Source: Capitulum mitella (taxonomy: Eukaryota; Arthropoda; Thecostraca; Pollicipedomorpha; Pollicipedidae). From it: a stretch of 64,000 nucleotides of DNA. Of this stretch, positions 1 to 64,000 are shown piece after piece. The stretch lies in the NCBI GenBank assembly GCA_030062745.1, contig CP099846.1, positions 27,053,201-27,117,200 of the forward strand. The letters run 5' to 3'. The translations under genes and the position numbers were made by a program. The stretch's first letter is position 1, and each line of letters starts with the position of its first letter. The notes under the pieces are model-generated. The model saw only the letters and a program-made list of their open reading frames with translations. It was not told where the DNA came from and did not search any database.

Positions 1-1088
1 CGCCTAGAAACACACATAGAAGAAACACACTCGTCGCCTGCCTCTGACCTGTCTGCAAGACGTACATGACATTCTGCGGTCTGGCGTTAGCACCCGGGTC
101 ATGCTGCTGGAGGTCAGCATAATGGTGAAAAACCTTCTGACGGCACCGGCAATCTCCTGCATTATGCGGAACGCAGTTTTTCGCTCCCGCACCGCATCAA
201 AACGTGGCCCCACATCACCATGAATCGGCAGCGGCTGAGCAGACCAGTGTGCCGGATATCCTGCGGAAGTTGCAGGCGTTAGACATGGCCACATTAGTGG
301 ACAGTTTTATCCGCCAGAATGTCGTGCGAAGCAAGCGCTTTGCGCTTTAGGTAGATCTGTGGCTTGCGCTCCTCCGCTGGCGGGAGTGGCAGGTCTTGTG
401 TGATTTAGTGCTGTGAAAGTCCTGGGCCCGTCTGCTTATAACAACTAACCCATCCCGAGCCCACGGTGGTGAAGGTGAAGAAAAGCAAGGATAGCTTGCA
501 TGATATTTGCCTGCTTCTCTTCATATTCCCATTGACGTGCAATGGAATAGTGGCCATGGATATGGGTGTTGCGCCATGAATCGGTTACCGGGTTTAACAT
601 TTTCCTGAGATTGGCACCACTTGTTCACAAGTGATGACAACCGCATGGGAATGGTACGGCCGGAACACTCAGCTGACGTTCCCAGTCTTGACTGAAATGT
701 CCGGCGTGTTCTGTAGGATCTGGGGACCTCAATTCTCTCCTGTATTCCGCTCAAACGTCTGAGGCCTACGGCTGTGAAGATGGATCTGTCGGTAAGAATA
801 CGCTGAGAATGTTCCGTTTCGTTTTTGTGTAAAAATTTGAAACCCTATGTCCGGAAGATAAACAAACCCTAAAGAGTTTGTGTTCGGAATAGGCGTCACG
901 ATTATTTGAGGAACCGGTCGATGTCCGGCAGAGGTTGGCTGGTCAATTTGTTACTAGGTGTTCACCGTATTAATCCTCATTTTACTTTCAGTGCAATAGG
1001 CGCTGTAATTGCGCTGAACTATGTTAGGTGCCATTTGGTCCCGTTGATGTTTGGATTGGTTTCTGATCACGGCGGTGCGCTGAAGTTT
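1..1088. other. Gene-free stretch, nothing recognised
   Basis: Open frames on the minus strand at 4-294 and 521-754 show no family motif, no signal peptide and no convincing splice sites. I see no repeat of this stretch elsewhere in the window. Confidence 0.4.
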
Positions 1089-1275
1089 GTTAACCCTCCC
1101 CGTACGGGGGTTGGAACACCCCGTCAGGTTTTTCCGCGTAGCGGAAAAGCGGAAAAACGCAAAGCCGCCAAATTTACAGTACATTTTCTTTCATTCATTG
1201 CACATATCTTTTCAAAGTCTTAGACCCAGATCGTGTCATGTCGCTGACCTTGGTCAGGTCAAAGGGCTTAACCTC
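1089..1275 (+). repeat. TTAA-type element end with hairpin
   Basis: The stretch starts TTAACCCTCCCC and runs at once into an imperfect GC-rich hairpin (GGGGGTTGG and CACCCC arms) followed by CAGGTTTTTCC. The same order, TTAACCC then hairpin then GGTTTT, occurs at 9121 and, less exactly, at 59951. A GGGCTTAA at 1268-1275 could be the other end, which would make a miniature element of about 185 bp. The right border is a guess. Confidence 0.35.
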
Positions 1276-1415
1276 CAAAAAATTATCCCCTTACAACTTT
1301 TCGGGGTTGGAACTGAGCTTGCTACAACTTCCATAGCTTGTTACAACTTCCATACTACGCTATAGCATATGGTAGAAGGTACGGTTTGTTTATTTCAGAT
1401 TTTTCGGAGGATTCA

Positions 1416-1428
1416 AGGTCAATGACCT
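1416..1428. promoter_or_regulatory. Perfect IR1 nuclear-receptor palindrome (ecdysone response element type)
   Basis: AGGTCA, one spacer base, then TGACCT: a perfect inverted repeat with 1-bp spacing. This matches the consensus bound by EcR/USP heterodimers. No gene can be placed beside it and other AGGTCA half-sites lie close by (about 1240-1262 and 1740), so it may be repeat-borne rather than a working enhancer. Confidence 0.4.
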
Positions 1429-3350
1429 GATGCAGTTCAATTTTAGCCCGTTTTTTGAGAATGCCCAAATTTGGGAGGATTTTCACGGGACTGCGATGCT
1501 CAGATATTATCAGCAGCAGGACCCCTCACGTGTGCACTGTCATCGTGTCACCAGCGCACCTGTGACATTGGCTCAGGTCATGACCCATCAATATGGGCGC
1601 ATGTTATAAACTCAAACGTTTTGTCCAAAACTAGTAATCTGCAACCCTAAAGTGCTAAAATAGACGCTGAATTCGAATTAAGGGCCCAAAATATTCGTAT
1701 TTCGCACTGTAGGGCAAAACGAGCTCACTAGAGGTCATCCAAGGTCAGTGGCTGTTTTTGACGAGAGCAATACACTAAAGAGTTTGTTGTGGCCTTGAAT
1801 AGGTCACTGCTCTTCAAGGCCATGATAATTTTCTTTGTATGTAGGCCGCAAGAATCTTCACACAGGTATTTTCTTTGATTTTCCTCCGATACGAGGTTCA
1901 CGAGTTAGAGGGGAGGGTGCTCAAACACCCCTGGTACGAGGAGGATGGATCTGACCACTGGTACGGGGGGGGGTCGAGAATGATGTCTCCACAGCTTACG
2001 TCTTCGCTCCCGTTAGCCGTCGTCGCGAAGAAGCGTGAAAATTCCCGGGTACATTTTGTTCATAATGGATGCCTCTGTGAACTGGCACACGCCACAAGAA
2101 GCGCACTGAGGGTCTTTTGAACTGAGATGCAGTCAGGTTTTTGGACCTTGGTTCGAAGTGTACGGTGGACGTGAAGTTTTTCTCCCGTCTAATAGTGCGG
2201 ATCATTAACGGTGTTTACTATGCGGCCGAAAGTTGTTTAAATGTTCTAGATCATCGCTTTAGGCCAAACTTGATGTAGTGAAAATGAGCGTATCTTCTCT
2301 GGACGGGTGTTTGTGTTTTGTTGATACCCACGGTCGAACAGGTAAGCATTATAATTAAATGTATACGCACGCATTGTTGGCGTGCGTAAAACATGCTTGC
2401 TTTGAGTACTCCTAGTCGCCAAAATGTAGTCTTCTATTCAGTTATGTCGGCAGATTCTTCTGAAGCGTATTACTTCTCGGCAATATGTGCAAATTTCCGG
2501 AATCATCAGATAATATATGCGAATGTGCATACAACTCGATTTTATTGGCTTCATGTAAATGGGAAATGGGCCCATTCTTTACATATTGCTTGCAAATGTA
2601 GAATATTAAACGCACGTCATGTCCTTGCCAGCCCAGTGAAATAATATTCGAAGTGGCATGAGGTATAATTATTTCTAAATCGTATGCTAATTCATGACGC
2701 CTTTGAAAATCTGTCTGTTTTTTTTTCATCCAGTGCGAAATAGCAAGTCACATGCATATTAGCCTCACCTTTGTGTACCGGTCCCACAAGGCGTTCTTTG
2801 CATCGGAAAGAAGGTTGCCGAAAATGTGGGTTTTTTTAATAATTGGCGTTAATAGGAGCGGTCCCCGCGCCGCCACGCAACGCAATAATTGCGCTGTGCA
2901 GGATGCGCGACTTGCACCTTTCAGCTCGCTGCATTCTTCATTGCAGGTTGACACAGTGCCGCGAAGCAAACCTGTAACTGGCGGAAAAACAAAAGATTTT
3001 TTCAAGTCATTTTCATCAGAATCGGAACAAAGTGGCCGAAATCCGGTGAGGACGTAATTGGGAGAGGTGAGACGAAAACAGAGCATGTGGAGGCAGACCG
3101 GGCGGACCTTTGCCACACCAAGTTTCAAAACAATTCTCCATCCATGCTATAGGATGCACAAACAGATCCAACGTCGGCAAAAAAAATAAACAAAAATAAA
3201 AATACGAATTGCTGGCTCAGGGTTACAAAACTCCATGCTAGAGGCAGCCGATGAGCAGGTAGTTTTGCGAGACGGCATGGGCTTGCTACAGTTCATCAGA
3301 TAGCAACGCTGAACGTGGATGAGACCGTGTTTACAGATCATGCAGTGATG
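1429..3350. other. Gene-free stretch
   Basis: AT-rich noncoding DNA. A small hairpin-like run with GAGGGTGC and CACCCC lies near 1913-1932. Short open frames on both strands have no recognisable content. Confidence 0.35.
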
Positions 3351-3461
3351 TTTGGATAATGGTGACATTGCGTTGCCCTCGCGACAACTAGCGTAAGACT
3401 AGCAATTAGCAGTCGACAGCATCCACAAATAGCCCGATAACTGACGTCACCGCTGCTTACA
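3351..3461 (+). repeat. Direct repeat copy A (SINE-tail-like)
   Basis: About 111 bp that recur in the same orientation at 5952-6062 with roughly two mismatches. Such identity across 2.6 kb of unrelated sequence points to two recent insertions of one short interspersed element, or a recent duplication. Confidence 0.6.
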
Positions 3462-5200
3462 TGCAGTGATGAGCAAACGAGATGTCCTATGTCGCATCAA
3501 TTTCGTGATCCATTTAGAGTCCAAACGCCATACAAATCAAAAACAAGCCTTGTTACAAAGCACACAGGACGGTCGAGGGGAGGGTTAAGCGATGGCAGCA
3601 TTGAACGTCCACGTTAGCGATGTCTTCCGTCCACAGACACTCCCATTTCGCAGCTGACGTCCTTTGCCTGAGCCTGGTGTGACCGCATAGAGCGTTCTCA
3701 CGGTGGAAAGGCAGATTATTGCGGGATGGCCAAGGCTGATCGCAAGCTGAGTCCAGACCGACCAGGTCAGGAAATATGCTGCCATTCCGCAAACCGATTA
3801 CCGAACAAAGGGGGCATCTGTCGGTGAGGAGAAACGTCAAAGATTTGGGTTCGGTATGAATTTAAGTTTTTTTTTTAAAAAAAAGAAAAACTGCTTTCTC
3901 GTAGATCGGTGTCACAACTCGGAAGTTGTGGCATTTACTGCGCGTTCACCGCGCAGACAAGCGAATGCTGGCAGTGATGAATTTTCAGCTCGTTCGTTTA
4001 ACGGCAAATGGTATATTATCTGCCCCGCTGTGAAAATGAGCAAACCTGCAGAGCCCGTGGCATAGTCTGCAGAAGCGTTTTATTATGGCATATGATGATG
4101 TGGTTTTTTTGGTTCCCATTTTTTTGCGATGTTGCAGCGTTCTAAAAAATATCTGGCATATGTGGGAGGTGCTGGCAGCGGTGAAAAAGGAAAGATCCAT
4201 GGCAGCATCTGTTAGGTATGCACTAGCATGTTCCTGCAAATGTGGAGTTTATAATCCTTTACGCCATGATTTCTCTGTACAAGTTTCAAAAATGGTCGTC
4301 ATTGACAACATTTCTCCATACGGAGGGATGTAGAATGCCAGGCGATAAGGATTCAGTTGGTATTCGAGGATCAATCATTCCTTTTCACTGTGCGGCACCA
4401 GTCTGCAGGCACCTGGCTCCTCAAACCTGGCGAATTTCTCGCGAAGTGTACAACAGGCCGGCAGTGAAAGCAGCAATGTGGCAAAACTTTTGGCATGGTC
4501 GTCCGAGCTTTTTAGAATTTTGGCCAACCCATTCATTGATATGATTTGCCGTATACATGCCTGACGCAGCTTATACGATACGTATAAGCTCCAGCTTGCT
4601 TGCAAGCATACTTGCTGTTTATACGATACGTAATGTTTTGAGAATGTAGCTGAAGAACACCATGTGCTTGCACTGGCGACTTAACCGTTCTGTTTTTCCA
4701 AAGTTGGCAAGCGAATGATAAAATGCTTCCGAATTTACAAGCAGAAAATACCAGCACGGGAATGTTCGTGCATACAAAAATGATATTTCACTCGTGTTTG
4801 GGAATTAAGTGGAGATAAATTGGTTAAAATCACTAAAATTAATAAAATGATTATGGAATTCCGAAACGGTATTTGCGTAGCCGACAATGGTGATGACGGA
4901 TTAATTTCTGAATGGGGCAACCTGAAAAAAACGAATTTACAACATTTTATAGATTCGGCAATATATTTCGGTAGCATTTTAAAACCACCAAACCTGGCGA
5001 ATCATCTTAGGTGTTCACAGCTATGAATACTAATTTTGGTATTCATTCAGCCAAAATCAATTAACGCGTTCACCACAGCCCTCGTAAATTTCCGGATAAT
5101 CAGGAGCAACATTACAACTCACCATTTCCGCAATTAACAGCCGTCTCACTGAGCAGCCGGCAGTGATTTACGGGTGCTGCTGTTGCAACCGTCGGGACGC
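3462..5200. other. Gene-free stretch
   Basis: Only short open frames without family motifs. TACGATACGTATAAGC and a related ATACGATACGTAA motif near 4575-4632 form short palindromes. Nothing else stands out. Confidence 0.3.
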
Positions 5201-5204
5201 AGCC

Positions 5205-5470
5205 ATTTCCGGCATTTCTCGCGCCGGTTGCGCCAGCGGCCGACGGACCGGGTGACCGGAGTCGGACGGCATTCTGGACGCGTGGCCGGCCGCACTTCGC
5301 GCCGACCGACGGCCGGTTGCGCATCACCGACGGTGGGCAACCGGTCCGGCCCGGCTGAGCGGGCGGCTCGGCGGCCGGCGGCCGGCGGACGCGGGTGGCC
5401 GGTCTGCGACAACGGGGCAGCGCTGTCCGAAGGCTGCGCGCCGCTGTGGAAGCCGGTTGTCGTACGAATT
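5205..5470. other. CpG-rich island, no supported gene
   Basis: A GC-rich, CpG-dense block in AT-rich surroundings. Long open frames on both strands are what GC-rich DNA gives by chance. I find no signal peptide or splice-bounded exon. It could be the promoter of a gene whose exons I did not recognise. Confidence 0.3.
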
Positions 5471-5919
5471 ACTCGCTTCCTCCGGATGCTGATGTACGAT
5501 AATGTCTCGGCGTTTAAGGTTGACGGCATTAAAAAAAAGAAAAAAACGCGTTGAAAAAAACGCAATAAGAGATGTATGAGCGTTTGGAGTCTGATTTATC
5601 GTAAACAAAAAGTTCATACATAAATAAAAATACGAAGAAAACGGAAGACAAAAATGAATACAATGAACAGGAATATTACACAGAACTAGGAATATTATGA
5701 TTATGAATTTCATAAATACATCACACAAAACGATGGCCTTAAGTCAACAAGCCTTTCGATTATCCTCAAACACATTTCAACCCCACAAACCAACCGAAAG
5801 ATTTATGTGACGTGTAGTATACCATCGCTGCTTCTGTGACCCGTTTCCCGCATTTGGTTTACTTTCAGTTCCAGGATCAACTTTATCCGTCACATCTTCT
5901 ACGGCCGCTTATGGGATGG

Positions 5920-6062
5920 CGTAGTGTAATGGGCACCACGCTTGCCTCGAGTTTGGGTAATGGTGACATTGCGTTGCCCTCGCGACAACTAGCGTAAGAC
6001 TAGCAACTAGCAGTCGACAGCATCCACAAATAGCCCGATAACTGACGTCACCGCTGCTTACA
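5920..6062 (+). repeat. SINE-like element, direct repeat copy B
   Basis: Positions 5920-5957 look like the 5' half of a tRNA (GGCGTAGTGTAATGGGCACC resembles an A box), and 5952-6062 is the 111-bp block shared with 3351-3461. A tRNA-like head joined to a conserved tail is SINE architecture. The head is degenerate and no clear B box is present. Confidence 0.4.
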
Positions 6063-6689
6063 AAGGGAAAGGAATGCTTTGATTCGGACGTTGCTATCCT
6101 CAAAGAGAACCCAGAGACACCACTGAAAAGGAAGTTTGCGCGTCAGACGGAGTTTATCAATTACCAGTTAGTTCACGGAAGCGTCGTTTTTGCAGTGTGA
6201 AATACCCTATCATATTTTATTATAGAATCTTAGTCTCTCACCATGGTTAACGAGGGCTACTTCACGCTTGTTTCGTACGGCCTAGGACTGATCATAAGAG
6301 TAAGACATTGTGCATACAATTATTTTCCCGTGCTGAAAGTGGATTTTTGTTCCAACCGGTTGCAACTGAGATTGAATCTCACGATCTCAAAGCCTTGCGT
6401 GTCATTGATCACTGTTCAAAGCCCATAGACGAACGGCCGTAAAATAGCCTCAGAAGAACGCACCTTATGTTGAAATATCAGCATGTCAGTGTATTTACGA
6501 ATCATACCAGAGAATGGAACTATATATGATTCGAGTCAGATTCATGGCTAAAACGAACACACGAAAACACCGAGTCCGGCAAAAGAAGGGTCGAGCATGT
6601 AAACAAAAACAAGAAGAATCGAGCTTAAAGCAAACCACAAGCGAGACGTGAAATGCAGTCACGTCTGGAGGAAGCCGCGACTGTGGCCG

Positions 6690-7780
6690 GCGGCAGGCGG
6701 TTTCAGGACGAGGCTGCTCTGTAGAATACCCTATAAGAGGAAGAGGGACGAAGTGACGGTGGATCTATATCGCGCCCGCGACCGAAGAGCGGGTGGGACA
6801 CTCCGAAACATTAACATGCCGAGTATACGGCTTGCTCATGATTCGGACCACCACCGTAACCCGTGGCTCAATAATGGCTCTGAAGACAGCCAGGCTGTCG
6901 CGGTGGGTGAGAAGGTCACGCAAAATATTCCAGCCAAGAGCTCCCGCAGTCTGAGATGTGTGGTGACGGCCCCGAGAGCCAGAGACGATCCTGGTCCCGA
7001 AGATTCTGCGTTCTGCGCCCTGTCCATACGACACATCGCAGTCCCGACCCAAACGGTGATATAGCCAAAGATATGTGGGAGAAGATGACTCTGGATCAGG
7101 AGTCTACCGGCTTCTGGGACTTGAGGTGTCGGATGTTGCGTGAGCAAAAGGGGATGGAGTTGCACTTTTTGGTTGCAGTAGCAATTCAGATGTGTGCAAA
7201 AAAGATCAATATGCTTTTCCCAGGGAAGGGTGCTGTAGATGGACAGACCCAACATCTTCAGGAGCGACGAGGGGTTGGGTGTGTGATTGCCAGTATTAAG
7301 TTGAGACAAAGAGGCATTCCTCAGGGACTAATGAATTCCGGAAAGGAGAGGAGTATTTCGTCCCGGATTCATCAGCAGGGAATCGGATGAAAAAAATATG
7401 ATTGGAGAGAAAGGATGGTCTCTTTCTGCCGAGATTTGGGGACAGAACGGTGGTCAGGAAACGCGGAGTCCAGCATCTGGGTGTCATTGTCATAGAACAC
7501 TAGATACCCGAACGAAAAATAAAAAGGGAGGTTGTTGGTAAGGACGCTGAACAGTGGGGGACGAACAAGGGATCTTGAAGTACACCATGGGATAAAGGAA
7601 GGGAAAGGGAGCCTCCCCTCACTACATGCCGCCTGTCACTGAGGTAGCTTTCAAACCACCTAGGGTCGATGCCGTGCCATTGCAGCTTTGCCATGAGGAC
7701 ACCGTGATCAACATTATCAAATACCTTGCCGAGGTGGATGGAAATGACGACAGCTATGTGTCTTCCGTTCTGTCCTGCTT
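6690..7780 (-). pseudogene. Non-LTR retrotransposon reverse transcriptase relic
   Basis: Read on the minus strand, pieces in changing frames carry reverse transcriptase motifs in the correct order. Near 7740-7700 there is KVFDNVDHGVLMAKL (palm motif A type). At 7694-7560 come WFESYLSDRRHVV and then SHGVLQD, where GVPQG is usual. Near 7250 is LGLSIYSTLPWEKHI, and near 7060 YGITVWG in another frame. Frameshifts and stops separate these blocks, and the YADD box is not recognisable. The style fits a CR1/jockey-like LINE. It is a dead relic lying just upstream of the promoter of the 8269 gene. Confidence 0.6.
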
Positions 7781-8181
7781 GACCAACTCGACAGAACTTT
7801 ACGACGAAAGGCCGTAACGAGATCCGTATGATAATTTACCGACAAACAGCGGGACAAGGAATCCCAACAACTCTGCCGTGTTCCTGCAATCACTTCCCCG
7901 TGCGCTACGACATGAAAGAGCATGTTCCCATGCATAAAAGTGCGGCAAATCCCTCGAACCGGTCGCGGACCAGGCGCTTTCGCAAGCCGCCACCACCACC
8001 GGTATTCGACCCTGCCGTTCTTTCGTGGACGGAGCGCGGCTCAGCGGCTGACTGCCGTTTCCGCGCCGACTAATTCCTGCGCCGCGGGGACTAACTTTCG
8101 CGCTCGATGAGCTCTCGTCTGACGGGGACCCAGCTGTGACCACGTGACCCGAGAGGGAGGGGTGTCGTGCAGACCGGCGCG

Positions 8182-8214
8182 TATAAGGGAGGTCGCCGCC
8201 GGGCGGATGTCATT
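8182..8214 (+). promoter_or_regulatory. TATA box and initiator of the 8269 gene
   Basis: TATAAG at 8182-8187 is followed by TCATT at 8210-8214. The A at 8212 lies 30 bases from the first T of the TATA box, the usual arthropod spacing for TATA plus Inr (TCAKTY). Between start site and ATG there is a duplicated GAACAGTGACCGCC near 8229-8256. The GC-rich leader would be about 57 nt. Confidence 0.65.
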
Positions 8215-8268
8215 GCCATAGCGACCGCCGAACAGTGACCGCCGAACAGTGACCGCCGCGACCGTAGG

Positions 8269-8277
8269 ATGAAGCTG
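8269..8277 (+). CDS. Exon 1 of His/Gly-rich secreted protein (M-K-L)
   Basis: ATGAAGCTG directly followed by GTGAGTG, a strong donor. Arthropod cuticular protein genes very often have a first coding exon of only a few codons encoding the start of the signal peptide. The same ATGAAGCTG plus GTGAG junction occurs in the related gene at 20082-20090. Phase 0. The intron runs to 10787 and holds an AT microsatellite and a complete TTAA-type element. Confidence 0.7.
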
Positions 8278-8423
8278 GTGAGTGAAACGTCTGCGCAGTG
8301 GGCCGCTGTGTGATCGGTGTCAAGTGATGACAGGGTGGTGTGTTAGGTGTGGCTTCGTTACAAATTCGTGAAAACTGGGGTTCGGCTGACTTGGAAACTG
8401 CTGACAGCTAAATATGAGAATTC

Positions 8424-8424
<1 letters not shown>

Positions 8425-8464
<40 letters not shown>
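8425..8464. repeat. (AT)n microsatellite
   Basis: About 20 AT dinucleotides in intron 1 of the 8269 gene. Confidence 0.9.
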
Positions 8465-8468
<4 letters not shown>

Positions 8469-9120
8469 AATTAATCAAATCAAATTAATATTTGCAATAT
8501 GCATATCGATTGGGTAAACGCCAGACCGCTTTGTTTTTTACGGTCGGCTTCATTCATCTATCCAACTTGTCATTTTTCTCCAGATGCTACTGTAATTCCG
8601 GCCTCTTATGTAACTGCTAAGATCCAGACGTGCATTTGTTTATGGGGCACTCATGGACATTACTGCTGTGAAAGGGTTTCTGCAAGAGTAAATCAACCAG
8701 CTCGTCAGCCAACAGGAACATTTGCAGACAGATTGGATCAAGATTCTCTCGGCCACGAAGTTCACGACTCTTTGCCGCATTTTGCTGGGTGATGCAAACC
8801 TGGATGGAAGGGGCAATTTCGGGTTTGTCTATTAATTTTCCGCGATACAACTCCAAAAACATCAGGATCATTTTTTGGAAAGGCACAGGTCTGTTTTTTA
8901 ACGTATTCGCGCTCTCCATTAGGTTTGCTTAAATTGCTGTCTGAACTCGAACTCATAAACATGAAGTGGCATCTGTTTCAATCGTTGGGGTATTACGCAG
9001 ACATGGATGAATATTTAAGTTAGCGGCTGGCTCTGATCCAAGAAATGTTTATTGAAAACGTGCTCTACATGGGAATCTACACGTGAATTAGCTGATGTGG
9101 TTTTTTATTGCTATTTTAGT

Positions 9121-10336
9121 TTAACCCTATTCCCGGCAGGGGGGGCGGAATCCGCCCCCCCTCGGGTTTTTTGCTTGCCAATTCCAGGCTTTTTAACGCA
9201 GCTTCACGAAACTTGGTCACTTTTCCTAGCTATTCCTTCTACGCGCCGTGACGAAATTTCGAAATTCTATTTTGCTCAGGAGCGGAGCTAGGCAACGTTT
9301 TTGGGAGGCACCTCAGGTCATTTTTGGCCATGTTGAGGGTAAAAGGAAAATGTCTGCCAAAAACAGAGTTTTTAAGATAGAACTTAAAACTTTATATGGA
9401 TGTATAGCTAAATAGTTGGGCAATGTGGATATGTAATTTTGTTTATCTGAGGTCACTTTACAAGGTCAAGTCAAGGTCAAAAGTCAAAATTTGTTTTTTC
9501 GCAATAATTTCGGCGCCGTTTTTCCAAATCCCAAACCCGGAATACATATGACGTAGAAAGGTGCCCTCTACTTGTGTACCAAGTTTCAGCTTGATATCAG
9601 GTCGGGTCACGGAGCTATGACCTAAAATGTCAGTGCGCGTACCCTATATCGCAAAAGCCAAAAAATGAATTTTTTGGAATAGAGTGAATTCAATCGATTA
9701 AAAACGTTTACAGATAATACTGAATGCACACGACATCATTCCAGGTAACCCCAAGGTCACTCAAGGTCATTTAAGGTCCAAGGTCACAAGTTGATCTGAA
9801 GAACGTGTGACCATGACAGTTCCCCTTTTTTATGTCCCTGGCACCGCCTATGCTAACATTATACAAACATTGTAATGCGATTTGTACTTCTTTAGCATAA
9901 CATGACTAGCAGAAGCTAAAAAAGTGTTTTGGCCTCTTTTGTTCATTCCGTTATTAGAAAACTAATCCCCCTATTTTTGAAACCCTGTGAACGCCCATGA
10001 ATTTTCTCAAAATTTCAACTTTGCATACCCATGGTAAAAGCCCTATCCATAATCTCTCGATTCATGCCAGTTTCATCGAAATCGGCCCATAAACAACGGA
10101 GTTATAAGAAGTCAAAAAGTACCCCCCATTTTGACATTTTTGCCCCCCTGTATCCACAAATTTCAAAATTTTGAAAATTTCTTTTTATAAAAATGTAGTT
10201 CACGTCACGGCAAATCGACCGCCGTTTGTTGCGATGAAATCGGATAAGTAGTTCTCGAGATCTCAGGGGGGGGCCGAATCCGCCCCCCCCTGCCGGGAAT
10301 CGGCCATATCGTCTAGCCCTCCGGGAATAGGGTTAA
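9121..10336 (+). mobile_element. Non-autonomous TTAA-bounded element (piggyBac/Kolobok-like), 1.2 kb
   Basis: The left border is TTAACCCTATTCCCGG (9121) and the right border is CCGGGAATAGGGTTAA (ending 10336), a 16-bp terminal inverted repeat that includes the TTAA target duplication. Just inside each end lies a G/C hairpin: 9139-9161 (GGGGGGGCGGA then TCCGCCCCCCC) and 10265-10292. The interior has no open frame longer than about 80 codons and contains several AGGTCA half-sites (9446-9483, 9741-9793). TTAA target choice and CCCT ends are piggyBac-like, but Kolobok elements also use TTAA. It sits in intron 1 of the 8269 gene. A diverged copy of its right half lies inverted at 63190-63480. Confidence 0.75.
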
Positions 10337-10787
10337 GTTAACTGGTATATGCGAAACCAGGAAACTCATTCCTTCAATAGTCCTCAGTCCTCCCAATACA
10401 ACACCTTCCCTCCTAAAGACAATAGGCTACAAAGCCACCAGAAATTGGTGCATCTGAAGCAAAAGGTGAAATCGACGAAGCAACAAGTTTTATCAGGATT
10501 ACCCCCCTCATCGCCCCCTAGACGTAATACCACGTCTCCTGCAGGCAAAGGAAGACAATTGACAAGTCAGTCACGTTGTTAGGCCGGCGACTCAACACAG
10601 GCCATCGTCTGTCAGTCTCGGCACCCGTCGAATCCGCCACGCCACCGCATCCGCGAGCTGATCGGGCTGACGCAGCCTCTCTCTCCGCTGACTGAGCGCG
10701 CTGCCCGGCCCCATTGTCCTGCGCCGCACCGGCTGTCAGGGCTGACGACTGTCGTATCCGCGAGTCAGCGACGATCCTCTGTTCCAG

Positions 10788-10891
10788 GTAACCCTAGCCG
10801 TGCTGGCCTCCCTGGCGGTGGCTGCTCACGCCACGTTCGGCAAAGGGAGACGACGATTCGTGAGTTACGCGCGGCGCTTTGCCGAGCGTTG
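10788..10891 (+). CDS. Exon 2 of His/Gly-rich secreted protein (signal peptide)
   Basis: The exon follows CTCTGTTCCAG and continues the MKL frame with VTLAVLASLAVAAHA, a clear hydrophobic signal peptide core ending in an A-x-A cleavage site (AHA then TFGK). Two donors are possible. GTGAGT at 10860 is the stronger but ends in phase 0, which exon 3 cannot accept. GTGACG at 10892 ends in phase 2, which fits exon 3 and matches the phase-2 junction of the paralogue. I chose 10891. This adds a basic stretch FVSYARRFAER after the signal peptide. A small unseen exon after 10859 is the alternative. Confidence 0.6.
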
Positions 10892-11613
10892 GTGACGTCG
10901 TTGTCACGATCATAGACGGAGCGAAAGTCTTTTGGATTCTGTGGTGTTGTACCAGTAATTCGTGCGATAATGATGCCCTGGCTAGAAGAATAACATTATT
11001 TTTGTTTGCGTGTAGTGAGCCAGTGGCCTGTGGCAAAATATGGCGTTGTAAAAATGAATGAATGAAAAAACTAGACTTGTGAGGCAAACATGTTCAAAAC
11101 GATTATATGTCAATTATCATAAATGGTTTCCGTAATCTGCGAATCTAGCCAAGTGGTAATCCGAGTAGGCCCGGAGGCTTCGATAATACTGAAAATATAA
11201 AATGAGATTTAATTCTTCTCTCGGTGCAGTGGTTAAAAATAAGGGTGACAAAGTTATAGATAATGCATCTGGTCATGGGCCAGCAAACGGCATGTGGTTG
11301 TAACTGCCAGTATTTTTCGGATCGCCCTTGCTACTGCTGACTACATTCAGAATGTCACCTGTTGCAGAGATTAGCTGCACATAACTTCTTTATTTATGAC
11401 ATCTGCTGCAGCTGCATCATTCCATGGAACGGACAGTGGCTGCCCTTCTTTGGATCCTTCATGACCGGGCGAAGAAAATTTCACTTTTCTTACACATGAG
11501 TTGTTACCCTCTTTACATTACGTATCCGTCTTCATCCGTAATTAAATGCATATAGACATAATTATGCGTCCGTTAGTCACTCTCGTGTATTCAGACGATG
11601 CTCCATCCTTCAG

Positions 11614-12691
11614 GTACGAGGATGAAGATGAGTTCGTCGCCTATATCGTACAAGACGGGCACCACGGCGGCTACGGTGGCTACGGCGGCGGCCACGGAGG
11701 TTACGGCGGCGGCCACGGAGGCTACGGTGGCGGGCACGGAGGCTACGGAGGCTACGGCAGCCACGGTGGCTACGTCATTGAATACGTCGACGACGATGAC
11801 GGCGGCAAGGGTGGCAAGGGCTTTAAGGGTGGTAAGGGCGGTAAGGGTAAGGGCAAAGGCGGCGGCGGAAAGTCCATTACGCAGGTGCATCATTTCTACC
11901 ACTACCATCCGGCTCCGAGCTACGGCTACAAAAGCTACCAACCGCCGCCCCACGGATACAGGCACCAGTCGTATGGCGCTCCGGCACACAGCGCGCCGCA
12001 CCAGTCGTATGGCGCTCCGGCACACAGCGCGCCGCACCAGTCGTATGGCGCTCCGGCATACAGCGCGCCGCACCAGTCGTATGGCGCTCCGGCACACAGC
12101 GCGCCGCACCACGCGCATAGCACGCCAGCGAGCTACCACGCACCGAGCCCCGCCCACTCCGGAGGCGGACACAATGGCGGGTTCCACAGCTCCGGAGCGT
12201 ACCAGCAGAGCTTCGACGGGGCGGCCGGCCACCAGCAGGCGTTCGCTGGCGCGCCGGTCCACCAGGACACGTTTGTCGAGACGGTGAGCCACCAAGAGGC
12301 GCCTCTGCCGTCGGTGATCTCGCACGGAGGCCCGTCGCTGCTGCCGGTGAGCCACCAGCAGCGTGAGGTCACCATCTCCTCGGTCCAGCAGAGCGCACCG
12401 CTGGCCGTCGCCGGGCCGACGGTCGGCGTCTCCGAGTCGCTCTCCGCCGCGCGGCAGGTGGGCGGCTCCCTCTCCGCGGCGCCGGCGCCCGTCTTCCAGG
12501 ACGCGGGCGTCACCCACTCGTCCGTCTCGCAGTCCTCGTTCGGTCCCGCCACCTCCGGCGTCGTGTCGTCGCTCTCCGAGCCTGTGCTCGTCCGGACCAC
12601 CTCGTCCGTTTCCGACAGCCCCTCGCTCCCCGTCCTGGACGCCAGACCGAGGTACAGGTACGACACGCCGGCCAACCCGCTGACGCTGTAG
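11614..12691 (+). CDS. Exon 3: His/Gly/Tyr-rich repetitive structural (cuticle-like) protein, 396 aa in total
   Basis: The acceptor CATCCTTCAG precedes G-TAC, giving W-YEDEDEF across the junction. The mature chain has five zones. An acidic start is followed by Gly/Tyr/His repeats of GHGGYGG type (11664-11780). Next come the acidic YVIEYVDDDD and a Lys/Gly linker (11803-11874). The core VHHFYHYHPAPSY (about 11886-11924) follows, then four 12-residue repeats HQSYGAPAHSAP (11963-12106; the third has Y for H). A Ser/Val/Pro/Gln-rich tail ends at the TAG at 12689. No cysteine is seen in exon 3, and no enzyme domain. GC-rich codon use contrasts with the AT-rich flanks. Composition and the MKL exon suggest a secreted cuticle, fibre or adhesive protein; the function is inferred. 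The open frame extends upstream into intron, so the 11546 ATG is not the start. The gene converges on its relative at 18540-20090. Confidence 0.75.
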
Positions 12692-13078
12692 GGCCCATCG
12701 ACGAGGGCTCGCTTGGAATTGCTCAAGTTATGTACCAAGCGCTGCGCGTGCTCAACAAGTCCACCAACTTGCCATGCCGATGAAGCGGAAGTTGGAGTTG
12801 AGACCGTGTTCGTCCGCATTGACAGGCCCGCGTAAATGTTTGGAAAGTAACGTGGCTATAGGGGGGAGGGGTAATCCAGCTAAAAGGTCGGCCACCCAGC
12901 TCCTTGCCGAAAGGAAGACTCGTGTCATGTTGTTGTTGTGCTGTGTTATTGTTACGCCGCGCTGTTGGTGGCACAGCTGATCGCCGGAATACAAACGGGC
13001 TCCCAATGTGACAATGATCAGTGTTTCTTTCTATATTCGTCGCCGTGCCTGCGTCCACCGTCGCTTCTCCTCATCCCG

Positions 13079-13084
13079 AATAAA
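13079..13084 (+). terminator. Polyadenylation signal of the 8269 gene
   Basis: AATAAA about 390 bases after the TAG stop, the first canonical signal downstream. It implies a 3' UTR of roughly 400 nt. Confidence 0.6.
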
Positions 13085-13109
13085 CGATGGATCGACATTT
13101 CTGATGCAG

Positions 13110-13979
13110 GGAGATATTGTCGCCGTATTTTACTTCATGTAGCTAGTGCGTAGCTACATGGGCCAGTACTTTAGCCATATCAAAGACATGCAGCTGACTC
13201 CATTTTTCATCTAAATTTAAATTGCTGCAGTAATTTTCTTAAGAGAAGAAAGCCCTTGCTCTGCGGTGAGTCGTACAATGGCAAAAAATTGTTTGCTACT
13301 TACATGAAATTATGTTACCAGGGATGTCCCCTCGCAATCAACAACGCACAAAAACTTCGAACAAATGCCGAGCAAACAAACGGTCAAATCAATAGAGAAT
13401 ACATCGAGCTGTGACACTGGCTGCCAACAAAATACCAGTAGAAATAAATATATGCGACTAATCTGCCACAAAATGGAGGAAGAAAACATATGGCCACGAA
13501 ACTGTCACATGGAATGTCTGCCTTATTCTCGCCACAACACAGCCAATCCGAACCGTCTTTTCAAAACGCTGTATAGTACGCTTTGTGAGGTACGCAAGCT
13601 ATGCCTGGATATGCTGCACAGTTCAGTCCATGTGTTGTCCCATTCTATTTTACAACACCGGCATCGCTCTTGCAGCTTGGCGTCTGGGCCGCAGTTGCAA
13701 ACACTTCTTTTACGAGTTTTTTTACTGTCTTGTTTAGGTTTACTGCTTACGTTAAAATTTTCTTTATTTTGTTTGTCGGAGAAAACAAAATCAAACAAAA
13801 CCTGACTGTCATGCCTCGAGCAGACAGTCCTGAAATATTGACTTTACACGATCAAGGACATTTTCAAATTCACTGGATACCATGACGGCCTCACACAGCG
13901 CCATGAAGAAACTGACGTAACTCGCAACCTCCAACATGATTGCGAGAAGTCAGAGCGATGGCATTCATGACATTTCCTT
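13110..13979. other. Gene-free stretch
   Basis: Spacer downstream of the 8269 gene. Open frames at 13365-13805 and 13601-13885 have no recognisable motif. Confidence 0.3.
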
Positions 13980-14450
13980 CCTTTTGTGGCGACCGAGGTG
14001 CGTGCGTGCGTGCATGCGCGCGTGCTTGCATGCGCGCGCGTGCGGGCGTGTATGTGTGCTCAAGTTTCGGAGCCTCTAGCGCCCGAACGCGTCAGACAAT
14101 CGCGACAATGTGGCACCATCGGGTGCGCCAGCTTGGAAGACAGATTGTTGTGCAGGTTTCGAGGCGACTTGTGGCGCGTGGCACGTGCCACGTGGCTTGA
14201 GCCAAACCTCTGCAGATTCCAATTAATCGCGGACACAGGTGAAACAGCGGATATTGTTGACTCTAGATCCGGTGACAACATGGGCACCCTTACAGGTACT
14301 CGCATTTGTGTTCGGCACCCACGTGTAATCCAAGTGGCAATCTAGGGACACGTGTTTCGATTTGGACTCGGGGCCTCTTAGTGTAAGAGACAATGATCTA
14401 GATGGCTGAAATTTGGTGGGCAGATAGACCAGCACTTTGGTCATCCAACG
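13980..14450 (+). repeat. Dispersed repeat R1, copy A
   Basis: It begins with an alternating GTGC/GCGC tract (13999-14059) and continues with GTTTCGGAGCCTCTAGCGCC and further blocks up to GGCTGAAATTTGGTGGGCAG. The same blocks in the same order recur inverted at 25930-26720 and, truncated, direct at 27201-27470. No coding content. Confidence 0.65.
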
Positions 14451-16560
14451 ATACCCCATATGATGAGCAGCGTGCCACAGGTCGCAGCGCACGTGCGACC
14501 CATTTTAATTTACCCCTTACTAGACGCGAGCAGTCCAGCTTACTTAAGTGATCCCATGCCAAACAGTCCGCTAACGCTGTGAAAATGCGGTCTTTTGGCC
14601 AAACTATCTGGTTTGTAATCAGAGCAGCTGGGTTCAGGCCAAGCCGGCCGCTCGTTTTTTTCATAGCTCACAGTGCGCCGTTACTATGCAGATTTATTTC
14701 ACGGGCAAATGTGCCATTGCATGAATGGGAATATAACTTCCTCTTGCACCACCTTGCTTTCAGGTATCTTTTACTGATGAGTAGTGGTAATGCTGGGACT
14801 AAGCAGGTGCACAGGTCGGTGTGGTAAACAAAACTTCGATTTTGACCCCAAACCAACCGTGTAATACGTTGGTTTGTCTCCAGTTTGTATCCACATGATG
14901 GGGCTGGAAAACTCTATGTTTTTACGTGTCTGAGTTGTTATATTGACTTTTATCAATGACCTTTTTTACACTTGATACAACCCAAGAAGAAACCGCATAA
15001 AGCATCGAAACAGATGAAAAATAAGAACAAGAAAATGCGACTCCCGTTTACTTTGAAAAACGAAACAACAAAGCGTATATTCTGCCTCCGAATTACCTAT
15101 TTCGCTTTTTGATTGCCACGCATATCCAGACGAAACAAAATAAGTCTTTGATTCGACCGCGAGGTAATGGGATAATGTTGCGTCCCCTCCCATTTCCGTT
15201 TGTTTTATCCGGCAAAGCTTCCAAAAAAAAACGAAATCCAAAAACGAAAACGAAAACCAAGCAGCAGCTCCAACTTTTCCGTATCTCTGTTTAAACAACA
15301 GAGTCATCTTTTTGCAAAAATACTTAACCAGGTCTCCATTGTTTCACATGATTTCACAAACGGGATCACAGATGCGTCTTTCAGGCACTGTTAGACTTCG
15401 GTACCTATCTTTTTTTGTCTTGGCGTGGATCGCAAAAATTTCATCAGTGATGGCGAAAAAACACTTACTAGATAGAGTATCAATTTGTATCGCATCATAT
15501 CACGTATGTCATATCACATCAAATCATAAACAACCTCAGGTTGGGTCAACGTCAGTCATTCGCAAGCTTCGAGCAGTGCCAATTTAGCCTCTTTTCTGGT
15601 AATATATCCTACTCAAGCAATCAAAGAATATACAGAAGCTAATGCAATTTTTCCGTGAAATTGAGCACCATTATTACGAAGAACAACAAAGGTCAGGTAT
15701 TCACCAAATTTGGGTTCATAACCTAGGTGGCCTTGTGTCACCTTTTGCAAATTCATGATTTGTGAGCTCATCCGACACTGCGTATTCCAATTACGACCAC
15801 CCCTGTCCTGTACATGTGCTTATGAGGCGGTCGGCAAATGACGTAAAACCCAGGAATTCATCTGAGATGTGACGTCATCTGTGCCCGTGAATTCAAAACA
15901 CACTAGTCACACAGAACCAATTAACTTTCGAGTTAGGCAGGGGTGGAAGTGGAAGGTAGAAAGGAAAATAAATGAAATCAAACAAAGGTGTCCCAGTAAA
16001 TGAAAACACTGATAATGTCAACCAGAACTATTAAGGGAGGACGCATATGTATAATCTGCGAAGGTTTCTATGCAAATTTCCTATGTGTCAACTTTCGTTT
16101 CTGGGAGTTGCTCGAAATAAAAAAATGGGGGGGGGGCATCCAGATTCCAAGCAGCCAAGAGTTATTATTACGACACGAATGAATTCACCGAACGCTGCTT
16201 AGCCCTGCATTACCATTTTGGAAGCCTCCCGCAAATTTTAATCATTATGCTCACACCTAGTCATGCCCATGTTTCATTGTAGGATTCAAAGGAAGTTATC
16301 TCTCTGTTCCATTTTTTTCCATTCTGCGCCACAAAGTTTCCAGTGCTGTTCCTGGTACCGAATTTCACAAAATTATTTTGAGAAATGAAGCCCTGAAACA
16401 TTGCAGCTATTGCATTTATTCCAGCAAGTATTTCTTCTAAGCTGCTGGTCAGTTCGCATAGATCAAGTTAACGTTTTGCGCATTTGTGAGCGGTTCAAAA
16501 GAGTATCGGCGCCGATTTCGATTTCTGGGCGCCCTGGTACCACAAGCGTATAAAACTTCG
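14451..16560. other. Gene-free stretch
   Basis: Noncoding, mostly AT-rich, with a purine-rich patch of ACGAAAA type near 15225-15265. No motifs or paired splice sites recognised. Confidence 0.3.
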
Positions 16561-16620
16561 CCCATACCACTATCATTTTTGATACTGTTTGGTTTCCTAC
16601 CTGATTGACTTACTATAGGG

Positions 16621-16680
16621 CTTAACCCGGCATTGGGCATTTCGCCACCTTCCATTGACTGGGGGGTGGGTGGTTAACGC
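16621..16680 (-). repeat. TTAA-family right end (minus strand)
   Basis: Read on the minus strand this ends in CCGGGTTAA and is preceded by GTTAACCAC, a C-run and CAGTC. That order matches the right ends at 24725, 56168 and 60363. The sequence inside the element (upward on the plus strand) is diverged and its far border was not found. Confidence 0.4.
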
Positions 16681-18300
16681 CCTCTGTTTATCTCGAGAAC
16701 CAATCCTTCGATTCGACTGATTTAAACGTCAATCGATAGCGCCAAGTCTTGCGGTCATGTGACAGATGCGTTTTTAGTTTTGGGCCACTGATGACGTCAC
16801 GGGTCAGGCCCAACACGAATGAGTGATCGTTTTGCCGGAGTCACCTAATCACAATGAAAAGCAAACCGAGGTTGAAGTTTGTATATCATTGTGTTCCTGG
16901 CAGCGAAATGCAATATTCTAAGTGCTACGTGACCCAAAGTCATAAAGATCACGGACGCAGATTGAGTCAAATTTGACCTTCGTTACAATGTGTCATTTAA
17001 TGTATGTTTCCTCATTCATTTGACAAGGAGATTCTAAAAAAGACTCTTGTACAGAGTTGGGCACAAAAAATAAAAGGCCCCAGTTATCGTGCACATGCAT
17101 CATTGTAAGATGTTGTAATTTCAGACTCGGACTACAGAGAGCACGCTAGTGACTTTATCTGACATCTTTGGATGATCTTGCAAGTCAGTTTGCTCTTTAT
17201 TTGCACATTCCCACGGAATATTGTGCAACATTGTACAGGCCGATATCTGTACGCCGGTCATCCAGAACGTCAAACAGACGCCACCAGTTTATCCGCTAAG
17301 CTGAAATCTGCATAAAGCTACCGACGGTCAATCTATAAAAAAATACTGCGATGTTGTAAGAAACTGCTGTGGAAGTTGTACGTGCAGTTTGTAGCAAGAA
17401 AATTCCATAATCCATCAGGCCTCACTCAAAAATCGGCTTATTCAATTCTTTTTGTAAAATGTATTCTCACTGGACCCGGCAAAAATGAAAAATACATATC
17501 TGACCTAGGCTATCCTGGCATGATGTCAGAGGAGCTCCATAATGAACTTTCATATCATGCTAATATGCAATGCAAGCCACAGTCACCATACGTTATAAAA
17601 CACCGTCAATACGGCAGCAAAGTAAAACTTGAACGTCGAATCGCAAAGCATGGTCGTGTTTATGACGTCATTAAGACGCGACCTTGTAAGACCTCGTTTC
17701 ATTTTTCTTTTCGGTATGTGCGCGACTGATGCAAGAAAAGAAAATGAGAGTTTCAGGGCGCTGCGTTTATTCGTTCGGGAGATTTCTGAGAAATGTGCGG
17801 GGGGAGGGGCATTAAGCGTCCTCCCAGTCAACAGCGCGTTAAGGATGCACCAGCTTCGTGCTTTTCTGAAGCCCAGTGCATTGCCTACTCATTTACTCTA
17901 TGTTCATTTTGTTTTCTACGTCTCTACGTATCTATTCATCAGTTCTTTTTAATCTTTGACGTTTTATCCCATATCGATGTACAGATTTGCAGAAATCACT
18001 CCCCGTTTCTGAATATATCTTCCGAAAATTATGTTTGGAAACACACGTGACATAGCTCTGACGTCAAACATGCGGTGTCGGTGCTCACATTCTTAGCGGA
18101 GAGCACCATGACACTTTCTCGATAATTCATCACTTCATAGGCCGTTGACAGCATGTATTTGCATTACAAGCTTGGCCTTCCACAGTGTCAGAAACGACCG
18201 CGGTAATCACAGGCACAATACACATGCACGGCACATATTTGGAGGGCGCAACTGCAAACCAACAAACACGACGCGACGTTCCACTGAGCAACTGAACTGC
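16681..18300. other. Gene-free stretch, possible 3' flank of the 18540 gene
   Basis: Open frames at 17376-17952 show nothing recognisable. An ATTAAA on the minus strand (plus 17948-17953) and an AATAAA (near 17766) could serve as polyadenylation signals of the minus-strand gene ending at 18540. Both are far from its stop. Confidence 0.25.
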
Positions 18301-18539
18301 CTACAATATCAAGAACGAGCACGGTAAAAACACTTCGGAAAATGAAGCTCTCATCGCACCTTTTGTGCTACCATAGCTGTTCGCCGACGGGACATCTTTG
18401 ACATCTTTCTCTTGGATGGAATCACTGACAGGGACACCGGTTCGTCCGCGGAGAAGCGCGAAGCACAGCGGCGCCGAACGCTTGCTGTGCTTGAGGATGG
18501 CAGTGGACGCTAGCCTGCCTCGATTAGTCCGAGGTAGAA

Positions 18540-18843
18540 TCAATGGTAGCTTGGAGGACCGTAGGACGAATGTCCGTAGCTGTGCTTGGGCACGTACGGA
18601 ATGTAGCGAGGCCGTGGGTGGTAGTGATAGAAATTCAAGTACACATGCTCACGAATAGCACCACCACCACCCTTGCCCTTGTGACCGGCTTTGTGACCTT
18701 TGTGACCCTTTCCGCCGCCGCCGGACGACTTCAAGATGATGACCTGCGGTCCGTATTTGACGTGATGTCCATATCCACCTCCGTGACCGTATCCTCCGCC
18801 GCTGTGACCTTGCCCGTAGCCGCCGACAGCACCGTACGGTGCC
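18540..18843 (-). CDS. Exon 3: Gly/His-rich secreted protein with FYHYHP core, 131 aa in total
   Basis: Read on the minus strand after the acceptor CATTCCGCAG. The exon starts in phase 2 (P-APYGAVGGYGQGH). It encodes Gly/Tyr/His repeats, the hydrophobic strand KYGPQVIILKSS, a Gly/Lys/His linker (KGHKGHKAGHKGKGGGG), the core HVYLNFYHYHPRPRYIPYV and a short tail SYGHSSYGPPSYH before TGA at 18542-18540. The order Gly/His zone, hydrophobic strand, Gly-Lys linker, FYHYHPxPxY, Ser-Tyr-Gly zone is that of the 396-residue protein at 8269-12691, so the two are paralogues. This one lacks the 12-residue repeats and the Ser/Val-rich tail. Likely a secreted structural protein; no cysteine and no enzyme motif. 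Confidence 0.72.
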
Positions 18844-19282
18844 CTGCGGAATGAGGCGTGCGTTACGCGTCCGGTTGTGAAGACCGCTGATGTTCGTCAT
18901 CCAAGGACCACCAGCTCTGAACAGGTCAAGACCACCGTATAAAACAAATGGTTAAAGATGGGCTAAGCCGTGTAAATGTGCATAATCGCGCACCTGCCAC
19001 ACCGCTTTAAATAACAGCCGTTATCCTTTTCATTGATGACGCAATCTTGCGCAGGAAAAAGCAGCCATAATTGCTAAAAGCCGACCAGTTTCCAGCGGAA
19101 CTCGTCTCGCTGTCCCTTTCAGCAGCAGAATGAATGCGGTCTCAAACGGAAGTCGGCGCGAACGAGCGTTCCTAATTTCGCGCACGTCGGCCGGTTCTCC
19201 TGAGACGCCCGGCTGTCGCAACGCCGCGGCAGGAGATTAACGCCGGAACGGGAAGCGCCGCCGCGAGCGGCCGGCCACTCAC

Positions 19283-19365
19283 GGGAAAAAGCCGCCGCCG
19301 CCGCCGCCGCCATCCGGTCTGCTAAGGACGACCACTGCCAGGGCGGCCAGCACTGCAGCGAGCAA
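19283..19365 (-). CDS. Exon 2 of the Gly/His-rich protein (signal peptide)
   Basis: Minus strand, after acceptor TTCTGTTGCAG. It encodes LLAAVLAALAVVVLS, then RPD, seven glycines and FF, and ends in CC before the strong donor GTGAGTGG. The length of 83 nt leaves phase 2, as exon 3 needs (CC plus G gives Pro). With MKL from exon 1 it makes a complete signal peptide. Confidence 0.75.
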
Positions 19366-20081
19366 CTGCAACAGAAGCGTCCGTTAGCCAGGACGCGCGG
19401 CGCAGGGGAGCGCGAGGGTAAAGGGTGTTTTTTCAAGGGAAAACAAACTCCAATGGTCAGGCAGTACACCTGTTTAAGACTGAAGGCATTGGTGGCGGAG
19501 AAATTGCCTCCGCAGGATGCGCACGGTGAAGGACTTTGAGGCCTTAGTCATCACAACTGTCCCTGGACCAGCATGGCATGCTGTGTTTTTCATTGACTCC
19601 AAGAATGACGTTACGAGGAGACGTCTCTCCAATGATCCTGACAACCAAGCAAGGTATTTAGCTATTCAGCATGTCATGATATAGAAATAAGGAGCGTATC
19701 GCAGAGTTCGTGGATAACTGATTTACGGAAAACTTGAAAATGTAGTCAAAGAAAATATAGATGTTCAATAAAAGCACTGGCACCCCTATTACACGAAACA
19801 TCTTTGCATGGCATGACAACTAGCGTAACACTTAAAGCAGGCATGGCAGAAAAATATGCAACAGTAATTGCCTGACCACATATTTGAGTATTACTATAGC
19901 AGATGCAGCATCAGGCAGCCGACTTATGACGCCGCTGGAGAAATTTGCCTTATTTACTCCTACGACGCAGGAGAGCAAGAAATATAATGACTCATGCACC
20001 AGAAAGTTTGCGTTTTTACCCCCACAAAGTGGAATCCTGAAAACGAAACCACCCAAAAGTCGCCCCAAACACTCTGCTCAC

Positions 20082-20090
20082 CAGCTTCAT
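20082..20090 (-). CDS. Exon 1 of the Gly/His-rich protein (M-K-L)
   Basis: ATGAAGCTG followed by GTGAGC on the minus strand. The coding exon is identical to that of the 8269 gene. Intron 1 is 19366-20081 and intron 2 is 18844-19282. Confidence 0.7.
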
Positions 20091-20130
20091 CCTGGATCTC
20101 CTTGCGATCTCGTTACCGCTCAGGGTGCGT

Positions 20131-20162
20131 CTGCCGACCATGCGGCGGAGGCGCTTCTTATA
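20131..20162 (-). promoter_or_regulatory. TATA box and predicted start site of the 20090 gene
   Basis: TATAAG on the minus strand at 20162-20157. The A of GCAGAC at 20132 lies 30 bases downstream and is the likely start, giving a leader of about 42 nt. The initiator is weaker than that of the paralogue. Confidence 0.55.
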
Positions 20163-22360
20163 CCCGAACTTGCACCGCCGATGACCACACAAAGACCGCC
20201 AGATCGGGAAGTGGCGGGAGATTTGGGAAAGTGCCCATTGAAAGCAAAAGTGGGACTAGATTCGGACGTTTTGGAGCCGGCCAGGCGTCCACGCGACGCT
20301 GCGGAACGCCCAGTGCTGCGTAACCAGCAGCGTTGTGAAATGGTTTCGCCGGGGTGGTTTGCGACGGCTTGCGGAACTCCCTTGTACAATGCAATGCCGG
20401 GGCTCGAAAATTATGCTTGGCATTTGAATCTGACTCTGTTGGTGAGAGGGGACACTTCGGTTACGAGGAGGCGTGTAGACACCGTTTGTTACCAAGGATA
20501 GATTCTTCCCAGTGTCAGAACGACATGAAAGGCTCAGTCATCGCAACTTTGACAAGTGATATTTTACTACGTTGCAGCAGAAAGGAAGTCGGAGTATTTA
20601 TATTAAGTGGCGTATATTATGCATTTTTTTAAGTCCTTATGACTTACGCACGACACCATTTGCCCTTCTTCCGCCTTTCAGAGTTATTTTACGTCCTCCG
20701 AAATTACCTGCTGGATCTGGCCTGGCCTGGCCTAGTTCAGCAAATATATGCACCTGAAACCTGTGAACGGATATGGGAAAAGTGATGCTTATGTTCTATA
20801 AACTCATAAGTTGGCAGACGCAGATTTTACTTTGCTTTCATGTCCAAATTAAAAGGAGATATGCTTTGTTCGGTCAGAAAAGTAAGAAGTCCAGAGAAGA
20901 TAAGAGTACAGGCCTGCGACAAGATAACTTCATCTTTCATTATCCTAAACATTTCCTGAAAAACCTAGCAATCTGCTTTGCTTCCCCATACCATGGCTTT
21001 TCGCCTACTCGTCATGATGACCGTACTCTTTATTGGCTTCTCAAAATATCGGTTAGGTGCCACGCTTCGTCCTGCACGACACAAGAAATAACTATTCCAT
21101 TTCAACAACTGTAACCGGATCTGACAAGAGGTCGTCTCTGGTCAAATTTACCATTCGAAACATTTTTATGCCCAAACAACCAAGGAATCCATCATTAATT
21201 TATCTTGGTAGCTAATACGCTCCAAATAGCTCTCGTCTGAATATCTGGGGAAGACCTTTTTAAGAAGGGACATTTATGTGAATGCCTTGCAAAAAGGCAA
21301 TGCCTTGTGGCAATCTCACAAACATTGACACGAAATCTGTCTCATGAGTATACTTTATGTATAGACAGTGCTTGTTTGGAATATATTATATGTGCCGCTT
21401 TATGTGCTTTATGCACATCGTTTTTGACATATTTTTCTGTTGCAAGCTTTGATTTCGTGGATGTTGTTGAATTAAACAAAACTGCATGCCCATGGCGATG
21501 ATGATTACTGAAACTAAGGTAACGATATTCCCTTTGGTCTTGTTCGGTTGTTTGGGCTTCTGGCAGTAGCACCATGAGACAGAGATGAAAACGGTATGCC
21601 AACACAACAAATCAACGCCCGCATGCCAAATCTACCAAAATGCGTTAGTGGTTAGAATGCACCAGCTCTTTCAACCCAGATCGAGATTTTTGTCACGATA
21701 GCTTGGTCTTTAGTCTAGGCGAACAAAAACAACGACTAAAACGGCAATCTGGAAACCCTGAGCATCGTGTCCTTGGAGTTCCGTGGCCTTCACGTATTGG
21801 GGTCCCAATCACTGACGTTTGCTTGGTCCGGGAATTGGTGTTGGTATTCGGGAGCGGTGCTGTAACCGTGAAACATACATTAATTTTGCACGCATTCATC
21901 ACAGTGATTTCACGGAAAGGAAGGTTTCTGCTTCCTAGCAAAATACATGTTAGGCACTTTTCATGTGTCTAAATCACAAACAACAGATGACAGCCAGGTG
22001 ACGGAAGTTGACGTCGGTACCGCTGGCGCACTAGCACCTAACAGTCATTTTCACGCAACAAAATCTGGTCAAACATATCACAACTGAAACGCAGTGTAGT
22101 CCAGATCACGCCGCAGAAAGCTTCTGAAGCGGCTTTTCACCGTCAGAAACTGAAGCTTCTCGAAAGAGTCCGGGTGCATGTAGAGCAGGACTGAACTGTC
22201 GGCGGTATCCACCGAAACAGTTCGAGCGAATCAGGAACCACAAGATGTGGCGACGATCTGCACGTCCTCAATCCCGAACCGCAACTGGCAGGCGGCATTT
22301 TTCGTTGTCATGTGCCCGACCCTTACGGTCTATTCCGCATGACTTAGAACCTGTTCTTTT
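20163..22360. other. Gene-free stretch upstream of the 20090 gene
   Basis: No exon recognised. A tRNA-like A-box fragment (GTTAGTGGTTAGAATGCA) lies at about 21643-21660 without a convincing B box, so I do not call a tRNA. Confidence 0.3.
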
Positions 22361-22370
22361 CGCAGTTTTA

Positions 22371-22445
22371 ACCCGGCAGTTGCTGAAGCATTTCGCCACC
22401 TTGCACTTTCTGGGAAGGGGGCGGGGTCAGGGCCCCACCTCCCTA
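22371..22445 (-). repeat. TTAA-family right end (minus strand)
   Basis: On the minus strand it ends TGCCGGGTTAA, preceded by GGTGGCGAAATGC and a C-rich run. It matches 16621-16680 closely, including the shared block GGTGGCGAAATGC. Confidence 0.4.
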
Positions 22446-23935
22446 ACTGATGGACCGGTTCGGCTAATTCCAACGGCAATTGATTGTCCCCAGCCATGTG
22501 GTCCCGAGCAGGTATGGAGTGCCATATCGAGGTCTAGGGCTGCTGCGGGAGCCACACAGACCGTGTACAAACATAACAGGGGACGGTAAAAAAAAAAAAC
22601 GCAATGCTACGTGATGCGGTGCCCCATTCTGTTCTGCTTCATGTGGGTACACTCACATGCATGTAGCTCGTGACGGATATCTGGCGTCACCAGTTTCATA
22701 TAATGATGCATGACTATTTTTATTTAGTTAAGCTTTTCGGAATATATGTGAGTACAGTGGTATGGTATGTGTATGTATGCAGATGGCACAAAAAACAAAT
22801 ATTTCGGCTCAACTTGGTATGCCTTCGTCAATGAGACCAGTAATGTACTGGCAAAGGTTGTCAAGTTTTTGCTCAGAAGGGGTGCTTGAACGAAGCGAGT
22901 TAAGGCAGCCATGCAGTCGATGAAAACCAAAGGCCGGAATATTTGCTTCCTTGTATGCACTTCACAAATAACTCTTGAATTATCCTTCTTTGATCAACAA
23001 TTTGGAAATGCAGAAAAATGTCTGAAACCCACTTATTGCTTATGCGTTTTTGGCTTCTAATTTTATTCATAAAACTGAAAACCGTTATAATTTACGACTT
23101 TTATTTGTCTCAAAAGACCTGAATGGCAATGACGCCAAAAAACTCTGGGACAACTTTCTTAAAAGGAAATTGGAAGCTGCGTACACTTTAATTCAAATAG
23201 TTGCACTGTTCTGGACATGCAGTGTCTGCCTTTGTATTAGGAGCTTATGGTTTAGCAGCAAGGCGATTTTGTGCGTCAGTCATTGATCATGAGTCCTTAG
23301 AACTACTCATGTTGCAAAATGTTCCAAAAGTGCTCAGTGCCTGGGCTGGGTTTAAACCCGCAACATTATTTAGATAAAGAAGTACGTAAGAAATGAATTC
23401 ATGCGGGAAATTGAATCTCAAAAGGCCACACCGGAAATCACATGAGAAAATTTCTGACAAGGCTCCCTTGGAGGAAACTGGAAACTGACCACAAATGAAC
23501 AGCTCCATTGCCCCGTGGACCTAACTTGACCTTTCTGTTTTTTTTTTATGCCATGAACTGACAAAACCGCCGCCTCACTCAGCACAACAGACTATCATCA
23601 GGTGGCCTGGCTAGCAAGCATCCATTGGCTGAAGATGGAAGTAAATACGAAATAAGCATAGCAGTTTACAACCCAGAGATTAACCAAACAGCCTTTGCAA
23701 CCAACTACTCTCCCTGAGTAAAAGTGTTCCTTAGAAAAGGTATTACTTCAGCACAATAAAACTCCATCACGTGCCTTCATACACCTATGTTTGCACCAGG
23801 AAGTATTAAAATGGCTTTCGCGATTGGTCTTACGACATAAATTGACACCAAATATGAAAAATCACGATTATTAAATCTGATATGTCCCGGCTCCGAATGG
23901 AGGGGACGATTGACCACCCCTTGAGTTCAGATCAC
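22446..23935. other. Gene-free stretch
   Basis: Noncoding AT-rich DNA; no motif, repeat partner or exon found. Confidence 0.3.
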
Positions 23936-23959
23936 GAGTAACTGTTATGAGCCAAAATG

Positions 23960-24725
23960 CACTGCCGTCAGAATCGGCGATGAATTACTCAGAACGGGTA
24001 GAAAATGGCGGAAGTGGCTTGCGCAGTTGCGAGTAATATCAAGAAGTCCAAAGGCTTTCATGAAACTTCATATACTGGAATAAACAGTGATAATAACAAC
24101 AGTAATGATAAAACAATGATGATAATAATAAATGAAGCCCCGCCGTAATGTGTGCATTGTTAACTACTGAATTTCTCCAAAATTTAAGCATGAGAAACCA
24201 TCACAAAATCCATTATGATTAAGGGATAGTACATGGAAAGGCATGTGCTGTAAAAATAAAGAAACGCCAAAATTAATTCCCGTTCATTTCACACCGCATT
24301 CGCCTACGGCGCACGGTGGCACTCGGCGCAAACATGGCCGTGTCTTTAACTCAATGTTTCGGCGTATATATTAAATGAATCAGAGAATTTAGGCGTGTAT
24401 CGTGATCGGTGGACTTGTACCTGCTCATTGGTGTCTTTACTTGGTGCTTGGTACTTGGTATTACTCACAGCCCTTGAGATCCAGGCCGCTTCTCAGTTTC
24501 ATGCTGTGAGACTGCGACAAAAAATATTTAAGCCGTAAATGGCTTTCGTATATTCAAAAATAAAAACGAGGCCAGTTTCGAGTTCTTGTTGTTACGAGCT
24601 TTCCAACAAAGTGCCATTTTTATCGTGCGACCAGCCGTTCGTAAGTTAGAGCGGTGTGGTCAACCGCCGCCCCCCTCCCCCCGTCGAGCATGGTCAACGC
24701 CAACTGCCAGTCGGGCGCGGGTTAA
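23960..24725 (+). repeat. TTAA-family element, copy 1
   Basis: The right end is GCGCGGGTTAA (TTAA at 24722-24725). Blocks AATTACTCAGAA, GTGTCTTTAACTCAA, TTTCGGCGTATATATT, CACAGCCCTTGAGAT and CGAGCTTTCCAAC recur in the same order at 55480-56168 with moderate divergence, and the last blocks again at 60200-60363. No coding sequence. The left border is unclear. Confidence 0.65.
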
Positions 24726-25484
24726 GATGACCCTCTGGTGAGGCCATCGAAGATCTACTTTGACTTGTCTGGACGTTCAACATACAGGACACTATCAGCC
24801 ACCTTGCACACAGGACCAGCATATTGATCAATGCCGAAAATTAAAAAGACGCCCAAATTGCAAATCATTATCTTCTTTAAGACGCCATTTTAACACTTTA
24901 GGTTACCTCGGCCAAAAGCAATCCAAGTGTGCAAAACTGATGACCCGAGGGATACTGGAAACTTGACGACGTTTGCTTGCGGAGTTATGCGGCAGGGAAA
25001 CTGGAGGGGACCTCTGACGTCTGCTCTCATCAAGTTGCGGGTTAATACCGACTCAAATGCTGTTTAAAATGCGGATGGCTCGGCAGCAGGTGATTTTTTA
25101 TGTGCGTTACTGGAACGACGAAAGCCGCTGCGTGCGTATGTCGTGTTTGCGACTGTTTTTACCCATGTGCTTTGTTGACCTTGACGGGGATCTGACCCTC
25201 ACCGGACATTAAGATTTTCGCCCACGGGCTACCGGGGAAGGTATTTATCACCCCACAGCCCATACTCCCCGAATAATGACAGAACTAAAGGCAAACCATA
25301 GAGTTACACGGTCGGTTGAGGGTGAAATTCGAAGCTATGTATCGCACGCAGACCTGTGTACCCGCTTACTATCAGCATTGTCCCAACTCACAAGCAAAAG
25401 ATAATTTCAAATCATATTACTGTTCACGCAACGACGCACTCGCGCAGTGAAAGAAATCTGCATGTTACGAAAAATTTTCGCAGC
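24726..25484. other. Gene-free stretch
   Basis: Possibly the body or tail of the SINE-like element whose head is at 25485-25556 on the minus strand. No coding signal. Confidence 0.25.
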
Positions 25485-25556
25485 CGGCAGGGCTCGAATC
25501 CGCTCTGTCGGATTCACAGACATTTGCCCTAACCACCCGGCTACGCCCGCCAGCGA
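25485..25556 (-). repeat. tRNA-derived SINE head
   Basis: On the minus strand the A-box region GTAGCCGGGTGGTTAGGGC and the B-box region GGATTCGAGCCC lie at tRNA-like spacing. The acceptor and anticodon stems pair poorly, so this is unlikely to be a working tRNA gene. It most resembles the head of a tRNA-derived SINE extending leftward on the plus map. Confidence 0.4.
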
Positions 25557-25599
25557 GAAGATGCTGTCTGAAATGGGATCAGTCAGTTAACTGCATATA

Positions 25600-26720
25600 T
25601 CGCCAGGCCTGAATGCACACGTCCAGCTCAACTACTGCCATGGGGAAGCAGCCACATGTATCAAATGCCGCGTATTCCGTGCTCCTGCCGGCCAATTTTC
25701 AGCGTACCAGGAGTAGTAGCTTTGCGGAAATGGAGGAGGGTGTTGATCGCTTAGGCATGTTGCGCCTCACGTGCAAGCTGCACCCCCGTTTCGGCCTGAA
25801 TCCATCGACATCGATCGCCCAGCTGCCCGTCTGTCTTTGAAAGCTATCATCGCAACAAAGTAGGCCGTCTGCGTCCCGGCAATCGACCCATAAGAAATAA
25901 AGTTTGGGGGGAGGCGCACGCACGCTGCACGTGACCCGTTGCACCCTGCCCCGTCATATAAGGTGCTGGTATTGGTCTATCTACCCCCAAAATTTCAGCC
26001 GCCTAAGTCACTGCTGATGGCACTCGGGGTGCTCAGAATCCAAATCGAAATATGTGCCTGTGGATCGCCACGAGGACTGAACGTGGGTGCCGACCACACA
26101 GGCATACACCCACAGGTGGAGCTCTTGTTGTCGCCAAGTCTTGAATTAAAAACACCCGCCGTTTGACCTGTACTGACTTTGATTTGCAGCCAACCATAAA
26201 ATTCGGCGCCTCCAGCATCAACGGTTCCCAGTCCAAAGGCCTGGATGGCAAAGGGTACATTCGTCAGCACATTCGTCCTGCACACACCAGGTCAATGCTG
26301 ACATGCAAAATAGCCATATGTATCGAATGCCACGTATCACGTGCTCCTGTTCGCCAATTTTCAGCACCCCAGCCTTAAACGTTTTGTGGCTATGAAGGAG
26401 GTGAGCTTATCGCTTAGTCACCTCACTCTTGCAAGCTGTACCCCCGTTTCGGCCTGAATCCATGGACAATGACCGCCCAGCTGCCTGTCCGCCTTTCCAA
26501 GCTGCGTCACACCGAACTGCGCCGTTTGTGTCCCACCTGTTCTTGTGATTAATGGAATTCTGCAGAGGTACGGCTCGCGCCGCGTGGCACGTGCTGCACG
26601 CCACGAATCGCTTTGAAAAGTGCACCATAATCTTTCCGCCGAGTCAGTGCACCCGATGGTGCCACTTGGGTCTCGATGGGCTGGCGCGTTCGGGCGCTAG
26701 AGGCTCCGAAACTTAAACAC
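25600..26720 (-). repeat. Dispersed repeat R1, copy B with internal tandem duplication
   Basis: An inverted copy of the repeat at 13980-14450. The block containing CCCCCGTTTCGGCCTGAATCC occurs twice, at 25613-25890 and 26290-26540, so part of the element is duplicated in tandem. It ends in a (CA)n tract at 26717-26758. Frames across it carry no known domain. Confidence 0.6.
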
Positions 26721-26930
26721 ACACACAAACACACACACACACACGCACACACACACACTGACTAATACACAAACACCTCGATCTGAGCTCTTCCGAGTGG
26801 CCGCCATGTATGCAATCCCACTCGCTAAAAGCATGTAAAGCATAAGAAAAGCACTAAAATGCACACAAGGCAAAATTTCTCAGTTTTTTCAAAATTTCAA
26901 AATCTTTCGATTTTGGATGACGAAACAAAA

Positions 26931-27011
<81 letters not shown>

Positions 27012-27468
27012 AACGAAAAAAGAGCAGATATGTATGTGTGTGTTTTTGTTTTGTCATCTAAAATAGAAAAAGGTAAAAGCGTACCATGCACGCCTTTAGT
27101 GAGTGAGATTGCATACATGGCGGTAACTTGGAAAAGTTCAGATTGAGATGTTTGTGTATTAGTGTGTGTGCGTGCGTGTGTGTGTTTGTGTGTGTGTTTA
27201 GGTTTCGGAGCCTCTAGCGCCCGAACGCGCCAGCCCATCGCGACCCAAGTGGCACCATCGGGTGCACTGACTCGGCGGAAAGATTATGGTGCACGTTTCA
27301 AAGCGATTTGAAGCGTGTGGCACGTGCCACACGGCGCGAGCCGGACCTCTGCAGATTCAATTAATCAAAGGAACAGGTGAGACGCAGACGGCGCAGTTCG
27401 GTGTGACGCAGCTTGGAAAGGCGGACAGGCAGCTGGGCGATCATTGTCCATGGATTCAGGCCGAATAT
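26443..27468. repeat. 1-kb imperfect palindrome centred on an (AT)n tract
   Basis: The left arm 26443-26830 and the right arm 27083-27468 are inverted copies. Paired landmarks include GTTTCGGAGCCTCTAGCGCC, the GTGGCACGTGC block and ACTAATACACAAACA. The centre is a (CA)n(AT)n run at about 26928-27012. It appears to be two R1 copies head to head, meeting at their CA/TG ends. Confidence 0.65.
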
Positions 27469-27474
27469 ATTACA

Positions 27475-28180
27475 TGTATATACATGTATACATACATGTA
27501 TATGTACATATGAAGACCTCTCAAAAACTTGGCTTGGCTCCACCCCTGAGCAAAATGACATCATGGAAATCTGGCATGATACGTAGGAAGAATGGGTAGG
27601 AAACTCACCAGCTTTCGTAAAGCCATTTCAAGGACCCTGAAAATCGCGAGCAAAAAAGAAAAACGGAGGGGGATTCTGAAGCGGGAATAGGATAGAACGG
27701 AAGTAGAACTGAAAATAATGGACTAAACGATTTGGAATTACTGCCCAGAATCTTATTTCCCTGCACATCCTGGTCAGACTTTACAAAAGAGCAATTTTTT
27801 ACCGTCTCCAATGACGACATTGTTCTAAATTCACTGCCGATTTTATCCCTTTCGTCAGCTATTTCTTAGCAGGACCTCACAGTCTCTTTCATAGTAATGA
27901 GGCGCTTTTCCTGAATCCACACATAGACTCTCATTAATTATTTTTGAAATATTTCCTAGTGAGCAACTGCCTCATGGTTCAGAACAGCTTCGCACAACTG
28001 ACGCTTTGAGGCAAACCATTCAGCATGATCATGCTATCCAATTTATCCCGTGTAATAGGCTAATATTAATCGGTTCTCTCCAATCAGATGGTGTATCATG
28101 TGCGCCTTGCATCTTTCTGTATTCGAGTCACAGCCGCCACGACGGTTTTCGAAGCGAAATTATCGAGAAGCAAATGCATA
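27475..28180. other. Gene-free stretch
   Basis: It starts with a short ATGTATATAC-type tract (27470-27510). Otherwise no feature. Confidence 0.3.
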
Positions 28181-28275
28181 TGCCAGATAGTAGAATAAAA
28201 CTCTTCGTGCATCAGATACAGCGCAAAGAAACGTCCGTTAAGTACATGGTTTCAATGCACGTGAATAAAGAAGCC
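28181..28275 (+). repeat. Empty-site paralogue of the fold-back insertion site
   Basis: AGATAGTAGAATAAAA followed by a short spacer and CATCAGATACAGCGCAAAG. The same sequence is found split around the 6.7-kb element: AGATAGTAAAATAAAA at 28385-28399 and GTATCAGATACAGCACAAAG from about 35119. It therefore shows what the target looked like before insertion, with a single TAAAA (28196-28200). Confidence 0.6.
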
Positions 28276-28594
28276 CCAAAAAAGCAGAGGTTCCCAAAAG
28301 TATATGCCAGACATCCGCATGTTATACGCATATATAGTATATGCATGTCCTATGTACACGCAATATTTGCAGAAGGATACGTCAGATAGTAAAATAAAAT
28401 GATGTGTGTCAAGACAGCCCACGGTCAGCCCACGCTCAGCCCATAAAAGCGACCCCTCCAAAAGCGGCCAAAATGCACCATATGATGCATCTCGACGAGC
28501 TGAACACGATGGTGCAATTTAATGTTGGGTGCATCCAATACCTTAGCCTGCAGAGCCAATTATCAATCAAGGGGAGAGAGTTTCTCACTAATAT

Positions 28595-30475
28595 TCACAG
28601 CCGACTGCATATAGTCGAGTAGCATCTCAAACGACTCCCCGTGTCAAGCCGAGCTCAAAACTACCTGTTATGTATCAATATCTTTTCAACTTTTTGAGAA
28701 ACATGCATCCAGAACCGGTTTTTCACCTAATGCTTTATTTCCCATAGGCTTTAACATTGAGGGCAACGGTCGTGAATTGGCCGGCACCTACGATTTTTCT
28801 AATTTTTTGTGTATGGGTACCCTGACCAGGAACACACTGCCTGTCAGTGAAATTTGCCGGGTGCATTGATATTCTCACCGATTACAAGGGGTGAGAATTT
28901 CTCACTAAAATTCACAACCGACTGCATATAGTCGAGTAGCATCTCAAACGACTCCCCGTGTCAAGCCGAGCTCAAAACTACCTCTTATGTATCAATATCT
29001 TTTCAACTTTTTGAGAAACATGCATCCAGAACCGGTTTTTCACCTAATGCTTTATTTCCCATAGGCTTTAACATTGAGGGCAACGGTCGTGAATTGGCCG
29101 GCACCTACGATTTTTCTTATTTTTTGTGTATGGGTACCCTGACCAGGAGCACACTGCATGTCAGTGAAATTTGCCGGGTGCATTGATATTCTCACCGATT
29201 ACAAGGGGTGAGAATTTCTCACCGAAATTCACAACCGACTGCATATAGTCGAGTAGCATCTCAAACGACTCCCCGTGTCAAGCCGAGCTCAAAACTGCCT
29301 CTTGTTTATCAATATCTTTTCAACTTTTTGAGAAACATGCATCCAGAACCGGTTTTTCACCTAATGCTTTATTTCCCATAGGCTTTAACATTGAGGGCAA
29401 CGGTCGTGAATTGGCCGGCACCTACGATTTTTCTAATTTTTTGTGTATGGGTACCCTGACCAGGAACACACTGCCTGTCAGTGAAATTTGCCGGGTGCAT
29501 TGATATTCTCACCGATTACAAGGGGTGAGAATTTCTCACCGAAATTCACAACCGACTGCATATAGTCGAGTAGCATCTCAAACGACTCCCCGTGTCAAGC
29601 CGAGCTCAAAACTGCCTCTTGTTTATCAATATCTTTTCAACTTTTTGAGAAACATGCATCCAGAACCGGTTTTTCACCTAATGCTTTATTTCCCATAGGC
29701 TTTAACATTGAGGGCAACGGTCGTGAATTGGCCGGCACCTGCGATTTTTCTAATTTTTTGTTTATGGGTACCCTGACCAGGAACACACTGCCTGGCAGTG
29801 AAATTTGCCGGGTGCATTGATATTCTCACCGATTACAAGGGGTGAGAATTTCTCACCGAAATTCACAACCGACTGCATATAGTCGAATAGCATCTCAAAC
29901 GACTCCCCGTGTCAAGCCGAGCTCAAAACTACCTCTTGTTTATCAATATCTTTTCAACTTTTTGAGAAACATGCATCCAGAACCGGTTTTTCACCTAATG
30001 CTTTATTTCCCATAGGCTTTAACATTGAGGGCAACGGTCGTGAATTGGCCGGCACCTACGATTTTTCTAATTTTTTGTGTATGGGTACCCTGACCAGGAA
30101 CACACTGCCTGTCAGTGAAATTTGCCGGGTGCATTGATATTCTCACCGATTACAAGGGGTGAGAATTTCTCACCGAAATTCACAACCGACTGCATATAGT
30201 CGAGTAGCATCTCAAACGACTCCCCGTGTCAAGCCGAGCTCAAAACTGCCTCTTGTTTATCAATATCTTTTCAACTTTTTGAGAAACATGCATCCAGAAC
30301 CGGTTTTTCACCTAATGCTTTATTTCCCATAGGCTTTAACATTGAGGGCAACGGTCGTGAATTGGCCGGCACCTACGATTTTTCTAATTTTTCGTGTATG
30401 GGTATCCTGACCAGGAACACACTGCCTGGCAGTGAAATTTGCCGGGTGCATTGACATTCTCATTAATTACAAGGG
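28595..30475 (+). repeat. 317-bp satellite array, left arm
   Basis: The anchor TAGTCGAGTAGCATC falls at 28612, 28929, 29246, 29563, 29880 (one base changed) and 30197, exactly 317 bases apart. Units differ by only a few bases and contain no long open frame. A seventh, strongly diverged unit follows at about 30476-30770. Confidence 0.9.
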
Positions 30476-30770
30476 GTGGGAGTTTCTCCCGAAAACTCTG
30501 ATCGCTGTAAACGCTGTCAAACTCTCCGTGTGATGTTCAGCTCAAAACTATCTTTAGTTAATTTCTATTTTCTCGAGTTTTGTGTAACATGCATATCTAT
30601 TTGTTTTTTTCCACGTAATGGTGTATTTCCTGTAGGGTTTGTTAGCCATGTGTCCCCTTGTTGTGGGGGCATCGCGCGTGATTTGTCTGACTCCTAGGAT
30701 GTGCCTCTTTTTGTTATATAGGCGACTACTTGTCCGATTTATCAAAGAAAAACGTGTGTTTCGGTTAATT
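30476..30770 (+). repeat. Diverged innermost satellite unit
   Basis: It keeps landmarks of the 317-bp unit (GGGTGGGAGTTTCTC, AGCTCAAAACTATC, AACATGCAT, GTATTTCC) with many substitutions, unlike the near-identical outer units. Confidence 0.6.
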
Positions 30771-30789
30771 CTCATCACCTGAAATACTA

Positions 30790-33700
30790 ACTCGAAAACA
30801 TACGTATATTTATCTGGAAAACAATTGCATCTTTATACACCTGAAGCGAGGAATTACAATCTCACAGGGATCAAATGCTCGCGATAATATCATCCCTTTA
30901 GAACGACTATTGGGACAGGGTTCTGTAGCGCAAAATCGTTGGTCAAAATCCTGTAGGGCATCGGTACCATTACGGGTGATATTTAGATTTTTATCAGCCG
31001 TTCTCAACGTTCAATGTGAAACAAAGTGATGCATACAGCACAACACGCATGATGTAGAGCCAGTTGTTTCGCTGCTTGTTGTTGTTTATCGGTGTTTTCG
31101 GGCGCGCCGACTTCTGAGGTTAGTGTGCGCTTATAACGAGGTTGCTTTGCCTCACTAGTGAGGTGTGTAAAAAACATCGAAGTCAGCGTCTTTAAGAAAT
31201 AGAAAGAGCTGTTTCGATTCAAGAAAGCGCGAGTTGTCTCCAAGTACATCGCAGAGCGTCAGAGACGAAGCGTGCTGTCCGAAGTGAAGTCAACGTTTTT
31301 CAGCCAAGTATGGACACGAAAGGACCACGTGGTTAACAGTGAGGAAGGCACCACATCGATGGCAGAGAGGCCTACCAGCCCTAAGCAACAGATAACCATG
31401 GGTCGTATAAGTGACCGATACGCAGTCTGCACAGTGTTATTTCCTCTCGTCTCGCCTTGCGAGAGCAGGATAATCATGAACCAGGCTTGGGTTTTACCAT
31501 TGTGAGTTTATTGCCATCTGTGTCATCCCAAGAGCGCTGCCACTTGTTGTACAGGAAGTTCCTAATTGCCGGATAAAAGTCTCTGGCAAGATTGGCAGAG
31601 AACGTGTACATAGTGTCAGCGCTGCTCGCCTGGCAGCGGCATCGGTCAACTCGTTGTCCGTAATTCCGACGTGACTGGGTATCCAGCACAGGATGATTTT
31701 ATTCCCAGTCCGATCCAGTTGTGTCAGACGTAGTAAAATGTCCTCTAGAAGGAAACATGCTGAATACAAAGATCTAAGAGCAAAAAGGCTTCTAAGGGAA
31801 TCCGTTAAAATCAGGTATAGTGATTCCTCACCAACTTCGATGAAACATAACGCCTTGGTGATTGCTATCAATTCCGATGTAAAAACAGACGCGTGTGCAG
31901 GCAACAAGAACGATCGGGTGACAGAACCGCACACAAACGCACAACGAACACCACCGGCGGTCTCAGATCCGTCCATGTACGTCAGTGTGTATCCGCCATA
32001 TGACGCCATGCGCTCCAGCGCCCTGGATCCCATTATATTTGGCATGGCTTCATTCTTTCTAATTTCTGCAAGCAAGGTGTCTGTTGAAGGTGACGTCAAA
32101 TGCCAGGGAGGAGAAGGCAGATGGCTTATTCGTTTCACCCCTCGAAGAGGAATTTCGCACTCCTGCAACAGAGCTCGCATTCGGAAGCCGAAAGGCGGAG
32201 TGCGCTGCTGCGATCCACCGCGAAGGAAGCTCACAGTGGACCGTGAAAAACCTGCGTCATACGTCGGGTGTAACGGGAATTGTCGCAGCTTCAGGGGATA
32301 GCGCATGCCGAGCATTTTCCTCCTCGTCGACAGTGGCGACTCGTGTGACTCTGCCATAAGGCTAACAGTGGGTGATGTGCGGAAGGCCCCTGTGATGATG
32401 CGGAGGGCGGAGTGATGGATGGTGTCTAGAATGCACTTGCTGGATCACATGCGCTGTCATACACAAAACATGCATCATCTAGCTTGGAGCGGACGAGAGA
32501 ACGATATCACAGCATTGTGCGTGACACACATTTTAATATGTTCAGAGACTTAAAACAGCGATCGCTTAAAGTTTCCAGATGTGCATTATACGTAATGCGG
32601 CGGTCAAAATATACCCCGAGATATCTAGCCACAGACTCTGTTGGAATGCACTGTCCATACAAAAGGAGAGTCATTTCACCGTATCGCCAGCGACGAAGAA
32701 GATGCATGGCTACGGTCTTATTTTTTGAAAAACTGAACCCATTCATGGTGCTCCACCTCTCCACGCGGTCCACAGCCAGCTGGAGATGCCGTTCCATTGA
32801 TGGTGCTCTTACTGCACTCGTCCAAATGGTAAAAACATCAACAAAAAGAGCACGGCCAACAGACTGGGGGAGCACATCACCGATGTCGTTTATCATAACT
32901 GCGAATAACGCTGCACTTAACACACCGCCTTGGGGTACAACGTTTATTTGTGGGAACTTTTCGGAGAGTGTGTTTCCAACACGGACACGGAAAAAACGGT
33001 CAGCTAAAAAGCGTCGAAGAAAAGTACTCATACGACCACGTTTACCATATCTAAACAGCTTTACAAGAATACCATGAAACCAAGTGGCGTCGTAGGCGCC
33101 CTCAGTGTCAAAGAAGACTGTGCCTATATGCCTGATCGCTTTAAAAACCGGTACGAATCATAGTGTCTAGAGCTATAAGATGGTCCACTGTGTCCGGTTC
33201 TTTCTAAAACCGCACTGCGCGTTAGTAAAAAACGTGATGCTGTTCAAAAAAAGGTCAATCGTGCGTTCACCATCTTTTCCATCAGTTTACAAAATGATGA
33301 CGTAAGAGAAATGGGTCTGTAGTGAAGAGGATCTAATCCACTTTTGCCTGGTTTCAGAAGTGAAACTATCACAGCTTCTCGCCAAACAGCTGGGAATTCA
33401 TCTCTTAACCACAATGAGTTAAAATCCACCAAAAGCACGCGAAGTATGCAGGGCGGCAGATGTCTGAGCATGTCGTTGCGTATGGTATCAGGGCCTTCTG
33501 ACACACTGCGAAGCTTGACAATTGCCGATTCCAACTCCATCAAAGTGAATGGCTCATTGTATGCCTGCGATTCACTCGTGGAAAAATCTATCACTGTTTG
33601 CTCACATCGTGCTCTGTGCCGTAAGAACTGTGGGTTCGTGTTACCACCTTTGCTACGGTGTGACAAGGCTTGTGCAATCTCGTTAGCCACATCCAATGGC

Positions 33701-33940
33701 TGCGTCACAGTCTGGCCGTCTAAACGTAGCACAGGAAGCGGCACGGATGAAAACTGCCCAGAAACACACTTGTTCCGCGCCCAGATCTGCGAAGTTGGCG
33801 TAAATCGGTTGAGCGTGTTACCTACGCACGCCAGGAAATACGTTTCGCTTCCCTTATCGTGCGCTGAGCTAAAGCTCTCCCCTTCTTGAAGGCTATCAGG
33901 TTCTCCATGCGACTCCTGACGTCAAAAGCACGGAATGGGC
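30790..33940 (-). pseudogene. Jockey/I-type LINE with reverse transcriptase, RNase H and zinc finger, inactivated
   Basis: On the minus strand, 33900-33244 encodes the start of the reverse transcriptase (SEGPDTIRNDMLRHLP, YRPISLTSSFCKLMEKMV). After stops at 33240-33040 the palm continues (QGGVLSAALFAVMINDIGD). The catalytic box reads FVDV, where F/Y-x-D-D is needed, so the second Asp is lost. The RNase H domain at about 32000-31600 keeps its acidic residues (YMDGSE, SELIAI, LTDSL, SHVGITDNELTD). A C-terminal CHRCGAFLTVNHVVLSCP knuckle lies near 31380-31310. Several frameshifts and stops confirm decay. The 5' end stops exactly where satellite sequence begins at 33941. The 3' border is approximate. 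Confidence 0.8.
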
Positions 33941-34920
33941 GTCGGTTGTGAATTTTAGTGAGAAATTCTCACCCCTTGTAATCGGTGAGAATATCAATGC
34001 ACCCGGCAAATTTCACTGACAGGCAGTGTGTTCCTGGTCAGGGTACCCATACACAAAAAATTAGAAAAATCGTAGGTGCCGGCCAATTCACGACCGTTGC
34101 CCTCAATGTTAAAGCCTATGGGAAATAAAGCATTAGGTGAAAAACCAGTCCTGGATGCATGTTTCTCAAAAAGTTGAAAAGATATTGATACATAAGAGGT
34201 AGTTTTGAGCTCGGCTTGACACGGGGAGTCGTTTGAGATGCTACTCGACTATATGCAGTCGGTTGTGAATTTTAGTGAGAAATTCTCACCCCTTGTAATC
34301 GGTGAGAATATCAATGCACCCGGCAAATTTCACTGACAGGCAGTGTGTTCCTGGTCAGGGTACCCATAAACAAAAAATTAGAAAAATCGTAGGTGCCGGC
34401 CAATTCACGACCGTTGCCCTCAATGTTAAAGCCTATGGGAAATAAAGCATTAGGTGAAAAACCGGTTCTGGATGCATGTTTCTCAAAAAGTTGAAAAGAT
34501 ATTGATAAACAAGAGGTAGTTTTGAGCTCGGCTTGACACGGGGAGTCGTTTGAGATGCTACTCGACTATATGCAGTCGGTTGTGAATTTTAGTGAGAAAT
34601 TCTCACCCCTTGTAATCGGTGAAAATATCAATGCACCCGGCAAATTTCACTGCCAGGCAGTGTGTTCCTGGTCAGGGTACCCATACACAAAAAATTAGAA
34701 AAATCGTAGGTGCCGGCCAATTCACGACCGTTGCCCTCAATGTTAAAGCCTATGGGAAATAAAGCATTAGGTGAAAAACCGGTTCTGGATGCATGTTTCT
34801 CAAAAAGTTGAAAAGATATTGATAAACAAGAGGTAGTTTTGAGCTCGGCTTGACACGGGGAGTCGTTTGAGATGCTACTCGACTATATGCAGTCGGCTGT
34901 GAATATTAGTGAGAAACTCT
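33941..34920 (-). repeat. 317-bp satellite array, right arm (inverted)
   Basis: The inverted anchor CTCGACTATATGCAGTCGG occurs at 34244, 34561 and 34878, again 317 bases apart. Units match the left arm closely. Confidence 0.9.
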
Positions 34921-35113
34921 CACCCCTTGATTGATAATTGGCTCTGCAGGCTAAGGTATTGGATGCACCCAACATTAAATTGCACCATCGTGTTCAGCTC
35001 GTCGAGATGCATCATATGGTGCATTTTGGCCGCTTTTGGAGGGGTCGCTTTTATGGGCTGAGCGTGGGCTGAGCGTGGGCTGACCGTGGGCTGTCTTGAC
35101 ACACATCATAAAA

Positions 35114-37130
35114 TGCTAGTTGTATCAGATACAGCACAAAGAAACGCCAGTGAAATACGTGGTTTCAGTAGGTATGAATAAAAAACTGCAATAGTAGAGA
35201 TATCCTAACTTACTCTACACAAATTCAGGTTGTGGAATGGAAGGGGAGGGTACATGTACAATGTAATGTCGGTAGTGCGCCCATGCCTGGAACATTCTAC
35301 AACTGGTAAGTCATAACTCATATCACCACTTTCTGTTCTGATTTTTTCTGATGCTAAGTAGGAAGTTATTTATTTGCGATACTGTCGGAGACTTTGTCAC
35401 ACTTTTCTGTCTTTAGTGGCTAAATCCCTTCATTGCAACTGATACTCTCTTTGCTAATCTTTTAATTCTAGCCATAATTGATTTCATATCCAAATCACAT
35501 CAATCTCCCGACTACTTATGACTACCCGAATATAAATGACATCATACTTTTGCAATAATCTGCCCTTTATCCATGTAAAACACACGCCTGAATCCTTTGT
35601 TTCAAATACGAAAAATGCGTGGTCCATGTTAACACGCTTATCTTGGTTCGGTAATCTAACAGACCTGGCCGTTACGAAGTCGAGCCTTGCAATAAAACAA
35701 CGCCACCTGGTGAGCATCAGTAGCGCTATCTGTTGCCCGGCGTCCGAGCTGAGACGCAGTTCAGCACTGGTAGCCGCCGCCGAGCCACGGATCCACCACG
35801 TGCCTTCTCGACGTCGAGCAGCCCTGTCTGCCTCCGAAACCCCGTCTTGCCAGCGCGCGCGAAGTGTCGCCCAAACCTCTCTCCCTCATTCCGGAGCTAC
35901 GATATGGTGCGGACTGGCCACAGGAGATGCAACCAGCACCAAATTAATCCACACATTCGCAAGCTAATCACCGCCCGGAGTCTGTCCTGTCTCACCGACA
36001 GCCTGCTGTATTCTGCCCAACCATTGGGAACGAAATTAATTAAACCAGCTATGTGAAGTCGCTTCTAATATCCGCGTCTGGCAGTGATATATATGCAGCT
36101 CTCTTCCGCTCTCCGCCTCCTTGAGAGCATACCAAGTCGCCTGATTTCCATAATCTGGGCAAAGGGACGGCTAGTTATCTTTTTTTAGAGTCGTGGACGT
36201 CAGATCATCCATCCATCGGATTGGCATGCAGGGGATATTTGAATAAATCTCAGCTCGCATTGGTATGTAATTCATGACCTGGATACTAGAACAGCCCCTG
36301 AAAATGAAGAGATATGACACCGGTGACGCTCAGAATAAACAATAGTTTTAGGTATGTTTTACTATTTTGTTGCTTTTGTTATTTTATTTTTTTGATTCTT
36401 CTAATCCCTTGACTGGCACTGTGGCCCGATTTACGTCATTTCTTTTGCTCCAAGCCTTCGCGTGCCTCGCATGTTGCGTCATTTAAATGCAAGGAAAAAA
36501 CAAACGTCATATGACATGATACCTTGCAGCTTCGCAAAAACCTCAAGCGCGAATATGCAACAAATACTTAATTTTAGGGAACCCATCATATTTCCCTATG
36601 GTGCAAACCAGAAGGTACGGACTTTTCAGAAGATTGTGATTTACATATTACAACATAACTCAAATGGACTACAGCAAGTTAAGACACCGTTTTTCATTTC
36701 ATTTCATTCATTTCGCCGAAATCAGCTCCTAAACGGTTTCCGTTTAGATAAACAAAAGAAATATCTTCGACAGAGGACAAATGGAATCCGCAAAAAAAGC
36801 AAAAAGGCCATGAAAAGTGTAATAAGCTCTTTGCAAAATTAATCAATTATACTAGACGGCAAAAGAGTAGCTGCTTTTAAAACATACGTCCAATTTGTGA
36901 TGTAGATAAAAAGTGCGAAGCAATCATATTTTTCTTCAAGCTTTTTCACGCACGGCTGTCGGCCCACGCTTGTTGTATACCACATTGATCAAATCCGAGG
37001 AGGAACCGCCAGAAAATTTCCACGGCAACAGTGCTGTGAAGCATCTGTGTCGAAATGACGAAGAGAGGGCTGCTTCTCTCGCATAGTCACATAGCCGAGC
37101 ACTGGCACGTACAATTGATTTCCGACCCAG
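35114..37130. other. Gene-free stretch
   Basis: The first 70 bases are the resumed target-site sequence. Open frames at 35536-36056 and 36462-36842 show no recognised motif. Confidence 0.3.
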
Positions 37131-37139
37131 ATCGCCGCG

Positions 37140-37690
37140 GGCTTTGAGCACCGATCCTCGGCCGCTGGCACGGCGCCACATGCAGACGTCTCCCTCTCGC
37201 TGGGTCCTCCTCTCCCTCCCGGCCTGGCCGCCGAGGCCGGCCCAGGCGAACTTGAGAGAGAGCGTCGCAGCCGACGAAGCGGACGGCGAACGGGCGGCGC
37301 CAGCCGGCTGCCGACGGTGCCCGCCGGCCCCCCACCGCCGACCACTCTCCGATCTCTTCCCGCCGCATACCGCCTCGCCCGCTGCGCACCCGGGGAAATG
37401 GCGCGACGAGGAGGCGAAACGCGACGGCCTCCCGCCGACGCCGCCCTGGCGCCGCCCCTGCCGGCGCCCGACGACCGCCGCCTCTGCCGCCGTCGCCGCC
37501 GGCGATCAGTGTTGACCCAAGGCCGGCGAGGAGGCCACGCGCCGCGAGGGCCAGGCTGGGGAGGACGGGCGCGCCGTGACCGTGACCGGGCAGTCGCCGG
37601 TCGGCTGACCGAGCCATACCAGTCTGCAGTCATGAGGTCAGTCATGTCAGTCACGCCCCCTGGCTGTCGTGCTGCTGGTCTCTAAAAGGT
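37140..37690 (+). promoter_or_regulatory. CpG island, candidate promoter of the Ly6 gene
   Basis: About 550 bp of very GC-rich, CpG-dense DNA in AT-rich surroundings, without a TATA box. Its only fitting exon is the ATGAG plus GTCAGT junction at 37632-37636. The long open frames in it on both strands look compositional. Confidence 0.35.
37632..37636 (+). CDS. Possible first coding exon of the Ly6 protein (M-R)
   Basis: ATGAG before GTCAGT. Joined to the exon at 42483 (starting A-TTG) it gives the signal peptide MRLAALCWLLLLGATLVSA, with the phase exactly right. So short an exon can match by chance, so this is a proposal. The intron would be 4.8 kb. Confidence 0.35.
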
Positions 37691-39340
37691 TCCGGCTCTT
37701 CGCTAACCCGCCATTCGCCTTGGGAGGGCTACTTTTGCCTTCCCTTGGGTTTTTCGTAAATAACTTCCGAGCCCGTGAAGACATCAAGTCGAAACTAGGC
37801 GCATTTTTCGCTAAACTGTTAGGACATATTCTGCCAAGTTTGTAGGTGAAGTGGAAGCAAGGTCACAGAGCAACGCCAGGTTAAAGTTGAGCTCTGCGTG
37901 AACCGACCCGTTCAAGCCCCAGCTGGACTGGAATATTCGCTAGAGAGTTGATTATAAAGATAAGGCATCGGATGAAATACAAACGAATCAACAGATATTA
38001 CATCAGTAGCGTCATTTGCACCTTATAACCTGCTGAAGTCAACGTCATTGAACTTTGCCAAGGCCATGGCATTTTTGTTATTTATGTAATCCTATTTACA
38101 TGGCTTATGTACTAATTCGAGGCGCTGATTTGTGTAGCCAAGTCTATTTTACCCTCTAATCGGTGCACAGCACAGTTCCGTGGCATTCGGAACTGTTTTG
38201 TATTTAACAATTGGTCTTGATCTTTAAGCTAGCCTCGACCTTGGCCTGTGACCCAGACGCATTGCTCTTTCTTCTGTCGTTTTTTGCAACACTTTAAAGT
38301 TCTCAAACAATGTCATGCCGTAAATTATGTTTCCGACTTTTGGAATATCCACAGGGGCTTCAAGGATGGAAATATTTGTTTTACTGACTGACCTGTGACG
38401 CCATCCGCGACTTTGGATGGCGTCACAAGACGACGTCATTGAGCACCCAAGAACCATACATTTTCTAAACGCTCTCGTTTAGAGCGATCGTTTGAAATAT
38501 GAAATGTTTCAGTCGGTCCATTAGCTACAAAGTTAGGAGGAGGCAAAAATAGTTCTTCCCGTAGCGGGTGGTTTTGTTCTAAATACGTTGGCCAATTTAC
38601 ATTAGCTGCATCGTAATACTGAGCTGTGTCGAATAAAGCAAGATCACTAGGCTGCATCATCATGACGCAGTCTAATGATCTGTCAGTCTAGTGACGCCGG
38701 ACTCATGATGCCGTAATGAGTCCGGTGAGGAACAGACGCCGGGTTTGGAGACATGCACGAATACGTAAGTTTGGCCCCAGATCGAAATGGTCAGCTGATC
38801 ACAAGGCGGCTGTGCCGATAAGTTGAGCAAGGATCCTTCAAAGGTCTCTGGATAATTGCTTGGGACAAAATTACTCTAGATTCGAAGACACATTGTAACA
38901 GGGTCTGGTAACATTCCCAACAACACGTTCGGCTTAGCATGAGCCCGGATCCAACCGATGGCTACGTCAGCGCGTTCGGATGAATGTGACGGAAAAAATA
39001 TTTGAAAACTTTTGCTATTATTTTAGTTTGGCACTAGATGAAACGATAAATGTTGGGGGTGACCTTCCCCAAAGGAATCCCAAGTTCTCGTCAACGTAAT
39101 GTGACGTGATGTAACCTTAAATCTAACTCACGAAAAATCTGGTCGGGAAACATTTACTAAAAAACGTAAACATCAACGAAAATGCAGGCAAAACATTTGC
39201 TGATCCAATTCACTCCCAGCCGGAAATCAAACACGGATATCGTAGTCAAACTGAAAACATTTCACTGCTGCGCTACGTGCGTATGTCGTTTAGTGTACCC
39301 CGTAATAAGTGGTTATCAAATAGGTATAAAGAATCTTCCA
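37691..39340. other. Gene-free stretch (probable Ly6 intron 1)
   Basis: Noncoding. Short inverted motifs such as CTCATGATGCCGTAATGAGTCC near 38701 form small stem-loops. No exon recognised. Confidence 0.3.
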
Positions 39341-39345
39341 TAACT

Positions 39346-40230
39346 TAACCCGACGCCGCCTGGTGTGTTTTTACATCCACTGCCACCTGGGGGCGTCATA
39401 GAGAGCACACCCTTGTCATCTCAGGCAAGGGCGTGCTCAGATCTAATCGTCGGATCTGAACCGGTCTACCTCCAGTCGATAGCCCTGACTTTTCAGATTC
39501 GGTGGAAATCTTAAATGCTTCAAGTGCAGAAGCGGAAGGACATCTCGTGATAATTAAATCGTCTCGGTCTGCTCCTTATCGGGTAAAGGTCAAGCCGGGT
39601 CAGGACAGATAGTCATTTTTCGTTTTCTGACGAGGAACAATAATTGCTGTCTGTTGCTTTTGAATAACTTTCCACAGACAATGTTGTATTTCATTTCGTT
39701 TTGACATCAGCCTATGATCTGACCTGACATGATCTCACGTTGCATTAGGTGAACCTTGCTATGAGGCGCATGTGGGTTTGCTTATCTGGCTTGGACGATG
39801 GGAAATGTCAGCGGCAACCATTTTTATAACCTACAATGCCAATGTCCAATTGCCATTATGCATGTGGCTTAACATGACCTCTAACACTGACCTGTGACGG
39901 TTGTATGTCCTTTTGAGAACCGTATCCCTTGCAAATCCAAATAGTGCATGCATTATATTCCCGAATATTATAAAAAAAACAAAGCATATTCGTGTCACCG
40001 AGTGCAAATTATGCATGCTAGGGCTCACTTATAACGTCATATCTCCATGATCTGGCTTAACATCGAAGTGATTCTTATGTCAAAATATTGAAATTGATTG
40101 ATAAACATGCATTGAAAGTTTGGTTGTGCTGGCTCGGACTGCTCAGAAGTCTACCACGAAAAGCCGAGGGGCTACCCTATTTGGCACCCCCGCCGATGCC
40201 TGGTTGACCAATCTAAGAAAGAGACATTTA
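39346..40230 (-). repeat. Dispersed repeat R2, inverted copy
   Basis: Matches 50570-51290 in inverse orientation over about 700 bp, with shared blocks such as AAAAGGACATACAACCGT, AGCAAGGTTCACC, ACAACATTGTCTGTGGAA and TTATTGTTCCTCG. On the minus strand it starts with a GGGGGTGCC hairpin and CCTCGGCTTTTC and reaches CGGGTTAA at 39346. That places it among the TTAA-type elements. Confidence 0.65.
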
Positions 40231-42482
40231 CAAAAGGATTATGTTTCGAGCAGGTGCTTTAGACATGCGCAGTCAGTTAAACGTTCCTGTAACTATGTCT
40301 TTGATATGTTCTAAGGTCTTATGGACTGAATCGCACTTGTTATATTACCTTATGCAACTTTTAAAACGTCATAAATTTCGCAGGCCAATTGAGTGCGTAA
40401 CAGAGCAGAAGCCAGACAAGAACTACCGGTCGCCAGGCACCAATCAAAAGGGAGAGGAGGCCAGCGGGATCATTGGCTCCTCTGAAACGTGCGAAAATAA
40501 ACAAACGACTACAAGAGATCTAAAGGCAGTAACAATGAAACGAAAAAAAACAGAGCCCCACGATTTGTATAGCAATCCCCCTCCTAGCCATGATCATCTC
40601 CGGATTTCTGGATCTCTATGGGTCACAAACCACAGACGAGTTCAGACACCACAAAATGTGAGTTCTGACCGATGATTATCCAATCTCTGTTTGAGCCTTT
40701 GACCAGCACCGGTAGCCAGGTGCAGCTGATCGCAGTTTCTTCAGACAAGCAGAAAATGCACGAAACTTTTATAACACGAGTTGACTGACTGGAATTTCAA
40801 GCATTTGTTCCATTAGATCGCGTTTTCTATGCATAGTTACTTAATTTTGTGGCTGAAATACGCCATTTCATCCAAAACATCGTGGAGTCAGTATCTTTAA
40901 TTTGTGAGTTTCAAGCCTAGTTGCGCGTATCCCATTTTGGACCTTGGCATATCATTCCAGCCTAGAAGGTCGCCAGATGACCGCCGACCGCAATATTTTC
41001 CTCCCATGTGTTGCGTGTTTTTCAGGTTTGCGGCCCGTAAAAATCTCAATGTTTATTTTAAAAAAAATCTTTATGTGTTGGTAAAATCCCATGACAGTCA
41101 GTAAAGTATGAGGAAGTGGCAACATTTCTGACTAATTCGCGAAATCGGTGAATACTTCTCGTTTTTTTGTGATTTAGGACACTTTAATGGATTTGTGTTT
41201 CTTTTCCTTCATTTCACTGAGTTGCAACATGAGGGCCAAGCAACCCTTTGGACTGGTGTGTAACTGGCTTTGAGAAGTTCTACCCAGTTTATCAATCATA
41301 GTACGTGAAACCCTGGAAGCGGAGTTCTGTTTGTCAAGCATATCATGTAGTCTTGTTATGTTGCAGCTCTCGTCCCAGGAAATCCAATTCCGAGAGGGAA
41401 ATGGTCTATCTCAGAGCGCCTGTTATGAACAAACAGCTCTTGTTCGGTATCAGTATCAGAATAAAGACGGCTCTCAGTGTTCTTTTGTGGGCGCTTTTTC
41501 TGCTCTCTTCCAGTGTAGTAGAATGCCATGTGTTCGTTATTCGCAGTTGGATGTTTATTATGGCTACGAATTCGTGACTTGACGACGGTCCTTTTAAATC
41601 TGGCGGGTCGTCACTATCGTCACTGTATATATGTGGATATGACAAAAATGGATGCAATGAAGCTTTTCAAATCTGGTTAGTTTTCTGGTTCTGGTTTCTG
41701 AGAAGATTATCTGTCTTGTTTGTACGCAGTGACGCATAGGTACGTCCAGCGCTGCTCGACAGAGGTTAGAATAACCCACCAAATGCGATTCAAAACATAT
41801 TTTCGATCTCATCAATCGTCATGGCGCAAAACCCACTTGTCTCTTGTGATAACATTCATTCATTCAAGTGGGAAATAAATCGCCATGTGAAAATCTTCTG
41901 CAAGTTATATATGCACGTTGATGTTTCATAAATGATCGAACCTTATAATGTACATGTTTTGATTATGTTTTATGCGTGTGGAAACGAAAGGGATGGTCGG
42001 AAAGACGTTAGCTGGTCGAACGTGAGTTACAGGAGTTCAGAGCCCACTCGGCAGAAAAATTGTTGGACAATTTTCTGTTGTTATATGGACACCTTTTAAC
42101 TTCAATTTTGACCAAAACAATTAGGGGTTTGACATCCGTTTCTAACCATGTGGCTCCGAGTATCTTAGACATCGTAAAAAGGAAATGTCCAGCACAGTTT
42201 TTGTTACTCGTGCAAATCTAGCCACGAGATTTGCTCTACTTCCGACAAGCCATGAGGCCCTGTGGCAACGCTGCAACTGATGTCACCACGGCAAAGCCTC
42301 TGAAACATTCCAGACCACTTCAGCCCATCCGTCATCACGTACCTCCAATCATTTATCAACATGGGGGAAATGCAACACGGCTCACTTCTGGGAACGACGA
42401 GACGGGTATTTCAGAGGATGATGAATGTTTCACCCGGTCGGAGGGCTCCTTATTAAAGCCCGCGCCGCCTGCCTGGTTTCAG
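40231..42482. other. Gene-free stretch (probable Ly6 intron 1)
   Basis: A frame starting at 41427 encodes a hydrophobic signal-like peptide (TALSVLLWALFLLSSSVV), but it lacks paired splice sites and a homologue I know. Otherwise nothing is seen. Confidence 0.3.
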
Positions 42483-42621
42483 ATTGGCTGCGCTCTGCTG
42501 GCTGCTGCTCCTCGGCGCGACCCTGGTCTCCGCCCTCAAGTGCATCCGCTGCAAGAACTGCGCCGCCAAATACGAGGAGAGCCAGTCGGTGCGGTGCGGC
42601 GCCGAGTTCGACACGTGCCAG
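42483..42621 (+). CDS. Ly6 domain protein: signal peptide and first half of the domain
   Basis: The acceptor TGCCTGGTTTCAG is followed by A-TTG. The exon encodes the hydrophobic LAALCWLLLLGATLVSA and then LKCIRCKNCAAKYEESQSV, RCG and FDTCQ, ending before GTACTTGG in phase 0. The LKCxxC start right after the signal peptide is the signature of Ly6/uPAR (three-finger) proteins. Together with exons at 43383 and 44268 it gives ten cysteines and a total of about 115 residues, normal for the family. Ly6 proteins are extracellular, usually GPI-anchored, and act in septate-junction formation, channel modulation or signalling. I cannot say which subfamily this is. Confidence 0.75.
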
Positions 42622-43382
42622 GTACTTGGCCGAGCGGAGACGAACGACGCTCAACGATGCGTCTCCGTCGCCCCTCCGAACGCGTCGATGACGACGCGCG
42701 CGACGGCGAGACGCGACGACAACGATCCGCATCGCGACGGCGGTCCATTACCCAATAGTTCCGCTGCCGCGTCCAGGAGGGACGGCAGGCACCATGGCGC
42801 CGGTCCAGTTTCCTAACGACCGCCGCGCCACTTCTCGCCCGATACTCAGGTGCCCCTCCCCCGTCTGTCGCTCCGGGACCGCCGCGGGCCCCGAGCGGCC
42901 GGCGCGGGGCCTCGGGAGGCCCCGGAGACCCGGCGGCCGCGCGATCAATCGCGGGCCGCGACACGCGCAGGGGCGGCCGGCCGGGCCTGATGAGCCAGCT
43001 TCCGTGAATGGCCCGCGGATAAGAGGCTGTCGTCGGCCGCATCAGATACGTGTAATGGAGGGCGCTCGCAGGGCTCCATAGATCACGGCCGGCCGGCCCG
43101 CGCCCTGCGACAGGGCGCCGACGCATGGTGGCCCGGCCCGGGAGGGGGCGGCGGCGGCGGAGGCGGCCTAACGACTCTCCCGGCGGTCTCACGGGATCGC
43201 CGGCTGCGCTGATGACCGCTTTTTGCGCCCGCTCCAGCTGCTGGTATACGGAAGTGGATGATAACCGGTGGGTTTCGGAACGCCCGCAAAAAAGGCAACT
43301 GATGACTGTTTTGGGGCGAACGTGCCTGTGTCGCGCCAGTCTCTTCCAGGCTGATAAACGGACCGTTCGCCTCTGCTTTCAG

Positions 43383-43446
43383 CGGCTGCGGATAAAGAAC
43401 GGACAAATGGACAGGGACTGCGGGAAATCGTCCGACTGTGGCAGCA
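43383..43446 (+). CDS. Ly6 domain protein: middle exon
   Basis: The acceptor CCTCTGCTTTCAG and donor GTAAGATG frame 64 nt encoding RLRIKNGQMDRDCGKSSDCGS. Phase 0 in and phase 1 out fit both neighbours. An NGxxxRxCG stretch with two cysteines is what the third finger of Ly6 proteins carries at this point. Intron 42622-43382 is itself very GC-rich. Confidence 0.65.
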
Positions 43447-44267
43447 GTAAGATGCGAGCAAATGATTTTCTTTGTCCTGCTACTCCCGCCCTCGCAGTTG
43501 CCTCTCTCTTTCCTGCTGATAATGAAAGGATCCCGCTTTTACGAGCTTCGCATTTTCATGGCTATGGGATGTAAGAAAAAGTGAAATCCATGTTAAGACG
43601 AAATGCAGCGAAAACAGCATACGTGAAACTACGAAATTAGCATTCGTTTCGGATAAAATGGTTTCATAGAAGAAGGAACTTGAAGCATTTTTAGAGGTAG
43701 TTTCCTAGCTTCCGGTAGTTTGACATCAGTACTGTCACTTAGCTACGGAAGTCGGCCTTTTCTGAAAACTTTATCTGAAATTTTTCCAGCGCAAGCTTGT
43801 GAACTTTGCTGGAAGTAGCAGGTGTATTTAATGGAGACTCGTGAACGGATTCATGGAAAAAAGCCCTTTAATTCTTATAAGCGGCACACACTATGCAATA
43901 TCTGCCACTTCACGACTCACAAGCGGCATATGTAAAATAACTTATGAACTCCAAAATTTAAACGGTCTTTCGCACTTCATCAGTCAATATAACCACCCAA
44001 GGAAAATGATTTAAAAGTACGACTTACAGTGTTTCTGGCTCGTTTGCATATTTGACAGTTTTTCATTCTCGTGGATTTGCAAGACAATTTCGTAGGAGAT
44101 GCCCAATGCCCTTCACTGGTGCATGAGTTTGAACATTACGCCCCACATCGTTTTCCCTCAATCGTGATGCCGACACTTTCACACCCAGGAATGACGTCGT
44201 GCTCTTACAAAATACCGTGCACGACACATACCGCTTCACCTGACGGACCGCTTCCCTGGTGTTGCAG

Positions 44268-44407
44268 AGACGCTGCTGCACTACGAGCAGGTGGACTGCT
44301 GCGAGGGCAACAACTGCAACGGCGCCAGCTCGCTCTCGCGGCTGGGCGGCGCCGGCCTGCTCGCCGCGCCAGCCCTCCTGCTCGCGCGTCACCTGGCGCC
44401 GTTCTAG
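44268..44407 (+). CDS. Ly6 domain protein: last exon with CC-x4-CN and GPI tail
   Basis: After TGGTGTTGCAG the exon completes a Lys codon and encodes TLLHYEQVDCCEGNNCNGAS, the closing CC-EGNN-CN motif of the Ly6 fold. A hydrophobic C-terminus follows (GGAGLLAAPALLLARHLAPF then TAG). The small residues after CN (GASS) are a suitable omega site for GPI attachment. No canonical AATAAA was found close downstream. Confidence 0.75.
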
Positions 44408-45590
44408 TCGCCTGCGCCGGTTTCGCCGCGGCGGCGATCCCCGGCGCATCGACCGGCGCCCGTCGAAATCGGCCCCGCGCGCGGAACTTTGCGCCAAGCT
44501 GAAGCTCTCGCGGTGGCGGCGATGAAGAGCGGGCGCTCTGGCGGAAATTGGGTCGGATGTGGTCGGCTGCGTCTGATTCCGGCGCGTAATTAGGACGGAG
44601 AACGAGGTCACGAGGATTGCTGCTGTTCTGTGAGAGGAGTTCTTGTACTTGCCGTGGTCGAGTGTTTAGGTCGTGTGCCAGGCGGCGCAATGTCGATGCG
44701 CTCGCCGTATTTGCGCGGTGTTCTCGGACGTCAAGCTTGCTACGCAAGAACGGTGAGACCGAGGAGTCACTGCAAACGTTTTTGTTTGGTGGGCGTTCAA
44801 AGCACAGTCGCCTCATGTTCCTTCTCACTTGCGCTTTTGCATAGCTGAGAGAAGCTAGTGGCAGGTGCTGGTGACATCTGAATTGCTGACCATTGCGCGC
44901 AACATTCTTTGTTGTGCACTCGTGGGCACAATCTTGCCCGTTGCGAAAGCGCGTTCGACTGAAATGATAAAAAGCAGAAGGCGAGCCGGTAGCCACAAAA
45001 AGAGCATAGCCGGGCAAAGGCTGACATGTTGGGCAACAGCTAAACATGCGAGGTAAAGAGTTTCCCTTATAAGCCCTGCCACACAATGAAGTGGGAGGTA
45101 GAAGGCCTCTGTCTAGGACAGCACGCCTGAGTTATTTGCGAATTTCGGAACTGCGTCTTTTTGGATGGAAGCTATGTTGCCCTGACGGTGTGTACGGGGT
45201 CTGGTGATTATTGTTAACTACAGACAAGAAAAAACTTAGGTTAACCAGCTTTGTGGCCTTCCATACTTTAGTGAAGGATTGTATCCACTGAGACACCGAA
45301 ATTGTTTCTTCAGTTGCTTTCAGGCTTTCAAAGCCACATTTCATTTACGCGAAAGCCATTTCTTGGATAATGTGATAGCTTATCCTTTGTGTGTTTCATT
45401 AACGCTGTGCATTTGTACTTATCGTCTCTATTATGAACGTTTTATTTTCCATCTATAAACTCGTTTAAGCCAGTTAAGCGTATCTGAGACTTTCCTATGC
45501 AAATTGATCGTTTTGCATTGCTTATTTTGTTTCTAGACAGAAACAAACTCAATTTCTAGAGCTCTCGGGCAACAGAACGTTTCACGCCAC
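44408..45590. other. Gene-free stretch, includes the probable Ly6 3' UTR
   Basis: GC-rich up to about 44600, then AT-rich. Long minus-strand frames at 44063-45086 are antisense to the Ly6 exon or compositional. Confidence 0.35.
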
Positions 45591-45594
45591 GGAA

Positions 45595-46060
45595 CGAGAA
45601 AATGAACGGGTCCGGGGAAAGGAAAATGTGGCGGGGATTGGGAGAAGAAACCGAAACAGTAAACGGGACAAGGGACCTTGAAATGGAGCCACAGCACGGA
45701 ACCAGTGCAGGGGACCGAGATGAAGATAGGGGACCGGATAAAGAAACGACGATCAGGGGTACGGAACGAGGGTTAGGGGTCGGGAGAGGGACCCTCACAA
45801 GGAGCCTGAACAAGAAAGCAAAGGCGGGTTAGAGGGACGACAAGGGACTGGGGATAAGGGAAGGGTGGCCCGGCAGAGGACCATCAAAATTAGAACGGGA
45901 CTGGGAACCAAGACTGAGGACCAGGACAAAGGACTGGGACAGGAAAACGGGGCAGGGAAATGCCCATTAAAACCTGGACGAGAAGGAAGATGGTAATAAA
46001 AGCAAGACTGGCAAAGGGACGAAAACAGAAGCATTAAGGGGACAGGGACAGGGACGGGAA
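45595..46060. repeat. Purine-rich degenerate GGGAC tract
   Basis: About 465 bp in which the plus strand is overwhelmingly A and G, built of loosely repeated GGGAC / AGGGACNGGGA motifs (for example GGGACAGGGACAGGGACGGG near 46040). Frames across it are not coding. Such tracts can form triplex DNA. Confidence 0.6.
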
Positions 46061-46189
46061 CGGGGATGGGCAGCGATCACATTCACAATGCGCATCGTGT
46101 AAACTGGACAATCATGTCGCTTGTAAAAGTCAAGGGAGCCCAAAGCTCATAAATCACGGACAACCATACGCTCCGCTGCCAGCAGCCTT

Positions 46190-46640
46190 CCAATGAATCA
46201 CCGCCGCGGTTCGCAACGTCACACTGCACTTCAAGGACCTCTCGTGCCCGGACCCGTCGCGCTGTCTGTTGACGACCACCGACAGTCGATCGTGGACGCC
46301 GCCGACAGCGGGGCCCCGCCCGCAACAAACGGTTCGCTGCGTCAGTTTCCGGCCGGCTCCGTCATGGCGGGCCAGATAAGACCGGCCGCCGCGGTCGGCC
46401 GACCCTGTGCGGCGGAGCGGCTCGCGGACACTCGCCGCTCTCGCGCGAGAGCTGATGGCGGCGGCCCCCCGCGTCGCGGCCGCTGCGCATGACAGCCGTC
46501 TGCGGCTGCTGACGGCGGCGCTCCTCCCGATCCGTCTGATCTCCCTGTATCGATCAGTTCCGCTCTCTTTCAGTGCGCCCTCCTCTGCCGCCGGAGCTGA
46601 CCGATCTTGTTTTCCACGGCACTGGTTCACGTGGTGCTGC
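46190..46640. other. CpG-rich island, no supported gene
   Basis: GC- and CpG-rich with long frames on both strands and no recognisable domain. Possibly a promoter. Confidence 0.3.
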
Positions 46641-47942
46641 GGGGAGCTGGATTTCGGACTAGGTGGGAGGGCGGTTTTTCAATTTCGACACGGCGAATCC
46701 CGATGTTTCCAATGGCAAACGACTGTCTGATGGTAGGTTTCATCTGTGAGAAGACGTCTGAGATCGTGTGAAAAGTTCTGAACAGTTTGACTGTACCCTG
46801 CTTCTGGCAGCGCAGATTCATGCGTTGCCCGTAATACAGTCTGCCAGTTGACGCGAGCTAGCATTTCCCTCACAGCCACTGTGCGCCGTTCATCTACAAC
46901 GCATCTTTTGAATGCACGGAGAGGAGGCCATAAGCCACTTTTTCCCTTACAACGGCAAAACGTTCCTGACATGCCTCTTTCTAACGACACGCGTGCTTTA
47001 ACTTACGCTTACGCTTACGCGTCTTAACGACGGCGCCGCAGTGAACGCATACCCGCAGCGAGGTGCCAAAGTGGCCAAACCAGTGCTGCGCCGGGCTCAT
47101 CTCTGGCCTGTGAATGTCATCTCGGCTGGCTGTTCACCGTGATTTGACCTGGCGTCAACGGCCGGGACGGAGTTCAGAACAGTGTCACGTGGACAAGCGG
47201 AACGTGAAAGGTCGCGCGACGCCTCCGGTCCTCAGCTTCAACTCATTAGCTTTAAATGTCAGGAAACTTACGGAGGTCAGAGCTAATCTCAGATAGGCCT
47301 TGCCTTCAAAGGCACTTCATAAGATTCGAGTTCAACTCTGAATGGTCGCATTCCGTGAGGTTCATAGTCCTGCGTCCGGTGCAGAAGTGGCAAGGAAAAT
47401 GACGTGAATTAACTCGACTTCGTGAACACTACCAATTTCCAAATGGTTACGCAACGCTGGAACGATGTTGGGTAGCAGGAATACAAACGAAGGTCCGTCT
47501 GATTTCGCAACAGAGGGGAACTAACGCACATGAACTGGACTGTGTTCAGACGCTGCTACAAATCACTGTCGAAGAAAGATATAAAGAAGGCTGTTTTCAT
47601 GATCAAGTCAAAAGCTCGGAAGCCGATAAAGACCATTTTCGACTTAAACGAGTAGCAGATGATGCCTTGATACGAAGTACCAAAGGAAACAACACGACCA
47701 TCCAACACTGACACCGCCACCGACCGGTACAACCGGCCAGTCGTCCCTCCCGCAGCACCTCGTCGCATGAGAGGGGACGGCGGGACCGAGCCCACTGGCA
47801 CCGTCTCAGAGAGCCGGGTCCCAGCGATCACTCTCCGTATTCGACGCCGGCCGATCGCAGACTGAGTCATCGGAGACGACGGCCGAGTTTTCCGAACCGG
47901 ACGCCGGTCAGCGATCAATCTCCGCGCGAAGGAGCGAACCGC
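46641..47942. other. Gene-free stretch
   Basis: A short CTTACG tandem (near 47004-47019) is the only structure noted. It becomes GC-rich from about 47700 towards the minisatellite. Confidence 0.3.
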
Positions 47943-48211
47943 GTCGCTCTGGAGCTATAGCCCAGCCAGTCAGCGGGAGCCGGACGTGTCGCTCTGGAGC
48001 TATAGCCCAGCCAGTCAGCGGGGCGAACCGTGTCGCTCTGGAGCTATAGCCCAGCCAGTCAGCGGGAGCCGGACGTGTCGCTCTGGAGCTGTAGCCCAGC
48101 CAGTCAGCGGGAGCCGGACGTGTCGCTCTGGAGCTATAGCCCAGCCAGTCAGCGGGAGCCGGACCGTGTCACTCTGGAGCTATAGCCCAGCCAGTCAGCG
48201 GGAGTCGAGCG
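47943..48211 (+). repeat. 45-bp minisatellite, six units
   Basis: Units start with GTCGCTCTGGAGCTATAGCC at 47943, 47988, 48032, 48077, 48122 and 48168 (the last with one change). Lengths are 44-46 bp, so the reading frame shifts between some units. A frame stays open to 48414 across it, but the frame change between units argues against selection for protein. Confidence 0.85.
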
Positions 48212-50569
48212 CGCCGACGACCTCAGACCGGTCAGCCTTGCGGGCCGGAGCCTTCAGCGGGACCGACTCACTCAGGTCCAGCAGGTCCGATACCTTCAGA
48301 CAGATCGTCGTTCACACAGAGGTCACTCAGGACGGTCAGACGGTTCCGGACGGACCTCCTTGCTTAAAGAGAACAGTTGGACCGGCGGACGTCATTAAAC
48401 ACTGTCCTAAGTAAGGTTAACCAGGTCGGCCATCCATCTTCATGACGTTTCGTCTCCCGGTCAGACGTTCATAAGCCACATGACCAATAGTATCAGGGGC
48501 TGAACACAGGGCCTGTAAGGCTTAGGTTCGTTTTGTTTTGTTGTATACAGAGCGACACGCAGCGTTTCGTCTTGGATATGACATTAATTACTCAGCATCC
48601 GGCAACAGTACACTGCTCGTTAGTAGTGGCCAATGCGTTCCTTGTCAAGAGCGCGGCGAAAAACTGAAATTCCGCGCCCAGTTTTCAAGCATTCTTTTCG
48701 GTTAAAGCTGTGCGCTGACAGCAAACTACCAAGCCATATGACGGGGCTCCACTAGACCACTACTGACGTCGGTCGGAAAAGGCTTTCAGAGTCTCGCAAA
48801 ATGACGGCGGCCGAGGAAAACTAAAAAGGATCACAACTACTGCAAGCAGTTTCCAGCGTAAAAGTGTCGCCATCTCGTCCGCGAGGGGGATGACACTAGC
48901 CGTCGAGCTGTCCCGGTCGGCAATGCTGGAGGCTGCGGCCATTTCCAAAACTGTGTTTGCTGTTTCAGTTGCATTTGACATTTCTAGAATTCGGGCCGGA
49001 ATATGTGGATCTGGTCGGGTCTCGGGTGTCATCACCAGGTTTCCTTTAGCAGGCGTGGCTTACCATAAAAAGTTCAGGACGAACAGTTCCAGAGTGAATC
49101 TTTGTTTGACGATTTCCATCTGATTAAGACCTTTAAATGATATGTTCTGCGGAAGAGTGAATTAAGTGTATTTCAGGACCACTTGCCAGGCTCGCACCCT
49201 CCCACGCCCGCTCCACTACGGTAGATTCGGTTCGGCAGGGATGGAAACATAATCTGGCACCGCAGTGCCCTCGGCTTCCGCGCAGTGCGATACCTTCGTG
49301 TCATACCCGGATGAGACTCCTCAGCCTATACGGTCCGTCAAAGGCGAACAATTGCGTAGAGGAAGAACGTGGTGCGAAAAAACAGCGTATGTTCCGAGCA
49401 AAACGAGGAGCGCTGTCGGATCAAAAGGCTTATGCAAATGTACCATTAGCACTGTAGCCATTTCAGAGACCTAATTAGCAAAGGCAAAGAGCGAAGGCAG
49501 ACAAGGTCGGTAGCAACGATTATGAGCGGAAGTGCGACTATTCTACTCATTCTTTGTCCGGGCAGTAACTAACTGACAGGACAAAGAAGCAACAAAAATG
49601 AACAATTATCCCAAGAGACAACACAGTTAAGCATTGCCATATGTCGACCTACAATTACTACGTCGGAAACGACTCTACAAAATCCTAACGGCTCTCTGTG
49701 GACGTTTTACTAGGCGGAGAAGCGCATGTGTCGCTGGCAACTACAGGTCACAGTGACAATAGAAATAAATACAGGAATAATCGTTCGCATTACTATGCAA
49801 AGAGTACTATTGAGTCCACATTGAGTGCATGTATCGCCGAATAAAAACATGACCCAGGTCTCCCACTAATGCTTGAGTGATATTTACGTTTACTCAGCGC
49901 CATTCATTTTACGTCAGTGTTAGATATGATCGAAGTGCATAGGTTTTGGTTTTATACATGGATACATAAGTATTAATATACTGTAATGCAGAAATGGGTA
50001 ATGTTGTTGCAGTTAGGTAAGGTAGAAGTATCCTGAAAGCTTACAATATCGGAAAAACAAAAAAAAATATTAATTCATTCTACATTCCAACCGCTGGCCT
50101 TCCTCAGGGATTAATTCGTTCTCCTCTTTTCCGATATTATTAGCTTAAGGCTATATGTATTTTAAGAAACACATTACCGGTTTCATTTCAAGTCGGCTTT
50201 TATTTGCTGTAGAAAGAACTTAGTCTACATGACGCACCTTCCCTCTCCCCCAAGTTTTTTTATCCTCGCCCGAAGGTTGGAATGCCCGGGGCTAATATTC
50301 TTTACACATCATGAATATTTGATCATTTCTCTGTCATCCTTTGTATTTGCCTTAATACAATTTTACATCATCTTTTATTCATACATCCGGGCACAAAAAA
50401 CAACTAAGGAAATACTTTGTTCATGAACTGGCCTAAAAGCATGTGTATGCATGAGTAGGGCTTGAATACCTCCTAGAGGTCAGTGAAACGATTTAATGTT
50501 GGCAGACAAGGCGATTTATATCGTGCGTCCCATAATGAAGCTAAAAACTCGCAAGAAGAAAAAACAAAA
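48212..50569. other. Gene-free stretch
   Basis: A minus-strand frame at 48760-49035 ends with a hydrophobic segment (LLRWKLLAVVVILFSFP) that might be a membrane helix. It has no recognised family. Otherwise nothing is seen. Confidence 0.3.
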
Positions 50570-51290
50570 AAAACCACACTGCTCAGTTTCGCAAAAGCGA
50601 AACTGAGCCTTCTTTATGTCGGCGCCGCCTGGGGGTGCCAAATACGGCACCCCTCGGTTTTTCTTGAATACCATTAATTACAGCCCAACCAAATTTTTAG
50701 TGTCTGTTCGTCATTTAATTTTACATACTTTAAAACCAAAAGTATTTTCATGCTAGGCAGGTCATGGAGACATGACGTCATAAATGAACTCTTGCATAGA
50801 TGTTTTTGCTCCTTCGGACGACGACGTGAACATGCTTCATTGTTTTAGTAATATTCGCGAACATAATGCATGAATCATTTGGATTTATATAATACAAGGT
50901 CCCCAAAAGGATATACAGCCGTGAAACGTCAACATTAGAGGTCATGCCGGGTCACATGCATGATGATAATTGGACTGATTGCACGGTGGGAGATGAAAGT
51001 GGTTGCCGCGACCTTCCCTTTCGTTCAAGCCAGACAAGCAAATCTATACGCACACCTTAGCAAGGTTCACCAAATGCAATGTTAGTTTATGTAATGCCAC
51101 GTTATAAAAAAGTGTCAAAACGAAACGAAATACAACAATGTCTGTGGAAGATCGTTCAGAAGCAGCAGAGAAAATTATTGTTCCTCGCCAGAAAATGAAA
51201 AATGACTGTCTGTCCTGACCTGGCTTGACCTTGACCCAAAAAGTATCGGACAGATTTAATTATCACAAGATATCATTTCACTTCAGTACT
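50570..51290 (+). repeat. Dispersed repeat R2, direct copy
   Basis: Begins with the hairpin GGGGTGCC-AAATAC-GGCACCCC (50634-50655) followed by TCGGTTTTTC, then runs collinear with the inverted copy at 39346-40230. Confidence 0.65.
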
Positions 51291-52000
51291 TAACGCGGTT
51301 AGGAATGCCATCGAGTAACTATTACTCTTTGTCCAGGAAGAGCAATGCTTCTTTACCTGACCTGGCCTAGAATGACCTTGACTGGATGGATGAAATCTGG
51401 GAGGTTGAGTGACTGAGCGTGGGCAATGGACTGGGTGCGGCGACGAGTTTTCGGCGGCTACGGGTACGCAGGCCTGTCGGATGCGGTGGCGTTTAGTGTA
51501 GTTATTTAATTACCCACAACTAATATTACCGAAAGGTGCTTGAATTCAAGTGTTTCACTTTTGCACCGATCGTTAGGCTGTATGGACAATATGTCTTTCC
51601 GATTAATAAATATCGTCTGTCTATCTGTGAAAGATCTTCCAGTACCAGCAAACAGGAATTATTGTTTCTAGCCAGAAAAGGAAAAGTGACTATCTGACCT
51701 GACCTGGCTTAACCCTGACCTGGTAAAGAGCAGATAGCACAGATTTTATTATCATGAGATATCATTTACTTGACGCAGTTAAGCATCCCAGCAAAAAATT
51801 ATTGTTCTTTTTTCAGGAAGAGTAATGCAACCATATCTGACTTGACCCAAACTGACCTAGATTGGATGAAGAGCAGGTAATGCAAAACTAATCATCGCAA
51901 GGTTTCACTTCAGTCATTTTTTGTCACGTGGATTACAATGGCTGCGAGTAAGTATTAGTCTTTGGGATGAAAATTAAGAGCAATATTTCATCCGACCTAG
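51150..52000 (+). repeat. Two tandem units of about 490 bp
   Basis: Blocks at 51170 (ATTATTGTTCCTCGCCAGAA) and 51330 (CAGGAAGAGCAATGC) recur at about 51660 and 51815, giving a spacing near 490 bp. Each unit is rich in TGACCT motifs. The first unit overlaps the end of repeat R2. Confidence 0.5.
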
Positions 52001-52399
52001 GGTGAATTCAACCCAGAATTTTTTGGGGCATTTTGGCATACTTCTGATGCAGAAAACCGTGAACTTTCCTTTCATACGCATCTGAAGGCTCTAAGACCAG
52101 TATTGCTGTGGCATGATGTATAGACTGATGTCGTGTTACGCGTTTTACGTGGCCTATGACGTCATCAGTCATGTGACCAGGGCCAACGTAGTATATTCCG
52201 AATTACAAGACTCAGGGCTATCGATTGCTTGTAGACCGGTTCAGATCCGACCGTTAGATCCTGAGATAGCAGGGGGTGCCATTTTAGACACCCTCAGGCG
52301 ATCGCCGATACAAAAACACGCCAGGCGGTTCCGAGTTAAGCCTGTGCGTAAGTTCCTAGCTACAACCCCTAACCGTGATTTTCCATTTGCAACGATGCT

Positions 52400-52703
52400 C
52401 GGCCGTCCCACTGGCTGCGCACTGGCGAATGTCGCTCTTCGTTCCAGCCCAGAACACTGTAATAACCAGCCGCACGCTGCCGGAGAAGACCGCGGTGGGG
52501 AGCTGCGGCCGGGGTTTTCCCGAGCGGCGTTGCGCGCAGCATTAGAGGCCGCCCCGGCCGACCTCGTCAATCTCAGCCGCCGTCACACAGAAGCGCCGCC
52601 GCGGCCGCCGGCGCGCCGCATTGTCGGAAATTCATCCCTCGACGTCCGGACGGGGTCCGGGCCCGGGCCGGGCTGGACCCGGCCCCAGCTACAATCAAGC
52701 GCG
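52400..52703. other. GC-rich stretch, no supported gene
   Basis: A 197-codon frame (52113-52706) owes its length to GC content and shows no domain. The pogo-like element begins at its right edge. Confidence 0.3.
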
Positions 52704-54730
52704 TAGGGGAGGCCGGGGTCAAATGTAACACGGGGCCATTGTAACAGAAGCTTTAACTTCGAAATTTACAGATGGACGACGCTGGAGGAACTACTGGACA
52801 TGCGCAGTAAACTGTTCCTTTTCCTCACGGGGTTTTAGGCCGGTGCGGCAGGTGAGTCGATTGTGCTGTTCACAATTGTGTTTTTTAGAGTGTGTTGTAA
52901 CTTTGTTTATTTTTTTATATGATCAGCTCATTCACGTATCTTACTAGACACGGGTTTAAGAGTTTGTGTGGGGTGGGTGGGGGTGCCTGGTCAAAAAATG
53001 AGTGCATCAGTTGCCGCCCACGTCGCCTTGTTTTGCGTCATTTTTGTCTCAAAGATGGCGTGGCGTGACAGGGACAATTGTAACATTTTTGCTGAGATCA
53101 AATATAACAGTATGTAAAATATCAATGCACTTGGCACAAATGTGACCACTGGGGGCGGAAGCTATGGAAACATGCCCCGTCCAATCAATCAACATGCAAT
53201 TTTGTCCCCAAATTCAATATCAATGTCACTCAAAAATCATACTTGCGGTATTATTGTCCCCAATCCCTGATTTATCTCTTAGGTACTGTTTTGTTAATTT
53301 TAGTTTTAAGACGTGGTTACATTCTTGGCGGCTAATTACCGTGGTCTTACCGTACATGTTTTACCTTCACAGGGGATCTATTAAGATATTTTATTATTTG
53401 GTTTATTGATTATTTTATTAATTAAATAATTCTAGTTTGATTCCATTTGGATATTTCTGGGGAAGTATGGGACATTTGTATATAGTTAAATTTGTCTTTC
53501 TCTGAATGTTACATTGAAAATACATTATTATATCCATGCATCATGGATGATACATATCATGCATCATTCCTGCAGAGGCTGATACATTGGGGATCGACAA
53601 GCCTGCTCCATCGGGGATCGAACAGTCTCGTCCATCGGGGATCGCCTCGAAGCAGCTCACCCCTGAAGCGATTCGGCCGCTACCAAAGGCAGGTCCAAGA
53701 AAAAAACAGCAGTGCGGGTCGAAAGCGAAAGGCCGCAATTCTGGCTGACACTCCAGAAAAGAGAGCGATAAAGCTAGAAGAGAGTCGAAAGGATTGCAAA
53801 CAAGCATCGAAGAAGCTCAGTCTTAACAAGGACAAGCATGAAGAGAAGAACACGGGGGCTGGTGGGAAGAGGGCTCGGAAGACAGCACGCAGAGAAAGCA
53901 GCAGTGATTATGAAGAAGACGTCTTCTGCCTTGTGTGCGTTGAAAGCTTGAAAACCAGCCGATCCAAAGCAAGGTGGATCAGGTGCCAAAGGTGCGCAAT
54001 GTGGGCCCACGAGGCGTGTACCACAATCGAAAAGTATGGGGCTTACATATTTAAAAACTGTGAATCAGACACCGAGTAGGCGATGATAGACCGAGCGTCA
54101 GAGATATTAGAGGTGTTGTGTTTCCTCTACTTCAGCACCAATACTCAAGGCATGTTTTGGACCTCAGAGGTCCCGTTGCTGAATTTCTAAGCCCGAAATG
54201 GCTGTGATGTTCTATCCAGAAAGAGCTATATGTATAAGAGCTTTGTTTTGTTGTGAAATCGCATTTTGTTTGATCAAGCGTCGGTTCTTGCCCGGAGAAA
54301 GGTAGAGCTGTTATTTAATTCAGGAAAGGCTGCTGGAGTACTTGAGCTTCATGCCCTTGCAAATGGTATTTTTGTATTGGAGCTGTGATTTTAATCCAGC
54401 AAAGGCTCAGTATGTAAGAGACAATGTTGCTCAATAAAGGCTGTTTTCGACAAAAGTGGCTTTCACTACACCACACCATTCGCTAACATGTTACATTTGA
54501 CCCTAGGTGCTGTTACAATTTACCCCGTGCCTGGGGTTAACTGTAACAGCTGAAGTAATTTTTTGAAACAGTTATTTCAATGCCTTAAAGCCGTTATTTC
54601 GGGGTCGTTTCATATCCGTTACGAAGGCAAAATATCAGGCTTTGTGAAAACCCGAGAAAATGTTCCCCAACCCGAAATATTTTCGTTCCAGGATCGAAAA
54701 GGTAAAAAATGTAACATTTGACCCCCCCTA
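52704..54730 (+). mobile_element. Pogo/Tigger-like DNA transposon, internally deleted
   Basis: The left end reads TAGGGG, then GGGGTCAAATGTAAC. The right end, reversed, reads TAGGGGGGGTCAAATGTTAC. The flanking TA (52704-52705 and 54729-54730) fits the TA target of the Tc1/mariner/pogo group. Subterminal GTTACA/TGTAAC motifs recur on both sides (52720-52748 and 54489-54560). At about 2.0 kb it is too short for a full transposase of this group, and only the C-terminal part is left. AATAAA at 54435 may be the element's own polyadenylation signal. Confidence 0.65.
53570..54079 (+). pseudogene. Pogo/Tigger-like transposase C-terminus, frameshifted
   Basis: One frame encodes TPEAIRPLPKAGPRKK, the linker typical of these transposases. 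After the A run in AGAAAAAAAC near 53700 the homology moves to another frame (RKRKAAILADTPEKRAIKLE) and runs to the stop at 54079. The end is a PHD-like zinc finger (CLVC, WIRCQRCAMWAHEACT, KNCESD) often found at the C-terminus of invertebrate pogo transposases. In its last pair the first Cys is replaced by Phe (IFKNC). Inactive by frameshift, by deletion of the catalytic part and by the lost zinc ligand. Confidence 0.65.
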
Positions 54731-54784
54731 GGGCCGAGCTTTTCGCCTGTCCACGTCGGCCGAGGCGGGCGTCACGCTTCAGCT

Positions 54785-54890
54785 TGAACCAGCGACGGCG
54801 GAAAAGGGGGGGGGGCAGGAGGGGCGGTCGCCCCCCAGCCTGACGGCTGGGGGGGCAAAACTATGTTTTTGCCCCCCCCCCAGAAGTTTC
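54785..54890. repeat. G/C-run hairpin region
   Basis: GGCGGTCGCCCCCCAGCC faces GGCTGGGGGG, followed by GGGGGGGCAAAAC and TTTTTGCCCCCCC, giving two adjacent stem-loops. It resembles the hairpins at the ends of the TTAA elements. Confidence 0.5.
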
Positions 54891-54899
54891 GGTCACTGC

Positions 54900-55450
54900 A
54901 TCAAGCAAAATCGTAAAAAATCAACCTTATACTATTAAAAAAGAAAAAAACCATTGTGGGAGCATCGGCGCCAGATTGGTACTTGATTAGAGCAAGCGTA
55001 TCCATAACAGTCTTCGCGAAATTTAGTACAAATCCGAAGGTTTTTCAGATATCCTAGTCATGAAATGTGATGGTAATCGGCGCCCATTACAAGACGCAAC
55101 GATTCTGGCGATGATTTCAGGAGTAATTAGCACAAGTGTACGCGTCAGCCTTTTGTACCAAACGTGACGTCAATAGGGAGAAATATAACCGTTTTTGTGA
55201 ACATTAATACATATGCGTAAGAGTACGGGGAAAGGCGGATGGCGGGGCCATGGCCCCACTTTTTGGAAATTTAACATTAGTCTTATGGGGAAAATTATAT
55301 CATATTTATTATATGTTGCCCTATGTGATTTTAGCGTCACTCAGTTTGATGTATGTTGAGATTCTTTTTTACACACTATGAGTGGAAATGTTAGACATGG
55401 AATTGATTGTTAATCCCTTGGGCACTCCGGCAAGATGGTTCCGTCCATTT
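54900..55450. other. Gene-free stretch
   Basis: Noncoding; no exon or repeat partner found. Confidence 0.3.
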
Positions 55451-55479
55451 TACAGTGGCGTAGCCAAGAAAGGGCAAGC

Positions 55480-56168
55480 CAATTACTCAGAATGAGTAGA
55501 AAATGGCTGAACTGACTTGCACAGACGTAAGTAATGACAAGAATCTCAAGAAGTTTTAGAAAATTGCATATTTTGGAAATAAACAGGCTTTCGCGAATAA
55601 AGCTCCGTCCATTGTGTAGACTGGTAACTAATGGATTTTTCCAAAATTTAAGCATGAAACAACATCACAAGAACCATTTAGATCAATAAAATTTATATGG
55701 ATAGACTTATGTCGCGAAAATAAAGGAACGCTAGCATTAGTTCCCGTTAATTTTGTACTGCGTACGGCTGGGCGCCCGCCGAAAACTGGCGTGAAAATTG
55801 TCGTGTCTTTAACTCAACGTTTCGGCGTATATATTGAACAAATCCGAGAAATCAGACGTGTATCGGCATCTGCGGACTTTTACTTGTGCGTTGGTGCATT
55901 TACCTATGCGTTGTTAGTCACAGCCCTTGAGATTCAGAACGTTTCTCGGCTTCATGCAGTCAACTATGAAAAAACATATATAGCGCGTAAATTGCTTGCA
56001 TATTGTCTAAAACTAAAAAATGAGACCAGTTTCGAGCTCTACTCGTCACAGGCTTTCCAACGTTGTGCTTATTTGTAACGTGCGACCAACCGTTCGTGAG
56101 TTAGAAGGGGCGGTCAACCCCCCCAGTCGGGCGTGATCGTCGCCGACTGACGGTCTTGCGCGGGTTAA
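55480..56168 (+). repeat. TTAA-family element, copy 2
   Basis: Collinear with 23960-24725 and ends in GCGCGGGTTAA (56165-56168 is TTAA). Confidence 0.65.
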
Positions 56169-56229
56169 AGAAGACTTACGAACCGGAAGAAAACGTACTC
56201 TGAATATACAAGAAGGCTTTGTGTGCTAT

Positions 56230-58280
56230 AAAGAAAGGCCCGTGGTACGAATGGCCGTTTAGGGGCCCTTGCTGGCTTGTAGGGGAGTTCACTGCTTGCC
56301 TGCGGAAGGCCACCTGTCAACCCATAAAGGGCCCCTGCCAGGCTCTGAAGGAAACCCCTTTCGGTCTGGAAGAAGGCCCCTGCCTCTGCCTCCAGAGGTC
56401 GACAGGGGCCCTTTACAGACAGATAGGGTGCCCTCTACAGACAGGCAGTGACCCCCTGACCAACAGGGGCTCCTAAACGATCATTCAGGAGTTCCTGTAA
56501 AGATGCCCTTGCCGACCAGTAAGAGGCACCCGCCAGGTCGACAGGAACGTCTTTACAGGTGAGAATGGGCCCCATTTACACTTCAGTGAGGCACCTTTAC
56601 AAACCGACAGTAATTTCCACCACATGGGGCCCTACTGATTACGAGTGCTAGGCGCGGATCCAAAGGGGGAGCAATGAGGGCGATCGCCCCCTCTTCCCTG
56701 AGGTCTGAGAAGGGGCCCCTGTCAGACTTAAAAAGAATGGGCCCCGTATAAGCTTTACGGGGTCTCTATAAGAATCTAACGGGCTCTTGGTACAATTCGA
56801 GAGGCCTCCTGAAGGGTTAGATGACCTCTGAGACTCATAGAGGGCTCCTGAAGCTCTCAAAGGGCCTCTGAGACCACAACAGGGTCCCAACACGGCAGAG
56901 TGTTCCCGAAACCGCCAGATGGCTCATAGGGCCTGTGAGACGGCCAAGAGGACTGAGTCCCTAGGGAGTCCCTGTGAGTGAAAAGCTGAAGGTTCTTGAT
57001 GTACTCAGAGGGCCTCCGGGAGGGCTTAATGAGACCCTGGCATGGTAAGATGGCCCCTGAGATAGAAAGAAGGGTCCTTGAAACTCTTCGAGGGCCCCTG
57101 GGACCCCAAGGGGTCCAAAAATGGCAAAGGGTCCATGAGGCCGCTAAAACTGTCAGAGAGGCACCTGGGACGGAAAGAACTTTAGAGGGTGCCTGACACG
57201 GCATAAGGAGACCCTGGCCAGCCAGAGGAGCCCCCTGAACGGGGATTCGTCAGTGACCTACTCAACCTCGAGAGAAGCCATAAATGAGCTACACTGGCCT
57301 TTTTGAAACCTTGAGGGTTTGCTGATGCTCCCAGGGGCCCCCGGGGAGGTCAGGTGTTTTCTGAGAAGGCAAGATGGGCCTGTACACCACAGGTGACCCC
57401 TGAGACCGCCAAAAAGGTCGCAGGGCCTCTGCGAAACAAGGATGATAAGAGGGCCTCTGAGACGGTATTTGGGTTTTATGGGGGAGCTGGACGGTCAGAG
57501 GGTCCCCGAGTGTAATAAGCGGGCTCCTGGCACGGGCAAGGTTCCCCTGAGACTGGCAGTGAGGCCCCTGAAGCGCCAACAAAAACCCCTTGTTACGGCT
57601 AGCGGGGCCCTAAAAGACTGCCAGGTATACCTCACGTAGCAGAGTAAGACCCCTGTTACCGCCATGGGGATCGCCGGAGACGTTCACAGGGTCTACACCG
57701 CACAGCGGTCCTGAAATTGCCAAAAGGTCTTTTGTTACTGCCAGAGGGCCCTTGGGATGGCAAAAATGTTTCCCAGAGACGATAAGAAAAGTACCAGGGA
57801 CCGCAGGGGGCCCACTGAGACTGCTAGAGAGAGACCTTTGAGACTGCTAACTAGAAGTCTCTAGCAATAAGGGTCCTTGAGACGACCAGATGGGCCCGTG
57901 AGACTACTGGAACTTGAGACGTCCAGACTGCTCCTGAGACGGCCAAAGGACTTCCACAATTGCAAGGGGTGCCCCTGTCACGGCAGAGAGAGACTTATAG
58001 AAAACCCTTTTTAGTGCCTGAAGGGTTCCTTAGACGGCAAAAACGTTCCAGGGACGACAGGAGGAAACCTGAGATGGCTTAAGTGTCCCTGAAACTGCCA
58101 GATGGATCCCTAAGACTGCCCGAGGTGCCCCTGAAACTGCCAAAGGAGGGCCTGAGACGTCCGCGGGACACGTGAAACTGTAAAAGGAACCTCAGACCAC
58201 TAGAGGATCCTGGCACACCAGAGGGCCCGAGACCACCAAAAGTGCCTCTGTAACTGCAAGAGGGGACCTAAAATAAGCTG
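56230..58280 (+). repeat. 2-kb degenerate minisatellite of about 30 bp
   Basis: Loosely repeated AGGGCCCCTGAGACGGCAAG-type units with variable spacing, for example near 57050, 57090, 57420, 57540 and 57940. Units differ strongly from one another. Frames such as 56219-56476 (repeated GPC) are translations of the repeat, not genes. Confidence 0.75.
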
Positions 58281-58282
58281 GC

Positions 58283-58312
58283 CTAAACTAAACTAAACTA
58301 AACTAAACTAAA
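58283..58312 (+). repeat. (CTAAA)n pentanucleotide
   Basis: Six CTAAA units directly after the minisatellite. Confidence 0.85.
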
Positions 58313-58719
58313 GTAAAAAAATCCACAAGCTACAGGATGGGGGGGGGGACTGACGGGCTCCTGGACCAGATGCAGACACGACATTTCAAATGAAGGGCGG
58401 GACGGAGCCGCCTAAAATCTCGCCGTTTTTGTCACATTCTGGCCACTTTGTTCGGAAACAAAACTCAGAACTTTCTGAAATAAGATGACGCGTTTGAATT
58501 TTTTCGGTCATTTTATATCGCAAAAAGCAAAATTACGTCACTTTTTGATATCTGAAAGGCAAAAATGGGGGTCCCGCGCTGACCATTCGCCTTTAACCCC
58601 TCTCCCCCGCCTTGGTGAAATCCTGGATCCGCCCTTGGCGAGAGCTCCCATTGGTTAAAAGGGCCCCCTTGATCCGCTTTGGCCCCCCTGGGCGGAATTC
58701 TGGCTACGCCCCTGGTCCA

Positions 58720-59690
58720 TTATGTCAGGGGTTTGGTGCTAGCATTATTACATCATGTGTGTGTGGGGGACAGGCAAAGCTGCTTTGGCAAGTGCTTGAG
58801 ATAATGACTTCGTTTTCGTGTTATGGTCTGTAAAAACTTTGTTACTGAGCGTCGAGTTATAATTTGATGTTGTGGGAGGAAACCGTCTTTCAGCCGTTTA
58901 CAAATGTACTTTATAATTTTGTTGAATTCGTGATATAAGCGCAAACAACATAAGAATCAGAAGTTTGCATCATTCGCAATTATGTAGATGGATGCCCAAG
59001 GGCAAAGACCTGAAAAATGTCAATGGGTACAGACCTGAATAGAAAAATCCACGCATTTAGAGAACACAAGTGTACACTAGCGCCAAAACCTGGGGAAAAA
59101 TTGTGTATTGAACGAAGAACTGAACCATAACAAAAAGAACGAAATTCAGTTATTTTTTGGCAGGGGGAAAGAAGGTAACCTAAATGAGGTCGGCTGTTGA
59201 TCCGATAGAGCTTGCCCCCCCCCCAGCCGAAAATGCAATCCGCCGTCCCTGGCTTGAACTCCCGGCCAAGCGACAGAGACTTCGCGTCATGCAGGCGCTG
59301 GGAGATGACGTCCGGGAAACGGCGCTGCAGCAGCGGCTATCGGGAGCTGGGTCACCAGGCCGGGCTGTTTTGGTAGTTCAGTCGACAGTCGTGACCAAGG
59401 ATTGGCCGTTGACTTTTTCGTCTGGACCGCTGCTGAGATTCGTACTCTGATGCGTGGTCTGCATTGGTTCAGATCAGGGGGCTGACAGGTTTGCCGTAAC
59501 TGTCTCCTGAGAGTTGAAAATATAAACGTACAATGAGGAGCATGGCCGCTTTTCATGGTGTTTATGAAATGTCGCAGTGGAGACAGTATGATATATTTCG
59601 ACTCTTTCATGGCGAGATATTCTTAAGTCCGATGTCGTTGACCGCATACGCCCTGACAGTTGTTTTTGGCTCGGAAAAGTGCTTTACGGT
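58720..59690. other. Gene-free stretch
   Basis: A GC-rich patch at 59210-59370 contains TTGAACTCCCGGCC, slightly like a B box, but no tRNA can be folded. No exon seen. Confidence 0.3.
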
Positions 59691-59699
59691 AGATGGGTT

Positions 59700-59760
<61 letters not shown>
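59700..59760. repeat. (ATACAT)n(AT)n microsatellite
   Basis: About 60 bp of ATACAT units passing into pure AT. Confidence 0.9.
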
Positions 59761-59762
<2 letters not shown>

Positions 59763-59950
59763 GCATGCGATAAGGACTTCATTTGATCTACTAAAACATG
59801 CAAGAAATCCTATTCTGAAGGCGATTAATGCGATGTAAAGTAAAACAGTTACACGCGTAATACATAAATGTTTTTGTAGATATAACTTCCCTTCTGGACA
59901 CTGCACTGAGAAGGACAGCGGAGAACTTGAAAAAAGTCCCGAATGGTTAT

Positions 59951-60363
59951 CAACCCTCACCCATCTAGGGGGGTTGGTGCAACCCCCATGGTTTTCCGAA
60001 CATAACTTCCTAACGGTTCGCTTAATCCATCTGAAACTTGGTGTACACTCTGGGATATCTCTTTCACATCTACGTTGGCATGGTAACGAGCTATGACGTC
60101 ACAACGGGAAACATGTCAGACGTTTTTGCGCCGTGAGAAAACATAGATATGGTGTGAATGACTTACCATATAAAATATTCACCATATATCATACAAAACT
60201 AAAAATGAGACCAGTTTCGAGCTCTGGTAGTCACGAGCTTTCCAACGGTGGGCTCATGTTTATCGTGCGACCAGTCCTTCGTGAGTTAGAGGTGGGGGCG
60301 GTAAACCACGCCTCCCCCCAGTCGAGCGTGATCGGCGCCGACTGCCAGTCGGGCGCGGGTTAA
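59951..60363 (+). repeat. TTAA-family miniature element, nearly complete
   Basis: The left end TCAACCCTCACCC is followed by a hairpin (GGGGGTTG and CAACCCCC) and CATGGTTTTCC. The right end GGGCGCGGGTTAA closes it after about 410 bp. The right half matches the ends of copies 1 and 2. The left TTAA has decayed to TCAA. Confidence 0.55.
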
Positions 60364-61780
60364 GAGCACAGCCACCTCCAAAGACATCTGCTTTGTGGAT
60401 AAGTTAACGTCAGTCGTATTGCACCCGGAATCAAGCAAAGGTTACGCAAGAGGGGTTGCGGGGACGTATTTCCAACAGATGGTGCCAAGCTCAAAATTGG
60501 GCTACGCGGTCGCATCACACCCCGAATGCTGCCTCGTGGAACATTACACATACGGGTCTCGTAGGTGTACACCATACCTCTGTTCACTCCATCTCCGACA
60601 ACTCTGCGTCGGTGGCGGTGCCCTGGAAGTCGGATCTCAGACGGCTGTCGGGTTGAGATGGGAAGACATGATTAGGGTCGGCAGACAGCATAAATGTGTT
60701 AACACCTGCTGGAAAAATGCGAGATTATGACGGGTGGGAACGTAAATCGGATGCTGCAGATTGCGAAGCGTTGCACACAGTGTGGCCCAATAGAGCGCGG
60801 CTTCGCGATTTTGATGGAATAATCACCGTGTGTTGTAACGCCTTGGATTGGTGACTGGCCACGACCATTTCCTACGAAGCCGTCCCTCCGAGACAATGGA
60901 TGCCTGGGAGTCCGAGGCCTGCTATTGGAGGACTCGTTGTCGAGATTAGCCCAATTGCATCACATGCTGATCGCGGTGGGAAAGGAATGTTTGTTCAGTC
61001 ACGAAGCCGACCTTCGGTATAGGACTGGTCGGGTTCACTGACGTACAGATTGTTAACAACATGTTGCAAGTGCTACGTATTTTGCTAGTCGGCCTTTTTT
61101 GCCTCTGCCACCACTATTAAATTTTCGGTTTCGATCATTTTCTCCAAAAAAATTAAAAAAAATATTGCGTTGATGTTTGAATCTCCACATGTATCTTAAG
61201 TCATTGAGTTATAGTCAACGCAACATGCTTTACGGTGTTGATTGTAAAGGCTAGTTCTGATGCATGATTTGAAATGTATAATTTACGAATCTTGGCAGTA
61301 AAATTTATCCTTCGCCCCACCGGCACCCTGACGTGGGTGGCTGGAACCGGAAAGTGTCGTTTCAGAGGCCCCCCGCCGTATCTCGCAAACGGAACTACAG
61401 AGAAAAGTGAAAGTTCTGTCATATAAAACTCTTCATGAGTATGGTTTAAAGCACTTAAAATTATCGGAACATTTTAAAAAAATAAAGCAAATTTTGGCCG
61501 ATATGCGTAAAAGCAGGACGTTCTGGAAAGAGCTTCACCTTCGCTCCTAATTAAGTTAGATCAGTTCTGAGCATGTCAATAGAACGTTCACAGAATTTGC
61601 ATTTCAGTGAGGTATAATTTATAATGCGCATGTAACCAAATATCTCATGAGGTGACCTGATATGCCATTTTTTTTAAATTTCGCCTTGTTTGTGAGTCTT
61701 TTGAGCGTCGCTGGTGAGCTTCTGTCCATGCATGTTTCCAGCACGGAAGAAATGATTTGCACGAACAATTTGTAAATACT
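60364..61780. other. Gene-free stretch
   Basis: Open frames at 60395-60730 and 61201-61422 show no recognised motif. Confidence 0.3.
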
Positions 61781-61789
61781 GACAGACTA

Positions 61790-63010
61790 GAATGCCCATG
61801 ACCCGACTTGACCTACCCCGACCTTGTGACTTGACCTATCATTTGGCCCTTTTCTTTGATTTATTTTGTGTTGTCGAGATTCAGTAACAATGCAAACAAA
61901 AAGTAAGGAGTACATTCGGACTGAAACTCCTTGAGTTCCACAACCGTGACCTCAGTGACCTCATATCTCAGCCTGGCACAACCTTTTTTCTGCATAAGCT
62001 AATGAAATTCTATTATATTATATACCATATATTATACATTAGATTCTATTATATATACACAACATACTCATGTTGTGTGTACCATATACGTGATTCCATC
62101 ATTTACGACATTCAAGAAACGTCTGGAAAGCCACGTTACAGAAAGCCTACAGACCCCATAGTACAACTGGGTGGCCTCCGACGACGTGAAGAAATCTCAG
62201 ATCCTCGGAACCTTAATAACCTCATCAATTGCCCTGGGCCGTTTATGAGCTGTGGATGCCTCCTGACATGTTTTTGAGTACTTTTATTGAATCCAGCGTC
62301 CAAAATTACCTCAGAAACCCACAGACTCCGGTTTTAGAGCATAAGGAAACACAGGATCAACAGGATGTTATATAAGGTCGGTCTTATGACATGACCGGAG
62401 TTAGGACCATAACCTGATTTGAAGCAACTTTGGGTTTCATGTTCTTATGCCTAGATCTGTCATTGTCTCACGACATAAACTAGAGGGATATAGCTGGACA
62501 TCTGGCTCTGAACTCAGCTTCTACCACGGTGGCCTTGCATGACCTCAGGTGACCTAAGGCCATTCCACAGCTTGAAAGCGTCTTAATGCAATTTTGGGCT
62601 CCAAATCGGCTTCAGTGCCTATTTTTACACCAAGGAATATTGAAACGAAGTTTTAGATTTCTTTTTGCCAGCGCACCTCTAACTGTGCCCTGGCTTGATT
62701 TCATAATCCTTCATGTGGGTGAACACTGTCGTATCCAACGCATTCCTTAGCACAGAAATGAATTCCAGGTGTCAACGGGTCAAAGAAACAGTTCTAGACC
62801 GTCAGAAATAGGGAAATTGGGCGGAAACTGGGCTGTCCTTAGGTCGCTGACCTTCATCCTTGACAACAAATTAGAGACAGCGCAATTCTTAGGAATATCC
62901 CAACTCCTATCCAGCAAAGTTGCAGGTCGATCAGTCGCACGGTGCGGTTCGCAAAAAACTTTTTTAAAAGATCGGAGGTTGACCTGTTTCACGTGACCTA
63001 GGTAAATGGC
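61790..63010. repeat. TGACCT-rich noncoding region
   Basis: Many TGACCT/AGGTCA half-sites, including a DR3 at 61947-61961 (TGACCT CAG TGACCT) and a DR4 at 62540-62555 (TGACCT CAGG TGACCT). No coding sequence was recognised. Confidence 0.5.
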
Positions 63011-63189
63011 CTGACATGACCGGAAGTTGAAAAATGACATGAAAAAGACCTAGAAAAAGTTACTGAAAACTTCAGCGCGTTGGGCGCATTATTACCAAAG
63101 TCCTTAGGCGGGAGGCGGGGAGGTTGTCGAAACACTTCTTTCGGCTGGGCAAGGGCTATTTTTATTAACGTCATTCCCGTGCCCAAAAC

Positions 63190-63480
63190 CCTAGGAAGCA
63201 TTTGCGTATGGAGGGGGTGGGGTATTCGGCTACCCCTGAGATCTCGAGTACTGCCCGTCCGATCTGATCGCAGCAAACGGCACTCCATTCACCAAGGCGT
63301 AAAGTACACTTTTGTGATAAAAGTTTTGAAAATCTTGTACGAGGATACAGGGAGGAAGTTATAAAGGGGTATTTTTGACTTCTTATAACATCAATGTTTT
63401 TGAGCCGATTTCGATGCAAATCGCATGAAATCAGAGTTCATCGAAGCAGCTTTCCCTTTGGCCGAAACATGAGGAATTTT
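63190..63480 (-). repeat. Diverged inverted copy of the right half of the 9121-10336 element
   Basis: On the minus strand, TCGAAATCGGC, TTATAAGAAGTCAAAAA and CTCGAGATCTCAGGGG follow in the same order as at 10075-10270. The hairpin after CTCAGGGG is kept in changed form. Confidence 0.6.
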
Positions 63481-64000
63481 GGACGAAATCATACAGACAT
63501 TCACATGGCTTGTAAAATGGGAGAAATATTTTTATGTTTGAAAGTAAATGAACACAAAAGTCGAAAATACCTTTTTAACTTTTATTAGCTATGTTGTACT
63601 GCAGAATTACAAATTGTTTTACATTGTTTGTTTAATGATGGCAAAGGCGGCGCCAACTACATGAAAAAAGGAAACGTTGTGGTGTCATGATACGACCTTT
63701 GATCTCAAATGAGCTAAGATGCTCTCAAGGTCACATAAAATGCTTTTTGGGCTCATTTCATAGTGTTTTACAAACGTTTCCAGTCATCTGAATTGATATT
63801 TTTTAATGACATTTGACAATTGACATCTGAATTGACCGTATTTCTAAGTCCTGTTTATGCCCGTCGTGGCATAGGGTATATACGCGGACAATTTAGGTCT
63901 TCGCTGCGTGGCACGACAAACCTAAAACTTAAGACACAAGTATGAGGCAGTCCAATGATTCAAACTTATATCGGAGTTTTGGTTGAAAAAATCGGCTAAA
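63481..64000. other. Gene-free window end
   Basis: TATATA at 63878-63883 before CGCGGACAATTTAGG is TATA-like, but no exon follows within the window. Confidence 0.2.

Follow-up and report, generated by a model that had tools for sequence, protein, structure and literature searches.

The window analysed here, a stretch of 64,000 nucleotides from Capitulum mitella, contains a complete foldback element that carries a piece of a non-LTR retrotransposon (LINE) between inverted arms of tandemly repeated 317-bp units (Table 1). Repeat finding recovers the inverted arms as 1142 nt (28415-29556 against 33941-35082) that are 98% complementary, and TRF counts 6.1 copies of the unit in the left array (97% matches) and 3.1 in the right (98% matches), with 0 indels in either. 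The inverse arrangement of six versus three units described in the initial annotation is thereby confirmed, as is the near-identity of the 190-bp termini: the outermost 190 bp on the left and 201 bp on the right are identical in 189 of 201 columns, the remainder being a single substitution and an 11-bp repeat present once more at the right. As expected of the foldback class, the arms are long, inverted and tandemly repeated with unequal unit numbers at the two ends, and dispersed copies exist, each with a target duplication (20 of 20). The locus holds a real, recently active and non-autonomous foldback element with tandem-satellite-like arms, in which no transposase-like frame was found. Elsewhere in the window, a Gly/His/Tyr-rich frame of 381 aa (11546-12691), in which 36-bp repeats, four in tandem, encode HQSYGAPAHSAP-like units, resembles by eye an arthropod cuticle or structural protein, and a minisatellite of 45/89-bp units, 94% alike, occupies 47931-48204.

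Table 1. The foldback element and its surroundings, in window positions.
Feature	Position	Strand	Remark
Complete foldback element, LINE-carrying non-autonomous subfamily, 6705 bp	28402-35106		Ends by 20 copies; target-site duplication and empty site
Left target-site duplication AATAAAATG	28393-28401	+	8/9 identical to the right one
Right target-site duplication CATAAAATG	35107-35115	+	Pairs with the left one, 8/9
Left terminal domain, 166 bp, ATGTGTGTCAAGACAGCCCA end	28402-28567	+	11-bp subterminal repeats 28415-28443
Left arm array of 317-bp units (six, plus a short partial one)	28568-30494	+	
Remaining element interior	30495-31078	+	
Degenerate (72%) unit piece inside the interior	30521-30581		
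Captured, frame-broken non-LTR retrotransposon piece	31079-33939	-	3' end near 31075-31082; followed by search to 33900
RNase H frame of the captured LINE piece	31494-32444	-	
Reverse transcriptase frame of the captured LINE piece	32507-33157	-	
Right arm array of 317-bp units (three, inverted)	33941-34929	-	
Right terminal domain, 177 bp	34930-35106	-	11-bp repeats 35054-35093, one more than left
Paralogous empty site, a diverged repeat of the interrupted sequence	28170-28272	+	Alignment of the joined flanks

Where exactly does the element end? The initial annotation had proposed a TGATGTGTG terminus flanked by a 5-bp TAAAA duplication. Comparison of 20 copies rejects both, placing the end at ATGTGTGTCAA, i.e. 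ATGTGTGTCAAGACAGCCCA, and finding identical 5-bp flanks at the aligned ends in none of the 20. The earlier end lay two bases too far out because in the window copy the left duplication finishes in TG and the right one starts with CA, which prolongs the inverted repeat; the proposed TAAAA sits within the true duplication, AATAAAATG. This duplication is 9-10 bp long, with all 20 copies matching at no fewer than 8 of 9 or 9 of 10 positions, a level attained by 0 of 380 cross-pairings of flanks between elements. Its length is 9 bp in 17 copies (14 perfect, 3 with 8/9, the window copy among these) and 10 bp in 3 (2 perfect, 1 with 9/10). The joined flanks of the window copy align across the junction with the upstream empty site at a score of 83, the best of 200 shuffles scoring 28 and the pieces singly 32 (left) and 62 (right). 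The empty site and positions 35108-35185 constitute a diverged direct repeat flanking the element, so that the target was itself a duplicated sequence.

The genome searched was the window's own (477 Mb, 16 contigs). With the first 301 bases of the element as query, the best 40 of 284 candidates were scored, and the 40 full-length matches fall without remainder into 20 plus/minus pairs, the members of a pair lying 5.0-13.3 kb apart; these are the copies read, the window copy and 19 others. A genome-wide search for further copies with target duplications, as suggested in the initial annotation, is positive, and one subfamily has at least 20 complete copies of two ages in one chromosome-scale genome. 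The 20-base terminus is found with up to 3 mismatches at 183 + 187 places genome-wide and its reversed control at 13 + 12, that is, about 370 family termini versus 25. The termini comprise two end types, ATGTGTG and ATGTCTG, the latter present at 37 + 43 exact places. At C3:8108581-8108634 a terminus of the one end type and an inverted one of the other stand 54 bp apart, perhaps a minimal deletion product.

The arms are separated by an interior common to the 20 copies, each copy lying at a mean distance of 0.97-3.05% from the rest. Copy C14_2.62 is without about 0.4 kb of it; copy C5_30.50 (L013, C5:30503334-30510907) holds about 1.2 kb of additional interior DNA, a probable further nested insertion. 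Most of the interior is a broken non-LTR retrotransposon on the minus strand, whose reverse transcriptase (PF00078, E 5.2e-15) and RNase H (PF00075, E 1.3e-5, barely at its cut-off) lie in separate frames. When positions 31000-33900 were searched genome-wide, with the best 40 of 476 candidates scored, the matches comprised the 20 copies and 12 further copies that start at query base 1 or 2 and so include the element-derived edge too. Among the candidates scored, eight other places at 85-89% identity start at query 76-83, three of them via a second piece, in two cases in opposite orientation; this start places the 3' end of the LINE near window 31075-31082, and by their sequence the eight look like free LINE copies. 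The element-derived query 30600-31070 (best 40 of 50 candidates scored) is also present in eight places at 75-92% identity, e.g. C10:2988140 and C6:11110153, which are absent among the LINE matches listed and likely lack the LINE. The simplest reading is that the LINE inserted into one element lineage and has been carried along since. The interior, now coding-dead, would have received it in that lineage, and the fragment would then have multiplied as passive cargo, partly in a recent burst.

What could move such an element? Ten other places with paired termini were read, in whole or over the interior. One (L039) is a further LINE-carrying copy; four (L040, L041, L042, L044) have a common coding region that is missing from the window copy; three (L043, L047, L048) still show, by eye, some of the gene's repetitive linker or of other interior sequence and look like deletion derivatives; and in L045 and L046 no such remnant was seen by eye. 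A genome search with 250 residues of the coding region gave 76 matches, in two of which (L050 and L051) a frame of 1181 aa is uninterrupted. This transposase-like frame ends in a Ulp1/C48 protease, core and protease forming one frame; in the intact frame of L051 the second D of the motif set is an N. All 14 matches of at least 90% identity over at least 190 residues lie within 10 kb of one or more exact family termini, and for 10 of them both ends are present. The element around L050 (C3:26141403-26151323, 9921 bp) has ends of the ATGTCTG type and is flanked by a perfect 9-bp duplication; its arms are made of tandem 329-bp units, of which the 1.7 kb read contains 5.1 copies. Among six further members with both ends read, L050 included, five have a perfect 9-bp duplication; L046 has paired ends, at which no duplication was found. 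The initial annotation had proposed searching for a partner that encodes a transposase between the same ends, and such relatives exist, their ends differing in the intact case by 1 base in 20; they are likely the partner. No element with both 317-bp arms and an intact transposase was seen. Further transposase lineages, L055 (C14:1530900), L056 (C13:13576270), L057 (C5:3914360), L061 and L062, are 32-45% identical to the partner, and several have long open frames of up to 1167 aa, so that such transposons are diverse in the host.

The initial annotation could name no superfamily. With the 9-10 bp duplication and the partner protein to hand, one can be named: several weak but agreeing lines place the family probably in or near the Mutator (MULE) superfamily. 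In MULEs the DNA-binding zinc finger is of the WRKY/GCM1 type. Structural matches of two AlphaFold models are to ISCth4 and WRKY, all at Z <8, a range in which a common arrangement alone may explain them entirely; neither model is confident (mean pLDDT 53). MULE is the sole Pfam family matched, weakly, in three relatives. The superfamily is described as having target duplications of 8-11 bp (PMC6446971), and those found here are of 9-10 bp in 20 of 20 copies. Zinc-finger types including FLYWCH and SWIM are tabulated for MULEs in the same source (PMC6446971). The MULE transposase domain PF10551 has no match in the partner or in lineages L056, L057 and L061; a genome search with it finds 6 loci (L033-L038), none coinciding with places among the 250-residue matches listed, and comparing profiles with those of two PF10551-positive proteins from these loci gave no support (probability 0.3%). 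Foldseek at E<=0.001 returned nothing from the PDB for the first model or from BFVD for the second, a PDB sequence search gave two ribosomal L18 matches (E 0.6-0.9), and none of 26 pattern matches in viral contigs was confirmed as a relative.

Could the foldback element belong to another superfamily, being P/Galileo-like, Transib-like (with 5-bp duplications), KDZ or unclassified? The P superfamily has a P-type transposase with a THAP domain and duplications of 7-8 bp; membership was rejected on the 9-10 bp duplication and on the want of a THAP or P-type Pfam match. In favour of another superfamily, the partner protein has no Pfam transposase match of its own, and the foldback arms of Galileo are described as containing tandem repeats of ~210 bp, up to three in Galileo F (PMC3573991). 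The likeness to Foldback and Galileo drawn in the initial annotation holds for the tandem-repeat foldback arms; Galileo, however, is described as encoding a P-superfamily transposase, which makes that parallel a structural one only (PMC3573991). We consider another superfamily distinctly improbable: against it stand the uniform 9-10 bp duplications and the lack of any 5-bp one, MULE as the sole Pfam family in the three relatives, if weakly, the ISCth4 and WRKY resemblances at Z <8, and the absence of P, THAP and KDZ models from the Pfam matches.

Do the arms belong to the transposon, or did it pick up a satellite? A 24-base tag of the 317-bp unit occurs at 272 exact places genome-wide, 229 of them inside the 20 elements. 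The 100 places listed divide into 88 in these elements, 8 between other paired termini and 4 in a solo arm. In the present assembly the repeat accordingly behaves like a transposon component, not a free satellite, and no long free array outside elements is found among the 100 of 272 places listed. The solo arm (L063, C4:30471000-30473400) is broken and degenerate, with about four units near an odd A-rich sequence, and the inner 23 bp alone of its terminal domain are recognisable. The suggestion in the initial annotation that the element is a way for a satellite to move and spread survives insofar as the repeat moves and changes length with the element; a long free array does not appear among the places listed. 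Units of the two end types (317 versus 329 bp) are mostly diverged, with local identity peaking at a common 45-bp core (84%), and a 28-base core pattern with up to 1 mismatch occurs at 611 places, its reversed control at 0. That a free 317-bp satellite came first, was captured at both transposon ends and was then dispersed is a scenario to which we give very little credence: the arms resemble ordinary satellite arrays of up to 20 units, but 229 of 272 exact tags fall in the 20 elements, only the 4 of the broken solo arm among the 100 places listed are not between exact paired termini, and the arms of the intact-gene relative have the same core at a similar period, which makes the array the transposon's own. 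Least tenable of all, and practically negligible, is an assembly artefact or a simple large inverted duplication in place of a mobile element, for although such inverted repeat arrays are difficult for assemblers, the 20 copies are dispersed over different sites, every one with a target duplication of its own, and a paralogous empty site is present.

The arrays change quickly. Arms of the 20 copies contain about 1-20 units, the longest (about 6.6 kb) being in C11_16.88, and arm length can change by up to 11 units where the interior has hardly changed: C3_8.39 and C16_12.29 are separated by 3 substitutions over 3418 interior sites, yet one of the arms has about 12 versus 1 units. Young copies (n=13, nearest neighbour <1%) hold 7.3-30.2 units in total and the 7 older ones 4.3-6.4, a count of 5.4 being used for C14_2.62. 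Arm length and age are related at Spearman -0.72 (mean distance) and -0.61 (nearest distance), tree structure uncorrected. Within the groups no relation with distance appears (young, n=13, -0.17, p 0.58; old, n=7, 0.18, p 0.70), so that this is one contrast between two groups and not a trend. In an alignment of 218 full-length units of about 257, unit haplotypes form repeated blocks within some arms, and units of the same arm differ by a mean of 2.1% versus 2.5% for units of other elements, in young elements only. Arm-to-arm homogenisation within an element gave a permutation p of 0.016 for the 20 copies and 0.30 for the 13 young ones and is not claimed. These unit-number changes fit expansion and contraction during or soon after transposition, with gap repair and unequal exchange both compatible.

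How do known systems compare? Kaonashi-type plant MULEs are Mutator-like elements with a Ulp1/C48 protease; their hosts are plants, whereas here the host is an animal and the protease is C-terminal in the transposase-core frame. A limited literature search, of titles and abstract openings, met no animal foldback MULE with a Ulp1 domain. Drosophila Foldback (FB) makes 9-bp target duplications, and FB/NOF and Galileo resemble the present element in their long, internally repetitive inverted arms of unequal length, a likeness of architecture. The closest described system is Tetris of Drosophila virilis and D. americana, whose foldback arms are likewise described as a terminal domain, variable tandem repeats and an inner domain, with repeats of ~220 bp, duplications of 8-10 bp and a suggested Mutator affiliation (PMC4079207). 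In that account Tetris has 3 structurally complete copies and no autonomous partner was found, against 20 complete copies read and a likely partner here, and its repeats also occur, through amplification, as free satellite arrays with as many as 66 copies, whereas here no free long array was seen; the 317-bp unit and the LINE cargo set our element apart from Tetris as described. A stretch common to terminal domain and unit, such as the 37 bp of Tetris, is not clear here (best local score 17). The Tm1 Mutator/Foldback family of root-knot nematodes is reported with mostly 9-bp duplications, many non-autonomous copies, arms of 1-9 tandem motifs in unequal number at the two ends, and one member with a Phantom-like transposase, a 496-aa protein; its motif is of ~14 bp, compared with 317 bp here, and the description cited mentions no C48 domain (PMC3169594). 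Rehavkus (9 bp) and Phantom (8-10 bp) are listed with similar duplications and with arthropods among their hosts, and a minisatellite near the transposase or 3' end is noted for Rehavkus and aphid Phantom; Rehavkus, likened to our element by its description, differs in having inverted repeats of 26-400 bp and a PHD finger (PMC6446971), a domain for which a Pfam scan of the 1181-aa frame gave no match. In a 2026 survey arthropod MULEs are given terminal inverted repeats of 13-1193 bp, compared with arms of up to about 6.6 kb here (PMC13359780).

Taken together, we consider it very likely that the window element, a foldback transposon, is a non-autonomous member of a Mutator-like (MULE) family and is moved by the transposase of longer relatives, with labile arrays owned by the family and a LINE as cargo. 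The transposase of relatives with nearly the same terminus would excise the element and insert it elsewhere, acting in trans on the window subfamily, and each insertion would make the 9-10 bp target duplication. The arm arrays of the ~317-bp unit would belong to the transposon family, whose intact-gene relative has a diverged ~329-bp unit with the conserved 45-bp core, and this core may be a transposase-binding site or promoter. Whole units would be gained and lost fast, most likely through unequal exchange, slippage or template switching in the repair of the transposition gap. A bolder, and in our estimation rather unlikely, extension is that the arms expand by themselves and are under selection as an array: the ~320-bp unit, conserved 45-bp core included, would be a multiplied transposase-binding or promoter site, its period of 317-329 bp (about two nucleosomes) would be held while the rest diverges, length would be rewritten at nearly every transposition, and longer arrays would transpose better.

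Foldback elements of this kind are known, and the proposal that satellite DNA may arise in those with satellite-like arms has been made on the example of Tetris (PMC4079207). The new value here lies in a large copy set and a likely partner in one genome, which make array growth, its tie to transposition and the mobility of longer arms measurable. A cut-and-paste element is also seen to multiply a dead LINE. If the self-expanding array were real, the recent long-armed burst in Capitulum mitella would represent within-genome selection on array length, and with it the live birth of a satellite.
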